Below, in pieces: positions 1-64,000 of a stretch of 64,000 bases of DNA. A program made the translations under genes and the position numbers. The DNA comes from Candidatus Saccharimonadota bacterium (GTDB lineage: Bacteria; Patescibacteriota; Saccharimonadia; Saccharimonadales; Saccharimonadaceae), in contig QJZZ01000001.1 in the NCBI GenBank assembly GCA_003246575.1, positions 219,978 to 283,977 of the forward strand, given 5' to 3'. Within the stretch, counting starts at the first letter, position 1, and each line of letters opens with the position of its first letter. The notes beneath the pieces are model-generated. The model searched no databases, had not been told where the DNA came from, and saw only the letters and a list, made by a program, of their open reading frames with translations.

Positions 1-66
1 AAACCCACGTAACGGTTTCCTTACTGTTTCTAAGAAAAAATAGTCGTAGCGTTGCTATGATAGCGA

Positions 67-90
67 GGACCACTAGAAATAGTGGTCCTT
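67..90. terminator. Bidirectional hairpin terminator
   Basis: Arms AGGACCACTA and TAGTGGTCCT enclose a GAAA loop and are followed by a short T run. It probably ends a transcript entering from before the window. Confidence 0.6.
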
Positions 91-110
91 TCATGTTGTA
101 ACAAAAACTT

Positions 111-196
111 TTGCAAAGCATAAGCAGCAGATGCTATAGTGAGAGCACAAACAAACAGGTGCCAAAATAGCCCCGACGGGTCGTCCGTCGGGGCGT
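111..196 (+). promoter_or_regulatory. Promoter-like box and strong terminator, possible tiny transcript
   Basis: TTGCAA (111-116) and TATAGT (135-140) form a weak sigma70-like promoter with an 18 bp spacer. About 25 bases after the expected start is a strong hairpin, GCCCCGACGG/CCGTCGGGGC (172-196), followed by GTTTT. If real, the transcript would be about 50 nt and non-coding. The hairpin alone may simply be another terminator before the ABC genes. Confidence 0.3.
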
Positions 197-216
197 TTTG
201 CTTCTCTGGTTGGTGA

Positions 217-222
217 TACAAT
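217..222 (+). promoter_or_regulatory. -10 box of leaderless ABC exporter operon
   Basis: TACAAT lies 6 nt before the ATG at 229 and no Shine-Dalgarno sequence fits between them. Transcription should begin at or next to the start codon. Confidence 0.55.
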
Positions 223-228
223 GAACGT

Positions 229-984
229 ATGAAATCTATCGTATCCGTAAAGAACCTCGTCAAGACCTACGACGGCAAAAATGTCGTCGACGGTATCAGT
301 TTTGACGTCAAAGAAGGGGAGATCTTCGGAATCCTCGGTCCAAATGGCGCCGGCAAGACGACGACGCTCGAAATGCTTGAGACGCTACGCCCCATTGATG
401 GCGGCTCGGCCTCTGTTGCCGGTGTTGACGTCAGTAAAGATGCCAATGAGGTAAAGCGTTTGATCGGTGTCCAGCCACAATCGCCAGCCTTCCAGGACAA
501 AACCAAGCTGTACGAAGTGATCGAGCAGTTTGCTGCTGCCTATGGCGAGCGTGTCGATGTGATGAAATTCTTGCGTGATGTTGATCTAGAAGAAAAGGCC
601 AATGCCTTCGTCGAGCAGTTATCAGGCGGCCAGCGTCAGCGGCTCAGCATCACCACGGCGCTTGTGCATGGACCGAAAGTCTTTTTCCTCGACGAGCCGA
701 CCACTGGCCTCGACCCGCAGGCGCGCCGCAATCTCTGGGATCTTATCGAAGACATTCGCAAGCGTGGTGTCAGCGTCATCATGACGACTCACTACATGGA
801 CGAGGCGGAGATTCTCTGCGATCGCATTGCCGTCATGGATGCAGGCAAGATCGTCGCGCTTGATACGCCGAAAAACCTGATCAAAAACCTTCTCAAGAAG
901 GGCTTCAAGAAAAAACAGCATGTCGAACAGGCAGACCTCGAGGATGTCTTCATCGATCTGACCGGAAAGGCACTGAGGGACTAA
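229..984 (+). CDS. ABC transporter ATP-binding protein (ABC-2 exporter type)
   Basis: Cytoplasmic ATPase subunit of an ABC exporter, 251 aa. Visible motifs are Walker A GPNGAGKT (residues 37-44), signature LSGGQRQR (131-138), Walker B with DEPTTG (about 155-160) and an H-loop in TTHYMDEAE. It is close to the DrrA/NatA/CcmA-like group that drives export of drugs, lipids or other small molecules; the substrate cannot be read from sequence. The next gene starts 2 nt after its stop and encodes the matching membrane subunit, so the two form one exporter. The ATG start is fixed by the -10 box 6 nt upstream. Confidence 0.93.
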   Translation: MKSIVSVKNLVKTYDGKNVVDGISFDVKEGEIFGILGPNGAGKTTTLEMLETLRPIDGGSASVAGVDVSKDANEVKRLIGVQPQSPAFQDKTKLYEVIEQFAAAYGERVDVMKFLRDVDLEEKANAFVEQLSGGQRQRLSITTALVHGPKVFFLDEPTTGLDPQARRNLWDLIEDIRKRGVSVIMTTHYMDEAEILCDRIAVMDAGKIVALDTPKNLIKNLLKKGFKKKQHVEQADLEDVFIDLTGKALRD

Positions 985-985
985 T

Positions 986-2101
986 ATGCAATTACCAAAA
1001 TCACTGTTCACTGTCGTCACGTTTGCGCGTATCAACACCAGGCGTTTCTTTCGTGATCGCCTCAGTATCTTCTTTGGTATCCTATTTCCGCTCTTTCTTT
1101 TACTTATTTTCGGTGGAATCTTTGGCAATAGTGATTCCGCAAGTTTTCGCGTTGCAGTGATCAATGAGTCCGGCTCTGAATTTGCAACCAATTTTGTCAA
1201 AGAACTTGATGACGAGAAGTCATTCGATGTCAACCAGTCCTATGCGACGCTCGATGACGCCAAGGATGACATGGTTCATTCACAGATTGATGCGACGATT
1301 ATCTTGCCTGAAAACTTCGGTGCCGTCGACGAGTCGACCCGCATGCCGAGCGGTCAGGTCAAGTTGTACTACACGCAAAATAACGCCCAGGCAGGACAGA
1401 CACTGACGACAGTGCTCGACGGTTTATTCAAGGGCGTGAATACAGATATTACACAAGTAGGAACACCTTTTACTGTGAGCGGAGAGGAAATTAATGATCA
1501 GTCGCTTTCCCAGTTCGACTACACATTTGCAGGTATGCTTGGCTTCGCACTCCTCGGTATCGGTATCTTTGGCCCGGTCAACGTGTTCCCAGAGCTCAAA
1601 AAGCAGGGGATTCTTCGTCGCCTGAGCACAACACCGCTCAAGGTGTGGCAGTACTTTAGCTCTATCGCAATTTCTCAGGCGATTATCGGTCTGGTATCGA
1701 TCGCCGTCATGTTCATCGTCGCGCTGACAGTGTTCAAGCTGGAGGTAGTGGGTAATATATTCTTGCTGCTCATCTTCATCGTGTTCAGTATTATCGAAAT
1801 CCTCGGTATTGGCCTCGCTATCGGTGGCTGGGCGCGCAATGAACGTCAAGCGGCACCTCTGTCAAATATCGTTGTTTTCCCGATGATGTTCCTCGCTGGC
1901 ACCTTCTTCCCACGCTTCCTGATGCCAGACTGGCTCCAGGCGGCGTCTGGCTTCTTGCCACTCACCCCTGTTATCGACGGTATCCGTTTCATCGTCAACG
2001 AGGGCTATTCGGTCGTTCAATTGGCGCCGCAGCTGGGGCTAATGGCTATCTGGACAGTAGTGATCTACGTCATCGCCTTCCGCGTCTTCCGCTGGGAATA
2101 G
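986..2101 (+). CDS. ABC-2 type transporter permease
   Basis: Membrane subunit of 371 aa that pairs with the upstream ATPase. It has an N-terminal membrane segment (about residues 28-48), a large external loop of about 130 residues, then a cluster of hydrophobic segments from about 180 to the C-terminus. This is the usual YhgE/DrrB/ABC2_membrane layout. The motif NIVVFPMMFLAGTFFP near residue 295 is typical of the ABC-2 family before the last membrane helix. The gene is cotranscribed with the ATPase (2 nt gap). Substrate unknown. Confidence 0.9.
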   Translation: MQLPKSLFTVVTFARINTRRFFRDRLSIFFGILFPLFLLLIFGGIFGNSDSASFRVAVINESGSEFATNFVKELDDEKSFDVNQSYATLDDAKDDMVHSQIDATIILPENFGAVDESTRMPSGQVKLYYTQNNAQAGQTLTTVLDGLFKGVNTDITQVGTPFTVSGEEINDQSLSQFDYTFAGMLGFALLGIGIFGPVNVFPELKKQGILRRLSTTPLKVWQYFSSIAISQAIIGLVSIAVMFIVALTVFKLEVVGNIFLLLIFIVFSIIEILGIGLAIGGWARNERQAAPLSNIVVFPMMFLAGTFFPRFLMPDWLQAASGFLPLTPVIDGIRFIVNEGYSVVQLAPQLGLMAIWTVVIYVIAFRVFRWE

Positions 2102-2102
2102 A

Positions 2103-2131
2103 TTGACTTTTTATGGTGCTTGTGCTATAAT
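2103..2131 (+). promoter_or_regulatory. Consensus sigma70 promoter of a leaderless gene
   Basis: TTGACT (2103-2108), a 17 bp spacer and a perfect TATAAT (2126-2131) with the upstream TG of an extended -10. The ATG at 2138 is 6 nt after the -10, so the mRNA should have no 5' leader. The end of the spacer and the -10 (CTTGTGCTA.AAT) recur in the promoter at 36302. Confidence 0.75.
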
Positions 2132-2137
2132 AATAGT

Positions 2138-2731
2138 ATGACACCTGGAATTAGCGAAAATCTAGGAAATGGCGCCGTTGTAAACGAGGACGGTGATGTT
2201 TGTAGTGAAGATGATGTTGTGGGCAGGCGAATGTCGAATGAGCACCGCATCGCCCGTATGCATCCTCACAATAACCCCGAAGAGGAGTGGCCGGATACTG
2301 ATGACGCCGCTGACTCGGGTCATGACCGAAAAGACTGGGTTGATGCGCATGCAATCACGATGTTGGCGTTTGGTCGCAATGTAATTGATCTACCTCAAAT
2401 CGTCGAAGATGGTTTTATGCCTCAAGAGCAGGCATCATTGATCGCTGATGCGGCTGAGCTATACAAATCATCCGAGCGGCTTCGTGCTGCGGTCAGGAGG
2501 ACGCGGGGAGATAATCAGCAGCTCAACCGCTTTTTGATGAGTGACACATTTCATGCCGCCGAGCAGAAGCTCAAAGGTGCAATGGGCGTTCCAGACGATG
2601 ATAATGATACAGTGGTTCCTGTACGATACGCACTTCGAACGGCCAAGCAAGTGATTACCGGTTACGAAGAGCCACCAAAGGAAGAGGAGCGAGCTCAGGA
2701 TTGTCGTGAACGCCAATTCAAGGATAACTAA
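2138..2731 (+). CDS. Acidic hypothetical protein
   Basis: A 197 aa soluble protein that I do not recognise. The first 70 residues are rich in Asp, Glu, His and Asn and look disordered. Residues 75-197 are more ordered and helical, with a charged Lys/Glu-rich tail. No signal peptide or membrane segment is visible. The ATG at 2138 was chosen because it lies 6 nt after a consensus promoter; an upstream in-frame TTG at 2120 lies inside the promoter. It is monocistronic, with a terminator directly at its stop. Confidence 0.75.
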   Translation: MTPGISENLGNGAVVNEDGDVCSEDDVVGRRMSNEHRIARMHPHNNPEEEWPDTDDAADSGHDRKDWVDAHAITMLAFGRNVIDLPQIVEDGFMPQEQASLIADAAELYKSSERLRAAVRRTRGDNQQLNRFLMSDTFHAAEQKLKGAMGVPDDDNDTVVPVRYALRTAKQVITGYEEPPKEEERAQDCRERQFKDN

Positions 2732-2760
2732 AAATAGCCGAAAACACTGGCTATTTTTAG
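2728..2760. terminator. Bidirectional terminator between convergent genes
   Basis: Arms CTAAAAATAGCC and GGCTATTTTTAG (12 bp) enclose a 9 nt loop, with A and T runs on the outer sides. It serves the gene ending at 2731 and the reverse-strand gene ending at 2768. Confidence 0.85.
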
Positions 2761-2767
2761 TTGATGA

Positions 2768-3409
2768 CTAGTCACGCTTCTTGATGATAGTCAGCCCAAT
2801 CCAGGCGAGGGCGACTGCGACAGGAATCGCCATGATGCGATCAGCAGGATGGGGGATGATCGCACCGAGCAAGGTGAGGGCAGAGCCGGTCGTGAGCAAG
2901 ACGCCGCTCCATTTTGGCAAGAGGTGAGATTTCGCCACAGCGATACCAGCGATGATACCACCGAGGATATATGAAATACCGGTGATTCCGTAGACTGCAG
3001 CTATATGTCCAATATTGGCACTTCCCGACTCCCCTGTCACGAGACCTTGCCAGGTGGCGACAAATTCTGGCAGGTTGCCGACGATTGCGGGTAGGATAAA
3101 TGCCTCGGCAAAATGGAAGCCAAATGTCAGGAACCAAAATAATCCATACAGTCCAAGCCCGAGCTTGCTGACGAGACCGAGGCGCTCACCGAGTAGAGCA
3201 ATGATCCCGATGAGTCCGATGATGGCTGCCGTGTCCATGACGAGACTGAGTAGGTGGACGACGAGCCACTGGCTGGAGCTGACATTGGCGACAGTATCGA
3301 GTGGGTGGATAAGCTGAACTGCCACGTAGAGACTGCCAGCGATCAGTAGCGATAGTCCGGTTGCGGAGATAAATGAGCGAGAGAGTGAATGCTTGGAGGC
3401 GAGGTTCAT
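2768..3409 (-). CDS. Polytopic membrane protein, DUF4386-like
   Basis: A 213 aa protein with about six hydrophobic helices separated by short loops and a basic C-terminus (KKRD). The layout resembles small DUF4386-type membrane proteins of unknown function. It is divergent from a TetR-family regulator across a perfect palindrome, so it is the most likely target of that regulator. The start ATG is preceded by AAGGAACACCC, an acceptable ribosome binding site. What it transports or senses is not known. Confidence 0.75.
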   Translation of the reverse strand: MNLASKHSLSRSFISATGLSLLIAGSLYVAVQLIHPLDTVANVSSSQWLVVHLLSLVMDTAAIIGLIGIIALLGERLGLVSKLGLGLYGLFWFLTFGFHFAEAFILPAIVGNLPEFVATWQGLVTGESGSANIGHIAAVYGITGISYILGGIIAGIAVAKSHLLPKWSGVLLTTGSALTLLGAIIPHPADRIMAIPVAVALAWIGLTIIKKRD

Positions 3410-3429
3410 GGGTGTTCCTTGTTATTATG

Positions 3430-3448
3430 TACTTTACAGTGTAAAGTA
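3430..3448. promoter_or_regulatory. Palindromic operator for the TetR-family regulator
   Basis: TACTTTACA-G-TGTAAAGTA is a perfect 9+1+9 inverted repeat between the divergent membrane-protein and tetR-like genes. TATAAT (3447-3452) on the plus strand overlaps its right edge, so a bound repressor would block the regulator's own promoter as well as the reverse promoter. Confidence 0.75.
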
Positions 3449-3491
3449 TAATCAATTAGCAACCTACACACAAGGCTCGTATACTAAAACC

Positions 3492-4142
3492 ATGGCGAAT
3501 CACATAGGACTTACCCGCGACATGATTATCACTGAGGCTATTTCCCTTGCCGATGCGTCTGGCATCACGGCACTCAGCATGCGCGCGCTCGGCAAACAGC
3601 TGTCAGTTGAAGCCATGGCGCTGTATTATCATTTTGCCAGCAAGCAAGAACTGATCGAGGCGATGCTAGATGTCGTGCATGCAGAAATAGTCGTAGACGA
3701 TACGCAGTCGTGGCAACAGTTCGTACGCGCACGCTCACATTCGGTAGTGGAGGTGCTGCGGCGACATGAGTGGGCGGCGCCACTGATGGAATCTGGAGTG
3801 AGGCCGGGGACAAGTACGATGAACGACAGGGAACGATTGTTGCACGTATTTCGGACGGCGGGCTTTTCGGTTAGCGACACGGTCCATGCGATCACGGTGC
3901 TCGATGTCTTCACGTATGGGTTTGCGACACAGGTGGTGCACTTGAGTTTTTCGAACAAGCAAGAGGCAGCGGATGTCGGCACTGGTGTGATTTCCCTCTT
4001 TGCCGAGGGTGAATATCCGTACATGCGGGAGATGGTGAGCGAGCATATGATGACGCAGGGGTATGATCCACTTGAAGAGTTTGATTTCGGCCTCGAACTT
4101 ATCATTCACGGCCTCGAACGACGGGCGCAAAAAAACGACTAG
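3492..4142 (+). CDS. TetR/AcrR family transcriptional regulator
   Basis: A 216 aa DNA-binding repressor. The N-terminal helix-turn-helix covers residues about 8-55, including SMRALGKQLSVEAMALYYHF, which matches the TetR recognition helix region (YYHF is the usual YxHF). The rest resembles the TetR_C ligand-binding domain of TetR-class tetracycline repressors. The ATG at 3492 is preferred over an in-frame extension that would read through the promoter and operator. It likely represses itself and the divergent membrane gene at 2768. The ligand is unknown. Confidence 0.88.
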   Translation: MANHIGLTRDMIITEAISLADASGITALSMRALGKQLSVEAMALYYHFASKQELIEAMLDVVHAEIVVDDTQSWQQFVRARSHSVVEVLRRHEWAAPLMESGVRPGTSTMNDRERLLHVFRTAGFSVSDTVHAITVLDVFTYGFATQVVHLSFSNKQEAADVGTGVISLFAEGEYPYMREMVSEHMMTQGYDPLEEFDFGLELIIHGLERRAQKND

Positions 4143-4154
4143 AAGTATAGTCGT
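4135..4154 (+). terminator. Small hairpin at the tetR-like stop codon
   Basis: ACGACTA/TAGTCGT arms around a 6 nt loop, starting within the stop codon. It is weak and lacks a good T tract. Confidence 0.35.
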
Positions 4155-4196
4155 CGTTATGCATGTCTGGCGGGGGTGCTATGGTTGAAGTCAGGA

Positions 4197-4562
4197 TTAC
4201 GCCAGTAAGCCATCGGCCATTAATTTAGGCATCAAAGCTTGAGTGAAGCCGTTTGACGGAATGATTGCTGATTTACTTGAATACCACGCGTAGGCTGTAA
4301 TTTCTTCGCCAACTTGGATGTCGCCATGTATGGTAATGAGAAAGTTATCGACTCTTTGATCTTCGTAGGTGTATGAGTAGTAGGGGGCGTAAGTATTGAC
4401 TTTGATGCCCAGCTCTTCCTGTATCTCCCGGTGCAATGTATCAATAACAGATTCGCCATCCTCTACACCGCCGCCCGGTGTCCAATAAAAATCTGCACCA
4501 TGCCCCGACACTAGCAGTATGTGATGATTTCTTAGTATTATTCCGCGTACAGTATGTCTCAT
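4197..4562 (-). CDS. Nudix hydrolase
   Basis: A 121 aa protein made of a single Nudix fold. The Nudix box GGVEDGESVIDTLHREIQEE (residues about 31-50) has the conserved Gly, Glu, REx2EE pattern for Mg-dependent pyrophosphate cleavage. The family acts on oxidised nucleotides, nucleotide sugars or other X-linked diphosphates; the substrate is not predictable here. On the minus strand TAGAAT lies 6 nt before the ATG, so it is probably leaderless. Confidence 0.88.
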   Translation of the reverse strand: MRHTVRGIILRNHHILLVSGHGADFYWTPGGGVEDGESVIDTLHREIQEELGIKVNTYAPYYSYTYEDQRVDNFLITIHGDIQVGEEITAYAWYSSKSAIIPSNGFTQALMPKLMADGLLA

Positions 4563-4580
4563 CCGTTTATTCTATAACAA

Positions 4581-4606
4581 AAAAGAACCCCTTACAGAGT
4601 TCTTTT
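4581..4606 (-). terminator. Terminator after tRNA-Ile2
   Basis: Reverse-strand arms AAAAGAAC/GTTCTTTT around a 10 nt loop with a following T run. Unlike the other tRNA terminators here it is not joined to the CCA end. Confidence 0.65.
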
Positions 4607-4621
4607 CAAGCATAAGCTCAT

Positions 4622-4697
4622 TGGTGGGGGTGGCTGGGATTGAACCAGCGACCAACAGGTTATGAGCCCGCTGCTCTAACCGCTGAGCTACACCCCC
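4622..4697 (-). tRNA. tRNA-Ile2 (anticodon CAU, TilS substrate type)
   Basis: A cloverleaf with 7 bp acceptor GGGGGTG/CACCCCC, D arm GCTC/GAGC, anticodon loop CTCATAA, T arm GCTGG/CCAGC and encoded CCA. The anticodon is CAU. The run from the D arm to the T arm, including TTGGTCGCTGG, resembles the minor isoleucine tRNA (ileX) of E. coli more than elongator Met. CAU would then be changed to lysidine by TilS, which is encoded at 15462. Assignment as Ile2 rather than Met is inference. Confidence 0.85.
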
Positions 4698-4770
4698 GCG
4701 GTTCACAGAGGTAATTATAGCATACAGTGGTGGTCTAAAAACCGCATTCGAGCTACAATGAAGCATAGCC

Positions 4771-5223
4771 ATGAAGCGCATATTCAATCGGCAGACGATT
4801 CGCCGAACGTATTATCACATTCGCCACAACTACCTGACACTCAACAACGGGGTCATTGCTCTGGCTGCAATCGTTGCGATTGGCTGGGCGTGGGGCGCGG
4901 TGTCGATGATGCAGCGCAACTACACATTGCAGCGCAATCTCGATGCCAAGCAACGTGAACTCTTGCTGGCCGAGCTCCAAGTACAAACACTCGAGTATCA
5001 GGGGCGCTACTATGAAAGTGCCGAATACCAAGAACTATCTGCGCGCGAAAACCTCGGGCTCGTCAATCCGGGTGAAAAAGTACTGATCTTGCCAGAAAAC
5101 AGTGACGCCGCCAAGCAGGCGGACGATACATCGATCATCGGACAAACGCAGACGACCGATCAGCCAAGCAACCTCGAGCAATGGATGGATTTCTTCCTCG
5201 GCAAAAATGTCCCGAGCTCGTAG
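4771..5223 (+). CDS. Septum formation initiator (FtsB/DivIC-like) protein
   Basis: A 150 aa single-pass membrane protein. After a basic N-terminus there is one membrane segment (about residues 26-46), then a coiled coil (about 50-85) and a GLVNPGEKVLIL stretch typical of the DivIC/FtsB C-terminal region. The family bridges FtsL and FtsQ in the divisome. The last 40 residues are polar and probably disordered. TACAAT sits 11 nt before the ATG, so any leader is very short. Confidence 0.8.
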   Translation: MKRIFNRQTIRRTYYHIRHNYLTLNNGVIALAAIVAIGWAWGAVSMMQRNYTLQRNLDAKQRELLLAELQVQTLEYQGRYYESAEYQELSARENLGLVNPGEKVLILPENSDAAKQADDTSIIGQTQTTDQPSNLEQWMDFFLGKNVPSS

Positions 5224-5299
5224 CTCTTGATAAAATCACCTACCCCTGCTACAATACATATCTGTATCGCGTCCAGCGCGAAGCACATTACATCTTTAT

Positions 5300-5414
<115 letters not shown>

Positions 5415-5443
5415 CAACGTGTCGAGGATTTTCACCTCTGACT

Positions 5444-5466
5444 AGTTTTGCCCGTTGGGCAAAACT
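5444..5466. repeat. Inverted repeat inside the fMet-side element
   Basis: AGTTTTGCCC-GTT-GGGCAAAACT, perfect 10 bp arms. A related hairpin with TTTTTGCC/GGCAAAAA lies in the element at 11936-11954. Confidence 0.7.
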
Positions 5467-5634
5467 GTCGCAGGTATCGCTTCGCTCCTCCGTTTGTTCA
5501 TAAAAATATGTAAACACATTTTAATTTCACTGCACTCCGCCAAATCCTGCCCCTGCAACCATAGAAAAGCATATGTTGATTGATAAGATGAGCATCACTC
5601 GATGCAGCAAGATACCTATGTTGGCGATATGTGC

Positions 5635-5640
5635 TATAAT
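5635..5640 (+). promoter_or_regulatory. Extended -10 box of the three-gene cassette
   Basis: TGCTATAAT with its TATAAT at 5635-5640, 10 nt before the ATG at 5651. No clear -35 is visible. Confidence 0.55.
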
Positions 5641-5650
5641 TATAGTCAAT

Positions 5651-6376
5651 ATGGCGAACGAACTATCACTGTCAAAGCCGCCAGTCGTAGACGCAATAGT
5701 GGAATTGCGTTTTGACTCTGAAATGCCCAGTCAGGTTATCGCGGGAATTTTATTCGATAAACTTACGAAGTATGGCTACGGATCATTTGAGGAAATTGAG
5801 GTTGCTCGGCTTCCTAAAGAGATAAAGGATAGTGAGGCGAGCCTCAGGTACGCTGCTCACTACAGGTTTAGTAGCGATAAATTCTTTGTGTCGATTAGCT
5901 CTCGTGTAATATCTGTCGTATGCAAATGTGTGGGTGAATCAACATATCAAGGATGGGATAATTATAAACATGAGATTGAAAAAGTTCTCAGTGAGCTTAG
6001 GAGCCTAAGTGCCGTTGGTGGATTTTCTAGAGTAGGGGTAAGGTTTGTTAATCTTTTTACTAACTCAGATATCCTGGAGCGTATCAATATTGCCATTCAA
6101 GCCCCTGATGTTGACATGATTACAGATGAACGAATAGTGGGATTTGTTTACAAAAACGGCACCATGAACACCAGGATAAATTTTGCCACAAAAGCCAGTT
6201 TATCTTTTGTAGATGGCGGGTCTATGGACGGCGCCGTTCTAGACGTAGATAGCTATACCGAACAAGAGGATATATCTTTTGATCGGGCGCTAGGGCTCAT
6301 TGAAGACGGTCACAAATTTACAGAAGCTGCGTTTGTTAAAATTGTAAAAAAAGAATTTATGGATGAACTAAGGTAG
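5651..6376 (+). CDS. TIGR04255-family protein
   Basis: A 241 aa soluble protein. The opening LSLSKPPVVDAIVELRF, a central YQGWDNYKHEIEKVL and RVGVRFVNLF match the pattern I know for TIGR04255, a sporadically distributed family of unknown function. The start at 5651 is set by the TATAAT just upstream; longer in-frame starts would overlap the promoter. The stop overlaps the next GTG start by 1 nt (TAGTG), so translation is coupled. Base composition is visibly more AT-rich than neighbouring genes, suggesting transfer. The scattered family and tRNA-side position suit a defence or mobile cassette, which is inference. Confidence 0.72.
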   Translation: MANELSLSKPPVVDAIVELRFDSEMPSQVIAGILFDKLTKYGYGSFEEIEVARLPKEIKDSEASLRYAAHYRFSSDKFFVSISSRVISVVCKCVGESTYQGWDNYKHEIEKVLSELRSLSAVGGFSRVGVRFVNLFTNSDILERINIAIQAPDVDMITDERIVGFVYKNGTMNTRINFATKASLSFVDGGSMDGAVLDVDSYTEQEDISFDRALGLIEDGHKFTEAAFVKIVKKEFMDELR

Positions 6377-6684
6377 TGTCGATAGTAAAAGCATCCATCG
6401 GCGGAATTACAATGACAGCGTCTCTCGGGGCGGCTACTTTGACTTTTCCGGGTACTTTTGGTCTGCAGGAGACTCAATATGTATTACCTCCAGTTACCCC
6501 ATACTCTAATGTGTTGTACACAACAGATTTTGAAGATTATAAACAGCCTGAAGAGGCCTCTTTGGATGGCCTTGCCAAACTGGCCCATATTAATGATGTT
6601 GTTCGCAAAGTAACAAGCGAATCCGTGCCGCTTACTGAGCGTCAGCATGCAATACTGACGGACCGTTTATTCGATTTTCTATAG
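6376..6684 (+). CDS. Small hypothetical protein of the cassette
   Basis: A 102 aa protein starting with GTG overlapping the previous stop. The first 35 residues are rich in small and hydrophobic residues (GGITMTASLGAATLTFPGTFG) and could be a signal-like or membrane-associated segment. The C-terminal half is polar and helical. I do not recognise a domain. Coupling to the gene before and a 9 nt gap to the gene after place it in a single operon. Confidence 0.65.
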   Translation: MSIVKASIGGITMTASLGAATLTFPGTFGLQETQYVLPPVTPYSNVLYTTDFEDYKQPEEASLDGLAKLAHINDVVRKVTSESVPLTERQHAILTDRLFDFL

Positions 6685-6693
6685 GTAACCATA

Positions 6694-7317
6694 ATGATAG
6701 ATGAAGATTTGAAAAAATTTCTTCCCACTTTTCTGCCAAATGGAGAGCAGGATGAGCTATTTTACGGCCTTGAGCAGCTTAGGAATAATCGGCTTTCAAC
6801 TATAAAAAATTTCTACACGCATAATGATACTATCGATACAATACTAGAGCAAGGTGACGGGATTGATGGTCTACCTATATTTAACCTTCCTGAACTGCAT
6901 TCGAAATATGGCAAAGGCTTTGTTATATCTAACACATGTGATGTAAGTATCGATAACACTAGGGTTGTACCGATGAGATTGTTGTATGCTCCTGTCTTGA
7001 ACCTGGAGAAGTATGAAAATGCATTACGAGAAAGCGGGGATTACAGTGAGGATTGGGGCAGGGCTGTTAGGGAGCAGCAAATAACACACCTTTTCTACTT
7101 GCCCGTTGGTTCGGGACTGTCCTATGAAGCCATAGTCCCACTGGATCAAGTCAACTCGATAGCCCCGAGTTACTTATTAGAGCAAGACTTGTCTGTAAAT
7201 AAAGTATTCAGATTATCACTAATTGCGTGGTATGTTTTGCTTATAAAACTAACTCATCATTTCGCAAGAACCACCAACGAGCTTATTGCAAGAAAATCCT
7301 CGACAGCCTCCACATAA
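6694..7317 (+). CDS. SNTCDV-motif hypothetical protein
   Basis: A 207 aa protein. Residues 76-86 read FVISNTCDVSI, and RVVPMRLLYAPVL follows. A buried SxTCD[VI] motif of this type occurs in a loose group of uncharacterised proteins found in phage and genomic islands; this is recollection, not a search. One hydrophobic helix near residues 176-190 may be a membrane or core segment. It is the third gene of the AT-rich cassette and probably works with the TIGR04255-like protein. Confidence 0.65.
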   Translation: MIDEDLKKFLPTFLPNGEQDELFYGLEQLRNNRLSTIKNFYTHNDTIDTILEQGDGIDGLPIFNLPELHSKYGKGFVISNTCDVSIDNTRVVPMRLLYAPVLNLEKYENALRESGDYSEDWGRAVREQQITHLFYLPVGSGLSYEAIVPLDQVNSIAPSYLLEQDLSVNKVFRLSLIAWYVLLIKLTHHFARTTNELIARKSSTAST

Positions 7318-7364
7318 AAATGCCATGTGTATATCATGGTGTTGGAAGGTTGCCCAGGTTTTTT

Positions 7365-8735
7365 CTACACGAGCTTACTAGCAGCCGAACGAATCGCCTC
7401 TGACCAAGTCAAAAAGGCGTGCGGCATTGTGGCGAGGTCGCGAGCGGTGAGGTTCTGGTTGATAGCCAGGGCGATTTCGTGAATCATCTCGCCTGCGCCT
7501 GGGGCAACGATAGTGCCGCCGAGCAGGACGCCTTTTTTGTCGGCAATCAGTTTGACGAAGCCAACGCTGTGGTCGCTGGTGTTTGCGCGGGCGACTTGCG
7601 AGAGTGGCACGAGCGCTTGGTTGATCGATAGATCACGCTTGAGGCAGTCGTCGTCAGTTAGGCCGACAGATGCGATAGTCGGATTGGTGTGAACGATACG
7701 TGGAATTGGTGCAGCATCTGGCACTTTGATGGCTTTGTTGAGCAAGCTATGGGCAACGACGCGACCGTGCAGGATAGCGGCTTGCGTCGAGCACGTACTA
7801 TTGACGGCAGCACCACCAGCGAAGATGTGCTGGGCGGAGGTGCGCAGGTGATCATCGACATCGATGCCGGCCTGTGTGTATTCGACGTGGGCGTTTTCGA
7901 GGCCGAGGTCGGTGACAGGCGAGCGATCGAGGAAGAGGATCTCATCGACTTGGACAGACTTGGTTGTTTCGCCACGAGTGAAGCCGACGCGCACGCCGAG
8001 GCCTTTTGGCTCGACGCTCGAAAGTTGCGTGTGCGTGAGGAAATTGACACCTTGGGTATTGGCGAGATGTTGCTCGAGGAGTTCGCTGACAGAACTGTCG
8101 TAGTCGGGCAATATGCGAGCGGCGCGTTCAGAGACATAGACCTTAGTCCCGAAAGCGGCAAACATCTGTGCATATTCGATCGCTTCAGCGTCGCTGCCGA
8201 CGATGAAGAGGCTGCGTGGGATGCGTTTGCTCTCGAGGATGGTGCGAGGCGTCTGGTACGAGATGGTCTCGATGCCATAAACATCAGGCTGAGTGAAGTC
8301 TGCGCCGGTGGCGATGAAGAATTGCTCAGCGGTCAGGTGCTTGCGGTTGACGGTGATTTCGTGTGGTGTCAGGAAGTGAGCAGCGCCATCGTAGGTATCG
8401 ATATTCGCACGCTTGTAATAGTCGCGGTTATTGGCGTTGCCGCTACGTTTGACAGCCTTTTCTTTCCAGGCGAGAACAGTCGGGAAGTTGTAGCCGAGCA
8501 TGTTACTGCGGATGCCGAAGCGTGTACCGGCGCGGGCGTCATTGTAGAGCGCAGCCACGTGGAGGATCGCCTTGGTCGGCACGTCGCCGTAGTTTGGAGA
8601 CTCGCCGCCGAATACGCCAGATTCGACCAATGCAACCTTTTTGCCGGCACGAGCAACTGTCAGTGCGGCCGTAGATCCGGCAGCGCCACTGCCGATTACG
8701 ATGAGGTCATAGTCGAATTTTTGTTTTTTTGCCAT
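7365..8735 (-). CDS. Pyridine nucleotide-disulfide oxidoreductase-fold flavoprotein lacking the redox disulfide
   Basis: A 456 aa homologue of dihydrolipoamide dehydrogenase/mercuric reductase. The FAD-binding GSGAAG motif is at residues 15-20, an NAD(P)-binding region lies near 175, and the C-terminal dimerisation domain is complete. The usual GGTCxNxGCxPTK motif reads GGESPNYGDVPTK (43-55), so both redox cysteines are replaced (Ser46, Asp51). At the C-terminus HAHPTLSE reads HAFLTWSE, so the catalytic His becomes Phe441 while Glu446 stays. It cannot work as a classical disulfide reductase. A flavin-dependent NAD(P)H oxidase, quinone reductase or sensor role is possible. Last gene of a three-gene operon. 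Confidence 0.85.
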   Translation of the reverse strand: MAKKQKFDYDLIVIGSGAAGSTAALTVARAGKKVALVESGVFGGESPNYGDVPTKAILHVAALYNDARAGTRFGIRSNMLGYNFPTVLAWKEKAVKRSGNANNRDYYKRANIDTYDGAAHFLTPHEITVNRKHLTAEQFFIATGADFTQPDVYGIETISYQTPRTILESKRIPRSLFIVGSDAEAIEYAQMFAAFGTKVYVSERAARILPDYDSSVSELLEQHLANTQGVNFLTHTQLSSVEPKGLGVRVGFTRGETTKSVQVDEILFLDRSPVTDLGLENAHVEYTQAGIDVDDHLRTSAQHIFAGGAAVNSTCSTQAAILHGRVVAHSLLNKAIKVPDAAPIPRIVHTNPTIASVGLTDDDCLKRDLSINQALVPLSQVARANTSDHSVGFVKLIADKKGVLLGGTIVAPGAGEMIHEIALAINQNLTARDLATMPHAFLTWSEAIRSAASKLV

Positions 8736-8752
8736 CGATTTCTCCTTTTTGT

Positions 8753-9034
8753 TTAGAGCATGTTGTGGTGATGTTTGTATAAATACGCGGCTTCCGGACT
8801 CACGATGGTGAGCGATTGGGTGGCGATGCGGCGGATGTCTTCACTGGTAACTTCTGGACGGGTACGGAGCCATAGTTCAACGGCGCGCGTGACGTGTTCG
8901 GCGGTATCCTCGGCGAGACCTCCGGCGAGATTGACGCTGAGGCAGGCGGCCTCGATGCTATCGTACAGTCGCTTCGGATCGAATGGTTCTGTGTGCGGCG
9001 AGGCGTCGTGAAGGGCAATTACCTGTGATGTCAT
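8753..9034 (-). CDS. Stand-alone ATP-cone domain protein
   Basis: A 93 aa protein. FDPKRLYDSIEAACLSVNL, VTSEDIRRIATQSL and AAYLYKHH follow the order of an ATP-cone: a basic beta start, helix with SIxxA, then an I/V-rich helix ending in YxxY/H. ATP-cones bind ATP/dATP as regulatory modules of ribonucleotide reductase and NrdR. Here the domain is nearly the whole protein. It overlaps the upstream membrane gene by 4 nt (ATGA) and is followed 17 nt later by the flavoprotein, suggesting a nucleotide-sensing partner for one of them. Confidence 0.65.
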   Translation of the reverse strand: MTSQVIALHDASPHTEPFDPKRLYDSIEAACLSVNLAGGLAEDTAEHVTRAVELWLRTRPEVTSEDIRRIATQSLTIVSPEAAYLYKHHHNML

Positions 9035-9750
9035 GCACCGCCTCCGATCATGAAGTGCACGATGATGCGTTCGACATAGATGTAGACGCCGAGGACGATA
9101 AGTGCTCCGCCGCCAGCGAATTGCAGGAAGTGTTTGTTCTGTTCGCGCCAGCGCTGGATGCGAGCGATGCTTTCGCCGGCGCTGACCTGAGTGGCGATGA
9201 TCGTGAGAGGTAGCGTTGCGACGACGACATACATCAGGAGTCCGGCGAGCTGCAAGGAGAGTGGCAAATCGACAAGTAGCAATGCAGCGACGAACGTCAG
9301 GGCGATTGTGAAGATGACTTCGCCAATCACACTCGTGAGACCGAGGCCGAATGCTTCGGGCGTGATTGTGGTTGCACGGGCGCGCTTGGTGAGATAGTCG
9401 GCCATAGGGCGAGGGATCCAGAGAATCGTGCCAGCGCTACCGCGGCGATAATAAAACAGCCATACGGCGAGGCCGACGCCAACCATTAGACCACTCGATG
9501 CGCTCCATAGGATAGTAGGTATTTCGGCGAAGAGGCTTGCCAGGACAAAGGAGAGGAAGGCGAGGCTCAGCGCAGTCATCGTGATGACGCCGAGGCTGAA
9601 GCTCGAGGTCAGCTGGCTGACACGCGCGAGCGCGGTCTTTTTGCCGAGTGCATGACCGCTCATGACGGTCACCATACTGACGCTCAACTGAAAACTCGCC
9701 TGGATGATGGCGGCGGCTGCGAGGAGGATAAATGTCTCGAGTGTTGTCAT
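9031..9750 (-). CDS. Polytopic membrane protein of the ATP-cone/flavoprotein operon
   Basis: A 239 aa integral membrane protein with about six hydrophobic helices and a short basic loop near residues 118-130. The arrangement of two three-helix halves recalls LysE or DsbD/CcdA-type transporters, but no conserved cysteine pair is visible, so the resemblance is only structural. It is the first gene of the operon; TATAAT lies near 9780 on the reverse strand, giving a leader of about 25 nt. Function unknown. Confidence 0.7.
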   Translation of the reverse strand: MTTLETFILLAAAAIIQASFQLSVSMVTVMSGHALGKKTALARVSQLTSSFSLGVITMTALSLAFLSFVLASLFAEIPTILWSASSGLMVGVGLAVWLFYYRRGSAGTILWIPRPMADYLTKRARATTITPEAFGLGLTSVIGEVIFTIALTFVAALLLVDLPLSLQLAGLLMYVVVATLPLTIIATQVSAGESIARIQRWREQNKHFLQFAGGGALIVLGVYIYVERIIVHFMIGGGA

Positions 9751-9903
9751 GTGTATTTTGCTTGTGTTATATGCAGAATTATAGCATAAACACTACGAAA
9801 ACGTGAAATCTGTTGCTAAAGTGGTCGCTAGGGTATTGCTTTTTTATAAAGTTTATGCTAATATAAGTACATCACAAAATAAAACAAAAAGGAAAACAAG
9901 TCT

Positions 9904-10047
9904 ATGAACGAAATGACATCCGGCCTATCGGAAGTACTTGCTGATGGTCTGGAATTTGGATGGATGCGTCAACGTACGCATGAGGAGCTCGAAAGTTTCA
10001 TCAATCGCCGCCATGCCAGTCTGCCGGATGATATCGACATTGAATAG
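9904..10047 (+). CDS. Small 47 aa protein
   Basis: An ORF of 47 codons beginning MNEMTSGLSEVLADG and ending in DDIDIE. It is preceded by AAAAAGGAAAA about 8 nt before the ATG and a TAATAT -10-like box near 9858, and followed by a terminator (10073-10100). The complete gene layout supports it as real. The product is acidic and helical, with no recognised domain. Confidence 0.6.
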   Translation: MNEMTSGLSEVLADGLEFGWMRQRTHEELESFINRRHASLPDDIDIE

Positions 10048-10072
10048 GAATTGAAATTGCCACAAGTACAAA

Positions 10073-10100
10073 AAACTACCCGTCATATGGCGGGTAGTTT
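10073..10100 (+). terminator. Terminator of the 47 aa gene
   Basis: AAACTACCCG/CGGGTAGTTT arms with an 8 nt loop and flanking A and T runs. Confidence 0.8.
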
Positions 10101-10146
10101 CGTTGTGGGTTGGGGGTGTGGAGTATCGGAAAATATTCCAATGCAA

Positions 10147-10183
10147 GTCACAAAGCGCGGGGGATGGTAGTGCGCTTCGTGAC
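10147..10183. repeat. Inverted repeat in intergenic space
   Basis: GTCACAAAGCGC and GCGCTTCGTGAC pair over 12 positions with one mismatch around a 13 nt loop. It lies between two terminators (10073-10100 and 10241-10280), with no gene visible on either strand. Function unknown. Confidence 0.5.
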
Positions 10184-10240
10184 ACCCACCCATAGTAATA
10201 GGCGATTCTGAAAGAAAGCTGAAAGTGTCTAAAAATACTT

Positions 10241-10280
10241 GCCGCCGAGCACCCCCTCTAGTGAGAGAGCGCTCGGCGGC
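10241..10280 (-). terminator. Strong terminator of the gene at 10282
   Basis: GCCGCCGAGC/GCTCGGCGGC arms followed on the reverse strand by AAGTATTTTT. Confidence 0.8.
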
Positions 10281-10281
10281 G

Positions 10282-10788
10282 TTAGGCACCGTGCCGGCCG
10301 ATGAGGGCTCTCGTGAACAAATACTGAGCAAACTCAACTGGTCCGTGCGTCCATGCCTGAACGTTGTCGTCCGAGGCATCGTACGGCACGAAGTCGAGCA
10401 AGTTGTCATACTGACGGTCGAGCTTCATGCCGCTCCGCCGTAGCTTGCGCCAGTAGACGAGACGTGTCACGCGCAGGTGGTGCGGGTGGCCAACCAGAAT
10501 GAGCCGATCAACCTCCATCTGCTGGAGGTAGTCAAGCGCGCGGGTCAGTACCTGGGCGGTGCTCAGGTAGTGCGTCGGGCTATACCGTTCGCTGAGGGTG
10601 TGGCAAGGTCGGTCGGTCACAGCGGTTTCCCACTGCGAGACGATCGATACAAGGTTGCCTGCCTCGTGTTCGGTTTTTGCGACCATCGACGTTATGCCGA
10701 TGATTTCTTGGTTGGCGATGCCGGATGACAGGGTGCTTCCACCTGCCTGCCCGAACGCCAACGCGACGATTCCAACGGTTTCGTGCAT
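10282..10788 (-). CDS. Hypothetical protein, YdcF/DUF218-like
   Basis: A 168 aa soluble protein. ALDYLQQMEVDRLILVGHPH and HLRVTRLVYWRKL resemble the core of DUF218/YdcF proteins, in which a Rossmann-like strand is followed by a conserved His/Arg region. The match is weak and the N-terminal acidic residues of that family are not obvious. GGAG lies 6 nt before the ATG on the reverse strand and a strong terminator follows the stop, so it is a complete single-gene unit. Confidence 0.6.
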   Translation of the reverse strand: MHETVGIVALAFGQAGGSTLSSGIANQEIIGITSMVAKTEHEAGNLVSIVSQWETAVTDRPCHTLSERYSPTHYLSTAQVLTRALDYLQQMEVDRLILVGHPHHLRVTRLVYWRKLRRSGMKLDRQYDNLLDFVPYDASDDNVQAWTHGPVEFAQYLFTRALIGRHGA

Positions 10789-10857
10789 CTCTGCTCCAAG
10801 GGTAGGGTGGATGGATTTGTATATTATACTATATTTTGCGAAAAATGAAATTCAGCA

Positions 10858-11388
10858 CTATGCGTACGCATCCGTTGCGACAGCTTCCCATTTCGGCAAA
10901 GCAACTTCGAACATGAACGTGTAGATCTCTCGTACATTTGCGGGCAGTGTCGTCTCTGGTAGCTGTAGCAATTCGTCGAGAGTATACCACCGAATATCAC
11001 TAGATTCTCCTTCGCCAACGCTGCCTGCAGGATCTTCGTCTGTGACAAGACCGTACGCAGTATCGCTGTGGAGGTGTTCGTCCGAAAAATGATGGGTATT
11101 AAGTGCGAGTGGATACGGGTGAAGTTTGACGCGTCCTAGGCGCTTTATGCGTTCCCTGGGCTGCAAGATGCGTAATTGGTCGATGCTGTATCCTGATTCC
11201 TCGGTGAGCTCATGGGCTATGGCCTGCCACAAGTCCTCATCGAGCTCAACATGCCCGCCTATAGGAAGAAGCCTGCCAAGCTTTTTGTGCATGTGCAGGA
11301 ACGCTTTTGGCTTCGTTGTGTCGGTCCTGATGATAAAGCCAGTGACGGTGTGGTCGTGCTGTCCGGGTTCGGTATGAATATGTGCCAT
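10858..11388 (-). CDS. Nudix hydrolase
   Basis: A 176 aa Nudix protein. The box GGHVELDEDLWQAIAHELTE continues ESGY (residues about 44-66) and fits Gx5Ex7xEUxEExGU, with His in place of the usual Arg of REUxEE. This variant still keeps the metal-binding glutamates. C-terminal DIRWYTLDELLQLPE is the usual Nudix ending. It is unlike the Nudix protein at 4197 outside the box. Substrate unknown. Confidence 0.85.
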   Translation of the reverse strand: MAHIHTEPGQHDHTVTGFIIRTDTTKPKAFLHMHKKLGRLLPIGGHVELDEDLWQAIAHELTEESGYSIDQLRILQPRERIKRLGRVKLHPYPLALNTHHFSDEHLHSDTAYGLVTDEDPAGSVGEGESSDIRWYTLDELLQLPETTLPANVREIYTFMFEVALPKWEAVATDAYA

Positions 11389-11451
11389 GGGTTCAGTATA
11401 GCACTGGAGAGGACGGCAGTACCGCGCAGCCGCAGCCCGAGGCGAATAGGT

Positions 11452-11733
11452 CTACTTCTTTGTCTTGGTCTTGGTTGATTTTTTTGTTTCAACGAGAAGC
11501 TGCACGAGGCCTGTGATTATGAACGGAATGCCTACGAGTGAAGCGAGCTGTATGGTTACGACAGATGATGCGCCGAGCACGTAGAGCTGCTCATCGTTGA
11601 AGCTTGTTTCGGCGACCGAAAATACGCCTGAATCAATCGCCCATTGTGCGATTGGATAAGCGAAAAACCAAAATAACAGTATAAAAACACCTGTGATTAC
11701 AAACCATGCACCTGTTTGCTGTCGTTCTGTCAT
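11452..11733 (-). CDS. Small two-helix membrane protein
   Basis: A 93 aa protein with two hydrophobic segments (about residues 9-30 and 58-80) and a Lys/Thr-rich C-terminal tail (KKSTKTKTKK). The ATG at 11733 is chosen because AAAGGAG lies 6 nt upstream; a longer in-frame start would read into the displaced tRNA terminator. No family recognised. Confidence 0.65.
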   Translation of the reverse strand: MTERQQTGAWFVITGVFILLFWFFAYPIAQWAIDSGVFSVAETSFNDEQLYVLGASSVVTIQLASLVGIPFIITGLVQLLVETKKSTKTKTKK

Positions 11734-11791
11734 CGTAACTCCTTTTATCATTATGAGCTCATAGTAGCAACTTCCTGATTGTCCAACAATA

Positions 11792-11832
11792 CCAAAGCAA
11801 AACTCCCACATAGCGTGGGAGTTTTGCTTTGG
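11792..11832. terminator. Terminator attached to the displaced tRNA 3' end
   Basis: Perfect 18 bp arms (11792-11809 and 11815-11832) with a 5 nt loop. On the reverse strand it begins with the CCA of the tRNA 3' end copy, just as the functional tRNA terminators do. Confidence 0.8.
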
Positions 11833-11875
11833 TAGCACCGACAAGGATATCGGCTAAAGCCTCTTCCGCTCATTC

Positions 11876-11908
11876 GTAAACAAAAATAGCTTTGCTGCTT
11901 TTGTTTAC
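11876..11908. repeat. Inverted repeat inside the Met-side element
   Basis: GTAAACAAAA at 11876-11885 and TTTTGTTTAC at 11899-11908, perfect 10 bp arms. Confidence 0.6.
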
Positions 11909-11935
11909 TTCATTCGCTACACGAACATGTGACTA

Positions 11936-11954
11936 TTTTTGCCTTTGGCAAAAA
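11936..11954. repeat. Hairpin shared with the fMet-side element
   Basis: TTTTTGCC-TTT-GGCAAAAA within GACTA...AGTC. The fMet-side element has GACTAGTTTTGCCC followed by GGGCAAAACTGTC at the matching distance from its tRNA. Confidence 0.6.
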
Positions 11955-11980
11955 GTCCCAAGTTCACCCAATGACTGTAA

Positions 11981-12023
11981 CCAAATAAAAAATCCAACCT
12001 TTAGAGTTGGATTTTTTATTTGG
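11981..12023. terminator. CCA-anchored 18 bp terminator of elongator tRNA-Met
   Basis: Arms 11981-11998 and 12006-12023 pair over 18 bp with a 7 nt loop. The outer end is the tRNA CCA (TGG at 12021-12023 on the plus strand). Confidence 0.85.
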
Positions 12024-12097
12024 TAGCACCGACAAGGATTGAACTTGTGACCTCAGGCTTATGAGTCCTGCGCTCTAACCAGCTGAGCTACGGTGCC
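12021..12097 (-). tRNA. Elongator tRNA-Met (CAU)
   Basis: Acceptor GGCACCG/CGGTGCT (last pair G-T), D arm GCTC/GAGC, loop CTCATAA with anticodon CAU, encoded CCA. The 5' half and GAGGTCACAAG resemble E. coli elongator Met. The anticodon stem CAGGA/GCCTG has an A31-G39 mismatch next to the loop. Confidence 0.88.
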
Positions 12098-12170
12098 GTG
12101 TATGCTGCACGATTATAGCAGGGAAAGAGACAAAATTCTAGAGAGGTTTCGGGCCAAATCGGCCAAAAGG

Positions 12171-12899
12171 CTAATTTTGCGGCAGGGCAGCAGCCAAGTC
12201 TTGGCTGTATTGCTTGACGGCGTCGCGGAACGTAGTGTTTGCGGCAGCCACTGCGCTACGTCGTGTCTCGGCAAGTGCCTTGATGTCGTCACCCGTCTGG
12301 AGTCCGGCGCGTGTGTCGCTGAGGGCTTTGCGCGCAGCGACGATAGCGGTCTGTAGATTTGCCATCGCGGTTCCGTTGGCGCAGTTGGCTGATGCAGTTG
12401 TGAAGGCGGTCTTGATGGCGTCCTGGTAGATGGTTGCGGCCTGGGTGAGTGTTGCCTGTTGCTCTTCGATCGTTGTCTGGAGATCGGTGCGATACGTCTC
12501 GCGGGCTGCATCGACTGCTGCGGCGCGAGTTGTTTCTGCGGCTTGGACACTTGTCTTGAACGTCTCGATAGCTTGTTTCTGTTCTTCGGTGAGATTCTCT
12601 ATCGCTAGGAGTTCGGCAACTTTTGCTTCGAACTGCTCCTTTGCGGTGGTGCGTGCGGCTTCGACTGAACCATCAGTTGTTTGCTGCGCACTCGCGAGTC
12701 GGGAGAGGCGATCCTGGAAGTTGGTTTGCATAGTCTCGAGCTGAGCAGTGAGTGTTGCTTCGCGGCTCGTCATCAGGGTTTGGGCGCGCGTGCAAAATGC
12801 GTCTGCTGAAGGTACGGCGCCAGCCGGTAGTACTGGCAGTGATGCCGTCATCAAGGCTGCAAGACTAAAAAGCGTGATTTTCCTAGAGGTCGTTTTCAT
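12171..12899 (-). CDS. Secreted coiled-coil protein
   Basis: A 242 aa protein with a signal peptide (residues 1-28, basic start, hydrophobic core, cleavage near AGA-VPS). The mature part is almost entirely alpha-helical and rich in Ala, Thr, Glu and Gln, with heptad-like repeats, so it probably forms a long coiled coil outside the membrane. Its start overlaps the end of the upstream single-pass protein by 17 nt, so the two are likely made together. Function unknown. Confidence 0.75.
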   Translation of the reverse strand: MKTTSRKITLFSLAALMTASLPVLPAGAVPSADAFCTRAQTLMTSREATLTAQLETMQTNFQDRLSRLASAQQTTDGSVEAARTTAKEQFEAKVAELLAIENLTEEQKQAIETFKTSVQAAETTRAAAVDAARETYRTDLQTTIEEQQATLTQAATIYQDAIKTAFTTASANCANGTAMANLQTAIVAARKALSDTRAGLQTGDDIKALAETRRSAVAAANTTFRDAVKQYSQDLAAALPQN

Positions 12900-13305
12900 C
12901 GATGCTGTCTCCTACGACGCCTGCTGCGTCAGAATTTTCGGTTGCCAGTGCGCTATCGTCGCTCGAGACGGTGCTTGTTTCTGCATCGACGGCACTTGTG
13001 TAGATGCTCGTTGCTTGGTTGATCAGGGCTGCATTAGTTTCGGTGGTAGTGTCGGTTGCTGTAGACTCGGCAACGGCTGAATCAGAAACTTTGGCTGACA
13101 GGAAGAGGCTCATGAGGCCATAGGTCGCGGCACCCGCAACCAGGGCGCCAATGATTGCGATCAAGAGGAAGAGGGGCGTTCGAGACGGCTTCTTCTTTGG
13201 CTGATCTGCTGCAGCCGTAGCTGTTAATACTGGCCGTGCGGCTTTCGGGCTCGCAGTCTTCGATTTGTCCGCCTCGTCGTTTGCCGACTTGAGCAGGGCA
13301 TCCAT
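12883..13305 (-). CDS. Single-pass membrane protein
   Basis: A 140 aa protein with a charged cytoplasmic N-terminus (about residues 1-40), one membrane helix (about 43-66) and a Thr/Ser/Asp-rich outer part with little predicted structure. The ATG at 13305 is preferred because GGAGG lies 5 nt before it; an ATG 12 nt earlier overlaps that ribosome site. It is upstream of and overlapping the secreted coiled-coil gene, suggesting a two-protein surface assembly. Confidence 0.7.
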   Translation of the reverse strand: MDALLKSANDEADKSKTASPKAARPVLTATAAADQPKKKPSRTPLFLLIAIIGALVAGAATYGLMSLFLSAKVSDSAVAESTATDTTTETNAALINQATSIYTSAVDAETSTVSSDDSALATENSDAAGVVGDSIDENDL

Positions 13306-13423
13306 TTTTTCCTCCATAGCAATTCACACTCCCATTTCGCTTATGGTTCTTCCTGTCCAGTATGTCACGAAATGATGTAAAAGTGTAGACAATCGGCGAC
13401 TATGAGCGGGTCGCAAAACGAGG

Positions 13424-13586
13424 TATACTAGGTATATCCACGTGATACTCACTGATCTATGAGATTAAGCGTCCCTCACGAGCGGATTTATCAATTGTCT
13501 TCGGCGACTTGTTAGAAACGGGCAACGAGACGGGCAATACATTTTGAAAAACGTTTCTCTAATACTTTATTTGGAGAATATTTGAA
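13424..13586 (+). promoter_or_regulatory. Leader and promoter region of the Y-family polymerase operon
   Basis: The 281 bp gap before the operon holds a TATACT box (about 13424) and, nearer the gene, GAAA-AACG-TTTC (13546-13557), a small inverted repeat that could be an operator. ATTTGGAGAAT supplies a ribosome site for the ATG at 13587. No classical SOS box (CTGT-N8-ACAG or GAAC-N4-GTTC) is visible. Confidence 0.35.
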
Positions 13587-13727
13587 ATGACTGATACATC
13601 CCTCGACTATATCGAAACCCCGCGCAGCACTGAGCGCCCTACGTTGTTGAGTGACGTGCTCGAAAAGCGCATGAAAGAGTTTTTGCTCGCGCGCCAGCAG
13701 AAATTGTGGCGGGAGGGGCGACTGTGA
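13587..13727 (+). CDS. Small 46 aa protein, first gene of the polymerase operon
   Basis: A 46-codon ORF beginning MTDTSLDYIETPRSTERPT and ending in KLWREGRL. A TTGGAGA ribosome site lies upstream. Its TGA overlaps the GTG of the next gene (GTGA), which strongly supports it as translated. The C-terminal half is a basic amphipathic helix. It could be a small partner of the polymerase; no family recognised. Confidence 0.65.
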   Translation: MTDTSLDYIETPRSTERPTLLSDVLEKRMKEFLLARQQKLWREGRL

Positions 13728-13987
13728 ACGACGAAGTATTTTTGAACGAGCGTATACAGGTACTCTGTAGTTTCGGCAGCGGCCTCAACCCGTGTGTGCC
13801 GCGTCGGTTTCGGCGCGCTAGTGGCAGGGAGATCGATGTGACAGAAATTGGCCTCAGACATCCAACCGTCAATGGGCGACGGATGGTCCATGTATTTGAT
13901 GTGACGGACGGCATGGCTGATTATCGTCTCGAGTTTGACAGCGAGCGACTGACCTGGCATCTGACCCGAGAAGGAGATCGGCTGTGA
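13724..13987 (+). CDS. Small companion of the Y-family polymerase, DUF6504-like
   Basis: An 87 aa protein. The pattern GRRMVHVFDVTDGMADYRLE followed by FDSERLTWHLTREGDRL resembles short DUF6504-type proteins that neighbour ImuB/DnaE2 mutagenesis genes in Actinobacteria; this is recalled similarity. The GTG at 13724 is used because GGGAGG precedes it and it overlaps the upstream TGA; a longer reading starts at 13706. Its own TGA overlaps the polymerase GTG, so the three genes are translated in series. Confidence 0.7.
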   Translation: MNDEVFLNERIQVLCSFGSGLNPCVPRRFRRASGREIDVTEIGLRHPTVNGRRMVHVFDVTDGMADYRLEFDSERLTWHLTREGDRL

Positions 13988-15270
13988 GGAGTGAGCCACC
14001 TCGCGTCGCCCGCTTGGAGCCGGAAGTAGGCATCAATAGGGCGATACCGACTGTCATGCACATCGACCTGAACTCATGTTTTGCGACCGTTGAACAACAG
14101 GCCCGACCGCGACTGCGAGGGCGGCCGGTGGCTGTTATCAATCGGCGCACGGAGCATACGATGATTATCACGGCGAGTTACGAGGCCAAGGCGATGGGCG
14201 TCAAGCTTGGCATGCGTGTACGTGACGCCAAGAAGCTGTGTCCTGACTTGGTATGGCTCGAGAGTGATCCGCCCAAATATCGCTATGTCTATCACAAGCT
14301 ACTCGGCATCATGAATGATTACTCAGCACACGTTCGTATGAGAAGCATCGATGAAGGGGTGATCGATTTTGGTGATACGACTGGTGCAATCGCTGGGCGA
14401 GATATCGTCGATATCGGACACGAGATCAAGCAACGCCTCCGCGACGAAGTGGGATCGGCGATGCGCTGTAATGTTGGTATCAGCACGAATCGCTTCCTCG
14501 CGAAAACTGCGGCAGGCTTGCATAAGCCGGACGGTCTCGATGTTATCACGCACGAAAACCTTCGGGATGTATTTGCCGGCATGCAACTCGAGGATTTGAC
14601 GGGAATTGCACATCGAAATCGTCAGCGTCTCGAGCAGGTTGGCATCTATACGCCACTTGAATTTCTGGATGCCGATGAAGAAACGTTGCGGCGAGTGGTA
14701 TTCAAGAGCGTCGATGGTACGGCTTGGTATAGCCGTCTGCGTGGCTGGGAAGTGGACAAGCGCGACTTTCCCCTCCGGACGGCCGGTCGTCAGTATGTCC
14801 TTGAGTCGTACGCCATGAAGCCAGAAGATGTTTTGAAGCGCCTTCATCACCTGGCCGAGGCGGTGGGGCGCAAGGTCCGCTCACAAGGGTTGGTTGCGCG
14901 GGGCGTGCAGGTCCATGCCAGAAGCTACGAGCACGCGGGCCGCGGTTGGAACGGTGCGTATTGGCATGCCAGACAGATGGCATCGGTGCCGTTTTCGAGC
15001 GATCAGGCCATCTATGAAATTGCCAAGCAGCTCATGGAACGCGCGCCCTATCCGCTCAAGGAAATAGGCGTGACTTGCTATGAGTTGACGCCGCCAGATG
15101 ACACACAGTTGCATTTGTTCGGCGATCAGTTGGCGCACGAACGGGCGGTTGTTTCGGCGATGGATGCGATCAACGACACGTGGGGCGAGCGAACAATCCA
15201 TTCGGCGGACACGCTCGGGACGGACATGGTTAAGGCCAAGATTCCGTTTGGGTCAACTCGATACCTCTAG
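13984..15270 (+). CDS. Y-family DNA polymerase (DinB/UmuC-type)
   Basis: A 428 aa translesion polymerase. The catalytic palm starts at MHIDLNSCFATVEQQ (about residues 25-39), where Asp binds metal. MRSIDEGVIDFGD (about residues 119-131) carries the second acidic pair, with SIDE matching the usual S[IV]DE. A helix-hairpin-helix region (DLTGIAHRNRQRLEQVGIYT) and a little-finger domain follow. It lacks a visible beta-clamp motif at the very end. The GTG start overlaps the previous stop. It could be Pol IV or an ImuB/UvrX-like enzyme; the two small coupled genes favour the latter. Role: copying past damaged DNA. Confidence 0.88.
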   Translation: MRSEPPRVARLEPEVGINRAIPTVMHIDLNSCFATVEQQARPRLRGRPVAVINRRTEHTMIITASYEAKAMGVKLGMRVRDAKKLCPDLVWLESDPPKYRYVYHKLLGIMNDYSAHVRMRSIDEGVIDFGDTTGAIAGRDIVDIGHEIKQRLRDEVGSAMRCNVGISTNRFLAKTAAGLHKPDGLDVITHENLRDVFAGMQLEDLTGIAHRNRQRLEQVGIYTPLEFLDADEETLRRVVFKSVDGTAWYSRLRGWEVDKRDFPLRTAGRQYVLESYAMKPEDVLKRLHHLAEAVGRKVRSQGLVARGVQVHARSYEHAGRGWNGAYWHARQMASVPFSSDQAIYEIAKQLMERAPYPLKEIGVTCYELTPPDDTQLHLFGDQLAHERAVVSAMDAINDTWGERTIHSADTLGTDMVKAKIPFGSTRYL

Positions 15271-15273
15271 GTG

Positions 15274-15279
15274 TATACT
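15274..15279 (+). promoter_or_regulatory. -10 box of leaderless small membrane gene and tilS
   Basis: TATACT lies 6 nt before the ATG at 15286. The identical TATACT-6 nt-ATGAATAA arrangement (GGTGGT or AGTGGT spacer) recurs at 53804. Confidence 0.6.
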
Positions 15280-15285
15280 GGTGGT

Positions 15286-15462
15286 ATGAATAAGAAAACC
15301 ATCATGTTTGGCGCAGTCGGCGGAATGACAATCGGCAGCGTGTTGCCGATGCTGTGGGGCGACTACAACACCTTCGGGACGGCGAGCGTTCTCTGGAGTA
15401 TGGTGGGTGGATTTGCTGGTATTTGGTTCGCAGCGTGGGCGAGCAAACACATTAGTTTTTGA
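15286..15462 (+). CDS. Small two-helix membrane protein upstream of tilS
   Basis: A 58 aa protein with two hydrophobic segments (about residues 5-23 and 33-53) joined by a short loop. The ATG sits 6 nt after a TATACT box. Its TGA overlaps the ATG of tilS (TGATG), so it is cotranslated with it. No family recognised. Confidence 0.65.
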   Translation: MNKKTIMFGAVGGMTIGSVLPMLWGDYNTFGTASVLWSMVGGFAGIWFAAWASKHISF

Positions 15463-16313
15463 TGAAATATATTGTAGCGGTATCTGGCGGTGTGGACTCG
15501 GTGGTCTTACTTGATATTCTTTCGCGCGGTGACGATACCTTGATCGTGGCACATGTTGATCACGGGATTCGCGAAGAGTCCGGTGAAGATGCGCGGTTTG
15601 TCCAAGCTCTTTCTAAGGTCTACGGTCTACCCTATGTTCAAACTGCTCTTCGACTAGGAAAAACTGCGAGTGAAGAGCAGGCGCGTGAGGCCCGATATGA
15701 GTTCTTGTTTGCATTGGCCCGCGAGCATGGCGCTCAGATCGTGACGGCGCATCATCAGGATGACATGATTGGCTCTATCGCCATCAATCTCCAGCGCGGC
15801 ACCGGCTGGAGAGGACTCGCTGTATTGAACCGACCGGGCATCGTCCGGCCGCTGCTCGGTTTGAACAAGCAGAAACTCTATGAGTACGCCCTCACGCATC
15901 GGCTTGAATGGGTTGAGGATGCAACCAATCATAGTCCGAAATATCTTCGAAATCGTTTGCGGGCCGGTGTTGTTGGTCTGAGTTCCGTCTGGGCGCGCGA
16001 AATTGTGAAATTACGAGCACGCCAGGTGCAGCTTGCGCACGATATCGACCAGGAAGTGGCACAAAACGGAGCGCGTTTTGGGGATGGTCGTCACGCCTAT
16101 GCGGTTATCGATAGCGCGGTGGCAATCGAGCTATTGAGAGCAATGATCAAGCAACAAACCACCTATCGACCAACGAGCGAGCAGGCGAGTCGGCTTCTGC
16201 TCGAAATCAAGACGGCGATGCCAGGCACGACCGTAGATGTCGCAGCTGGCGTGCGGGTACGATTCACAAAGACAACTTTTGTTGTCGATACCTCTCGAGA
16301 AATGGTAAAATAG
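15462..16313 (+). CDS. tilS: tRNA(Ile)-lysidine synthetase
   Basis: Converts C34 of the CAU-anticodon isoleucine tRNA to lysidine using ATP and lysine, so that it reads AUA. The PP-loop SGGVDS is at residues 8-13, with ARYEFLFALA and HHQDD typical of TilS. At 283 aa it is a short form: the N-terminal catalytic domain is complete but the C-terminal accessory domains of the 430 aa E. coli enzyme are reduced. The probable substrate tRNA is at 4622-4697. The start ATG overlaps the upstream stop. Confidence 0.92.
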   Translation: MKYIVAVSGGVDSVVLLDILSRGDDTLIVAHVDHGIREESGEDARFVQALSKVYGLPYVQTALRLGKTASEEQAREARYEFLFALAREHGAQIVTAHHQDDMIGSIAINLQRGTGWRGLAVLNRPGIVRPLLGLNKQKLYEYALTHRLEWVEDATNHSPKYLRNRLRAGVVGLSSVWAREIVKLRARQVQLAHDIDQEVAQNGARFGDGRHAYAVIDSAVAIELLRAMIKQQTTYRPTSEQASRLLLEIKTAMPGTTVDVAAGVRVRFTKTTFVVDTSREMVK

Positions 16314-16361
16314 AACCAACAGAGCTTCAACGAACAATGCAGAAAGGGATCTGATACTTAT

Positions 16362-18251
16362 ATGGCGAATACTGCGAAAACGAATGGCAACGGACCGAAT
16401 CGCATCAGCAACAATATGCGAGCACTTTTATTTTGGGTAGTTTTGGGCCTCGCTGTTGCAACATTTTGGGTGTTATCGACACCTCAGCGCAACCTTGAGG
16501 ACATGTCTATTAGCGATGTGATTTCACAGGCAAACAGTGGTGAAATTACCAAAATCGAAGGAACGGGCGGCGACTTGATCATTACGATCAAAGACCAGAG
16601 CGAACCAACCCGCAAGTCATACATCCAAGGTGGTATCACGACTCTACTCAAGGAAGACGCGCTAACTCAGGAAGCGAAGGAGCAGGTTCTAGATGAAAAG
16701 CCGGTATCCCAGACGGGCGATACGCTGTGGAATATCGCGATTATCGTCGTGCCTATTTTGGTGATTGGCGGACTATTTATGTACATGATGCGTCAAGCGC
16801 AAGGCCAGAACAATCAGGCAATGGGCTTCGGCAAGTCAAAGGCAAAACTCTATGGCCTCGACAAAGAAAAAGTTCTCTTCGAAGACATCGCTGGCAATGA
16901 AGCAGCCAAGCAGGACCTCGAAGAAGTTGTTGACTTCCTCAAGCACCCGAAGAAGTATCAAAATCTCGGCGCCAAAATTCCAAAGGGCGTACTGCTCGTC
17001 GGTAGTCCTGGTACGGGTAAGACGATGCTTGCTCGTGCAGTCGCAGGTGAAGCTGATGTACCATTCTTTAGCATCTCTGGTTCTGAATTCGTTGAAATGT
17101 TTGTCGGTGTCGGCGCCAGCCGTGTTCGTGACTTGTTCCAAAAAGCCAAGAAAAACGCTCCATGTATCATCTTCATCGACGAAATCGATGCCGTTGGTCG
17201 CCGCCGCGGTAGTGGCATGGGCGGTGGTCACGACGAACGTGAGCAGACACTCAACCAAATCCTTGTTGAAATGGACGGCTTCGAGACAGGCACAAACGTT
17301 ATTGTTCTCGCGGCAACCAACCGTGCCGATGTTCTTGACCCAGCATTGCTTCGCCCAGGTCGCTTCGACCGACGCACCAACATCACGCTTCCTGAGCGTG
17401 AAGATCGTGAGGCAATTCTCAAGGTTCACTTCAAGAAAAAACCAGTCGACGATACGGTTGATATAGATAAACTTGCCGCCAAGACTGCTGGTTCGAGCGG
17501 TGCTGATCTTGCGAATATCGCCAACGAAGCTGCCATCATCGCAGCGCGTCGTGACGCCAAGGCGATCTCAAATGCCGATTTGACTGAGGCGTTCGAAAAA
17601 GTTGCGATTGGTCCTGAGCGAAAAGCTCGTGTCATGAGCGAAGCCGAAAAGAAGATGACTGCGTACCACGAAGGTGGACATGCATTGGTTGGACACGTAC
17701 TACCGGACAGTGATCCTGTTCACAAGGTGACGATCATCCCTCGTGGTGGCACCGGTGGTGTGACGTGGTTCTTGCCACCGGAAGACAAACGCTACACTAA
17801 TGTCTACGAATTCAAAGACATCTTGGCTCGTGCTATGGGTGGCCGCGTAGCTGAGAAAGTCATCTACGGTGATGACGCAGTCACAACTGGTGCTGGTAGC
17901 GACCTGCGCAAGGCGACAGAAATCGCCCGTGACATGGTGATCGAACAGGGAATGGGCAAGAAGCTCCGCGACCAAGTCTTCCACGAAGACAATGGTGGCA
18001 TGGTCTTCGACCGTATGACACACGAGCGCCCATATTCAGATGCAACCGCTAAGTTGATTGACGATGAAGTGAAAGAGCTGATTCAGGAAGCAAGCAAGCG
18101 CGCCGAAGCGGTCATCAACGACCCACACAACCGCAAGGTTCTCGACGATCTCGCAGCTGCACTTCTCGAAAAAGAAACTCTGGATGAAACTGAGGTGCTT
18201 GAAATTTTGCACCACGCAATACTACCAACCGCAGCAGCGCTGCACGAGTAG
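16362..18251 (+). CDS. ftsH: ATP-dependent zinc metalloprotease FtsH
   Basis: A 629 aa membrane-anchored AAA+ protease that removes damaged or regulatory membrane and soluble proteins. Two membrane helices (about residues 20-40 and 124-145) flank an outer domain. Walker A GSPGTGKT is at 214-221, Walker B has IIFIDEID, the second region of homology includes [12 protein letters not shown], and the zinc site is HEGGH at 436-440. Length is normal. It starts a run with murJ and lepA. AAAGGGATC about 12 nt upstream may serve as ribosome site. Confidence 0.97.
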
Positions 18252-18264
18252 GAGATAACGAACA

Positions 18265-19890
18265 GTGGGCCGGGTCCGCTCGATCGTAGCACGAGCAAAT
18301 CAATCGCTGACTGTCCGCTGGGCAGCCAGTTTGCTCGCCGGTTCACTGTTGGCGTCAAGCCTCGTTGGTCTGTACCGCGACCGCTTGCTCAACAGTATGT
18401 ATCTCGATACCTACAAGGTGGGAATCGATGCGTATGCGGCTGCATTTCAGATCCCGGATTTCATGTTTTACATCCTGGTGTCGGGTGCACTGAGTGTTAC
18501 GTTCATTCCGGTATTCGTCCAGCGACTCAGTACGGGTAACAAAAAATCCGCGTGGGAACTTAGTTCGAGTTTGATCAATTTCATGGCATTGTTGACTATG
18601 GTCGCCAGCGTGCTGATCATTATTTTCGCACCAGTACTGACGTCGATTTTGGCACCGGGCTTTTCTGAGACAGGTCAAGTACTGACTACGAGCATGATGC
18701 GGGTGATTGCGATCAACCCATTCTTGTTTGCTATCTCTGCCGTCATTGCCAGTATCCAGCAGGCGATTGGTCGCTATGTGTTCTACGCGCTTGCTCCAAT
18801 GATTTATAACATCGGTATTATTATCGGTGCGCTCTACTTCACGAGTGGCATCAACATCTTCGGCTGGCAAGTTTTCGACGGCGGCATCATGGGTGTTGCA
18901 CTTGGCGTGGTGCTCGGTTCGATCATGCAACTTACAGTGAGCGCAATCGGTCTGATGGGGCTTGGATTTGATTACAATTTCAAGATCAACTGGAGGAACA
19001 AAGGGTTTCGAGCCGTGCTTCGTTTGCTGCCTGCGCGCTCGCTCGATCAGGGAATTGACTACTTCAACGGCTTCGTCGAGACCAATATCGCTTCACGATT
19101 CGGCGAAGGTGTCGTGCGTTCGTATCAGCAGGCCACAAACCTCCACTTGATGCCTGTCAACCTCGTCGGTGTTGCCATCAGTACCGCAGCATTCCCGAGC
19201 ATGAGTGAAAACTTGAGTTCGGGTAACATGGAGAAGTTTCGTCGAGAGCTGCAACAGGTTGTTCGTGTGATTATCTGGCTTGCGCTGCCAATCGCGACCG
19301 TAGCGTATTTCGGTCGTGGCTATGTTGTGAGTTTCATCAAAAATGGTGGTGACCCATTGATGGCAAGCATCCTCGGTGCGTTGATTGTGTCGATGCTGTT
19401 TCGCACTGTCTATCATATCGCTGCTCGTAGCTTCTATGCCCAGCAAGATACAAAAACCCCACTATATATCTCATTATTCTCGATTAGCCTTAATATTGCC
19501 TTGGCGATTTGGTTCGCATGGTCGCTCGACATGGGTGCGCTTGGATTGGCATATGCTCAGTCGGTTGTGGCGTTTGTGGAGGTAATCATCTTGTTTGTTG
19601 TCATCCAAAAGCGTCTGCCGGGCGGGCTGATTGACACCAAAATGATACACGGTATCGGGCGTATGCTGAGTGCGACTGGATTCACAGCGATTGCAGCGTA
19701 CTTGATGGTGCAGGTGCTCCAACTTCAAAGTACCGACCTCAGCCTTAAGACGACAATTCCAAAATTCGCCATCATCACGTTCATCAGCTTCGCCGTTTAT
19801 CTGACGATTTGTCGTTTGATGAAACTCGAAGAAACCTATCCTGTACTTGAGCGGCTGCAAAAGATGTTGTTCGGGAGTATTCGCCGGTGA
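18265..19890 (+). CDS. murJ: Lipid II flippase MurJ
   Basis: A 541 aa MviN/MurJ-family membrane protein with 14 or so helices, moving lipid II outward for peptidoglycan synthesis. GALSVTFIPVFVQRLS, near residues 73-88, is characteristic of the family (SGxLSxxFIPxF). It starts with GTG 13 nt after the ftsH stop. Its last 4 bases overlap the lepA GTG, giving a ftsH-murJ-lepA transcription unit. Confidence 0.93.
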   Translation: MGRVRSIVARANQSLTVRWAASLLAGSLLASSLVGLYRDRLLNSMYLDTYKVGIDAYAAAFQIPDFMFYILVSGALSVTFIPVFVQRLSTGNKKSAWELSSSLINFMALLTMVASVLIIIFAPVLTSILAPGFSETGQVLTTSMMRVIAINPFLFAISAVIASIQQAIGRYVFYALAPMIYNIGIIIGALYFTSGINIFGWQVFDGGIMGVALGVVLGSIMQLTVSAIGLMGLGFDYNFKINWRNKGFRAVLRLLPARSLDQGIDYFNGFVETNIASRFGEGVVRSYQQATNLHLMPVNLVGVAISTAAFPSMSENLSSGNMEKFRRELQQVVRVIIWLALPIATVAYFGRGYVVSFIKNGGDPLMASILGALIVSMLFRTVYHIAARSFYAQQDTKTPLYISLFSISLNIALAIWFAWSLDMGALGLAYAQSVVAFVEVIILFVVIQKRLPGGLIDTKMIHGIGRMLSATGFTAIAAYLMVQVLQLQSTDLSLKTTIPKFAIITFISFAVYLTICRLMKLEETYPVLERLQKMLFGSIRR

Positions 19891-21665
19891 ACCTTGATCA
19901 CGTTCGTAACTTTTGTATCATTGCGCACATCGACCACGGCAAGTCGACGCTTGCTGACCGTATGATGGAGATGACGAGCACGGTTGAACGTCGCGACATG
20001 AAAAGCCAGCTCCTCGATAGCATGGAACTTGAGCGCGAAAAGGGCATTACTATCAAGCTAGCGCCAGTGCGAATGCGCTACAACAACTATGACCTGAATC
20101 TGATCGACACACCTGGCCACGTCGACTTTAGCTACGAGGTGTCGCGCAGTCTTCAAGCGTGCGAGGGCGCCGTCTTGGTGGTTGACGCCAGCCAGGGCAT
20201 TCAGGCGCAGACGCTTGCCAATGTCTATCTTGCGCTCGAGCAGGATCTGACCATCATCCCGGTGCTCAATAAAGTAGACCTACCAGCGGCTGACGTGCCA
20301 CGCGTTTCGAAAGAAGTTGTGAATTTGCTTGGCTGCGACGGGTCAGACATCATCAAGATCAGTGCCAAGACGGGCGAAAATGTTGACCAGGTACTTGATG
20401 CGATTCTCGAGCGTGTGCCCGCACCGACGACAGCCGAACGTAATGATACACGAGCGTTGATTTTCGACAGCTACTACGATGATTATCGCGGCGTCATTCT
20501 CTATACGCGTATTGTCGACGGCACGATTGCAAAGGGCGACACGATCGAAATGCTTGCGACTGGTGCACATGGATTGGCACTCGAAGTCGGTCATTTGTCG
20601 CCAGCGATGAAACCGGACCCAGATATTGGCACTGGCGAAATTGGCTATATCGTTACCAACCTCAAGACAACCCGCGATGCCAAAGTAGGTGATACTATCA
20701 CCGTGAAACGTGCACATACAGACGCTGCGCTGCCTGGATACAAGAACGTCAAACCGTTTGTTTATGCCGGCTTTTTCCCGGTCAGTAATGAAGACTATAA
20801 CGATCTCAAAGATGCTGTTGAAAAACTCAGCCTGAGTGACAGTGCATTGCAGTTCGAGCCAGAAAACTCACCGGTCCTTGGTTTCGGCGTTCGCATCGGC
20901 TTCCTTGGGTTGCTCCACATGGATATCATCCGTGAACGACTTGAGCGTGAGTACAATCTCGATCTCGTTGTCACCAACCCGAGTACTGATTACCAGGTAA
21001 CGATGAGCGACAGCACTGAGCTCGATATCAAGAGCGCTAGCGAGCTGCCTGACCGCACGAACGTGGTTGAGATTCGCGAGCCGTGGATCAATGGTGAAAT
21101 TATCGTCCCGAGCGAATATATCGGCGCCGTGATTCAGCTTATCGTCGCCAAGCGCGGGCGTCAGAAGAACCTGAGTTACATCGATGAGCGGGCACTCGTG
21201 AGCTTCGAAGCGCCCCTCGCCAATCTACTGACTGATTTTTATGACCAGCTCAAATCTGTCACAAGTGGCTATGGTAGTTTCAACTACGAGCTGGCCGGGT
21301 ATCATGCCGAGGACCTCGTCCGAGTCGATTTTTATGTCGGTGGCGAAATGGTGGATGCGCTGAGTATCATGGCGCACCGTAGTGAGTCGCAAAAGCTTGG
21401 TCGCGATGTCGTTGCCAAACTCAAGGAAGTTGTTCCGCGCCAGAGTTTCGAAGTGAGCTTGCAAGCCGCGATTGGCGGTAAGTTTATCGCACGCGAAAAC
21501 ATTGGCGCCTATCGCAAGGACGTGACAGGCTACCTATATGGTGGTGACGTGAGCCGCAAAAAGAAGCTTCTCGCCAAACAGGCAAAGGGAAAGAAGCGCA
21601 TGAAGCGCTTCGGTAAGGTCGACATTCCGAGCGAAGCCTTTACAGTGATGCTGAAGCGCGATTAG
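19887..21665 (+). CDS. lepA: Elongation factor 4 (LepA)
   Basis: A 592 aa ribosome-binding GTPase. The G1 motif AHIDHGKST is at residues 13-21, DTPGHVD forms G3 and NKVD forms G4, followed by EF-G-like domains and the LepA C-terminal domain ending near KKRMKRFGKVDIPSEAF. LepA helps ribosome assembly and translation under stress. It starts with GTG overlapping the murJ stop. Its 3' end overlaps the convergent kinase gene by 26 bp. Confidence 0.97.
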   Translation: MNLDHVRNFCIIAHIDHGKSTLADRMMEMTSTVERRDMKSQLLDSMELEREKGITIKLAPVRMRYNNYDLNLIDTPGHVDFSYEVSRSLQACEGAVLVVDASQGIQAQTLANVYLALEQDLTIIPVLNKVDLPAADVPRVSKEVVNLLGCDGSDIIKISAKTGENVDQVLDAILERVPAPTTAERNDTRALIFDSYYDDYRGVILYTRIVDGTIAKGDTIEMLATGAHGLALEVGHLSPAMKPDPDIGTGEIGYIVTNLKTTRDAKVGDTITVKRAHTDAALPGYKNVKPFVYAGFFPVSNEDYNDLKDAVEKLSLSDSALQFEPENSPVLGFGVRIGFLGLLHMDIIRERLEREYNLDLVVTNPSTDYQVTMSDSTELDIKSASELPDRTNVVEIREPWINGEIIVPSEYIGAVIQLIVAKRGRQKNLSYIDERALVSFEAPLANLLTDFYDQLKSVTSGYGSFNYELAGYHAEDLVRVDFYVGGEMVDALSIMAHRSESQKLGRDVVAKLKEVVPRQSFEVSLQAAIGGKFIARENIGAYRKDVTGYLYGGDVSRKKKLLAKQAKGKKRMKRFGKVDIPSEAFTVMLKRD

Positions 21666-22257
21666 CAATCGCTGCGAGAATACTATTTTGGATGTCGGCA
21701 ACGTCTCCAGTGCCGTCGATTTCAACAAGTAACCCAAGCTCGCGGTAACGATCAATAACAGGAAGTGTCTTCTTGCGGTATTCTTGCAGGCGCACTTCAA
21801 GTGCTTCGAGTGTATCGTCTGCTCGGTTGTGGCGATCATCGTGCGTCGCCAGCGCGTGCCATCGATTACGAACCTCGTCCTCTGATATGTCGAGATAGAT
21901 GACGAGTTTCAATTCGTGATGCGCTTCGTTGAGTGCCTCTATGACGCCAACCTCTTCGCCGATCCAGCGACCAACTGAGCTCAGGATTAAGGGTTTGCCG
22001 CTAAATTCTTCTTTCGATAAGTAGGGAAGGACGATGTCAACGTAGTCGCTACTTGGGATGAGTTCACCTCGTGCGAGAATTTCATCAATTCGCGCAGGGA
22101 TGTTGCTATTGCGCAAAATGTCGCCTCCACCCATCATGTGGGCATCGAAAAGTTCAGTAAGTTGGCGGCCTTGGGTGTCTTTGCCTGCGAATGGGCGACC
22201 GAACAAGTTGATTGAACCCGTACCAAGCCATTGTTTGATTGAGTCAGTGTTTTCCAT
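21640..22257 (-). CDS. Adenylate kinase-like nucleoside monophosphate kinase
   Basis: A 205 aa P-loop kinase of the adenylate kinase fold. The P-loop reads FGRPFAGKDTQG (residues about 19-30), where adenylate kinase has GxPGxGKGTQ. LVIYLDISEDEVRNR and the NRADDTLEALEVRLQEYRKK block match the core and lid-following helices, and Tyr/Pro residues TLPVIDRYRELG match the end. The lid itself is very short. It is clearly divergent from canonical Adk, so the substrate is uncertain. The ATG is 6 nt after a TATACT box, implying a leaderless mRNA. Confidence 0.8.
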   Translation of the reverse strand: MENTDSIKQWLGTGSINLFGRPFAGKDTQGRQLTELFDAHMMGGGDILRNSNIPARIDEILARGELIPSSDYVDIVLPYLSKEEFSGKPLILSSVGRWIGEEVGVIEALNEAHHELKLVIYLDISEDEVRNRWHALATHDDRHNRADDTLEALEVRLQEYRKKTLPVIDRYRELGLLVEIDGTGDVADIQNSILAAIANRASASL

Positions 22258-22297
22258 AGGTGTAGTATAGCAGACGATTTGCCGGCGACAGGCACTC

Positions 22298-22324
22298 TTG
22301 GCACTCTGCTTGCATGAGTGCCAG
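22298..22324. promoter_or_regulatory. CIRCE-type operator of hrcA
   Basis: TTGGCACTC-N9-GAGTGCCAG, a CIRCE variant with the canonical 9 bp spacer. It overlaps TTGCAT (22310-22315), the -35 of the promoter whose TATAAT is at 22333-22338 (17 bp spacing). The ATG of hrcA is 7 nt after the -10. HrcA therefore represses itself. Confidence 0.85.
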
Positions 22325-22345
22325 TGTTTCGCTATAATTTGAGCC

Positions 22346-23053
22346 ATGACAGAGCGCCAATTGGCTATTCTAGCCGCTATCATTGAACAGTATGCAGAAA
22401 TTGCCGTACCGGTCGGCAGTGTGACACTCGCGAAACTTTTCGGGGTATCGAGTGCAACAATTCGTAGTGAAATGGTTCGCCTCGAAGAAGCGGGGTATAT
22501 CATGCAGCCACACACGAGTGCTGGCCGTGTGCCAACTGACAAGGGATACCGCGTCTATGTGAACGGTATTACGGAGGCCGACCTGGCGGATACGCCAAAA
22601 CTCGACCGTGGCGCACGTGCAATTGAAGCTCGCGTGCAATCTCACACGACTCGTGCCGACCGAGCAATCCGTGGTGCTGTCGACAGCCTTGTCGAATTGA
22701 CACACAATCTCGGTCTCGCAACGATTGGTGACGAACTCTACATGAACGGCATCGGCAATCTCTTTAGCCAGCCAGAATTTCTCGTTGGTACGCGCACACA
22801 GGATGTTGCCAAGCTGCTTGACAATATCGAGCCATGGCTTCGTGAGGCTGCACCGAATGAGCCACTCAACGTTTTCATCGGTAGTGAAAATCCTGTCGGC
22901 AAGGCGAGTGGTGCGACCCTGATCATTAGTCGATTCCGTTCACCATTTAGTGACCATAGCTACATCGGCGTGCTCGGTCCAACTAGGCAAGACTACGCCA
23001 AGACAATGCGTCTGGTGCGCCACGCCGGAACGATGCTCGAGGGGGTATTGTAG
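22346..23053 (+). CDS. hrcA: Heat-inducible transcription repressor HrcA (short form)
   Basis: A 235 aa repressor that binds CIRCE elements when GroEL/chaperone capacity is free. The N-terminal winged helix (residues 1-70) contains VSSATIRSEMVRLEEAGYI and HTSAGRVPTDKGYRVYV, both hallmarks of HrcA. Most HrcA proteins are about 340 aa, so much of the GAF-like and inserted dimerisation region is missing, while the C-terminal GPTRQDYAKTMRLV is kept. CIRCE sites occur before hrcA, dnaK and dnaJ. Confidence 0.93.
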   Translation: MTERQLAILAAIIEQYAEIAVPVGSVTLAKLFGVSSATIRSEMVRLEEAGYIMQPHTSAGRVPTDKGYRVYVNGITEADLADTPKLDRGARAIEARVQSHTTRADRAIRGAVDSLVELTHNLGLATIGDELYMNGIGNLFSQPEFLVGTRTQDVAKLLDNIEPWLREAAPNEPLNVFIGSENPVGKASGATLIISRFRSPFSDHSYIGVLGPTRQDYAKTMRLVRHAGTMLEGVL

Positions 23054-23307
23054 TGAAGCTCGCGCGCAAACGAGCCATAACGGTGCCGCTCGCTATCGTT
23101 TCGGGGTCCACTATCGCAGAGCAGTACTTCTTTCCGGCTAGTGCAACACTTCTTATTGTCGCTATTGCGGTGTTCATGGTAACTGCGCCTATGGCGGTAT
23201 ACTATTGGTCGCAGCATACAGACTGGAACTTTGAGGCTGAATCTCTCGTGAAGGCGGAGAAGATCAAGAATAATATTGACGAGGAAAAGACTGATGACAA
23301 AAGCTAA
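23053..23307 (+). CDS. Small membrane protein between hrcA and grpE
   Basis: An 84 aa protein with one or two hydrophobic segments (about residues 9-25 and 29-50) and a charged C-terminus. GTG overlaps the hrcA stop (TAGTG), and its end overlaps the start of grpE by 14 nt, so it belongs to the heat-shock operon. No family recognised. Confidence 0.65.
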   Translation: MKLARKRAITVPLAIVSGSTIAEQYFFPASATLLIVAIAVFMVTAPMAVYYWSQHTDWNFEAESLVKAEKIKNNIDEEKTDDKS

Positions 23308-23758
23308 GAAAACCGATGAACTTGAGCAGCAAATTGCCGAATTGACGCAAGACGTACAGCGTACCCGTGCCGATTTCGAAAACTATCGCAAGCGCGTGGA
23401 GGAAGAGAAAGCAGCCGCACGTGCCGCTGGTCGTCGTGGTGCAATCTTGCAGTTGATCGGAGTTATCGATGACATCGATCGTGCCTTATCGCATATGCCA
23501 GCAGAACTTGCTGATAACCCATGGGCAAATGGCGTAGCTGGACTCGACAAGAAGCTCCAGAAATCACTCAAAGACCTCGGTCTGACCAAGATCGATGCGA
23601 GCGAAGGCGTGCACTTCGACCCTAGTCTGCACGAAGCTGTGCAGTTCGATGAAGATGCCGAAGGTGACAACGAAGTGGTTGCCGATGAGCTCCAGGCAGG
23701 CTATCTCCTCGACGGCTCTGTCGTTCGTCCAAGTATGGTCAAAGTCACACGACGCTAG
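23294..23758 (+). CDS. grpE: Nucleotide exchange factor GrpE
   Basis: A 154 aa co-chaperone that speeds ADP release from DnaK. It has an N-terminal coiled coil (residues about 8-55) with RTRADFENYRKRVEEEK, typical of GrpE, and a C-terminal beta domain with EGVHFDPSLHEAVQF and GYLLDGSVVRPSMVKVTR. The ATG at 23294 (MTKAKKTDE) is chosen as the natural N-terminus. A terminator separates it from dnaK, which has its own promoter. Confidence 0.95.
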   Translation: MTKAKKTDELEQQIAELTQDVQRTRADFENYRKRVEEEKAAARAAGRRGAILQLIGVIDDIDRALSHMPAELADNPWANGVAGLDKKLQKSLKDLGLTKIDASEGVHFDPSLHEAVQFDEDAEGDNEVVADELQAGYLLDGSVVRPSMVKVTRR

Positions 23759-23776
23759 TAAAAAGCAGGTATGCCA

Positions 23777-23806
23777 CAAAAATGTCCAAAAATTGGGCAT
23801 TTTTTG
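23777..23806 (+). terminator. Terminator after grpE
   Basis: AAAAATG-CCAA/TTGG-CATTTTTT hairpin with T tract, before the dnaK promoter. Confidence 0.7.
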
Positions 23807-23832
23807 CTTGGTAATAGAGGTGGAAATGCGAG

Positions 23833-23859
23833 TTAGCACTCTTGACATGAGAGTGCTAA
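23833..23859. promoter_or_regulatory. Perfect CIRCE operator overlapping the dnaK promoter
   Basis: TTAGCACTC-N9-GAGTGCTAA, the exact consensus. The N9 contains the -35 TTGACA (23842-23847), and TACACT (23865-23870) is the -10 at 17 bp spacing. HrcA binding would cover the -35. Confidence 0.95.
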
Positions 23860-23881
23860 TTATTTACACTAGGGGTAGAGT

Positions 23882-23908
23882 TTGGCACTGTCCTGCGAGG
23901 AGTGCCAA
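23882..23908. promoter_or_regulatory. Second CIRCE-like operator in the dnaK leader
   Basis: TTGGCACTG-N9-GAGTGCCAA, one base short of perfect symmetry. It lies just downstream of the predicted transcription start, so dnaK has two operators. Confidence 0.8.
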
Positions 23909-23960
23909 ATCGAATACGAAATTTTTAACGATATTCAACTAAAAGAAAGGGTATAAACCT

Positions 23961-25850
23961 ATGGGTAAAATCATCGGTATCGACCTCGGTACAACTAACT
24001 CAGCATTCGCATATATGGTAGCCGGTAAGCCGGAAGTAATCGCCAACTCAGAAGGCAACCGTACGACTCCTAGCGTCGTTGCTATCAACAAAAAAGGCGA
24101 TCGTCTCGTTGGTCAAGTTGCGCAGCGTCAGCGCGTCACTAACGCCAAGAACACTATTTATGGCGTGAAGCGTCTGATTGGCCGTAAATTCTCTGACAAC
24201 GAAGTCCAAAAAGACATCAAGATCATGCCATTCGACATTGTCAAACACGATAGCGGCGTGGCCGTCACTATGGGCGACAAGGACTACACGCCAGAGGAAG
24301 TCTCTGCGATGATTCTTGGCAAAATCAAGGCTGACGCCGAGAAGCACCTTGGTGAGCCAGTCACGGAAGCAGTCATCACTGTTCCTGCGTACTTTGACGA
24401 CTCTCAGCGTCAGGCGACCAAAGACGCTGGTAAAATTGCCGGTCTCGAAGTCAAGCGCATCATCAATGAGCCAACCGCAGCAGCACTCGCCTACGGTCTC
24501 GACAAGGGTAAAGATGAAACAATCGCTGTCTTCGACCTCGGTGGCGGTACCTTCGACGTTTCTATTCTCGAGCTCGGTGATGGCGTCTTCGAAGTGAAGT
24601 CAACAAACGGTGACACTCACCTCGGTGGTGAGGACTTCGACAACCGTATCGTTGACCACTTCATCTCGCACTTCAAGGACGAAGAGGGCGTTGATCTCTC
24701 TGGTGACAAGGCTGCACTGCAGCGCCTCAAGGACGAAGCAGAAAAGGCTAAGAAGGAACTTTCATCAACTACCGAATACGAAGTCAACTTGCCATTCATC
24801 ACAGCTGATGCCGATGGTCCAAAGCACTTCGAATACAAACTGACACGTGCCAAGCTCGAGGAGCTCGTTGCTGATCTCGTTGATCGCGTAGCTGGTCCTG
24901 TCGAAAAGGCACTCAAGGACGCAAAACTCAGCGCCAAGGAAATCAACGAAGTTGTTCTCGTCGGTGGTATGACTCGTATGCCAGCTGTCGTCGAAAAAGT
25001 GAAGCAAATCTTCGGTAAAGACCCAATGCAGGGTGTGAACCCAGACGAAGTTGTTGCCGTTGGTGCTGCGATCCAGGGCGGCGTGCTTCAAGGCGACGTC
25101 AAGGACGTGCTCCTGCTCGACGTGACACCGCTTTCACTTGGTATCGAGACTATGGGTGGTGTCAGCACCAAGCTTATTGAGCGCAACACGACCGTTCCGA
25201 CCAGCAAGTCTGAGACATTCTCGACTGCAGCTGACAACCAGCCACAGGTGGAAATCCACGTTCTCCAGGGTGAGCGTGAAATGGCTGGTGACAACAAGTC
25301 TCTTGGTCGCTTCATCCTCGATGGTATCGCGCCAGCTCCACGCGGTGTGCCTCAGATTGAAGTCACCTTCAATATCGATGCTAACGGTATTCTCAATGTT
25401 ACGGCCAAAGACAAGGGTACGGGCAAAGAGCAGTCGATCACTATCCAGAACTCTGGCAACATGAGCAAGGAAGACATCGAAAAGGCGCAAAAAGACGCGG
25501 AAGCTCACGCCGAAGAAGACAAGAAAAAGCGCGAAGCAATCGATACGAAGAACCAGCTCGAAAACGCTATCTACCAGGCAAAGAAAATGCCAGACGAGTA
25601 CAAAGACAAGATCAGCAACGAAGACAAGAAAGCCATCGAGGCTGCCGTCGAGGAAGCTGAGAAGCACAAAGACTCTGACGACAAAGATGAGCTCGAAGCA
25701 GCCGTCAAGGCGCTCAACGATGCAATCATGCCAATCGGTGCCAAGATGTACGAAGCTGCATCGCAGGAATCAGCTGACGCCCCAGAAGGTGAAAAAGCCA
25801 ACGATAAGGATGAGCCTGTCGAGGGCGAAGTCGTCGACGACAAGAAGTAG
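23961..25850 (+). CDS. dnaK: Chaperone DnaK (Hsp70)
   Basis: A 629 aa Hsp70. The ATPase domain has GIDLGTTNS (residues 6-14), [13 protein letters not shown] and the phosphate-2 [10 protein letters not shown] motif. The substrate-binding domain includes [17 protein letters not shown]. The lid is followed by a Lys/Asp/Glu-rich tail ending in EGEVVDDKK. Length is normal. It is expressed from its own promoter under two CIRCE sites and has AAAGAAAGGG before the ATG as ribosome site. Confidence 0.98.
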
Positions 25851-25858
25851 TAAAAAAC

Positions 25859-25888
25859 AAAGTGCCGCGCAAGACGCGGCACTTTTCA
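25859..25888. terminator. Terminator after dnaK
   Basis: AAGTGCCGCG/CGCGGCACTT arms with CAAGA loop and T run. It can also serve the convergent gene ending at 25899. Confidence 0.85.
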
Positions 25889-25898
25889 TTAACGATAC

Positions 25899-26852
25899 CT
25901 ACGCGCACGCTCGCCAGTCTTCATCATTGGTTTCGTGGACGGCGAAACTAAGATTATTGAGTATGTCGAGCATATTTTCGTACGTAAGATGGGCGGCGAT
26001 GTTTTGCTTTGTTGTTACGAGGCCAGCGTAGCGGTGATAGTCAATCGGGAAGCTATTCCAGTTCGGTGTCGATAGAAACGCCTCTCGGTAATGATCGAGT
26101 GCTGACTTGTGGCGAGTGAGGTTGTCTTGCAACTGCTCTGGTATTTGTGGCAGGACTTTCTTTATATCTCTAAGCGTTGCACCCTTGCGCCGCACACTAT
26201 GTATGGCAGTCAGCGTAGCATCACGAGATAAGCGCGGCCTCCGTGCCCAGCTCGTTGCCTGTTCGTAGCTACCATACTCTCGCTGGAGAACTTGGCTGGT
26301 CACGTCATGAATCAGCGGCGACATCCTCAGCAGCGTAGTGAGCTGATCGGTAGTAGGGTTGGATAGGCGTATTTTGATGGTGACATCACGAAACTTTGCT
26401 TTAGCTTTATGCAGTTTTAGGATGTCGGGCTGGACATGGTGTACCTCAAATTCCGTATAGGGAGTAAAGTTGATATTCGGAACGTCTTTTGTGAATATCT
26501 CGGTATCGATTTTTGCTAGCATATCTTGCACAGCCGGAAGCTCGATGGTAATTTCAGCGGACTCCTCGACTTCTATGCGAGCAAGCTCAGCCGGTAAGTC
26601 ATCGAGCGAAATCCGTGGAGTCGAACTTATAAAATCTTGAAGAATCTTTTCCGCTCTTTCGTCGTATAGTCCATAGTCTATAAACATGGCATCACGGAAC
26701 GTCTCGCCGCCTATCCATCCAGCCAATACCGGAGGATAGCCCTGTGCGGACAGAGTATCTTGAAAGGCGCGTATCAGCAAATGCTCGTATAGGTGGGCAA
26801 CATCAAAATTGTATGCACGGATATCGAGTATATAGAGACCGGTGTGTAGCAT
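25899..26852 (-). CDS. Minimal M16-like (HxxEH) protein
   Basis: A 317 aa soluble protein. Residues 20-24 read HLYEH in the context FDVAHLYEHLLIRAF, the inverted zinc motif HxxEH of M16 (pitrilysin/insulinase) peptidases, near the N-terminus as in that family. Candidate third ligands are Glu94 to Glu100 in RIEVEESAE, close to the family spacing of about 76 residues. Only one half-size domain pair is present, whereas active M16 enzymes have two or four domains, so it may work as a dimer or be a diverged relative. No signal peptide. It lies upstream of the pilin cluster. Confidence 0.6.
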   Translation of the reverse strand: MLHTGLYILDIRAYNFDVAHLYEHLLIRAFQDTLSAQGYPPVLAGWIGGETFRDAMFIDYGLYDERAEKILQDFISSTPRISLDDLPAELARIEVEESAEITIELPAVQDMLAKIDTEIFTKDVPNINFTPYTEFEVHHVQPDILKLHKAKAKFRDVTIKIRLSNPTTDQLTTLLRMSPLIHDVTSQVLQREYGSYEQATSWARRPRLSRDATLTAIHSVRRKGATLRDIKKVLPQIPEQLQDNLTRHKSALDHYREAFLSTPNWNSFPIDYHRYAGLVTTKQNIAAHLTYENMLDILNNLSFAVHETNDEDWRACA

Positions 26853-27079
26853 GTGTATTTGCCTATGATAATGCTAGATTTTACGTAGTTGTCTTGCGTA
26901 TGCACTCAAGGTGATGGCCAGGATACAGGCGCAGACATGAAAACTATATATGACAACAATGTAAAAGTATATAGCTATACCATATGTGTGCGTACGCATT
27001 GTGCCGGTATTCGGTCGGATCTGTGTGTTGACATATAGTGTTTGTGGTATAATTTTCTTAACATTGGCTAAGACATCGG

Positions 27080-28597
27080 ATGGGTATGATTAGCAGAAAG
27101 ACAACACACACAAGAACAGCTGCACTCGGTTTTACTATAGTAGAGCTTATCGTCGTTATAGTTATCATTGGTATCCTTACTGCACTGTCGGTTGTCGTGT
27201 ATAGCGGTGCCCAGGTTAACACGCACAATACGACACTTCAGTCTGACCTTCGCAACGCAGCAACTCAGTTGAAGAATGATATGAATTTCACTGGCGAGTA
27301 TCCTACTGGCAACACCGTCCCATCAACTCTTGTCGCGAGCGACACCAATAGCTATCAGTACACCTCTGTCGACGGTACGAGCTACTGTTTGACGATCACG
27401 TCGTCGTTCGCGGGTACGACTGCCTACCATATCAGCAGCGGAAATAACGTCGTAGAGGAAGGCGCGTGTGATGGACACACAACGGACGGTAGCGTCATTA
27501 TTGCGGATGGATGGACGGCGATTGCCCCAGGAGTTACTCATACCTGCGGAATTATGACCGGCACTATCTATTGTTGGGGCTGGAACAATTATGGTCAACT
27601 CGGCAATGGCACTACGACTGATTCATCAACCCCGGTTGCTGTCAATACCGCCACAATGTCAGGCACTGTGACTGGAATAGTGGCGGGTGGCTACCACACC
27701 TGCGCCACGACGACAAGCGGCATCTATTGCTGGGGTATGAACAATTATGGTCAACTCGGCAATGGCACTACGACTGATTCATCAACCCCGGTTGCCGTCG
27801 ATACATCCATGATGTCAGGCACTGTCACTGCGCTGGCAGCGGGAAACTACTACCACACCTGTGCCGCGACAACGAACGGTGTCTACTGCTGGGGCCAGGG
27901 CGGCTCTGGTCAACTCGGCAATGGCACTACGACTGATTCATCAACCCCGGTTGCTGTCAATACCTCCATGATGCCGGGCACTGTCACTGCGCTGGCAGCG
28001 GGAAACTACCACACCTGTGCCGCGACGATGAACGGCGCCTACTGCTGGGGTCAGAACACCTTTGCCCAGCTTGGCAACGGCACTACAGCTTATTCATTAA
28101 ACCCGGTTGCTGTCAATACCGCCACAATGTCAGGCACTGTCACAGCGCTAGAGGCGGGAAGCAAGCACACCTGCGCCACGACGACAAGCGGCATCTATTG
28201 CTGGGGTATGAATAATTATGGTCAACTCGGCAATGGCACTACAGCTACCACATTGACTCCGGTTGCCGTCGATACCTCCATGATGTCAGGCACTGTCACT
28301 GCGCTGACATTAGGAAACGATAACACCTGCGCCACGACGACGAACGGCGCCTACTGCTGGGGCTATAACGGCACCGGTCAACTCGGCAATGGCACTACAG
28401 CTACCACATTAACTCCGGTTGCCGTCAATACCTCCATGATGTCAGGCGCTCTCACCTTGCTGATGGCAGGAATCAATCACACCTGCGCCACGACGACGAA
28501 CGGCGCCTACTGCTGGGGGTCGAACACTTTCGGTCAACTCGGCAACGGCACTACAACTACCTCATTCACTCCAGTTATAGTTTCCCCGACTCCTTAG
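27080..28597 (+). CDS. Type IV prepilin with seven-bladed RCC1 propeller
   Basis: A 505 aa surface protein. Prepilin peptidase should cut G17|F18 in LGFTIVELIVVIVIIGILTA; the following helix (to about residue 45) packs in the pilus. A stem of about 100 residues with two cysteines follows. From about residue 150 to 500 there are seven tandem repeats of 52-53 residues, each with C....GxYCWGxNxxGQLGNGTT and STPVAV, which are RCC1 blades. Seven blades make a closed propeller. The stem resembles that of the FISUMP pilins nearby. It is probably a pilus-displayed adhesin; the ligand is unknown. Confidence 0.88.
   Translation: MGMISRKTTHTRTAALGFTIVELIVVIVIIGILTALSVVVYSGAQVNTHNTTLQSDLRNAATQLKNDMNFTGEYPTGNTVPSTLVASDTNSYQYTSVDGTSYCLTITSSFAGTTAYHISSGNNVVEEGACDGHTTDGSVIIADGWTAIAPGVTHTCGIMTGTIYCWGWNNYGQLGNGTTTDSSTPVAVNTATMSGTVTGIVAGGYHTCATTTSGIYCWGMNNYGQLGNGTTTDSSTPVAVDTSMMSGTVTALAAGNYYHTCAATTNGVYCWGQGGSGQLGNGTTTDSSTPVAVNTSMMPGTVTALAAGNYHTCAATMNGAYCWGQNTFAQLGNGTTAYSLNPVAVNTATMSGTVTALEAGSKHTCATTTSGIYCWGMNNYGQLGNGTTATTLTPVAVDTSMMSGTVTALTLGNDNTCATTTNGAYCWGYNGTGQLGNGTTATTLTPVAVNTSMMSGALTLLMAGINHTCATTTNGAYCWGSNTFGQLGNGTTTTSFTPVIVSPTP
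27599..28555 (+). repeat. Tandem coding repeats of RCC1 blades (about 156 bp)
   Basis: The CTCGGCAATGGCACTAC motif or a close variant starts near 27599, 27755, 27914, 28070, 28226, 28382 and 28538, giving periods of 156, 159, 156, 156, 156 and 156 bp. Neighbouring units are highly alike in DNA, which points to recent duplication or gene conversion within the gene. Confidence 0.9.
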
Positions 28598-28715
28598 GCG
28601 TAGCTCCGGAATAGGGCCATGCTTGGAAACAATGGGCGTGCATCTTTGTGTCGGAAAGTGTGTGCATGTTATAATTTGACTATAATGTCGAACTAAAATA
28701 ACGAGGTGGGTTAGG

Positions 28716-29828
28716 ATGGCGAACCGAGTAAAGAATGCTGAGATACGGGGTTTTACTCTTGTTGAACTCCTAATCGTGATTGTTGTCATCGCTATTTTGG
28801 CGGCACTTTCGGTTGTTGCGTATAATGGCGTACAAGATCGAGCTCGTGCCTCGACCATGCAAGCTGATCTGCGGAATGCGGCAACACAACTGGAGGCATT
28901 CGCGGTTGATAGCGAGTCATACCCAAGCCCGGATCTGCCTGGATCAATTGAACCGAGCATAGGGGACACTTATGAGTACACATCCGACGGTAGCTCGTAC
29001 TGCCTAACGGTCACTTCGTCATCGCCGAGTGTCTCAAGCTATTTCATCTCGAGTGGTTCGGGCGCCATTACGAGCGGTACTTGCCCGGGCCATATAGGTA
29101 ATGGCGGCGGTGATACGACGCTTGTGTTGCAGAATGTTACGCAAGCAAGCTGTCCAGCGGTACCGACGGTTGCAGTCGATGCTCGGGACGGTCATACGTA
29201 TTGGATTCAAGAACTTGCTGACGGTAAGTGCTGGATGTTAACTAATCTTGCGTATGCCGGCGGTGGAACGAACACCTACTCTGATGTCGTTGCGCTAACT
29301 GATGGGACGGGTATGGGTGCGAGTAATGAGAATAATTACTCTACACCGACATACTATGTCGTTCCAAGTACTACAAACTTCACGATTGATCCAACGACGC
29401 CGAGTACTAGTACTGATGGCACCGGTCAGTATGGCTATCTTTACAACTGGTGCGCCGCAATGGGCGGACAGGCAACGGCAGCGTGTAATTCTACGACCAC
29501 TCCAGCTCCTAACCTTGGTGTCACGATTTGTCCCAGTGGGTGGCGATTGCCAACGGGAGGTTCAGGTGGGGAATTTGCTAGCCTGAATTCTGCCGTGAAT
29601 GGCGGAGCAACTAATACGGATGCCGGTTTATTGAGTAACTGGTATGCGCAAAGGTCCGGTGCCTACATTGTTGGCTTTACTGGTGTTGGCACAACAGGAA
29701 ATTACTGGTCGTCAAGTATGATAAATGGAACTGGCGCGAATAGGATTAGTTTTAGTGCGACAAATTCTACTCCCGTAACTAACTACGTCACGTATGTCGG
29801 TATTGCTGTGCGCTGTCTCGCAGCGTAA
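28716..29828 (+). CDS. FISUMP-domain type IV prepilin 1
   Basis: A 370 aa pilin-like protein. Cleavage is expected at G12|F13 before FTLVELLIVIVVIAILAA. Residues about 30-120 form the pilin stem with the shared YEYTSDGSSYCLTVTSSS block. From about 140 the FISUMP domain (Fibrobacter succinogenes major paralogous domain, TIGR02145) runs to the end, with VDARDGHTYWIQELADGKCW, YGYLYNWCAAMGG, ICPSGWRLPTG and NYWSSSM. It is likely a minor pilin or tip subunit. AACGAGGTGGGTTAGG precedes the ATG. Confidence 0.88.
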   Translation: MANRVKNAEIRGFTLVELLIVIVVIAILAALSVVAYNGVQDRARASTMQADLRNAATQLEAFAVDSESYPSPDLPGSIEPSIGDTYEYTSDGSSYCLTVTSSSPSVSSYFISSGSGAITSGTCPGHIGNGGGDTTLVLQNVTQASCPAVPTVAVDARDGHTYWIQELADGKCWMLTNLAYAGGGTNTYSDVVALTDGTGMGASNENNYSTPTYYVVPSTTNFTIDPTTPSTSTDGTGQYGYLYNWCAAMGGQATAACNSTTTPAPNLGVTICPSGWRLPTGGSGGEFASLNSAVNGGATNTDAGLLSNWYAQRSGAYIVGFTGVGTTGNYWSSSMINGTGANRISFSATNSTPVTNYVTYVGIAVRCLAA

Positions 29829-29971
29829 CACTGCTCGCCTACTGGTATTGTTTGTGGCATATGGAAAACCTGGGCTATAACAGTTCGCTGTGAGGCGAAT
29901 TAACCAATGCGCCCTTGGGACGCGTATGGTATAATTGTGATATATTATCGTATCGCATAAGGGGCATCATC

Positions 29972-31093
29972 GTGCGCACATCTCATCTACGAATAGTACG
30001 TAGGACCGGGGGTTTCACCCTCGTTGAACTTCTCATCGTCATCGTTGTCATAGCCATCTTGGCTGCTATTTCTGTCGTTGCCTATAACGGCGTGCAAGAT
30101 AGGGCTCGCATTTCAACAATGCAAGCCGATCTTCATAATGCCGCCACTCAACTTACCGTCTTTGAAGTAGATAATGAGGCATACCCAACGCCCAACCTTC
30201 CGGCATCCATTGCTCCAAGCGCAAACAATTCCTACGAATACACCTCTGATGGTACTACCTATTGCCTTACCGTCACCTCTTCCTCGCCGAACGTATCAAG
30301 CTACTACATCTCTGACACAAACGGTACTGCCACCGAAGGAGCCTGCGCTGGCCATACTGGGAGTGGGGGCGGTGGTAGCGTTATTGCCGATGGGGCATAT
30401 ATCCAAGACGTCACTGCCGCAAACTGTCCAACAACTCGCACTCGGGTTGTTGATGCCCGTGACAGCAGGACTTATTGGGTGCAAGAGCTCGCTGACGGTA
30501 ATTGTTGGATGCTCACCAATCTTGCGTATGCCGGCGGAGGAACTGCCACCTATAGCGATACCGTCACTCTCTCTAATGGCACTGCAGACGGTTCAGGCAC
30601 CTACACAGTGGCTAAATACTATATCCCAACTGGTGCCAATCCTACAACCGAACCCACCAACCCAAGCACTAGTACGAGCGGTACTGGTCAGTATGGGTAC
30701 CTGTACAACTGGTGTGGGGCAATGGGAGGGCAAACCGGAACAGCTGCGTGTGCAAACGGATCAACTCCTGCACCTAACTTGGCGGTATCGGTCTGTCCTA
30801 GCGGGTGGGGACTTCCCACGGGTGGAGTCGGTGCCGAATTCGACATTCTGAATGATGCAGTCAATAGCGGCTCAACGGCGACTGATGCGGGCTTGCGCAC
30901 AACACTCCACGCTCAATACGGAGGTCTCTGGAGTGGTGGGTTTAGTTTTGTAGGCTCGTATGGATATTATCGAAGCCAAACTCAAGCAAGTGCCGCAAAC
31001 ACCTACGGATTGAGTATGAATAGTACGTCAGTTGCAGACTCGGTGCAGGTGTCGAAAGCCTGGGCTATAGCTGTTCGTTGCGTAGCGAACTAA
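29972..31093 (+). CDS. FISUMP-domain type IV prepilin 2
   Basis: A 373 aa paralogue with the same stem and FISUMP tip. The GTG at 29972 is preferred because AAGGGG lies 7 nt before it; upstream in-frame codons read promoter sequence. Cleavage is G14|F15. The FISUMP part has VDARDSRTYWVQELADGNCW, YGYLYNWCGAMGG and VCPSGWGLPTG, where the common Trp-Arg is Trp-Gly. The tip end diverges from prepilin 1 in the loop region before the C-terminal AVRCVAN. The 5' leader is nearly identical to that of prepilin 3. Confidence 0.87.
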   Translation: MRTSHLRIVRRTGGFTLVELLIVIVVIAILAAISVVAYNGVQDRARISTMQADLHNAATQLTVFEVDNEAYPTPNLPASIAPSANNSYEYTSDGTTYCLTVTSSSPNVSSYYISDTNGTATEGACAGHTGSGGGGSVIADGAYIQDVTAANCPTTRTRVVDARDSRTYWVQELADGNCWMLTNLAYAGGGTATYSDTVTLSNGTADGSGTYTVAKYYIPTGANPTTEPTNPSTSTSGTGQYGYLYNWCGAMGGQTGTAACANGSTPAPNLAVSVCPSGWGLPTGGVGAEFDILNDAVNSGSTATDAGLRTTLHAQYGGLWSGGFSFVGSYGYYRSQTQASAANTYGLSMNSTSVADSVQVSKAWAIAVRCVAN

Positions 31094-31140
31094 TAAGTAC
31101 TGTTCCAAGCGCATGTGATATAGTAGTAGCACATTAAGTT

Positions 31141-31209
31141 TGTATCGCATAAGGGGCATCATCGTGCGCACATCTCATCTACTAACAGTACGTAGGACCA
31201 GGGGCTTCA
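31141..31209 (+). repeat. Leader and start region duplicated between prepilins 2 and 3
   Basis: The TATCGCATAAGGGGCATCAT leader, the GTG start and the first coding bases are nearly identical at 29951-30017 and 31143-31209. This indicates recent duplication of the 5' part. Confidence 0.8.
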
Positions 31210-32276
31210 CTCTCGTCGAACTTCTCGTCGTTATCGTTGTCATAGCCATCCTCGCGTCTATTTCTGTCGTTGCCTACAACGGTATCCAAACACGAGCCCG
31301 CAATACCGTCCTCCAGTCTGACCTGCGTAATGCTGCAACGCAGCTCGAACTCAGCAATGCAACAGACGGATCGTACCCATCCGGCAGTAGTGTCCCATCG
31401 AACCTGATTGTAAGTGCTGACAATGAGTTCCAGTATATTTCGGATGGATCAACCTATTGTTTGACGATCACATCCGCAACAAGTGGCATGGGAACATACC
31501 ACATCAGCAGTGGATCAGGCGCCATACAGGAAGGTGCGTGTGCTGGGCATGTAGCGAGTGGGAGCGGTGGAAGCAGTACGCTCGTGATGCAAACGGTAAC
31601 AACGGCAAATTGTCCATCAACTCGAACTCTTGCTGTTGATGCTCGAGATAATCGTACATACTGGATTCAACTTCTTGCTGATGGCAAATGCTGGATGGAG
31701 ACTAATCTTGCATATGCCGGCGGCGGAACAGATATGTATTCTGACGTCAGGACACTTACGAATGGCACAGGCATTGCATCGACCTACACGACGCCGAGCT
31801 ACTATGTCGTGCCGAGTACGACCAATTACACGACCGATCCATCGACTCCTTCGCTGTCAACTGACGGTATGGGGCAGTATGGGTACCTCTATAACTGGTG
31901 TGGAGCGATGGGTGGTCAAGCGACCGCAGCCTGTAGCACAGCATCAACTCCAGCCATCAATCCGTCATTGACAATTTGCCCATACGGCTGGAGACTACCT
32001 ACTGGAAATGGCGGACAGGTTGGCGCTTTGAATACCAGTATTAACAGTGGATCGTATGGCGATGACGCTGGGCTGAGAACGGCATGGCTGGGTCAGTATG
32101 GTGGCTACTGGTATAACAATAGTTTTTCACAGCAAGGCAATCAGGGAGCGTACTGGACGTGGACACTTCAAGGCAATACAACCGCATACTATTTCTACGT
32201 GGATAGTAGCTACGTCGATCCATGGATGTTTGACGGAAAGAATGTCGGATACGCAGTGCGCTGTGTGACGAACTAG
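31164..32276 (+). CDS. FISUMP-domain type IV prepilin 3
   Basis: A 370 aa paralogue, GTG start after AAGGGG as in prepilin 2, with cleavage at G14|F15. The stem carries YNGIQTRARNTVLQSDLRNA, which differs from the QDRAR form of prepilins 1 and 2 and matches prepilin 5 at 41179. FISUMP motifs are VDARDNRTYWIQLLADGKCW, YGYLYNWCGAMGG and ICPYGWRLPTG. The mix of stem types and tips suggests recombination among paralogues. Its stop overlaps the convergent gene by 4 nt. Confidence 0.87.
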   Translation: MRTSHLLTVRRTRGFTLVELLVVIVVIAILASISVVAYNGIQTRARNTVLQSDLRNAATQLELSNATDGSYPSGSSVPSNLIVSADNEFQYISDGSTYCLTITSATSGMGTYHISSGSGAIQEGACAGHVASGSGGSSTLVMQTVTTANCPSTRTLAVDARDNRTYWIQLLADGKCWMETNLAYAGGGTDMYSDVRTLTNGTGIASTYTTPSYYVVPSTTNYTTDPSTPSLSTDGMGQYGYLYNWCGAMGGQATAACSTASTPAINPSLTICPYGWRLPTGNGGQVGALNTSINSGSYGDDAGLRTAWLGQYGGYWYNNSFSQQGNQGAYWTWTLQGNTTAYYFYVDSSYVDPWMFDGKNVGYAVRCVTN

Positions 32277-33388
32277 CCTTGTTCTCGCGTGGTTGATCTA
32301 ATCGTAAGATAGATCGCCGCCCAGATCATCCCTTCGCTGCTTTTGTAGACGAGAGAATTATAGATACGTCCATCAGGATGCAACACCTCCGGGAATGTAT
32401 GGTACATTTCTATCATTTGCGAAAAATCAGCACTGGCCCCGTCGGCCTCGGGTCGATGCTGGCCATGCAGGAGTCGCAGGTAATAGGCTCCGTGCCAGGT
32501 CCAGATAGTGTCGCCAGCATAGTTGCGCATGATGGTACGCGCCCAGAAACGGTAACGAAACTTCTTCGGGGTGTCGGTATATTTCATAGCGTATGGCTGG
32601 GCAAGGTGATGGTCTCGGATATAGTCGAGCGTGAGGTTGAGTTTGTCGGTATCTTCAACAGAACGCATGATGAAGGGTATAAGAGCACATTCGGCGCTGA
32701 ACGCTGGATTATCGTAGTCGGCCTTAAAGTACCGGCCGTTCCAGTAATGATTGAGCAGCTCATCTCTGTAGATGAGATGGCTGTACGGAAAGGTGAGACC
32801 AAGGTGTTTGGCTGACCATGCCATGCGCTCAACCATTGCTACCGAGTAGGCGCTACGGTCGTATATGGCGCCATCGCGCAGCTCGGCGTAGCCTGGTTTT
32901 GACAGAAGCATGCCATCGGCGTCGAGGAATTCATGTATGTAGCGCTCAAATTGACGATCGAGGAATGTCCGCTCGACGTCGCTGAGCTCGTATTTTGCAG
33001 ACCAGATACAGTGAATGAGCGAGGGGAGTGTATCGATACCGCGAGTTGGTGCATCGAAGAGATGTCCGCGCGGTGTGATACAAAGCGTGACGGTATCTTC
33101 GCGCATATACTGCTCGAGTGCCCAGTGGATAGTTTTGCGAACGCGATCGACGTGACCGAGCGCGCGCAGTGATTTGACGACGGCCGCAAAGTCACGAATC
33201 CAGAAATAATCAAAGTTGCCAAGGCTTGTCGTGTAGAATGTACCGTTCCAGCAGTGCTCGACGGTCTCTCGACAGATTGCCTCAGCGTCACCCTCAATAT
33301 GCGCATACTGACGGAAATAGCGATAGGCGAAAAGGTGCCAGGCGCGTTTGTAGGTTGCAGAAAACGACTGTCGCCGTAGGTGAGCCAT
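32273..33388 (-). CDS. Six-hairpin glycosidase-like protein
   Basis: A 371 aa soluble protein of the alpha/alpha-toroid glycosidase type. GNFDYFWIRDFAAVVKSL (about residues 55-72) has the WxRD motif seen in GH15, GH100 and related enzymes, and IYDRSAYSVAMVERMAW and TIWTWHGAYYLRL fit later hairpins. General acid/base residues cannot be assigned confidently. It could cut or sense glucans or storage sugars in the cytoplasm, as no signal peptide is visible. The ATG at 33388 is 6 nt after CATAAT, consistent with a leaderless message. Confidence 0.65.
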   Translation of the reverse strand: MAHLRRQSFSATYKRAWHLFAYRYFRQYAHIEGDAEAICRETVEHCWNGTFYTTSLGNFDYFWIRDFAAVVKSLRALGHVDRVRKTIHWALEQYMREDTVTLCITPRGHLFDAPTRGIDTLPSLIHCIWSAKYELSDVERTFLDRQFERYIHEFLDADGMLLSKPGYAELRDGAIYDRSAYSVAMVERMAWSAKHLGLTFPYSHLIYRDELLNHYWNGRYFKADYDNPAFSAECALIPFIMRSVEDTDKLNLTLDYIRDHHLAQPYAMKYTDTPKKFRYRFWARTIMRNYAGDTIWTWHGAYYLRLLHGQHRPEADGASADFSQMIEMYHTFPEVLHPDGRIYNSLVYKSSEGMIWAAIYLTIRSTTREQG

Positions 33389-33463
33389 GGTCCTATTATG
33401 CACTATCCGGCCTGCTATGGATACTATAGCTGCCAGCCCATTGTCCGTGATACCATAAGAAGT

Positions 33464-35122
33464 ATGAATATTGCTGAGGATTTGAAAAAAGTCATCAAGG
33501 GCGACGTCGACGCCAGCGATGAAGCGCGCGAGTTTTATAGCCATGACGCGAGCCTGTTCGAGCTCGTACCTGAGGTGATTGCGTTTCCGAAAGACGCTGA
33601 TGATGTCAAATCAATCGTTCGCTACGTTATCGAGAACAAAAAAGACGATCCGTCGCTCAGTGTAACGGCTCGTAGTCAGGGCACCGACATGAGCGGTGCC
33701 GCGATCAACGAATCTATCATCATGGATACGAACAAATACATGAAGCGTATCTGGGAGGTTTCGAGCGTATCGGCTCGTACTGAGCCAGGTGTGCGTTATC
33801 GAGATTTCGAAGTTGAAACCCTCAAGCACGGCGCCTACATGCCGAGCTACCCGGCAAGCCGCGAGCTCGCCGGTATGGGCGGCATCGTCAATAACAACTC
33901 TGGCGGTGAAAAATCTCTCAAATTCGGCAAGACGGCCAACTACGTCAGCGAGATGAACGTCGTGCTCTCTGATGGCAACGAGTACACCATCAAGCCACTC
34001 AAAAAAGCTGAGCTCGTGCGCAAGATGAGCCAGGGTGACTTTGAAGGCAATCTCTACAAAGAAACGTTTGAATTACTCGAGAAGAACTACGATGTCATCA
34101 AGGCAGCCAAGCCTGGTGTCAGCAAGGACTCGACCGGCTATCACCTATGGGATGTCTGGGATCGCGATACGGGCATCTTCGACCTGACGAAGCTCTTTGT
34201 CGGTGCGCAGGGAACGCTTGGCATGATGACCGAGGCGAAGCTGAGCCTCGTCCCAGAGCAGAAACACACGGGTCTCCTCGTACTCTTTTTGCATGATATC
34301 GACAAACTCGGCAAGCTTATCCCGACAGTGCTCAAGTATAATCCTGTGACATTCGAGAGCTTTGATGACCAAACGTTGTGGCTGTCGATTAAGTTCTTGC
34401 CAAGTTTCTGGAAAATGCTCGGTACCAAGCGCTTCATCAAGCTGCTCTTCAGTTTGATTCCAGATGGCCTACAGTTAATTCACGGCATACCGAAGCTCAT
34501 CCTGATGGTTGAGTTCAATGGTGATACCGAAGAGGCGGTGCGCAAGCAAATCCATGACTTGCACGGCGAGCTCAAACACTATCGTGCACGCTACGAGATT
34601 AATGGGTTTGAAGAGACCCCAACGGCAGGCAAGAGTGAGAAGTTTTGGGTAATGCGCCGCAACAGCTTCCAGATTCTCAGGAGCAAGGTCAAAGATAAGC
34701 ACACGGCGCCATTTATCGACGACCTGATCGTGCCACCAGAAAACCTGCCAAAATTCTTCCCGAAGTTGCGTAAGATTATTAAGAAGTACAATCTGTTCGC
34801 GACTATCGCTGGCCACATGGGCGACGGCAACTTCCACATCATCCCGCTCATGAAGATTGAGGATCCGAAGGAACGTGCCAAGCTCGAGCCGTGCATGAAA
34901 GAGGTGAACACATTGGTGCTCAAATACGGCGGCTCTGTCAGTGGTGAACACAATGACGGCATGGTCCGCGGTCCGTGGCTCGAAGCACAGTATGGCAAAG
35001 AAGTTTTGGATATTTTCCGCGAGGTAAAGGCGCTCTACGACCCGCAAAACATCTTCAACCCGCACAAGAAGACTGATGCGTCGTGGGGCTACAGCTTCAG
35101 TCATATTCGCGAGAAATTCTAG
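33464..35122 (+). CDS. FAD-binding oxidase, glycolate/D-lactate dehydrogenase type
   Basis: A 552 aa flavoprotein of the GlcD/DLD (PCMH-type FAD) family. The FAD-binding domain covers about residues 15-230, with VTARSQGTDMSGAAINESII and SYPASRELAGMGGIVNNNSG. The C-terminal FAD-oxidase domain ends with GGSVSGEHNDGMVRGPWL and DPQNIFNPHKK, both typical. It should oxidise a 2-hydroxy acid such as D-lactate or glycolate. No iron-sulphur domain is present, so the electron acceptor is unclear. The ATG is 7 nt after a weak TACCAT box. Confidence 0.85.
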   Translation: MNIAEDLKKVIKGDVDASDEAREFYSHDASLFELVPEVIAFPKDADDVKSIVRYVIENKKDDPSLSVTARSQGTDMSGAAINESIIMDTNKYMKRIWEVSSVSARTEPGVRYRDFEVETLKHGAYMPSYPASRELAGMGGIVNNNSGGEKSLKFGKTANYVSEMNVVLSDGNEYTIKPLKKAELVRKMSQGDFEGNLYKETFELLEKNYDVIKAAKPGVSKDSTGYHLWDVWDRDTGIFDLTKLFVGAQGTLGMMTEAKLSLVPEQKHTGLLVLFLHDIDKLGKLIPTVLKYNPVTFESFDDQTLWLSIKFLPSFWKMLGTKRFIKLLFSLIPDGLQLIHGIPKLILMVEFNGDTEEAVRKQIHDLHGELKHYRARYEINGFEETPTAGKSEKFWVMRRNSFQILRSKVKDKHTAPFIDDLIVPPENLPKFFPKLRKIIKKYNLFATIAGHMGDGNFHIIPLMKIEDPKERAKLEPCMKEVNTLVLKYGGSVSGEHNDGMVRGPWLEAQYGKEVLDIFREVKALYDPQNIFNPHKKTDASWGYSFSHIREKF

Positions 35123-35141
35123 TCCGAGCGACAGATACAAA

Positions 35142-35168
35142 TTAGCACTCTTGACGACTGAGTGCTAA
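35142..35168. promoter_or_regulatory. Perfect CIRCE operator of dnaJ
   Basis: TTAGCACTC-N9-GAGTGCTAA. TTGACG (35151-35156) and TATACT (35174-35179) form the promoter with 17 bp spacing, and the ATG is 7 nt further on. HrcA control and leaderless start coincide, as at hrcA. Confidence 0.95.
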
Positions 35169-35186
35169 TTTTTTATACTGGAAACA

Positions 35187-36296
35187 ATGAGTGAAAAACG
35201 TGATTATTACGAAGTTCTTGGTGTCGCAAAAGGCGCCAGTGATGATGAAATCAAAAAGGCGTTCCGCAAGCTTGCCGTCAAATATCACCCCGACAAAGAG
35301 GGTGGTGATGAGACGAAATTCAAAGAGGCGAATGAGGCCTACGAAGTACTCAAAGATAAGCAGAAGCGCCAGCGCTATGACCAATTTGGCCACGCGGGTG
35401 TTGGCGGTGCATCTGGCGGCGGAGGCGGTAACCCATTCGAGGGCTTTGGCGGCTTCAATGGCCAGAACGTCAATTTTGACTTTGGTGATGGTGGACTTGG
35501 CGATATCTTCGGCCAATTCTTTGGCGGCGGATTTGGCGGACAGCAGCAACAGCGTGCCCGTCGTGGTCGCGATGTCGAGACAAGTGTTACGCTAACCTTC
35601 GAGGAAGCAGTCTTCGGTGTTGAGACGGATCTTCGCCTCAATATTGATGTTGAATGTGAGCACTGCCATGGCACAACCGTCGAACCTGGGTACGACATGA
35701 AAACCTGCCCGACCTGTAAGGGTGCAGGGCAACAGACTCGCGTCATGAACACGATGTTCGGTGCGATTCAGCAAGCGGTGACGTGTGAGACCTGTCGCGG
35801 ACGAGGTAAAGTTCCCGAGAAAGTCTGTACCGTCTGCCATGGCAGTGGCACCGAGCGACGCGAGCAGAAAATCACCGTCAAGATTCCAGCTGGCATCGAT
35901 GACGGCGCGACGATTCGTCTTCGTGAACGGGGTGAGGCGATTGGTGACGGCGCTCGCGGCGACTTGTTCGTTCATGTGCGCGTCAAGGCGCACAAGAAAT
36001 TCACGCGTGAAGGTGACTTGATCCTCTCTGAGGAGCATATCAGTATGGTAGATGCTGCGCTTGGTACGGAAATCGACGTCGAAACAGTCGATGGGGTGAT
36101 TCGTATGAAAGTCCCAGCCGGTACGCAGAGCGGTACGGATTTCAAGCTTTCGAACCATGGTATTCCGCACATGCGCCGCGAAACGCGCGGTGCGCACATC
36201 GTATCAATCATCGTCGACACCCCGACGAAACTCTCAAAAAAACAAAAAGAGTTGCTCGGTCAATTTGATACTGCCAAAAAACGCGGTATTTTCTAA
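35187..36296 (+). CDS. dnaJ: Chaperone DnaJ (Hsp40)
   Basis: A 369 aa co-chaperone that delivers substrates to DnaK and triggers ATP hydrolysis. The J domain has HPD at residues 34-36, followed by a Gly/Phe-rich linker (about 72-125). Four CxxCxGxG zinc repeats ([32 protein letters not shown]) come before the C-terminal substrate domains. The first repeat ends in GTT rather than GxG. It lies 9 kb from dnaK but shares its CIRCE control. Confidence 0.97.
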
Positions 36297-36301
36297 TAAT
36301 A

Positions 36302-36330
36302 TTGACTTTTCATCACTCTTGTGCTAAAAT
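36302..36330 (+). promoter_or_regulatory. Promoter of the peptidase-rimB-rimK operon
   Basis: TTGACT, a 17 bp spacer and TAAAAT with the ATG 6 nt later (36337). The CTTGTGCTA.AAT stretch matches the promoter at 2103. Confidence 0.7.
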
Positions 36331-36336
36331 ATTGTT

Positions 36337-37851
36337 ATGAATATTGAAAGCACAGTAGACACCGCTGCGCAGAACATAAAAATCGCCTACGCCGAAAAAC
36401 TCCGCCCAGATGAGACGCCGGAGATTGCTTTTCAGGCGTATGAAAAGTTCGAAGGTAGCCGTACCGATCGTAATGAACAAAAAAGCTTGTTTTTTGCTGG
36501 CGAAGTACGCAATCCTGCGCTTGATTATCCCTACCTAGACGAAGACTCACTGCATGCGGGTATTGCCGTCCTTGACCGAATCATGCATGAATCACAAGAG
36601 GTGTATGCTGATGACCAGGATGTCGCCGAGGCGGTATACAATACAATCGCTTATCGCATGGCTGAGATGTATATGCTTCTTGAAGCGAAGCGTATGAATG
36701 ATTTCGCTAGCGATCCGTCCTTCGATGACTTCAGGCTCTCAGCTGAGCGGTACCAGCGAGCGAATGAAGAACTATATGGTGTGCCTGATGTAGCGCTTGC
36801 TGATAAGGTGCTAGGTGAAATCATAGGCCAGGCTCGATCGAAAGACCTACACCCTGCAACCCAGAAGCTTCTCGATGAAGTGATTAACGGATTCGATACT
36901 GAAGTCGCTGGTGAGACTATCCATGTTGACGGTATGGGCGAGCCATCGGGTGAACGTCTACCGAGTGACGTATCTGAGCGCGTTGCCGTCCTTGCGGAAA
37001 TCCTCGAAGAGGATACTGCGGATGTTAAACAATCAATCCAACAGTATTGGGACACGGTGATCGTGCCCCGCGATGGCGCAGATGAGTTCACGGTCACCGA
37101 TATGGCTGCGGTCTTTACTGCGACACATGAGCTTCGTGATCCTACGAATGCATCACGCATCAATATCATCATTAAAGATGGTGCAACGCAGCTTTCGTGG
37201 GATACGCCTTCAATGTCAATCCAGGTTGGCTCGGAGCGCGCCTCAATCAAGTCGGTAGACGAGATGTATGCCAAGGTAAAACACGAGTATGTCAAACATG
37301 CGGGCGGGGCGGTTCATGGGCTTGCGACTGAGTTGCCAATCCTCGGCACCGGCGTTTACTCTGACTTTGACGAGGGCGAATCTGCGGATTACCTGACATT
37401 CGAAGAAGGGATCGCGGTGCTGTGTGAACTTGCCGGTGATGAAGGCTTCCAGAAATGGGAACCGCTGCACGTCAGTCGTTATCTGGCCGCAGTGACGGCA
37501 TACAAGGGTATGGATTTTCGTCAGTCATTTGAAATGAACTGGAGGGCACGCGTGCTCATGGTGGCGAAATCTGGCGAAGAGCCGACACCTGCTATGATTG
37601 AAAAAGAGCAAAAACAGGCGTACCTCTCTGTACTTCGCCTCAATCGCGGCACCCCAACCGCGCTCAGCGGCGGTCCAGTCCTAACGTTCAATAAGGATTT
37701 GGCGTACCTCACGGGTAAGATGAAAGCGCTTGATTTCCTTGAGGCGGCAGGTGAAGACAAGGATTTGATTCGTCTTGCATTGAAGACGAAGATCGACCCG
37801 ACGAATCATCGCCAGCTTGAATTGGCTAAAAAATATGGAGCTACGGTATAA
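36337..37851 (+). CDS. DUF1704/QEGLA-family metallopeptidase-like protein
   Basis: A 504 aa protein. HEYVKH at residues 316-321 is an HExxxH zinc motif, and TFEEGIAVLCE (EEGIA at 355-359) is the counterpart of the QEGLA motif that names the flavohemoglobin expression-modulating QEGLA family (DUF1704). Eukaryotic members (MATCAP) are tyrosine carboxypeptidases that act on protein tails. It is translationally coupled to rimB and rimK (TAATG), which add or control C-terminal glutamates. A role in trimming RimK products is plausible inference. Confidence 0.82.
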   Translation: MNIESTVDTAAQNIKIAYAEKLRPDETPEIAFQAYEKFEGSRTDRNEQKSLFFAGEVRNPALDYPYLDEDSLHAGIAVLDRIMHESQEVYADDQDVAEAVYNTIAYRMAEMYMLLEAKRMNDFASDPSFDDFRLSAERYQRANEELYGVPDVALADKVLGEIIGQARSKDLHPATQKLLDEVINGFDTEVAGETIHVDGMGEPSGERLPSDVSERVAVLAEILEEDTADVKQSIQQYWDTVIVPRDGADEFTVTDMAAVFTATHELRDPTNASRINIIIKDGATQLSWDTPSMSIQVGSERASIKSVDEMYAKVKHEYVKHAGGAVHGLATELPILGTGVYSDFDEGESADYLTFEEGIAVLCELAGDEGFQKWEPLHVSRYLAAVTAYKGMDFRQSFEMNWRARVLMVAKSGEEPTPAMIEKEQKQAYLSVLRLNRGTPTALSGGPVLTFNKDLAYLTGKMKALDFLEAAGEDKDLIRLALKTKIDPTNHRQLELAKKYGATV

Positions 37852-38279
37852 TGACGGATATGAATCGACAAGTTTTTGGTAGTTTAGCTACAGTTTCATT
37901 CCCAGAATATGGGGATGTCGATATTGTTGCGAAGGTTGATACCGGTGCATACGGATGTTCACTACACTGTGAGGATATCTCGGAGGATAATGGCGTACTA
38001 TCATTTCGTCCGTTTTCTACGGACGCTGAACTTGTTTCGACAACTCGCTTTACGACCAAGGACGTGAAGAGTAGCAATGGCGAGGTCGAAGGCCGATACG
38101 CGGTCAAAATGAGTTTTGACATCGATAGCCATCGCTATACCGAACTTGTGCGGCTGGCCGATCGTTCTCAGATGCGTCGCGATATGCTGATCGGGCGTAA
38201 ATTTTTGATAGACAATGATATACTCGTCGACGTAAAGTTGAGTATTGATCAAGACGTAGAGTACAAAGAGGAGGCGTAA
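37851..38279 (+). CDS. RimB-like retropepsin-type protease
   Basis: A 142 aa protein of the RimB/ATP-dependent zinc protease-like family (PF05618), which is in fact a retropepsin fold. The catalytic DTGA motif is at residues 30-33, and MLIGRKFLIDNDILVDV matches the family's GR.fL...f.VD ending. In Pseudomonas RimB works with RimK to control glutamylation of ribosomal protein S6. Its ATG overlaps the upstream stop and its stop overlaps the rimK ATG. Confidence 0.85.
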   Translation: MTDMNRQVFGSLATVSFPEYGDVDIVAKVDTGAYGCSLHCEDISEDNGVLSFRPFSTDAELVSTTRFTTKDVKSSNGEVEGRYAVKMSFDIDSHRYTELVRLADRSQMRRDMLIGRKFLIDNDILVDVKLSIDQDVEYKEEA

Positions 38280-39190
38280 TGAGGATTGCAATATTGAGCA
38301 ATGGCACAGGTAATTATTCGACGAAGCGCCTCAAGGAAGTGGCGATGGCTCGCGGACACGAAGTCAAAGTGATCAAATATCGTGAGTGTTATGCGAGTAT
38401 CGAAAAGAACAACCCGACAGTGCGATATCGCGGTGAAGATTTGAGCAAGTTTGACGCGATTATTCCACGTATTGCCAATAGCATGACGAGGTATGGTACG
38501 GCAATCGTGCGTCAGCTCGAAGCGCAGGGTGTGTACTCGGTATCGAGTTCGATTTCGATCACACGTAGCCGCGATAAGCTGCGCAGTATGCAGTTGCTTG
38601 CGAAGGCTGGCGTGGATATTCCGAAGACGGTCTTTAGCCGCAATTCGACTGATATTGATGACTTGATCGAAAAGATTGGCGGTACACCGGTTATCATCAA
38701 GCTAGCGCGTGGTACGCACGGCAATGGCGTGGTACTCGCGGAGACCAAAAAAGCAGCCAAGTCGGTACTGCAGGCATTTTACCTGTCTAATGAAGATGGC
38801 ACAAACATCTTGCTCCAAGAATTCGTCAAAGAATCGGCGGGAACGGACATCCGCGCCTTTGTCGTCGGTGGCCGCGTGGTTGCGAGTATGATGCGACAAA
38901 GTCTCGATGATGATTTTCGTTCAAATCTCCACAAGGGTGGCGAAGGCAAGTCTATCAAATTGACCGAAGAGGAACGCAAAATGGCTATTAAGGCAGCAAA
39001 GGCTATGGGGCTCAACGTTGCCGGTGTCGACATGATGCGATCGGCGCGTGGCCCATTGGTGCTCGAGGTCAATGCGAGCCCTGGATTTGGTATCGAAAAA
39101 TTGACCGGTCGCGACGTTGCGACACCGATCATCGAATACGTTGAGTTGAACGCCAAGCGCCGTCCGAAAAAAGACAAGATCGGTGCATGA
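38279..39190 (+). CDS. rimK: RimK-type glutamate ligase (ATP-grasp)
   Basis: A 303 aa ATP-grasp enzyme. An N-terminal pre-grasp domain (to about residue 95) is followed by the ATP-grasp core with GTPVIIKLARGTHGNGV, LLQEFVKES and LEVNASPGFGIE metal-binding residues. RimK adds glutamates to the C-terminus of ribosomal protein S6 and can make poly-alpha-glutamate. Length matches E. coli RimK. It is the last gene of the coupled three-gene operon. The true substrate here is unknown. Confidence 0.92.
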   Translation: MRIAILSNGTGNYSTKRLKEVAMARGHEVKVIKYRECYASIEKNNPTVRYRGEDLSKFDAIIPRIANSMTRYGTAIVRQLEAQGVYSVSSSISITRSRDKLRSMQLLAKAGVDIPKTVFSRNSTDIDDLIEKIGGTPVIIKLARGTHGNGVVLAETKKAAKSVLQAFYLSNEDGTNILLQEFVKESAGTDIRAFVVGGRVVASMMRQSLDDDFRSNLHKGGEGKSIKLTEEERKMAIKAAKAMGLNVAGVDMMRSARGPLVLEVNASPGFGIEKLTGRDVATPIIEYVELNAKRRPKKDKIGA

Positions 39191-39205
39191 CACCGGCTTC
39201 GCCTC

Positions 39206-39232
39206 ATGAGACAAACCGAAGGTTTTTCTCAT
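39206..39232. terminator. Terminator after rimK
   Basis: ATGAGACAAACC/GGTTTTTCTCAT arms with GAA loop; one internal mismatch. Confidence 0.6.
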
Positions 39233-39302
39233 CGCGCCGGGCGCGAAGTGAATTCACGTCTCGGGCTGCGCTTTTCCCTGAGAGCACTGCTATACTATAA
39301 GT

Positions 39303-39776
39303 ATGACCTTCTTGGCTGTTCTCGGCTTTTATTTCGCGGCACTCTTCTTGCTGTTTTTCATCAGTCGCCGCCATATTGGTATGCCTGCGCTCGGGTTGAC
39401 GGCTGGTGCTGTGCTCGCAAAACTGTGGACGGACGGATTGACGCCGGTGGTCGCGAACGCAGGGTTTGTCACTACGGTGCCACCGCTTCATAGCGTGGTT
39501 TCGGTTGCGCTGACGCTACTGCCGGCACTCATCGTGATGATGCGCGCCACCAAGGCGCATTCGATGCCGCATCAGGCATATAGTTCATTTGTATTTGCGG
39601 CGCTGGCGGTTATGCTGACGTATGGAGCATTTGCGAATGCCGTCGTACTCGATCAGACCAGCAGTGCGATTGTCCTCAAGCTTCTTCCGTATGATTCGGC
39701 CATCATCACCGTCTGTATCGGATTGGCACTGCTTGATGTCGTCTACCACCGCAAGAATCCAGTCGGCAAACATTGA
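39303..39776 (+). CDS. Polytopic membrane protein
   Basis: A 157 aa protein with about five hydrophobic helices and few charged residues. The ATG lies 6 nt after TATACT (39291-39296), so it is leaderless. No family recognised. It stands alone between rimK and tRNA-Lys. Confidence 0.68.
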   Translation: MTFLAVLGFYFAALFLLFFISRRHIGMPALGLTAGAVLAKLWTDGLTPVVANAGFVTTVPPLHSVVSVALTLLPALIVMMRATKAHSMPHQAYSSFVFAALAVMLTYGAFANAVVLDQTSSAIVLKLLPYDSAIITVCIGLALLDVVYHRKNPVGKH

Positions 39777-39801
39777 CATTTCACCTCTGATGGAGTACGA
39801 T
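39774..39801 (+). promoter_or_regulatory. Promoter of tRNA-Lys
   Basis: TTGACA (39774-39779) and TACGAT (39796-39801) with 16 bp spacing, about 22 nt before the tRNA. The -35 overlaps the end of the upstream gene. Confidence 0.65.
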
Positions 39802-39822
39802 TTTATATGTATCCGCTGACGT

Positions 39823-39899
39823 GGGCCCATAGCTCAGCCGGTTAGAGCACCTGCCTTTTAAGCAGGGTGTCGTGAGTTCAAGCCTCACTGGGCCCTCCA
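39823..39899 (+). tRNA. tRNA-Lys (UUU)
   Basis: Acceptor GGGCCCA/TGGGCCC, anticodon stem CCTGC/GCAGG with loop CTTTTAA (anticodon TTT), T arm GTGAG/CTCAC and encoded CCA. The discriminator base is T, whereas A is usual for bacterial lysine tRNAs. Confidence 0.93.
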
Positions 39900-39936
39900 A
39901 GTAAAGAGTCGACCATTCGGTCGGCTTTTTACTTGG
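39897..39936. terminator. CCA-anchored terminator of tRNA-Lys
   Basis: Begins with the tRNA CCA. CCAAGTAAAGAGTCGACC pairs with GGTCGGCTTTTTACTTGG (two wobble positions) around ATTC. It has the same 18 bp arm length as the two Met tRNA terminators, but no displaced 3' end copy follows. Confidence 0.8.
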
Positions 39937-40016
39937 TTGTATTTAGTGGCACTTTTATGAAATACCGCTTGTGCTATACTTTTAGTAGTAAGTAATCGAA
40001 CAAAGAGGATGGGCCG

Positions 40017-41129
40017 ATGTCGACGATGCGAACCAGTGCAAACACTCATCGTCGCGCGACTGGCTTCACTCTCGTTGAACTCCTCATAGTGATCGTGGTG
40101 ATCGCTATACTCGCCACCTTGGCCATTGTCGCCTATAACGGCGTTCAAGACCGTGCTCGTGTGACGACAATGCAGGCAGATCTCCGTAATACTTCATCGC
40201 AGCTCGCAGCCTACAACGCGGAAAATGGGGAGTACCCTATGTCGTTGCCGGGTGATGTTTCGGCAAGCGGTGACGATGTGTTTCAATATACGTCCGATGG
40301 ATCGACGTATTGCCTGACAGTAACAACGCCATCTTCGACGAGTAATTATCACGTTGACCAGACCGGTGTTTCGACAAGCGGATTGTGCGCCGGGCATAGT
40401 GCGACTCCTGGCGCAGTGGCGGATGGAACGTATATCCAGGATATTACGAATGCGAATTGTCCAGTGAGCCGAACGCGCGTTGTTGATGCGCGTGACAACC
40501 ATACGTACTGGGTGCAGCAGATGGCGGACGGAAACTGCTGGATGCTCACCAATCTCGGCTATGCAGGCGGCGGTACGAATACGTATGGTGATATGGTACC
40601 ATTGACGGACGGGACGAGTGGATCGAGCACCTATTCGGTCGCGAGCTATTACGTCGTACCGTCGACGACCAACTATTCAACTGAGCCGACAGCTCCGAAT
40701 ACGAGCACGGACGGCATGAGCTCCTATGGCTATTTGTATAACTGGTGTGGTGCTATGGGCGGGCAGGCGACGGCGGCGTGCTCGAGCTCGGCAACACCGA
40801 CGCCCGATCCGGGCATATCTATTTGTCCATCGGGGTGGCGCTTGCCGACGGGTAATGGTGGTGATGTTGCTGCATTTAACGCAGCGATCAATAGTGGCCT
40901 AACAGATTCTGCAGCAGGGTTACTCGATCCGTGGCTCGGTCAGTATGGTGGGTATTGGAATAGCTCTGGCTTTGCGTACCAAGATGCGCGCGGGTATTAT
41001 TGGACATCGACGCCGTATACCAGTGGCGGCACGAATGCATACAGCTTCTATTTCCAAGAATTTTATGTGAATATCGCACAGCTTAATATCAAGAACTATG
41101 CGTTTGCTGTGCGGTGTGTGGTTGGCTAG
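40017..41129 (+). CDS. FISUMP-domain type IV prepilin 4
   Basis: A 370 aa paralogue, cleavage at G16|F17, stem of the QDRAR type and FISUMP domain with VDARDNHTYWVQQMADGNCW, YGYLYNWCGAMGG and ICPSGWRLPTG. Codon choice appears more GC-rich than in the other copies, so it has diverged longer or has a different history. AGAGGA about 8 nt before the ATG is the ribosome site; TATACT is at 39975-39980. It is placed 8 kb from the first group, beside tRNA-Lys. Confidence 0.87.
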   Translation: MSTMRTSANTHRRATGFTLVELLIVIVVIAILATLAIVAYNGVQDRARVTTMQADLRNTSSQLAAYNAENGEYPMSLPGDVSASGDDVFQYTSDGSTYCLTVTTPSSTSNYHVDQTGVSTSGLCAGHSATPGAVADGTYIQDITNANCPVSRTRVVDARDNHTYWVQQMADGNCWMLTNLGYAGGGTNTYGDMVPLTDGTSGSSTYSVASYYVVPSTTNYSTEPTAPNTSTDGMSSYGYLYNWCGAMGGQATAACSSSATPTPDPGISICPSGWRLPTGNGGDVAAFNAAINSGLTDSAAGLLDPWLGQYGGYWNSSGFAYQDARGYYWTSTPYTSGGTNAYSFYFQEFYVNIAQLNIKNYAFAVRCVVG

Positions 41130-41160
41130 CGTGGGTGACTCTCTCTTTGCTGTAAGATAA

Positions 41161-41172
41161 TATGGTACCATA
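41161..41172. promoter_or_regulatory. Palindrome over the prepilin 5 promoter
   Basis: TATGGTACCATA is a perfect 12 bp palindrome overlapping TACCAT, a possible -10 that is 7 nt before the ATG at 41179. It could be an operator. Confidence 0.35.
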
Positions 41173-41178
41173 AGCTAT

Positions 41179-42297
41179 ATGAATAATCGTCGTTCTGGCT
41201 TTACTATCGTTGAACTCCTCATTGTTATTGTTGTGATTGCAATCCTGGCGGCAATTTCTGTTGTCGCCTACAACAGCATCCAAACACGAGCCCGTAATAC
41301 CGTCCTCCAATCTGACTTACGTAATGCCGCAACACAACTTGGTGCAGATAATGCTACTGACGGATACTATCCGTCTGGGAGCGTTGTTCCCTCGAACCTA
41401 GTGACCAGCGACACCAATAGCTTCCAATACACCTCGGACGGTGCCAACTACTGTCTTACAGCTACCTCATCAGTACCGGATGCCGGTACTTACCATATCG
41501 GCAGTGCAACAGGCACCGTACAGGAAGGTGCCTGTGACGGGCATGTAGCTGGAGGGTCGGGCGGTGGAACCCAACCGATCGCAATTGCAGACGGCTCCTA
41601 TATCCAGGACATCACTAGTGCCAACTGCCCAACCACTCGTACTCGAGCTGTCGATGCCCGAGATAACCATACTTACTGGGTTCAGCAGCTTGCTGATGGC
41701 AAGTGCTGGATGCTTACAAACCTTGCTTATGCAGGCGGCGGAACTAACACATACTCTGACGTCAAGACGCTGACGAACGGTACGAGCGACTCAACTACCA
41801 CGTATACGGTGGCAAAATACTATATTCCAGCTGGTGCAAATGTTACCACCGAGCCAACAGCTCCAAGTACAAGTACCGATGGCACGGGGCAATACGGATA
41901 CTACTATAACTGGTGTGCCGCTATGGGCGGACAGGCGACGGCAGCGTGTACTAGTACTACAACTCCAGCTCCTGACCCAAGCATCAGTATCTGTCCGAGT
42001 GGATGGAGGTTGCCAACGGGTGGAAGTGGCGGTGAAGCTGTCGCACTAAATACGGCGGTGAATGGCGGGGCAGCTTATTCGAATACGGGTTTGCGCACAA
42101 CGTGGCTGGGGCAGAGAGTGAACTTTTGGTACAACTCGTTTTCATCTTCCTACTATGGACAATACTGGACATCGACGCCATCAAATGGTTCGACATCAAT
42201 GATGTATGCGACGGATTCTCCGAGCGCGGGTAGTGTAAACACGGCGCAGGCGAACTCGAAAAACGGAGGTTTCGCGCTACGCTGTCTGGCCAGCTGA
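41179..42297 (+). CDS. FISUMP-domain type IV prepilin 5
   Basis: A 372 aa paralogue with the shortest leader (MNNRRSG|F, cleavage at G7). The stem is of the QTRARNTVLQSDLRNA type, as in prepilin 3, with YCLTATSSVPDAGTYHIGSA; the stem of the RCC1 pilin is the next most similar (NTTLQSDLRNA). FISUMP motifs are VDARDNHTYWVQQLADGKCW, YGYYYNWCAAMGG and ICPSGWRLPTG. The C-terminal loop is again different from all other copies. Confidence 0.87.
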   Translation: MNNRRSGFTIVELLIVIVVIAILAAISVVAYNSIQTRARNTVLQSDLRNAATQLGADNATDGYYPSGSVVPSNLVTSDTNSFQYTSDGANYCLTATSSVPDAGTYHIGSATGTVQEGACDGHVAGGSGGGTQPIAIADGSYIQDITSANCPTTRTRAVDARDNHTYWVQQLADGKCWMLTNLAYAGGGTNTYSDVKTLTNGTSDSTTTYTVAKYYIPAGANVTTEPTAPSTSTDGTGQYGYYYNWCAAMGGQATAACTSTTTPAPDPSISICPSGWRLPTGGSGGEAVALNTAVNGGAAYSNTGLRTTWLGQRVNFWYNSFSSSYYGQYWTSTPSNGSTSMMYATDSPSAGSVNTAQANSKNGGFALRCLAS

Positions 42298-42331
42298 GAC
42301 ACATAGTCGATAAGTGCGCTACAATGAGCAC

Positions 42332-43789
42332 ATGCAGCTCTGGCGATTCAAGATTTCGCTTCATGAGACGTGGCATTTCACGGTCTTTTGTGGCGGAATT
42401 GTTGTCGGTCTGGCACTGAGCGCACTCCAGTTCGCAGCTTTTTTCTCAGGATGGCAGTGGATGGTGGTCGGTGGACTACTGTTTTTGTTTGTGTGGTGGA
42501 AAAAATGGCGATGGCTCGTAGCGGTTGCGGCGATTGCTGGGCTACTCGTGGGCCTGAGCCGAGGAGCGGTCGATATCGAATCGAGAACTGTTTATGCGAG
42601 TGAATTTGGCGCGGTCGTGACGTTGACGGGTCGCGTTGCTGAAGATCCTGATAATGGAGCAAAAGGCGAGAAATCACTACGCCTGGCCGATGTTGGCAGC
42701 GGGGATGTGGCGCTACCGGCACAGGTGTGGGTGACGGTGTTCGGTGACCAGGCGATCGAACGGAGTGATATTGTGACCGTGCGCGGAACGTTAGCAGCGG
42801 GATTTGGCAGTTTTGCAGCCAGTATATACCGAGCTGACATCGTGAGCATCGAGCGCCCTGAGCCGGGTGACGTCGCGCTGCATGTACGAGAGAGTTTCGG
42901 CGAGAAAGTCCGGCTTGGCATCGCCGAGCCTGCCGCAAGCCTTGGCATGGGATACTTGACGGGGCAGCGTCGTAGTTTGCCCGAAGAGCTCGACGCAGCG
43001 CTCAAAGCGGTTGGCCTGACGCATGTCGTCGTGGCGAGTGGATATAACTTGACCATTCTGGTGCGCGCCATGAAACGATTATTCGAGAAACGATCACGTT
43101 TTTTGACCGTATTTTTGTCGGGATGCTTGGTGGTATGCTTCATCGCGGTCACGGGACTCAGTCCGAGTATGACACGGGCGGGGCTGGTGACGGGATTGGC
43201 GCTCGCAGCCTGGTATTTTGGACGTAAATTTCACCCCGTCACACTACTAGTATTTGCCGCTGCTCTGACGGGCCTGTATGATCCGAGCTACGTGTGGGGA
43301 AATCTCGGGTGGCAACTCAGTTTTGCGGCCTTTGGTGGCGTGATGGTACTGGCGCCACTGCTCCAGAATTATTTCTTTGGTGAGGCGAAACCGGGCTGGA
43401 TTCGGCAAGTGCTCGGTGAAACGATTTCAGCACAAATCGCAACCGCACCGTTGATTCTGTATAGCTTCGGGCAGATATCAAATGTAGCGGTGATCGCAAA
43501 CCTACTTGTACTGCCGCTCATACCGCTCGCGATGCTGCTCACGTTTGTGACTGGCGTAGTTGGGTATGTCGTGCCAGCAATTGTGAGCGTAGTCGCGCTG
43601 CCCGCGCAGTGGCTGCTGAGCTACATGGTGTGGGTGGCCGAGTCAGCAGCAAATGTTAGTTGGGCGCAGACGACAGTGGAGGTGCCGCTATGGGGGATGC
43701 TCGTCGGGTTTGCGTGTATCATCGCCGTGATTTTGTACATGAAACACGCCACCAGATACAACCTGCGTGAAGCGAGCGTCATCGAATGA
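42332..43789 (+). CDS. comEC: ComEC/Rec2-family DNA uptake channel
   Basis: A 485 aa membrane protein forming the inner-membrane DNA channel in natural transformation. Helices near the N-terminus are followed by an OB-like outer domain (about residues 85-170) and the competence domain with VVVASGYNLTILVRAM and LGWQLSFAAFGG. The C-terminal metallo-beta-lactamase nuclease domain of long ComEC proteins is absent, as in some short forms. Together with the pilus genes it suggests DNA uptake. The ATG is 6 nt after TACAAT (leaderless). Confidence 0.9.
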   Translation: MQLWRFKISLHETWHFTVFCGGIVVGLALSALQFAAFFSGWQWMVVGGLLFLFVWWKKWRWLVAVAAIAGLLVGLSRGAVDIESRTVYASEFGAVVTLTGRVAEDPDNGAKGEKSLRLADVGSGDVALPAQVWVTVFGDQAIERSDIVTVRGTLAAGFGSFAASIYRADIVSIERPEPGDVALHVRESFGEKVRLGIAEPAASLGMGYLTGQRRSLPEELDAALKAVGLTHVVVASGYNLTILVRAMKRLFEKRSRFLTVFLSGCLVVCFIAVTGLSPSMTRAGLVTGLALAAWYFGRKFHPVTLLVFAAALTGLYDPSYVWGNLGWQLSFAAFGGVMVLAPLLQNYFFGEAKPGWIRQVLGETISAQIATAPLILYSFGQISNVAVIANLLVLPLIPLAMLLTFVTGVVGYVVPAIVSVVALPAQWLLSYMVWVAESAANVSWAQTTVEVPLWGMLVGFACIIAVILYMKHATRYNLREASVIE

Positions 43790-43831
43790 TATAATGTCTG
43801 CAGTAGAAACACCTGAAAGGACTGATTAGCC

Positions 43832-44554
43832 ATGTCTGGACACAGCAAATGGAGTAAGATTAAACGTGACAAAGGCGCAAATGACGCCAAACGCGGTGCG
43901 GTATTTACGCGCATCGGTAACATGATTGCGATTGCCGCTCGTGGCGGTATCGACCCTGATATGAACCCAAGCCTCGCGCTTGCCATCGAAAAAGCGCGCC
44001 AGGCAAACATGCCAAAAGAAAACATTCAGCGCAGTATCGATCGCGTGGCTGACAAAAACGCTGCAGTGCTCGAAGAAGTAACCTACGAGGGCTACGGTCC
44101 TGGCGGTGTTGGTATCATCATCGAAGCGGCAACCGATAACCGCAACCGAACCTTGCCGGAAGTCAAAACGGCGTTGACCAAAAACGGTGGTACGATGGCC
44201 GATCCAGGTAGTGTGGCATTTCAATTTACCCGCAAGGGCGTGATTCGCGTCAAAGCAAGCGGTGAAGATGCGCTCCTGACGATTCTCGATGCTGGCGCAG
44301 AAGACGCTGTCGAAGAAGACGGCGAGATCGTTGTCTATACCGACATGAAAGATCTGCATGCAGTACGCAAGGCGATTCTCGACGCCGGCCTGGAAGTCGC
44401 TGACGCTGAACTCCAGTATGTTGCAAACAACGAAGTGCCTGTTGATGACGAAGAAACGGCGCGCAAGCTCCTCAAGGTGCTCGATGCGATCGAAGATTGC
44501 GATGACGTGACTGCGGTGCACACGAACGCCGATATCATCGCAGATGTTGAATAG
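43832..44554 (+). CDS. YebC/PmpR family protein
   Basis: A 240 aa member of the YebC/TACO1 family, with the conserved start MSGHSKWSKIKRDKGANDAK, PKENIQRSID and the EGYGPGGVGIIIEAATDNRN block. Family members act as transcription regulators or as translation helpers at proline-rich stretches. Length is typical. TATAAT (about 43790) and GAAAGGA supply promoter and ribosome site. Monocistronic. Confidence 0.95.
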   Translation: MSGHSKWSKIKRDKGANDAKRGAVFTRIGNMIAIAARGGIDPDMNPSLALAIEKARQANMPKENIQRSIDRVADKNAAVLEEVTYEGYGPGGVGIIIEAATDNRNRTLPEVKTALTKNGGTMADPGSVAFQFTRKGVIRVKASGEDALLTILDAGAEDAVEEDGEIVVYTDMKDLHAVRKAILDAGLEVADAELQYVANNEVPVDDEETARKLLKVLDAIEDCDDVTAVHTNADIIADVE

Positions 44555-44642
44555 TTGTAAAATACACACGAATTATAGCATTTAAACCATGAACGTGTTA
44601 TTTTAAGCGTGTAAGGTCTAAAAAACAAAAAAGGGAAAAGCT

Positions 44643-46340
44643 ATGAAAATAGGTGGAATAGCAACTTTAGCAGGCTTGCTCGCGGTAGTCGTATCCGTTG
44701 TCGGTGTGGCGACGAATACGTATGCAGCGGGCAATACATGTACGTGGACTGGCGCTGGCGGCGACAGTTATTTCAGTACAGCGGCAAACTGGTCTGGATG
44801 TACACCAACTGATGGGGACGATTTGATCTTTCCGGCAGCTGAATCTGCGTCGGTTTACATAAATAACGATTCACTCACTTCGCTTGGATCTGTAACGCTG
44901 AACTCTAGTTCGAATACCTCGAATTATTACACGACTACGATTGCGTCTAGCTCAGACACGACACTCCTTGGAAGTATAAATGTTGGCACTAATCAGGCAC
45001 TATCATTTAACGATACAGGGTCGTCCGGGTATATTCTGGGTGGTGACGTTAACGTAACTCTCGACACAAAAGGAAGAATATCTATGTATTCGGATCTGTC
45101 TATGGGTTCGAATGGCCTAAGTATCGCTCGCTCGCAATCTGTTAATTTATCGCATGTCTCTGATCTCTCAGCGGTGCTGCTTAGTGGCTTCGGCAGTGCC
45201 CTGACGGGAAACTCGGATGCATCGATCACGCTGAATGGAATCGGGACCGACCTATCGTACGCTGGAGATTTGAGTGGGTATGCAGGCAACATCGTTGCGT
45301 ATGACTCAGTGATATCTTTTGATTCGTGGTTGGATCTTAACGCTAATACTAGGCTTCTTCTGCACGATTCAGCTTTGGACTATGGCGATACCGTTCCGTA
45401 CAACCTGACAACACCAGTAGAGTTCACCGGAAACTTTCTTGGTGGCAGAAGCGACACGTTCGGATATGAAGCTGTGATGAACCCGTCGTCAGCACTGACG
45501 TTGAGTAACACTACGCTTCATAGCGATATTCAAGTTGATCCATTTAGTGCAAACATTACATTTGCGGGTTCACTTGTCGGTAGGTATTTGATTGGCGGAA
45601 GCCAGGCGTATAGCCCGTCGGCAACAACTGGTCACATCATCATTTCTGCTTCGACGAACACGAGCCTGTTACCAAACGATGACTATATCATCGTTAACCA
45701 GGGTAGCTATTCGGACAGCACGGCTCAGTCGATCATTGTCCAATCAGGTGATGCCGTTACGATTAATGGTGCGCGTGGTCGAGTCATCGTTTCGCCTACA
45801 GCAACACTATTTGGTACAGGTACCGTTGGTGACCTGAGTGTACTCGGCACCGCACATTTGTCTCCAGGACATAGCCCTGGCTGTATGTCTACGGGCAGCC
45901 TCGCATTGAGCGCTGGAGCTATCTATGATGTTGACTTGGGTGGTACGGTAGTTTGTACCGGGTACGACCAGGTACGCGTTACGGGAACTGTTTCACTGGC
46001 CGATGCTATTCTTGCACTAAACTTCTACGGCGGATATATTCCAGCTAATGGCACCAGCTTTACAGTCATTACAAATGACGGATCTGACGCAGTTGTTGGT
46101 GAGTTTGCAGGACTTCCTGAAGGCACGAAGTTTGTGTACAACAACAAGGCATTCCAGATTACGTATAAGGGCGGCGATGGTAACGATGTTGTCATTACGA
46201 CTGTCGGCGGCGCAGGTGTGCCAAATACAGGATTCGAAATGCTTACATCAAGCCCAGTCCTGATTGCTGCAGGCACACTTCTTGCAGCTGGCGCTGTGCT
46301 TGTTGCATCGAAGCAAGTACGATTTGCACGATCGAAATAA
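44643..46340 (+). CDS. Secreted adhesin-like beta-helix protein with VPNTG sorting signal
   Basis: A 565 aa surface protein. A signal peptide covers residues 1-29 (cleavage near TYA-AGN). A Ser/Thr/Asn-rich beta-repeat body follows. LSPGHSPGCMSTGSLALSAG to GGDGNDVVIT matches the PATR/autotransporter-associated beta-strand pattern. At the C-terminus VPNTG is followed by a hydrophobic helix and SKQVRFARSK, a complete LPxTG-type sorting signal. The sortase encoded 75 bp downstream is the likely anchoring enzyme. AAAAAGGGAAAA precedes the ATG. Confidence 0.85.
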   Translation: MKIGGIATLAGLLAVVVSVVGVATNTYAAGNTCTWTGAGGDSYFSTAANWSGCTPTDGDDLIFPAAESASVYINNDSLTSLGSVTLNSSSNTSNYYTTTIASSSDTTLLGSINVGTNQALSFNDTGSSGYILGGDVNVTLDTKGRISMYSDLSMGSNGLSIARSQSVNLSHVSDLSAVLLSGFGSALTGNSDASITLNGIGTDLSYAGDLSGYAGNIVAYDSVISFDSWLDLNANTRLLLHDSALDYGDTVPYNLTTPVEFTGNFLGGRSDTFGYEAVMNPSSALTLSNTTLHSDIQVDPFSANITFAGSLVGRYLIGGSQAYSPSATTGHIIISASTNTSLLPNDDYIIVNQGSYSDSTAQSIIVQSGDAVTINGARGRVIVSPTATLFGTGTVGDLSVLGTAHLSPGHSPGCMSTGSLALSAGAIYDVDLGGTVVCTGYDQVRVTGTVSLADAILALNFYGGYIPANGTSFTVITNDGSDAVVGEFAGLPEGTKFVYNNKAFQITYKGGDGNDVVITTVGGAGVPNTGFEMLTSSPVLIAAGTLLAAGAVLVASKQVRFARSK

Positions 46341-46368
46341 AAACAAACCGAACCTTACGGCTAAGATC

Positions 46369-46403
46369 ATTACTATGCTAGGCGCTGCGCCTAGCATAGT
46401 AAT
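46369..46403. terminator. Perfect hairpin between surface protein and sortase
   Basis: 17 bp arms ATTACTATGCTAGGCGC/GCGCCTAGCATAGTAAT separated by one T. The T run after it is weak, so it may attenuate rather than fully stop transcription into the sortase gene. Confidence 0.7.
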
Positions 46404-46414
46404 CTTTATGAAAA

Positions 46415-47431
46415 ATGAAAAACGATATCATACTACCAACAAAACAGCTCCGACCGGCTCCGCGACTTACAGTTGAGCCTCGTTCCAGTCGTAGGGTTGT
46501 TGGCTTTGACGTCTTGCGAACACCGGCTCATAGTGTTGTGCAGAGAGATGCTCATAAGCCAAAGGGGCTGCTGCTTAAAGTGCCAGCTCAAATGATGAGC
46601 GACACTAAGTCGCCTGTTCCTTCGACGCAAATGAATAGTACGAATGACGTACCGTATTTTCGGATTAGCGCAAAACAAGTTATTAAGTCGGAAGATCTGC
46701 CAACGCCTTCAGGTGTCTCGTACGTAAGTCCATTCAAAAAACAAAAAAACGTGAAACTATATTTAGCAAATGGACTTGTCGCATGTATTGCTGTCGTGGG
46801 GATTGTTATGATGACGCAGGGCTATTTACTGAACCAGAGGGTTACAAGCCAAGTTGCTGCACTCCAATCTGACGTCAGTGATTCAAGTGAATCGGATGGA
46901 CTTGTGACGACGAGTAGCTCGCAAATTCCTACGTCAAAGACTCCAGATGACCCAAACTTTATTCAAAATTATCGTGTTGCCGCAAACCTTCCTCGAACCA
47001 TTACTATTGATGCTATTGGAGTGAATGCCCGTGTGCTACAGGCTGGCGTTGACGAGGATAATGTCATGATGACACCAGCAACCTCCTACGACACTGCCTG
47101 GTATAACGGGAGCTCTCAGCCTGGGCAGATGGGCGCTATGATTATTAATGGACACCTGCATGGCGATACAAGGCTTGGTATATTTGGTCATCTTGATACC
47201 CTGAAGGCAGGTGAGGAAATTGTCGTACAAAAAGGTGATGGCACTGATATAACCTATGTCGTTAAGAAAGTTGAGACAGTCAAGATTGAAGATGTGAATA
47301 TGGCAGCGTTGATGGTCTCATATGACACGACAAGGCCGGGCCTCAACCTCATCACCTGTGGTGGCGAATATGATCCTGTGACGAATAAAATCGATAGTCG
47401 CACACTTGTATACGCAGTGCAGCAGAATTGA
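46415..47431 (+). CDS. Sortase
   Basis: A 338 aa membrane-anchored transpeptidase. A long cytoplasmic region (residues 1-110) precedes one membrane helix (about 115-137). The catalytic domain has the His in NGHLHGD, the Cys in LITCGGE and the Arg in DSRTLVY, in the correct order. It most resembles class D/E sortases. Its likely substrate is the VPNTG protein just upstream. The ATG could also be at 46408 in another frame, but 46415 gives the full ORF. Confidence 0.9.
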   Translation: MKNDIILPTKQLRPAPRLTVEPRSSRRVVGFDVLRTPAHSVVQRDAHKPKGLLLKVPAQMMSDTKSPVPSTQMNSTNDVPYFRISAKQVIKSEDLPTPSGVSYVSPFKKQKNVKLYLANGLVACIAVVGIVMMTQGYLLNQRVTSQVAALQSDVSDSSESDGLVTTSSSQIPTSKTPDDPNFIQNYRVAANLPRTITIDAIGVNARVLQAGVDEDNVMMTPATSYDTAWYNGSSQPGQMGAMIINGHLHGDTRLGIFGHLDTLKAGEEIVVQKGDGTDITYVVKKVETVKIEDVNMAALMVSYDTTRPGLNLITCGGEYDPVTNKIDSRTLVYAVQQN

Positions 47432-47473
47432 CAATCGTAAAGCATAAGCGCTATACTGCCATCAACCAGGGGG

Positions 47474-49384
47474 ATGATGGTAGCAGCACAGCGATTTGGT
47501 GTAGGCGTGGTACTTGCTCTCGGCATGGTGATCATGTCCGCTCCGATTTCTTTTGCGCTCGATACTGTCATCTCGACACCTCCACTTATTGACGGCCCGT
47601 TTCTTATAACGGCATACTCATTTCGCGGTCATGGGCTGCGGTATCTTCAATTGAGCAATACGGGTAGCGCGCTGGCGTCGCTCGATGGTTGGTCGCTTGC
47701 GACGGAGTGGGGCACGGCGGACATCTGGCAGTTCAACGGATTAGCGGGCTATGTTGAGCCTGGGCAGCACGTGACGATTGCCGATGAAAGCGTACTTCCG
47801 GCGGCAACGTTTACCTATGATTCAGTCACGCCATCGGACGTGACGCGGCTCGCGTCCATCAAGTTAGTTCCTCCTGTTGGCAGTGGACTACTCGATTCAG
47901 AAGTCATGATAAGCATCAAGGATACCGGAACTGCACCGACCTTGCGAGATAGTTCAACGACGCCGGAGACATTTTATTTTCAACGTAATCACTCGACGTC
48001 AACAGGGAATTATCTGTCTACCTTCACGGCCTACGACGCCGAGCCGCTGACAATTGCGAGCGATGATCTGTATGCGCCCGTAGTGCAGACGATGCTAGAG
48101 ATTGTAGAAATATATCCATCGCCATTGATGTGTGACCCTGCGGCCGTCCACGACCCATGCTATGAATATGTGAAATTACACAATCCAACCACTACTGCAA
48201 TTGCCGTGTCGGGTCTTCGACTTCGAACAGGTGCCGCTACGCAGGCAGCGAGTTCGAGCAACACGACACTGCTCAATGGAATAGTGCTTCCTGCTGATGG
48301 CTACGGTACGGTGCGAGTTGGCCTGAGCGATAGTGGTGGGTTTGCGTGGCTGGAGGATACGTATGGGCTGAATGTATACGAGAATACTATAGTCGAGTAT
48401 CCGTCCGCTTCTGGTCATAACGGTCAGGCATGGGCATATAGCGCCGAGCGTGGTGAGTGGCGATGGACGACGTATCCAACGCCCGGCAACCGGCCAAGCG
48501 ATTTCGGTCCTGATGTTGTCGTCAATCACTGCGAAGGGTTGAGGTTGTCAGAAATTGGCGCGAATTATAGCTCGCAGTTCATCGAAGTGTATAGTACGGC
48601 GGCAACGGAAATCGATATTTCTGGATGTCAGCTACAGACGAATCGCTCCACGACCAGCACATATATATTCGCTGCAGGCTCAAAGATGGCTGTGGGTGAA
48701 TATCGTGCGGTCACAGTGGACGCGACCGAGCTGACGCTCACGAAAACAACCACGGGAACTGTATACCTTCTGAACTCCGACGGTACGGCAGAAGTTGATG
48801 CACGTAGTTACGACAGTCTTGATGAGCAAACTTCACTCGCTCTTGTTGGTGGTGTGTGGAAACAAACATTTGCCGTTACGCCTGGGAGCGAAAATCAATA
48901 TGTGCAGTATCCAGCCTGCGAATCGGGCTATACCAGAAATGAAGTAACGGGACGCTGCAACAAAGATCCTGAGCCTGTCGTGCTAGCCCCCTGTCCCGCT
49001 GGGCAATATCGTAATCCGGACACTGGAAGATGTAAAAGCCTCGTTGCGACGACATCGACACTCGCAGCGTGCGCGCCAGGTGAGTATCGCAATCCAGAGA
49101 CGAACCGCTGCAAGAAACTAGTTACCGAATCGTCGGCGTTGCAGCCCTGCGACCCAGGGTATGAACGAAATCCAGACACAAATCGGTGTCGAAAAGTTCT
49201 GGCAGCAGAAACGACGGTGCCATTCGCGGACTTTCCCGTTGAGCCAATCGCTGACACGACTAAAGCTTTTGTCGCATGGTGGGCGCTCGGTGGTGCGTTG
49301 CTCCTCGGGCTTGGCTATGCTGGCTGGGAGTGGCGATACGAAGTTACGTCTTGGCTCAAACGTGCTAGCATAAGAAGCGAATGA
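47474..49384 (+). CDS. Surface protein with lamin-tail domains and cysteine-rich repeats
   Basis: A 636 aa protein with a signal peptide (residues 1-29), three likely lamin-tail (LTD)-type beta domains (about 35-145, 205-325 and 355-470; KLHNPTT and LRLSEIGANYSSQFIEVY are typical), four tandem repeats of the form CxxGxxRNPxTxRC (about 477-575; the first reads RNEVTGRC), and a C-terminal membrane helix (about 596-616) with a basic tail. It should be anchored in the membrane and face outward. Its stop overlaps the ruvC ATG (ATGA). Function unknown. Confidence 0.8.
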   Translation: MMVAAQRFGVGVVLALGMVIMSAPISFALDTVISTPPLIDGPFLITAYSFRGHGLRYLQLSNTGSALASLDGWSLATEWGTADIWQFNGLAGYVEPGQHVTIADESVLPAATFTYDSVTPSDVTRLASIKLVPPVGSGLLDSEVMISIKDTGTAPTLRDSSTTPETFYFQRNHSTSTGNYLSTFTAYDAEPLTIASDDLYAPVVQTMLEIVEIYPSPLMCDPAAVHDPCYEYVKLHNPTTTAIAVSGLRLRTGAATQAASSSNTTLLNGIVLPADGYGTVRVGLSDSGGFAWLEDTYGLNVYENTIVEYPSASGHNGQAWAYSAERGEWRWTTYPTPGNRPSDFGPDVVVNHCEGLRLSEIGANYSSQFIEVYSTAATEIDISGCQLQTNRSTTSTYIFAAGSKMAVGEYRAVTVDATELTLTKTTTGTVYLLNSDGTAEVDARSYDSLDEQTSLALVGGVWKQTFAVTPGSENQYVQYPACESGYTRNEVTGRCNKDPEPVVLAPCPAGQYRNPDTGRCKSLVATTSTLAACAPGEYRNPETNRCKKLVTESSALQPCDPGYERNPDTNRCRKVLAAETTVPFADFPVEPIADTTKAFVAWWALGGALLLGLGYAGWEWRYEVTSWLKRASIRSE

Positions 49385-49854
49385 GAATCATAGGCATAGA
49401 TCCCGGTACAGGCATCCTCGGATTTGGCGTTATCGACGCCAACGGTGCAAAAACGACGCTTGTTACTGCTGGTGTGATTCGTACGCCCGCGCACACGCCA
49501 CTTCCTGAACGACTCAGTGAAATCTACGACGGACTGACAGAAATTATCAAGGAAACCAGTCCAGAAATCATGGCGATTGAAAAGCTGTTTTTCGCCCAAA
49601 ATGTCACAACAGCGATGAGCGTTGCTCACGCGCGCGGTGTTGCAATGCTGACAGGCAAACAAGCTGATCTACAGATCGAAGAGTATACGCCACTGCAGAT
49701 CAAGCAGACGATGACCGGCTACGGGCGGGCAGATAAAAAGCAGATGCAAGAGATGGTGCGCTTGCAGCTCGGGCTGAGTGAAGTACCGAAACCGGACGAC
49801 TGTGCTGACGCCCTCGCCGCGGCCATAATGTGTGCGTTCATCCGACGTACGTAG
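49381..49854 (+). CDS. ruvC: Holliday junction resolvase RuvC
   Basis: A 157 aa endonuclease that cuts Holliday junctions. The catalytic acids are Asp7 (GIDPGTG), Glu67 (MAIEKLFF) and the Asp pair in KPDDCADALA near residues 138-141. Length is normal. It overlaps the upstream surface-protein gene by 4 nt and is separated from ruvA-ruvB by the PBP gene. Confidence 0.95.
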   Translation: MRIIGIDPGTGILGFGVIDANGAKTTLVTAGVIRTPAHTPLPERLSEIYDGLTEIIKETSPEIMAIEKLFFAQNVTTAMSVAHARGVAMLTGKQADLQIEEYTPLQIKQTMTGYGRADKKQMQEMVRLQLGLSEVPKPDDCADALAAAIMCAFIRRT

Positions 49855-49869
49855 TATAATAATCCTACA

Positions 49870-52200
49870 GTGAAACAAGTGAGAAAAGGTAAGTATACGC
49901 GCCATATATCGCGTATCGATCAACTCAAGAAAAGCCTGAAACGACGCTATCGCTGGTGGAAGGCTCTGTCTCGCAAAAAGAAGGCACTCTTGATTGCAAC
50001 CCCGATTTTGGCATTTCTTATCATTACGCCGATCGTCACCTACGTCTATTATCTTCATGACATCGCCGACCAAGAGCGTCTAATGAATCGTAATAATACC
50101 GGCGTGGTATTCCTCGACAGGAACGGCGAGGAGTTTTATTCGATTGGTAAATCAAAGCAGCATGATATCATCCCACTGTCTGACATCAGCGACGATCTCG
50201 AGCATGCGCTGGTTGCGAGTGAAGATAAAGATTTTTATAACCACGGCGGCTTTTCCGTCCTTAGTACGCTGCGCGCGATTTATGGCTACGTATTGAATGG
50301 TGGCGGCAGTTTTGGCGGCTCAACCATCACGCAGCAACTGGCAAAGATTACGCTGCTATCGAATAACCGCAGTGTGTTTCGGCAGTATCAAGCATTCACG
50401 GTTGCCGCGGCGATTGAGAATACCTATTCAAAAGACCAAATTCTTGAAATGTACCTGAACTCGGTCTATTTCGGTGAGAATGTCTTCGGTATTCAGGACG
50501 CGGCGCAACTCTATTTTGGTAAAACTCCCGCTGAACTTGATCTTGCAGAAAGTGCGATGCTCGTCGGATTGCTCCCGGCGCCAAACGCGTATTCTCCGAT
50601 CAATGGTAATGCTGAGTATGCGCGCGAACAGCAAGTGAGTGTCCTTACGCGTATGGAAGTTAATGGCTACATAACGTCTGAGCAAAAGGATGCAGCGCTT
50701 GCCGAAACGCTCACGTACGCAAAGCAGACTTCCTCGTCAAACATCGCACCGCACTTTACCGAAATGGTCCTGAATGAGTTGAGCGACAAGTATGGCTATG
50801 AAGAAGTCATGCGCTCGGGCTATCAAGTGACAACAACCCTCGATGTGACGATTCAAAAATCACTCAACGCAAATATCCAGGCAAACCTGCCATATATCAA
50901 GGCGAGTAGCGGCTCGAACGCGAGCGCAGTAGCCATCGATCCGAAAACCGGGAAGATTATCGGACTTGTCGGAAGCGCCAACTACAACAATACCGAATGG
51001 GGCAAGGTCAACATGGCGACGACTGCTCGGCAGCCAGCCTCTACATTCAAGGCGATTTACTATGCAGGCGCGCTTGCCAACGGTACGATCACTCCAGCGA
51101 CAGTACTCAAGGATGAGCCGATCAATATCGATGGCTGGCAACCCCACAATGCAGACAGGACCTATCGCGGTACGGTGACGGCTCGGAATGCGATCAATCT
51201 TTCGCTCAATATCCCGAGTATTGAAGTGATGCAAAAATACAGCGTCGCCAAGGCAATTCAGCAGGCAAAAGATCTCGGCATTACGGCTCTTGATGAATCT
51301 CGTGACTACGGGTTGCCGCTCGCAATTGGATCGGGCGAAGTGCCGCTTCTTCAGATGGCAAACGCCTACGCCGCTTTCGCCAACCAAGGTCAGGTACACG
51401 AGACGTCAACGATTGTATCGATCAAAGATAAGTACAACAGGCAGGTGTATAAACCCGCTACCGCCAAGGCAACCCAAGGTATCAGCCAGGCTGGTGCATT
51501 CTTAATATCAGACATTCTCTCGGACAATTCAGCAAAAGCGCCGATTTTTGGTAATACGTTTGCTATCGCTGGCCATACTGTCGCTGTCAAGAGCGGTACG
51601 AGCGATAACGTCAAGGATACGTGGACGATCGGCTATACGCCAAGTCTGGCGATCGGTGTTTGGGTGGGTAATAACGACAATTCAGTGATGTACGGCAGTA
51701 GCTCAACGCTCGCGGCACCGATTTGGAAAGGGGCAATGACTGACGCTCTGAGTGGTACGGGCGACGAGAAGTTTGCGGTCCCATCGAGTGTCGTTCAGAG
51801 GAGCACTTGTTATAGTAATCATGGTCTGGCGACCAACTCGATTACAAACGGTACGTACAGCGAGTATTACCTTTCGAGCGCACTTCCTTCAGAGACATGT
51901 GCACCAGAGGAGCCCCAAATTGACGTATGCGTACTCGCGACGGGCGAGGTGACAAAAATCAAGGAGAGCGACTTTGATTCGACAACGTACTCAAAAAACA
52001 CGGCTGAGTGTGCCGCACCAACACCAGAGCCAACAACCATCGAAGTGTGTGATATTGCAACCGGCGAAGTGATCTCTATCAATGAAGCAGACTATGATGA
52101 TGCACTGTATAGCAAAGACACGCAAAACTGTGCACCATCGAATACAGCGAACGGTGGTACGACTGGCAATCAAGTGACGACGCCGATAACAACGCCGTAG
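49870..52200 (+). CDS. Class A penicillin-binding protein (PBP1A type)
   Basis: A 776 aa bifunctional peptidoglycan synthase. A basic tail and one membrane helix (about residues 40-62) precede the GT51 glycosyltransferase domain (ALVASEDKDFYNHGG and GGSTITQQLAK). The transpeptidase domain has STFK (SxxK) near residue 390, SLN and KSGT. A Thr/Pro-rich C-terminal tail holds two repeats of the form CxxATGEVxxIxExDxDxxxYSKxTxxC. GTG start 9 nt after TATAAT. Confidence 0.95.
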   Translation: MKQVRKGKYTRHISRIDQLKKSLKRRYRWWKALSRKKKALLIATPILAFLIITPIVTYVYYLHDIADQERLMNRNNTGVVFLDRNGEEFYSIGKSKQHDIIPLSDISDDLEHALVASEDKDFYNHGGFSVLSTLRAIYGYVLNGGGSFGGSTITQQLAKITLLSNNRSVFRQYQAFTVAAAIENTYSKDQILEMYLNSVYFGENVFGIQDAAQLYFGKTPAELDLAESAMLVGLLPAPNAYSPINGNAEYAREQQVSVLTRMEVNGYITSEQKDAALAETLTYAKQTSSSNIAPHFTEMVLNELSDKYGYEEVMRSGYQVTTTLDVTIQKSLNANIQANLPYIKASSGSNASAVAIDPKTGKIIGLVGSANYNNTEWGKVNMATTARQPASTFKAIYYAGALANGTITPATVLKDEPINIDGWQPHNADRTYRGTVTARNAINLSLNIPSIEVMQKYSVAKAIQQAKDLGITALDESRDYGLPLAIGSGEVPLLQMANAYAAFANQGQVHETSTIVSIKDKYNRQVYKPATAKATQGISQAGAFLISDILSDNSAKAPIFGNTFAIAGHTVAVKSGTSDNVKDTWTIGYTPSLAIGVWVGNNDNSVMYGSSSTLAAPIWKGAMTDALSGTGDEKFAVPSSVVQRSTCYSNHGLATNSITNGTYSEYYLSSALPSETCAPEEPQIDVCVLATGEVTKIKESDFDSTTYSKNTAECAAPTPEPTTIEVCDIATGEVISINEADYDDALYSKDTQNCAPSNTANGGTTGNQVTTPITTP

Positions 52201-52205
52201 TTTGC

Positions 52206-52211
52206 TATACT
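52206..52211 (+). promoter_or_regulatory. -10 box of leaderless ruvAB
   Basis: TATACT with AGATCT spacer and ATG 6 nt later. The same TAGATCTATG string precedes ruvB at 52791-52800. Confidence 0.55.
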
Positions 52212-52217
52212 AGATCT

Positions 52218-52793
52218 ATGATTGCACATGTACGCGGAGAAGTGGCTGAAAAATTTGCAAGCAGCGTGATAGTTGATGTTGCTGGTGTTGGATATGAATT
52301 GACGGTGCCGCTAGGTGACTATGAGGCGGTAACGCTTAGTGAGACAATTAAGTTTTATACGTACCATCATGTCCGTGAACAATCAGAGGAACTCTATGGA
52401 TTCTCGACACTTGCGGCGAAGAAGATATTTGAGCTCTTGATTACGGTACAAGGAGTTGGCCCGAAGGCCGCGTTAGCGATTCTGTCACTCGGGGCAGCTG
52501 AAAGTGTACGAAATGCTATCGCGAACAGCGACAGCGCGTATATTGCAAAGGCGAGTGGTGTTGGCAAAAAAACTGCTGAAAGCGTCATTGTGAAATTGTC
52601 CGACAAAGTTGGGCTACCAACACACTATGGTCGCAAAGATGAGCCAGTTCAAACTGAAATTGATACAACAGACGAAGCGCTGGAAGCATTGATAGCGCTT
52701 GGATATAGTCTCGCGGACGCCACAAAAGCGCTAGAAACGGTTGATGTATCGTTGCCAACCGCCAGGCGTGTAACGGAGGCGCTAAAGCGATAG
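52218..52793 (+). CDS. ruvA: Holliday junction branch migration protein RuvA
   Basis: A 191 aa DNA-binding subunit of RuvAB. The N-terminal OB domain has [20 protein letters not shown], the helix-hairpin-helix pair includes [13 protein letters not shown] and [16 protein letters not shown], and the C-terminal domain that contacts RuvB ([20 protein letters not shown]) is present. Normal length. Four nt upstream of ruvB. Confidence 0.96.
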
Positions 52794-52797
52794 ATCT

Positions 52798-53799
52798 ATG
52801 ACGATTGAACGAATAGTTGATACGAGCGTGCACGATAAGGATGCGGACGAGCAAGTGATCGAAGTCACGCTGAGGCCGCAGAATTTTGATGACTATATTG
52901 GCCAAGAGCGTTTGAAGAAGAACCTACGTCTTGCGATCGATGCCGCCAAAAAGCGCGGTGAGCCGATGGACCATGTTCTGCTCTATGGTCCTCCGGGACT
53001 AGGGAAGACGACCATGGCAAACGTTATCGCTAATGAAATGGGTGCAGGATTTCGCGTTACGAGTGGTCCAGCGATTGAGCGTGCCGGTGACCTCGCGAGT
53101 ATTCTGACGAATCTGCAAGATGGCGACATACTATTTATCGACGAGATTCATCGCTTGAGCCGGGCGGTCGAAGAGGTGCTGTATAGCGCGATGGAAGACT
53201 TCAAGCTCGACATCGTCATCGGTAAGGGCCCTGCGGCTCGTAGCATTCGCCTTGATTTGCCAAAGTTTACGATCATCGGTGCGACAACCCGAACGGGTAG
53301 CCTGGCCGCGCCACTTCGCGACCGCTTCGGTCATATTCATCGACTCGAATTTTATACCCCCGGAGAGATTGCATCGATTATCACGCGAGCAGCGGGCATC
53401 CTGGAGGCACCAATCAAGCCGGAATCTGCAGATTTGCTATCGACTCGTGCACGTTTGACGCCGCGCATTGCAAACCGTCTTCTGAAGCGCGTTCGTGATT
53501 ATGCCGATGTGAATGGTGACGGTATCATCGATACAGTGATGACGACACGTGCACTTGAATTAATGGAAGTTGATGAACTTGGGCTCGACCCAGCGGATCG
53601 TCAGCTCTTATCGACACTACTCGAAAACTACGGCGATCGACCCGTCGGACTCACGACTATCGCTGCCTTGACGGGTGATGAGGTGACGACGATCGAGGAC
53701 TTTTATGAGCCATATTTGATGCAAATCGGCTTTATTGAACGAACACCTCGGGGCCGTATCGTCACGCACAAGGCGAAAAAACACCTCGACAAGCAGTAA
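52798..53799 (+). CDS. ruvB: Holliday junction branch migration ATPase RuvB
   Basis: A 333 aa AAA+ motor. Walker A GPPGLGKT is at residues 64-71, Walker B reads LFIDEIHRL, sensor 1 is IGATTRTG, and the C-terminal winged helix ends with [15 protein letters not shown]. Forms hexamers on RuvA-bound junctions. Cotranscribed with ruvA. Confidence 0.97.
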
Positions 53800-53803
53800 A
53801 TGG

Positions 53804-53809
53804 TATACT
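53804..53809 (+). promoter_or_regulatory. -10 box of leaderless PH-domain gene
   Basis: TATACT, AGTGGT spacer and ATGAATAA. Nearly identical to the box before 15286. Confidence 0.55.
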
Positions 53810-53815
53810 AGTGGT

Positions 53816-54652
53816 ATGAATAACGATCAGCATACCAACCTTGGAAAACCCGTTGCCTACGATGCAGACGGCAATCCTCTCTATGCTGCTCCGCAGCCTG
53901 CGCCCCAGCAGCCTGCTACTGGTCCAATGTCGCATGTTACTGCGGTGCCGACATCGCATGAGGGACATAATTTCGATCCACGAATGCGAGTACAATATGC
54001 GAACGAACCACATGTCGTTCATGCGCCGAGGCCGTACGAGCCTGTTGTTAATAGCGTCAGCCCTGAGCTGCGGGCTCGTCATGATGCCTCGGTTCAGATG
54101 TACCCCGAACTCAATCTGAGTGAGGGTGAATATGTGATCATGAGTGTCAAACGCCATCCGATCGGACTCTGGGGTCCACTCGTGGCTATGATCGCAGTGA
54201 TTCTCTTGTTGCTCACCGCTTGGATTTCGTATCCAGCGCTTGTCGGTGTCGATAGCCAGACGAATCAGATTGCTGGCATCGGTCCGATCTCGATCGTGAT
54301 ATTTAGCCTGATTATCCTTGTCGGTCTGTTTGGCTATATGACGACATGGGTGTATATGCGCAATACCTTTTATCTGACCAACGAGAGTGTGGTTCAGGAG
54401 ATTCAGCAAGGTATCTTCTCTAAGCACGAACAAACCGTCAGCCTCGGGAGTATCGAAGACGCGAGTTATCGCCAGTCTGGAATACTACAGAGTATGTTCA
54501 ATTACGGTACGATTCGTTTGAGCACTGAAGGTGAAGAAACGACCTATCGTTTTCAATTTGTCGCGAATCCAAAAAAACAAATTGCAACTATCAGTAACGC
54601 AATCGAATCATTCAAAAACGGTCGCCCGGTCTGGGTTGAAGACGAGCAGTAA
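53816..54652 (+). CDS. Bacterial PH-domain (DUF304-like) membrane protein
   Basis: A 278 aa protein. The first 110 residues are polar and proline-rich. Two membrane helices (about residues 125-147 and 163-187) precede a bacterial PH-like domain (about 190-262) with NTFYLTNESVVQEIQQGIFSK, IEDASYRQSGILQSMFNYGT and IRLSTEGEE, typical of DUF304/YdbS-like proteins. Role unknown, membrane-associated. The ATG follows TATACT by 6 nt. Confidence 0.82.
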   Translation: MNNDQHTNLGKPVAYDADGNPLYAAPQPAPQQPATGPMSHVTAVPTSHEGHNFDPRMRVQYANEPHVVHAPRPYEPVVNSVSPELRARHDASVQMYPELNLSEGEYVIMSVKRHPIGLWGPLVAMIAVILLLLTAWISYPALVGVDSQTNQIAGIGPISIVIFSLIILVGLFGYMTTWVYMRNTFYLTNESVVQEIQQGIFSKHEQTVSLGSIEDASYRQSGILQSMFNYGTIRLSTEGEETTYRFQFVANPKKQIATISNAIESFKNGRPVWVEDEQ

Positions 54653-54666
54653 ACTACGAGTGAGGT

Positions 54667-55059
54667 CTAGTGGCGCGATGCCTTTTCGTACGCTGCTTCT
54701 TTTTCCATGTCTGAGCTGAGTGTGTAGTGTTGGCAATTACCGTCAAGGTCACAGTCGGTAGCGCTGTAGTGGTAGTTTGCTTCTGAGTCACCGAGTACGT
54801 AGCCATCTGGGTCAGTGAAGAGTGTTGGATCGACTGAGCGCAGTACTTTGCTGCTGATTGATTCGGGATAGGAATTATTTTGTTTGTAGTAGACTTCCTC
54901 GAGGCTGTAGTACATCGCATTGATCGCTACCTTACGGTCGCTATCGCGTGAACTCGCGTCGATAGAACCTTTTTGAGTAAAAAAGAGAAAGGCTCCGCCA
55001 ATCAAAAACACAAGCACGACGAGCACTTCGATAACAGTAAATCCATTCGATCGTTTCAT
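54667..55059 (-). CDS. Type IV pilin-like protein (minor pilin)
   Basis: A 130 aa protein with prepilin signal [16 protein letters not shown], cleavage at G6|F7 with Glu at position 5 of the mature protein. One N-terminal helix is followed by a small globular part with a cysteine pair (CDLDGNC). It is small compared with the FISUMP pilins and could be the major or a minor pilin of the pilus built by the operon at 57-63 kb. TATACT lies 8 nt before the ATG. Divergent from recA. Confidence 0.85.
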
Positions 55060-55082
55060 TAGTATCCAGTATAGCAAAATGG

Positions 55083-55117
55083 TATACTTATGGGTAGTAA
55101 CAACGGAGGGACAGAAT
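55083..55117 (+). promoter_or_regulatory. recA promoter and ribosome binding site
   Basis: TATACT (55083-55088) and GGAGGG (55106-55111) set 6 nt before the ATG at 55118. recA thus has a conventional leader, unlike many neighbours. No recognisable LexA operator is visible. Confidence 0.6.
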
Positions 55118-56152
55118 ATGGCAAAGAAGGCAGAAGACAAAGCTGCGAGTACTGCGGCTGCCGATGATGGAAAGCTAAAAGCGCTCGGACTAGCGATGGA
55201 GCAAATCACCAAACAATTTGGTGACGGTTCGATTATGAAGCTCGGCGAAGCAAAGAAGGTAGACGTAGAGCTACTCTCAAGTGGTAGCCTCAGTCTCGAT
55301 ATCGCGCTCGGTGGCGGGTATCCAAAGGGACGTATTATCGAAATCTACGGACCAGAATCAAGCGGTAAGACAACACTGACGCTTCACGCAATCGCCGAGA
55401 TTCAACGTCAGGGCGGCACGGCGGCCTTTATCGATGCCGAACACGCACTTGATCCAAGCTACGCCAAGAAAGTCGGTGTCGATACTGAAAATCTCTTGAT
55501 TAGCCAGCCGGATAACGGTGAGCAGGCACTTGAAATCGTCGAGACGCTCGTTCGCTCGAACGCTGTTGATCTGATTGTCGTTGACTCGGTTGCGGCGTTG
55601 ACGCCACAGGCTGAAATTGATGGCGAGATGGGTGATAGCCACATGGGTCTTCAAGCTCGCTTGATGAGCCAGGCACTTCGTAAGCTCACGGGTATTATCA
55701 ACAAGTCAAAGGCCACCGTTATCTTCATCAACCAGATTCGCATGAAGATTGGTGTGATGTTTGGTAACCCAGAAACCACAACCGGCGGTAACGCACTGAA
55801 GTTTTACGCCAGCGTTCGTGCCGATATCCGTCGCACTGGCCAAATTAAGGACGGTGAGAATATCATCGGTAACCGCACCAAGGTGAAGATCGTTAAAAAC
55901 AAGATTGCACCTCCATTCCGTGTCGCAGAATTCGATATCATGTACAACGAGGGTATCTCACGGACTGGCGACGTTCTCGATCTGAGTGTACAGTACGGCG
56001 TTGTCGGTAAGTCGGGCGCATGGTTTGACTACAACGACGCAAAGATCGGTCAGGGCCGTGAAGCAACCAAGAAGTACCTCAAAGAAAACCCAGAGGTTCT
56101 CGCTGAAATTGACGCAAAAGTTCGCGAAAAAGTAGCCGAAGCTGAGGCCTAG
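55118..56152 (+). CDS. recA: Recombinase RecA
   Basis: A 344 aa strand-exchange ATPase. Walker A GPESSGKT is at residues 78-85, Walker B is [10 protein letters not shown], and the L2 loop reads [19 protein letters not shown]. Normal length. The start at MAKKAEDK is set by GGAGGG; a longer reading would start inside the promoter. recX follows 30 nt later. Confidence 0.98.
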
Positions 56153-56182
56153 GCGAGGCGCAGTGCATGCGCACGGCTACGT

Positions 56183-56833
56183 ATGAAAGTAACTGATCTA
56201 TCAGTTCAGGTTCGTGATCCGAGTCGAGTGAATGTTTCGATTGACGGCAAGTATAGGTTTAGCCTCGATATTGCGCAGGTAACTGATCTCGGCATCCGTC
56301 GTGGACTCGAAATTGATGAGGAGCGGCTAGCTGAGTTTGAGCGCGAGAGTGTATTCGGAAAATTATATGTGCGAGCACTCGAGTATTGTCTGAGCCGTCC
56401 GCATAGCGCCAGGGAGGTGCATGATTACCTGTATCGTAAAACGCTCGCGTCAAAATACAAAACGCGAAAAGGTGAAGTAAGGACACGAGAAGGCGTGAAC
56501 GTTTCTGTTACGAACCGCGTGTTTGATCGCCTCGTTGAGCGCGGGTATATAGATGACGAAAAATTTGCCCACTATTGGGTGGAGAATCGTAACTTCATGA
56601 AAGGCATGAGTCAACGCAAACTTACCAACGAACTTCGCGTCAAAGGTGTTGATCAGCGGCATATTGATGTCGCGCTTGGCGGCAGCGAGCGAACTGATGC
56701 TGAAGAACTTGAAAAAATAATTGCCAAAAAGCGTGTTCGCTATCCTGACGAGCAGAAACTTATTCAGTACCTAGCAAGACAGGGCTTTGGATATGATGAT
56801 ATTCGCTCAGCTCTCGATGGTGATAGATTCTGA
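56183..56833 (+). CDS. recX: RecX regulatory protein
   Basis: A 216 aa helical protein that modulates RecA filaments. Three-helix RecX repeats are visible: YVRALEYCLSRPHSAREVHDYL, FDRLVERGYIDDEKFAHYWV with MKGMSQRKLTNELRVKGV, and a last repeat with YLARQGFGYDDIRSAL. Adjacent to recA. Its 3' end overlaps the convergent PRC-barrel gene by 27 bp. Confidence 0.88.
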   Translation: MKVTDLSVQVRDPSRVNVSIDGKYRFSLDIAQVTDLGIRRGLEIDEERLAEFERESVFGKLYVRALEYCLSRPHSAREVHDYLYRKTLASKYKTRKGEVRTREGVNVSVTNRVFDRLVERGYIDDEKFAHYWVENRNFMKGMSQRKLTNELRVKGVDQRHIDVALGGSERTDAEELEKIIAKKRVRYPDEQKLIQYLARQGFGYDDIRSALDGDRF

Positions 56834-57385
56834 GACAGTTTCGGTTTTTCGGAATGGGTTGATGTAGCTTCCTGGTGACGTAAGTCGTGTATGCTCGGGT
56901 GCTTCTGCCTTTGAGTGGATAACAATTGCGTCATCATTGATTTCGATGATCTGCGCGCGATGTATGACGAGCTCGGCATCGCCAAATGTGCGAAGTACAG
57001 GACGTCGTACCGATAGCTGCTGGATTTCGAACGTGTCGACGTCAATTGTATAATCGATGACCTTGCCGACCTTGTTGCCTTTTTCGTCTCGTACGTTCAT
57101 GCCTGCGACATCGAAATGCAGGTCGACGATTTCATCGAGCTTGATAACATCACCAGGTGCTACGAATTCATCGATTGAGTCAATGATGAACCCGATGCTA
57201 CTCAGCTCTCGTACATCTTGTATACGCAGATAGAGCTGCCCTCTAATAAGCGGACTCACGATATGGTAGGCGATAATCCCGAGATTTCCTGGGCTTATAA
57301 CCGCCTTGGTAGTCCGCGCGAGTTCGCCTCCCGTCTGCAGTCCCATGACTGGTTGTTTGATGAGTCGTGAACCGAGAAGTAGCAT
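56807..57385 (-). CDS. PRC-barrel domain protein
   Basis: A 192 aa soluble protein with two PRC-barrel-like beta domains (about residues 1-85 and 86-175). GMNVRDEKGNKVGKVIDYTI is the typical second-barrel start. PRC-barrels occur in RNA-processing and photosystem proteins and in many unassigned bacterial proteins. The ATG lies 6 nt after TATACT (57392-57397, reverse strand), so the mRNA is leaderless. It is just outside the pil operon end. Confidence 0.78.
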   Translation of the reverse strand: MLLLGSRLIKQPVMGLQTGGELARTTKAVISPGNLGIIAYHIVSPLIRGQLYLRIQDVRELSSIGFIIDSIDEFVAPGDVIKLDEIVDLHFDVAGMNVRDEKGNKVGKVIDYTIDVDTFEIQQLSVRRPVLRTFGDAELVIHRAQIIEINDDAIVIHSKAEAPEHTRLTSPGSYINPFRKTETVSESITIES

Positions 57386-57407
57386 ATATTCAGTATAGCA
57401 CCCGATC

Positions 57408-57713
57408 TTAGTCGACGAATGGATTGATTCGTTGACCATCCGGGAAATTAAGGGGTTGTGTATCAGATGAGTTTTGACTCAGGGCGCGTAGTTTCTCGAT
57501 TGTTTGCAGATCAAAACCGGCTGAACCGGATGAGCTCGGGGTAACTGGAGTGTTTGACGTAGTGCCATCAATGATGATTTGATACGTCAGGAAGATTGCT
57601 ACGCTAAGTCCGCCGAGCACGATGACTGTGTAGGTTACGACGTGGAAGCGCATGAGAAGGCGAGCGAATAACTTCACTAGATCCGCTGGAGTAAGTGCGA
57701 TATTTATGTTCAT
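57408..57713 (-). CDS. Small membrane protein at the end of the pil operon
   Basis: A 101 aa protein with one membrane helix (about residues 25-48) and a Ser/Pro/Thr-rich outer part ending in INPFVD. It occupies the place where pilP lies in other pilus operons and could do that job (linking PilN/PilO to other parts), but there is no lipoprotein signal and no sequence match. It overlaps the pilO-like gene by 4 nt. Confidence 0.7.
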   Translation of the reverse strand: MNINIALTPADLVKLFARLLMRFHVVTYTVIVLGGLSVAIFLTYQIIIDGTTSNTPVTPSSSGSAGFDLQTIEKLRALSQNSSDTQPLNFPDGQRINPFVD

Positions 57714-58303
57714 TGTGTGTATACCTCTACGGTTATGGTGCCGGTAGTCACGACACTTGCATCTCCACCATTCGCGGCAGAGAGGGAGACGCTTTTGACT
57801 TGCATTTTGGTGAGATTTTGTTCGATATAGTGGAGGAAATTAAGAAAGTTTTTGTAGTTAACGGGATTGCTTAGAGTGAGTGTGACGTCTGTTGTGCCAA
57901 CGCCACTTGCCGATGGGGCGGCAGACGCAGTACCTGAAGAAGTTGAGCTAGCCGAAGTGAATGAATATTGCTGAATTTTGACACCTGCCCGGTTAGCTAT
58001 TCCCAGAAGGTCGGAGTATGCGTCATTTTGATATGAGTAACCTGCTGATTGGGCAACGATTTGTTGCGCGAGTGCAGCGACATCACTGTATTTTTCGTAT
58101 TCAGCAACCTGTTGTTGTGTATCGCTAATACCCCCACTTGAGGTTGCCGCCCGTGCAATAGTATCATTTACGCTAATTGCATATTGATGAAGGTAGCGAA
58201 GACCAAAGATGGCAGCTGCGACACCGGCAAGAAGTATGAGCACGAGTGCCGTTGCTAGAAACATCCTAAGTCGTACTGCGTCTGCCGTCATTGAACGTGC
58301 CAT
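57710..58303 (-). CDS. pilO: PilO-like pilus assembly protein
   Basis: A 197 aa single-pass membrane protein. One helix (about residues 13-36) is followed by a coiled coil and a ferredoxin-like domain. In type IV pili PilO pairs with PilN in the inner-membrane alignment complex. Identified mostly by position after pilM and pilN and by the helix/coiled-coil/ferredoxin layout. Overlaps both neighbours by 1-4 nt. Confidence 0.75.
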   Translation of the reverse strand: MARSMTADAVRLRMFLATALVLILLAGVAAAIFGLRYLHQYAISVNDTIARAATSSGGISDTQQQVAEYEKYSDVAALAQQIVAQSAGYSYQNDAYSDLLGIANRAGVKIQQYSFTSASSTSSGTASAAPSASGVGTTDVTLTLSNPVNYKNFLNFLHYIEQNLTKMQVKSVSLSAANGGDASVVTTGTITVEVYTQ

Positions 58304-58872
58304 TATGAGCCATCTCCATCTATCAGTAATCGATTAACTGTTACGCTGATCTGAACAGTAAATGCATATCCAGCTGAGCTAGCGGCGTCACTGGAAATTT
58401 CTGTGAAATGCACGTCATCAAAGTAGGGTGAGCCAGTAAGTGACTCTTTGAGGCTGAGGACACTCTCAGAATCTTTGACATTCGCCGTAAATGTAATTTG
58501 CTTTCCAACGATCGTTGGGTCGAGGTCGAGTTTATCGATGACGACACCCTTAGGAATCGCGGATGCATACCGAAGAATGACACCGGAGTAGTTGATTTGG
58601 CTGTCGAGAATTTGTTTTGCTCGAGATAAATTTTGGCGAAAATTGTTCATCGCTACTACATCGTTTGCGAGCGTTGTGTTGGATGAGCCGCTATTATCGA
58701 TGCGGGCCTGAGCTGATTGCTTGATATTATCAAGCAAGAGCCACGCGATCATCATGACGACAAGAAGGACGCCGAGCGCGATGCCACTCAAAAAAACGTA
58801 GCGCATGAGAAGACGATTCATTCGCCCGGCGCGAATGACTTTCTTGTTCTCGTCGGGTAGCAGATTTATCAT
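58303..58872 (-). CDS. pilN: PilN-like pilus assembly protein
   Basis: A 189 aa single-pass membrane protein. The N-terminus MINLLPDENKK is the conserved PilN motif (INLLP) that binds the PilM groove. One membrane helix (about residues 22-46) is followed by a coiled coil and a ferredoxin-like domain. The start at 58872 overlaps the pilM stop (ATGA); a longer reading is ruled out by the INLLP motif. Confidence 0.9.
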   Translation of the reverse strand: MINLLPDENKKVIRAGRMNRLLMRYVFLSGIALGVLLVVMMIAWLLLDNIKQSAQARIDNSGSSNTTLANDVVAMNNFRQNLSRAKQILDSQINYSGVILRYASAIPKGVVIDKLDLDPTIVGKQITFTANVKDSESVLSLKESLTGSPYFDDVHFTEISSDAASSAGYAFTVQISVTVNRLLIDGDGS

Positions 58873-59936
58873 TGCCACATCTCCTCGTATGGCACGCTTG
58901 CGAGGCCGGCGGCTGTGATGTAGCGGGGGCGAAACTGCTTGTTCGGCTGGGTAAGGCGACTGAAGTTGAATTGCTGCCATGGACTGGCGACGCGGGCAGC
59001 TATGACGAGACCGTTCGTGAAATATTCACCGATGCCAGGAATATTACTGCCAGCACCGACAATCAGAAGCTGCTCAATCTTTGAAGCGTCCTCGACACGC
59101 TCTTGGTAGTAGCGCATGACTTTTTTTGCTTCACTGAGTATACGCTCGAGGCCTGGTTCCATTGCTTCGGTGAGTCGTTTTTGCTTTGGGCTCGCAGAAA
59201 GTCCGTTAATAACCTTGAGCTGATGTGCGTTATCGAGCGTTACGGCCATTTTCTTGGCGATGGCGAGTGTGAATGTATTGCCGCCAACGGGCACGCCGCC
59301 ACTGACGCGAATAGCATTGCGATCAAGGACTGCAATGTCTGTTTGTGCTTGGCCGATATCAACGATGAGTGTTGTAAGAGTGGCGCTGTCTTCAGTCTTG
59401 CCAAGGACGCGAGCGACGGCATGGGCGCTCGGCTCGATCATGACAGGTCGAAGGCCTGCGCCTTCGACGGCTTTTATGCTAGCATCGACAAATGCTCGGG
59501 GTACAGCTGACATGATAACGGTGGCTGAGTCCTTGGAGTGCTCGATGACCTCGTAGTCAACATACAAAGCATTCATCGGGATAGGAATATACTGGGCCAC
59601 TTCTATCTCAACCGTGTTCGCCAGAGTTTTGAGTTCACGGATTGGCACCGTGAAGGTACGCGTGAACGTGCGAGCCGATGGGATGCCAATGACGGCGTGA
59701 TTGCTCGGGAGTTCACCGATGACGTGCTTTTCGAGGAGTGTTCGAAGGCTGTCCTGAAGGAAGGTGTCCTTTGGCGAGGTCATCTCGAGTGCGTTCTGGA
59801 CTTTTGCTGGATCCAGATCAATTGAACCGTAGCCCTGGACGATCCATTGGCGTGGGTCAATAGCCATGACCTTGATGCCGGTCTGGCTAATGTCTATGCC
59901 GATTGGTTGTTTATCCTTATAGAATAATTTTTTCAC
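58869..59936 (-). CDS. pilM: PilM-like actin-fold pilus assembly ATPase
   Basis: A 355 aa cytoplasmic actin-like protein that binds the PilN tail. The ASKHA fold is marked by PIGIDISQTGIKV (about residues 11-23), IVDIGQAQTDIAVL (phosphate 2 region) and LLIVGAGSNIPGI near the end. GTG start (CAC at 59934-59936 on the plus strand), with TATACT about 25 nt upstream, so pilM-N-O has its own promoter inside the cluster. Confidence 0.92.
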   Translation of the reverse strand: MKKLFYKDKQPIGIDISQTGIKVMAIDPRQWIVQGYGSIDLDPAKVQNALEMTSPKDTFLQDSLRTLLEKHVIGELPSNHAVIGIPSARTFTRTFTVPIRELKTLANTVEIEVAQYIPIPMNALYVDYEVIEHSKDSATVIMSAVPRAFVDASIKAVEGAGLRPVMIEPSAHAVARVLGKTEDSATLTTLIVDIGQAQTDIAVLDRNAIRVSGGVPVGGNTFTLAIAKKMAVTLDNAHQLKVINGLSASPKQKRLTEAMEPGLERILSEAKKVMRYYQERVEDASKIEQLLIVGAGSNIPGIGEYFTNGLVIAARVASPWQQFNFSRLTQPNKQFRPRYITAAGLASVPYEEMWQ

Positions 59937-59990
59937 GGGTGCCCACTCAATATTACTAGTAATCAGTATAGCAAATAGCGCTAATGGTTA

Positions 59991-61223
59991 CTACCCTTGA
60001 ATCTGATTTGATAGACCTGCAATTGGCAGCATGACACTTGCGGCAATTAAGCCGACCATGCCACCCATGAAGACAATCATAGCAGGCTCGATGATTGAGC
60101 TCAGGCCCTCGATGGCGGTATCCACCTCTTCCTCGTAAAAGTCAGCTACTTTGACAAGAATTTTATCGGTTTGTCCCGTCTCTTCGCCAACAGCAAGCAT
60201 CTGCGGTACGATAGGAGGAAAGAGCGGATTTCTCTCTATAACGGATGAGAGTGTTGCGCCATTCTTGACTTCTTCAATCGCATCCATGAGTGCTTCTTCA
60301 TAGATTTTGTTACCGAGCGCGCGCGCGGTTACTTCGAGCGAATCGAGTACGGCGACACCAGCACCGAGCATGGCTGAGAAAGTACGTGAGAATCGTGCCA
60401 CCGCCACTTTTTGAATAAGTGTGCCAACACCAGGGACCTTTAGGACGAGCGCGTGAAATTGGTGCTTTCCTTTTGGTGTACGTATGTAGCGGATCAGAGC
60501 GACAACACCAGCTATCATGAGAGGGATGATAATGAACCAGTAATTCGTGATACCTGTACTGACTGCGAGCATAGCCTTCGTGAGGCCAGGGAGCTCGGCA
60601 TCGGGACCGCCGAGATCGGTAATAATTTTGCCAATTTGCGGAATAACGAATAGCATCAAGCCAAAGAACGCTACAACGGTAATACCTATCAGGACCATCG
60701 GATACGTCATGGCGCTGCGAATTTTTTTGCGAATCGTTGCGGACTTTTCTTGCTGCAAGGCAAGTCGTTTGAGCACGTCATCAAGAATACCTGCGGCCTC
60801 GCCGGCCCGCACCATGTTGGTGTAGACATCGTTAAATGCATCGGGGTGCTTCGAGAGTGCGGTAGCGAGCGACATACCACCCTGAACATCTTTGTAGAGT
60901 GTGCCAATAATCTTCTTGGCAACAGGATCCTCACTGTGTGTTTCGAGAGATCCGAGCGCGCGCAGCAAAGGAACACCTGCCGATACCATGGCGCTAAGCT
61001 GACGCGTAAAGACGACAAGCTGGTCGGATTTAATATTTTTTCGCTGTAAATAGGTTGGTAACTGGATGTCAGTTTTTTTGCGGGTGCTTGCTTGCGTGAC
61101 GCTTAAGGGGCGCCAGCCTTTTTTGGCGACGTCATTGATGGCGGTTAACTTGTCTTGGGCCTCAATCTCACCAGTGTGAATGCTGTTATTCGTGTCTAGG
61201 GCGCGGTAGTTATACTTGGGCAT
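59991..61223 (-). CDS. pilC: Type IV pilus inner membrane platform protein PilC
   Basis: A 410 aa polytopic protein with two GspF domains (about residues 70-195 and 275-395). Each has the family pattern (FTRQLSAMVSAGVPLLRAL and FSRTFSAMLGAGVAVLDSL) before hydrophobic helices. Together with PilB it extrudes pilin. The reverse-strand gap to pilB is 4 nt. Confidence 0.95.
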   Translation of the reverse strand: MPKYNYRALDTNNSIHTGEIEAQDKLTAINDVAKKGWRPLSVTQASTRKKTDIQLPTYLQRKNIKSDQLVVFTRQLSAMVSAGVPLLRALGSLETHSEDPVAKKIIGTLYKDVQGGMSLATALSKHPDAFNDVYTNMVRAGEAAGILDDVLKRLALQQEKSATIRKKIRSAMTYPMVLIGITVVAFFGLMLFVIPQIGKIITDLGGPDAELPGLTKAMLAVSTGITNYWFIIIPLMIAGVVALIRYIRTPKGKHQFHALVLKVPGVGTLIQKVAVARFSRTFSAMLGAGVAVLDSLEVTARALGNKIYEEALMDAIEEVKNGATLSSVIERNPLFPPIVPQMLAVGEETGQTDKILVKVADFYEEEVDTAIEGLSSIIEPAMIVFMGGMVGLIAASVMLPIAGLSNQIQG

Positions 61224-61227
61224 TTGA

Positions 61228-63012
61228 TTACTCGCGAGTTACCCTTAGTACCTCTTCGAGGGTTGTCTGAGCGCGCAGTGCCTTGATGAGACCGTCACTC
61301 ATCATAGTCGTCATGCCATCATTAATCGCTTGGACCTGTATGTCAGTACTGGTGGCATGGGCAGTGATGAGCTTTTGGACAGCTACGGTGTTGTCGAGCA
61401 CTTCATATATGCCGACACGTCCTGAGTATCCAGTGTTGCGACACTCTTTGCAGCCTTCGGGGTTTGCTTTCCATAGCTGAAGTACGCCACCGGCCTCGGT
61501 TGTACCGAGAGGAACGTTCTCGCCGACGCCCTGTTCGAGGGCTTCTTTTTCGAGCGCGTGGACTTCTGAGTATTCGTGACCCGGTAAGAGGTTGAATAAT
61601 TTCAGGAACTCATCGGATTGTGCTTGGTCGGGCTTGTAGCTAACACGGCAATGCGGGCATACACGTCGCACAAGACGCTGACCGACAACAGCCTTGACGG
61701 TGCTGGCGATAAGAAACGGTTCGATATTCATGTCGAGTAAACGCGGCAGACAGGTTGCGGCGTTGTTGGTGTGGAGTGTCGAAAAGACAAGGTGACCGGT
61801 TAGCGCAGCCTGGACGCCAAGGTCAGCTGTTTCACCGTCACGAATCTCGCCAACCATAATGATATTCGGATCTTGACGTAGGAGCGCACGAAGACCAGAG
61901 GCAAAAGTCATGCCGGCTTTCGGGTTGGTTTGGGTTTGGTTGACGCCGGAAATCTTGTATTCGACCGGGTCTTCGATTGTCGATATATTCACTTCTGGTC
62001 GGTTTAGGCTCGAGAGAATACTGAACAGGCTTGTTGACTTACCTGATCCAGTCGGGCCAGTGACGAGAATCATGCCGTTTGGTTCGGTCATCGCTTCGCT
62101 GATAATCTTGAGGGAGTGTCCCCAGTAGCCAAGTTGTTGCAGCGTCACCGTCTTGTTCGACTCATCAAGAATACGCATAACGACTTTTTCGCCTTCTGTG
62201 ATTGGCAGTGTACTGACACGGAGCGCGTATTGTCGGCCGGCGACCTTAATCTTGAAGCGGCCATCCTGTGGCACGCGACGCTCGTCAATCTTAAGGTTCG
62301 AAAGGATTTTGATACGACTAATCAGCGGCGAGAGTACGCTGCGAGGCAATTGGTTTACTTCCTTGAGGACGCCGTCGATGCGGTAGCGCACCTGGACATA
62401 GTCCTCGCGCGGCTCGATGTGGACGTCGCTGGCTTGTGAGCGAATTGCATATTCGAGCAGCAGGTTAACAGTTTGAGCAACAGGTGAGTCTTCGGCGACA
62501 TCTGCTTCGCTGACTTCCGGACTTGCCTCTGTCTCCACGCGCTGAACATCGATAACCTGGTCGAGTTTCTTGTCGACATCACCTTTGTAGAGTTCGAGGC
62601 AGCTGAGGATATTTGAGTGGGTAGCAATGTAGAGCTGGGCGTCAGTGCCGAGCTCCTTCTCGAGGAAGTTGATAGCCTGCACGTCGTCCGGGTCATCCAT
62701 CGCGAAATGGATGGTCCCATCCTCATCGATCTTGAAAACGATCGCACTATACTGGCGCGCGATACGCTCCGGGAGGCGGTTCAGGGCGTCGATTGTGATA
62801 TCTTCAGGGACGATTTCGACGTAGGTAAACCCGGCAAATTCTGCAAATGACTTGGTGAGTGCCTGTTCGTCGATAAGTTTTTCTTTGATGACATGCTGCT
62901 GGAGGCTGATATTGGCACGTTTCGCCTCAACAGCAAGCTCCTCGAGTTGCTCGCGAGTTGCAATCTTGTTCCGTTCCAGGAGTGCAATGAGGGTGTCGTT
63001 AGAAATGCGCAT
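61228..63012 (-). CDS. pilB: Type IV pilus assembly ATPase PilB
   Basis: A 594 aa GspE/PilB-family motor. The N-terminal MshEN domains (about 1-150) precede the ATPase with Walker A GPTGSGKS near residues 317-324, Asp box, Walker B IIMVGEIRDGETADL, and four zinc-binding cysteines (CPHC and CKEC). Powers pilus extension. No retraction ATPase (PilT) or prepilin peptidase (PilD) is encoded in this window. Confidence 0.96.
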   Translation of the reverse strand: MRISNDTLIALLERNKIATREQLEELAVEAKRANISLQQHVIKEKLIDEQALTKSFAEFAGFTYVEIVPEDITIDALNRLPERIARQYSAIVFKIDEDGTIHFAMDDPDDVQAINFLEKELGTDAQLYIATHSNILSCLELYKGDVDKKLDQVIDVQRVETEASPEVSEADVAEDSPVAQTVNLLLEYAIRSQASDVHIEPREDYVQVRYRIDGVLKEVNQLPRSVLSPLISRIKILSNLKIDERRVPQDGRFKIKVAGRQYALRVSTLPITEGEKVVMRILDESNKTVTLQQLGYWGHSLKIISEAMTEPNGMILVTGPTGSGKSTSLFSILSSLNRPEVNISTIEDPVEYKISGVNQTQTNPKAGMTFASGLRALLRQDPNIIMVGEIRDGETADLGVQAALTGHLVFSTLHTNNAATCLPRLLDMNIEPFLIASTVKAVVGQRLVRRVCPHCRVSYKPDQAQSDEFLKLFNLLPGHEYSEVHALEKEALEQGVGENVPLGTTEAGGVLQLWKANPEGCKECRNTGYSGRVGIYEVLDNTVAVQKLITAHATSTDIQVQAINDGMTTMMSDGLIKALRAQTTLEEVLRVTRE

Positions 63013-63087
63013 AGTACTTACGCTTTATTGTACCGTATCAGTCGTCACGATACCAGACGTACTATTGGTATCGTGACTGAGGTGGGG

Positions 63088-63093
63088 TATACT
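63088..63093 (+). promoter_or_regulatory. -10 box of tsaE-tsaB
   Basis: TATACT 8 nt before the ATG at 63102; GGAG lies in the short gap. Confidence 0.5.
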
Positions 63094-63101
63094 TTTTGGA
63101 G

Positions 63102-63557
63102 ATGAAATACGATATATCGAACGACGGTGACATGAAAGCGTTTGGCGCACGCGTTGCGACTGGCATTGTGGCTGGCTGCGTTTTGGAGCTTATTGGCGAC
63201 GTTGGAGCCGGCAAGACGACATTCACAAAAGGACTTGCCAAGGCACTTGGCGTCGAGGATCCGGTGCAAAGCCCGACGTTCACTATCAGCCAAGTTTACG
63301 AGCTTCCTGATAGTCGCAGGCTGGTGCACTATGACTTTTATCGATTGACCGATGCGGGGATTCTGTCTGCTGAAATCAGCGAAGCCGTACATGACGATCG
63401 CACAATTGTTGTCGTCGAATGGGGTGACATTGTCGAAGACGTCCTGCCTGAGGATCGTCTGACACTTCGCATCGAAGCAATAGCCGAGGATGAGCGTACG
63501 GTTGAACTGATTGCCGGCGGCGAAAACGCTCGACGGGTCATGGAGGCACTTTCGTGA
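63102..63557 (+). CDS. tsaE: tRNA t6A biosynthesis ATPase TsaE
   Basis: A 151 aa P-loop ATPase required with TsaB and TsaD to make N6-threonylcarbamoyl-adenosine at tRNA position 37. Walker A GDVGAGKTT is near residues 33-41. SPTFTISQVYELPDSRRLVH and HYDFYRL are conserved in the family, as is VVVEWGD. The stop overlaps the tsaB GTG. Confidence 0.95.
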   Translation: MKYDISNDGDMKAFGARVATGIVAGCVLELIGDVGAGKTTFTKGLAKALGVEDPVQSPTFTISQVYELPDSRRLVHYDFYRLTDAGILSAEISEAVHDDRTIVVVEWGDIVEDVLPEDRLTLRIEAIAEDERTVELIAGGENARRVMEALS

Positions 63558-63940
63558 TTATCTTGCTCGATACCTCAACTCCGGAATGCCGCCTGACAAT
63601 CGTCGATGCTGATACACGCGTGACGCACGCCTGGCAGGCTGATCGTACGCTCGCAAAAGGGCTCCTCGCCTATATTCGCGATACACTTACGGCGCGCAGT
63701 GCCACGGTCTATGATATTACTGCCATTGGTGTTTTTCGCGGCCCGGGAAGTTTCACTGGGCTGCGTATCGGAATCACGGTCATGAATACGCTCGCGCACG
63801 AATTGCACGTTCCAATTATCGGTGCACTGGGTGATTCATGGCAGGACACTGCACTCGAGCGAATTACGGCTGGCGAGGATGATGAAATTATTCTACCCGA
63901 GTACGGTTCGGACGCAATGATCACTACACCGAAAAAATAA
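63554..63940 (+). CDS. tsaB: TsaB (short form)
   Basis: A 128 aa protein matching the N-terminal ASKHA lobe of TsaB: IILLDTSTPECRLTIVD, then GVFRGPGSFTGLRIGITVMN, the signature of the family. Most TsaB proteins are 200-230 aa, so the second lobe is missing; the coding frame ends cleanly at 63940. TsaB is a non-catalytic scaffold for TsaD, which uses mainly the N-lobe, so a shortened form may still work. GTG overlaps the tsaE stop. Confidence 0.85.
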   Translation: MIILLDTSTPECRLTIVDADTRVTHAWQADRTLAKGLLAYIRDTLTARSATVYDITAIGVFRGPGSFTGLRIGITVMNTLAHELHVPIIGALGDSWQDTALERITAGEDDEIILPEYGSDAMITTPKK

Positions 63941-63977
63941 ACGAGCTTTGCCATTGCGCCTGGAAATAAAAAAGCGC

Positions 63978-63983
63978 TACAAT
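63978..63983 (+). promoter_or_regulatory. -10 box at the window end
   Basis: GCGCTACAAT, the same string as before comEC, suggests another gene beginning beyond the window. Confidence 0.35.
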
Positions 63984-64000
63984 AGAGTAAGTCTGCTATT

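What the first reader, a model, noticed from the sequence alone, without database searches (positions are those of the whole stretch)
11792..12097. 191 bp element at tRNA-Met with a displaced tRNA 3' end and terminator
The tRNA 3' end is repeated exactly 191 bp away. The distal copy still carries a full CCA-anchored terminator, while the intact tRNA has a different terminator. That is the footprint of insertion into the tRNA 3' end. The element is too small to code for anything and has internal inverted repeats, so it would be a miniature, non-autonomous integrative element or a scar of one.
Basis: partly seen in the sequence, partly recalled or inferred. Interest (0 to 1): 0.72.

Follow-up and report, generated by a model that had tools for sequence, protein, structure and literature searches.

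The report
Tiny insertion family at tRNA ends
Behind many tRNA genes of Saccharibacteria sit ~180-190 bp gene-free insertions that leave the tRNA intact, carry copies of that tRNA's own end plus a conserved folded segment, and pile up by repeated insertion; this window holds two of them.

Summary
The 191-bp stretch 3' of tRNA-Met is one copy of a dispersed family: 99 of 394 genomes sampled from its GTDB family, 31 of 61 genera, up to 8 or more copies per genome. Of 96 copies read, 85 follow a same-strand tRNA, of 19 isoacceptors. Order on the tRNA strand: intact tRNA; new terminator; inverted copy of tRNA positions ~46-76; hairpin; direct copy of ~46-57; conserved ~70-nt insert with a covarying hairpin; displaced tRNA 3' half (58-76); old terminator. 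The tRNA-like parts match the host tRNA, not others (0 of 10,000 permutations). Insertion is shown: the window's distal terminator directly follows the intact tRNA in two relatives, and an orthologous tRNA-Ser locus has one unit more in one species than in two others. So it is neither a fixed host RNA gene nor a one-off scar. Closest known kind: T-loop islands of large serine recombinases (PMC3146451). The enzyme that moves these elements, and how they come to match each tRNA, remain unproven. The initiator tRNA-Met (5300-5377) carries a second copy with the insert reversed.

The parts
12021..12097 (-). intact tRNA-Met(CAT), elongator type
   Evidence: ARAGORN and Rfam RF00005
11980..12024 (-). 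T1: new terminator hairpin of the intact tRNA, stem includes CCA
   Evidence: 19-bp perfect inverted repeat
11955..11983 (-). INVERT: inverted copy of the tRNA 3' part (rc of about 46-76; best kept over 46-57)
11934..11954 (-). H1 hairpin TTTTTGCC..GGCAAAAA
   Evidence: inverted repeat I15
11923..11933 (-). DIRECT: direct copy of tRNA positions about 46-57
   Evidence: repeat D3
11849..11922 (-). Insert I: conserved family segment with two hairpins (H2 at 11876-11908, H3 at 11852-11861)
11830..11848 (-). displaced tRNA 3' half (58-76, with CCA)
   Evidence: exact repeat of the tRNA 3' end
11790..11834 (-). T0: previous terminator of the tRNA, displaced
   Evidence: 20-bp perfect inverted repeat; found directly at tRNA-Met in G096 and G113
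5300..5377 (+). initiator tRNA-Met, host of the second element
5378..5561 (+). second element: T1 5378-5414, INVERT 5415-5442, H1 5443-5466, DIRECT 5467-5475, insert I in reversed orientation about 5476-5542, displaced 3' half 5543-5561
   Evidence: R1 match on the opposite strand

Best explanation
The stretch is a gene-free mini-element that inserted at the T-loop (between tRNA positions about 57 and 58) of tRNA-Met. Each new unit enters directly behind the tRNA, supplies a working 3' half and a new terminator, and pushes the old 3' half with its terminator outward, so units can stand in series. Shown: insertion, T-loop junction, restored tRNA, series of units, covarying fold, match of the internal copies to the host tRNA. 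Inferred: movement in trans by a site-specific recombinase that uses the T-arm as its chromosomal site; large serine recombinases, which sit in full-size islands at the same tRNA ends in these bacteria, are the first candidate. Insert I would be the element's own recombination site, perhaps acting as a folded single strand. The inverted and direct T-arm copies are read as parts of tRNA-specific lineages that pass between species at the same tRNA, while insert I is exchanged more freely.
For: Dispersed family at tRNA ends. Empty sites. Tandem units. Junction in the T-loop and boundaries at about 46, 57/58 and 76. Copies match the host tRNA. Covarying insert. Insert up to 90% identical between elements at different tRNAs while terminators and H1 are unrelated; terminators follow tRNA type across genera. 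Reversed insert in the second window element. Serine-recombinase islands at tRNA-Gly here and tRNA-Pro in G208. Precedent: T-loop islands of a large serine recombinase with serial 20-bp repeats (PMC3146451).
Against: No excision product, no enzyme shown. Serine recombinases barely separate element-bearing from element-free genomes (26 of 29 against 20 of 28); Y1 transposases separate them better. The inverted T-arm copy is not part of known serine-recombinase islands and is not explained by this mechanism. At one orthologous tRNA-Ser locus a unit stayed alignable where flanks did not, which could mean constraint beyond mobility.
Confidence: 0.5

Rival explanations
1. Spread by ordinary homologous recombination: DNA of another species carrying tRNA-T1-...-displaced 3' half recombines at the tRNA (about 77 bp) and at the 19-bp 3' half, so a unit is added without a dedicated recombinase.
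For: Terminators follow tRNA type across genera; the new terminator in L199 resembles that of a tRNA-Ser(GGA) element of another genus (L167); modules are mixed among tRNA-Pro copies.
Against: Does not explain insert I at 90% identity between different tRNAs, its reversal, or its presence alone in a tRNA-Gln T-loop (L203).
Confidence: 0.2
2. Mobilised by IS200-like Y1 (REP-associated tyrosine transposase-like) enzymes acting on the folded single strand of insert I.
For: Y1 genes (PF01797) in 13 of 24 element-bearing and 0 of 18 element-free genomes (p = 1e-4). Y1 genes lie within 400 bp of a tRNA in 6 of 20 cases, 5% expected. GNAG and GGAG precede the two hairpins of insert I, as a tetranucleotide precedes REP hairpins (own knowledge).
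Against: Y1 genes are flanked by their own perfect palindromes, unlike insert I; R1 finds an element in only 4 of 20 Y1 loci, none at the gene's ends. 11 of 24 bearing genomes show no Y1 gene. Genus membership confounds the correlation.
Confidence: 0.15
3. A conserved non-coding RNA or regulatory structure of the host that sits behind tRNA genes.
For: Strong covariation; a unit alignable between two species at tRNA-Ser(GGA) while intergenic flanks are not.
Against: Sporadic presence, different tRNAs in different genomes, tandem units, presence/absence at orthologous loci, reversed insert, position behind a terminator. No Rfam family but tRNA reaches its gathering score.
Confidence: 0.1

Closest known systems
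Dehalococcoides ssrA (tmRNA) genomic islands with the large serine recombinase DsiB (PMC3146451)
   Same: [quoted passage not shown] restored gene and displaced 3' end; serial repeats behind the gene; small members without an integrase
   Different: There kilobase islands at one gene; here 177-191 bp, no genes, at least 19 tRNA isoacceptors, inverted T-arm copy and a covarying insert
tRNA-gene genomic islands as mapped by Islander (PMC4383910)
   Same: Regenerated tRNA plus displaced fragment mark the two ends
   Different: Islander islands peak at 13.6 and 39.9 kb and are catalysed by tyrosine integrases; these elements hold no gene
REP/REPIN sequences with RAYT (Y1) transposases
   Same: Small hairpin-bearing dispersed repeats; Y1 genes occur in the bearing genomes
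   Different: Sit only behind tRNAs; the Y1 genes here carry other palindromes
Integron attC sites and cassettes
   Same: Structure kept while sequence varies; small recombining units (own knowledge)
   Different: No attC boxes recognised by eye; most genomes hold a single PF00589 recombinase whether or not they bear elements

Membership tests
tRNA-site integrative island | intact target gene at one end and displaced 3' fragment at the other | tested here: met
   repeated in the family
tRNA-site integrative island | empty site in relatives | tested here: met
tRNA-site integrative island | integrase gene inside the element | tested here: not met
   177-191 bp, no gene; hence filed only as working like one
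tRNA-site integrative island | excision as a circle | not testable with these tools
   needs DNA from living cells
T-loop serine-recombinase islands (DsiB type) | crossover in the T-loop | tested here: met
   identity to the tRNA breaks at about 57/58
T-loop serine-recombinase islands (DsiB type) | moved by a large serine recombinase | tested here: inconclusive
   islands with such enzymes at the same tRNA ends, but weak presence correlation
REP/REPIN-RAYT | Y1 gene flanked by the same hairpins | tested here: not met
   other palindromes at the Y1 genes
MITE of a DNA transposon | terminal inverted repeats shared with an autonomous transposon | tested here: inconclusive
   no terminal inverted repeats recognised by eye in insert I; no autonomous copy found in the loci read, search limited
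Known RNA family (Rfam 15) | score above a family's gathering threshold | tested here: not met
   only tRNA

The most novel reading that the evidence does not exclude
Each insertion copies its target: only insert I and the hairpin caps arrive, and the inverted and direct T-arm copies and the new tRNA 3' half are made from the host tRNA during insertion, by snap-back or rolling-circle synthesis around a dumbbell of tRNA positions 46-76 (the observed order equals a little over one turn of such a dumbbell). That would be a mobile element that tailors itself to any tRNA and so can enter essential tRNA genes without harm.
Probability: 0.2. Interest if true: 0.9.

Novelty: new variant of a known kind. 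Interest (0 to 1): 0.7.

Why it matters
It shows that tRNA-end integration is not limited to kilobase islands: gene-free units under 200 bp use the same T-loop site across at least 19 tRNA isoacceptors in small, streamlined genomes, and do so repeatedly. Their copies of the host tRNA and the covarying insert give a concrete, testable case of how an element can target many essential genes without breaking them. It also warns that inverted and direct tRNA fragments near tRNAs in Saccharibacteria can be mistaken for genes, regulatory RNAs or island ends.

Tried and rejected
One-off scar: rejected, dispersed family. Host ncRNA fixed in all relatives: rejected by presence/absence. Phage or plasmid origin: the exact right-end motif is absent from IMG/VR, and the element has no match in the phage or plasmid collections. 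Known RNA: none. Tyrosine recombinase (PF00589) or reverse transcriptase (PF00078) as mobiliser: present or absent irrespective of elements. Serine recombinase presence discriminates only weakly. Y1 transposase: correlated, but its genes carry other palindromes. Readings as a tRNA primer-binding site, a bridge RNA or an attC site were considered from the anatomy and dropped: the inverted copy is complementary to the direct copy rather than arranged as guides, and no matching enzyme stood out. The exact motif hit in Cycloclasticus (L043) and the R1 hit in G720 (L253) have no tRNA nearby and look like chance. Literature searches found no description of this family; only open-licence papers could be searched.

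Full report
Check of the observation. The tRNA-Met lies at 12021-12097 on the minus strand. Its 3' end recurs exactly (21 nt) 191 bp downstream on the tRNA strand, and both copies run into perfect CCA-anchored hairpins with different cores. The strand folds with z = -12 against shuffles. Within the element the tRNA T-arm appears twice more: an inverted copy (11955-11966) and a direct copy (11923-11933) on either side of a hairpin.

A family, not a single site. The interior (134 bp) finds similar sequence in 41 of 151 genomes of the GTDB family, and nearly all fetched copies lie just 3' of a same-strand tRNA, of many isoacceptors. Public records found with an exact motif are Saccharibacteria/Patescibacteria or unnamed bacterial MAGs; the one exception, Cycloclasticus L043, has no tRNA nearby and is a chance match. 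A covariance model (R1) finds the element in 99 of 394 family genomes and 31 of 61 genera, up to 8 or more copies per genome, and in 41 of 198 genomes sampled from the order. In a phylum sample of 380, the hits outside the order are one at a tRNA-Ser in the same class (L254) and one without a tRNA that looks like chance (L253). Of 96 copies read, 85 have a same-strand tRNA upstream, 82 of them within about 50 nt, of 19 isoacceptors; most of the other 11 have Ns, a broken or displaced tRNA end, or a tRNA pseudogene.

Anatomy. On the tRNA strand: tRNA 1-76 | T1 terminator | rc(76..~46) | H1 hairpin | ~46-57 | insert I | 58-76 | T0 terminator. Position profiles show where identity to the host tRNA starts and stops: inverted and direct copies end near position 46, and the split is at 57/58, in the T-loop; the inverted copy is much better kept over 46-57 than over 58-76. 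The host tRNA fits the inverted, direct and displaced copies far better than other tRNAs do (1.9/12, 2.7/12 and 2.9/15 mismatches; best of 10,000 permutations 3.6, 4.0 and 5.8). The copies follow sequence differences within one isoacceptor too, as in tRNA-Tyr.

Insert I. About 70 nt: GGTTCG-GYGNAG, a hairpin with paired segments separated by conserved G/A internal loops, then GCGGARGAG, a second hairpin and GAT. The pairs covary strongly (94% of cells paired; covariation 0.690 against 0.284 in shuffles, 0 of 500, and far above slid controls). That alignment was fitted to the model, which favours the structure, but RNAalifold predicted it on the first 21 sequences. The G/A loops would be C/T on the other strand, which suggests (inference) that the tRNA-sense strand is the functional fold.

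Insertion is shown. (a) The window's distal terminator, as pattern CTACCAAAGNAAAACTCCCA..GGGAGTTTTNCTTTGG, occurs in three of 394 genomes: here, displaced by 191 bp, and in G096 and G113, where it directly follows the intact tRNA-Met; the reversed control pattern found none. In those two relatives another element follows that terminator, so they are empty for this unit, not for the family. (b) At a tRNA-Ser(GGA) locus with the same kind of downstream gene, L199 has an extra 177-bp unit between the tRNA and the terminator that directly follows the tRNA in L210 and L211. (c) Units stand in series at one tRNA (L174, L206). (d) In L203 the insert sits directly in the T-loop of a tRNA-Gln pseudogene. 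(e) A same-genus relative has the tRNA-Met without an element and with another terminator (L006).

Modules. Insert I is up to 90% identical between elements at different tRNAs in different genomes whose terminators and H1 are unrelated, while terminators and H1 follow tRNA type across genera (0 of 500 permutations; insert I shows the same tendency far more weakly). H1 windows may include a few T-arm letters, so the terminator result is the cleaner one. The second element in this window, at the initiator tRNA-Met (5300-5377), has its insert reversed. Insert I therefore has a history partly independent of the rest.

What might move it. Full islands use the same tRNA ends: a 10.5-kb island at tRNA-Gly of this genome with a 564-aa large serine recombinase (PF00239, PF07508) whose last codons run antisense through the tRNA, and a 5.8-kb island at tRNA-Pro of G208 with a similar gene. 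In both, the island stands between the tRNA and an older element-like structure. [quoted passage not shown] However, serine recombinases are found in 26 of 29 element-bearing and 20 of 28 element-free genomes. IS200-like Y1 genes correlate better (13 of 24 against 0 of 18, p = 1e-4) and lie near tRNAs more often than expected, but carry their own palindromes, and genus membership confounds the comparison. Both are candidates; neither is shown.

Conclusion. A real family of very small T-loop insertions, for which no description was found in the held literature. It works like tRNA-site integrative elements but fails one defining feature of them (its own integrase), so it is filed as a new variant: gene-free mini-elements. 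The open points are the enzyme and the origin of the tRNA-matched inverted copy.

Noticed in passing
window 5378-5561: A second element of the family at the initiator tRNA-Met, with its insert in reversed orientation.
   Followed up: yes
L103:2600-13161 (own genome C1:426600-437161): 10.5-kb island at tRNA-Gly(GCC) with a large serine recombinase whose last codons run antisense through the tRNA gene; an element-like structure with another insert at its far end.
   Followed up: partly
L016, L031, L052, L267: Another T-loop insert family with right end like TCGTGGGGTCGCGGAACGTGACCGA|ATCC next to displaced tRNA ends; inverted T-arm copies occur there too.
   Followed up: no
L084 (tRNA-Glu), L268 (tRNA-Glu), L285 (tRNA-Gly, tRNA-Phe): Displaced tRNA ends or inverted T-arm copies behind the terminator with inserts unrelated to insert I, so the inverted copy is not tied to this insert.
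   Followed up: partly
L266-L285: IS200-like Y1 transposase genes of about 200 aa, most flanked by perfect palindromes (such as TTAGAAGGTCCGTCCTTCTAA), often beside tRNA genes; L273 has one inside the inverted copy at tRNA-Met.
   Followed up: partly
window 5573-7317: Genes directly behind the second element; the two tested (267 and 207 aa) match no Pfam family. Possible cargo or insertion.
   Followed up: partly
window 4771-12097 and L133 (G101:C5:62744-68270): The neighbourhood of the two tRNA-Met genes looks partly shared with another genus; the initiator tRNA-Met appears flipped relative to its neighbours, and both tRNAs carry elements in both genomes.
   Followed up: no
L203: tRNA-Gln pseudogene split in its T-loop by insert I alone.
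   Followed up: partly
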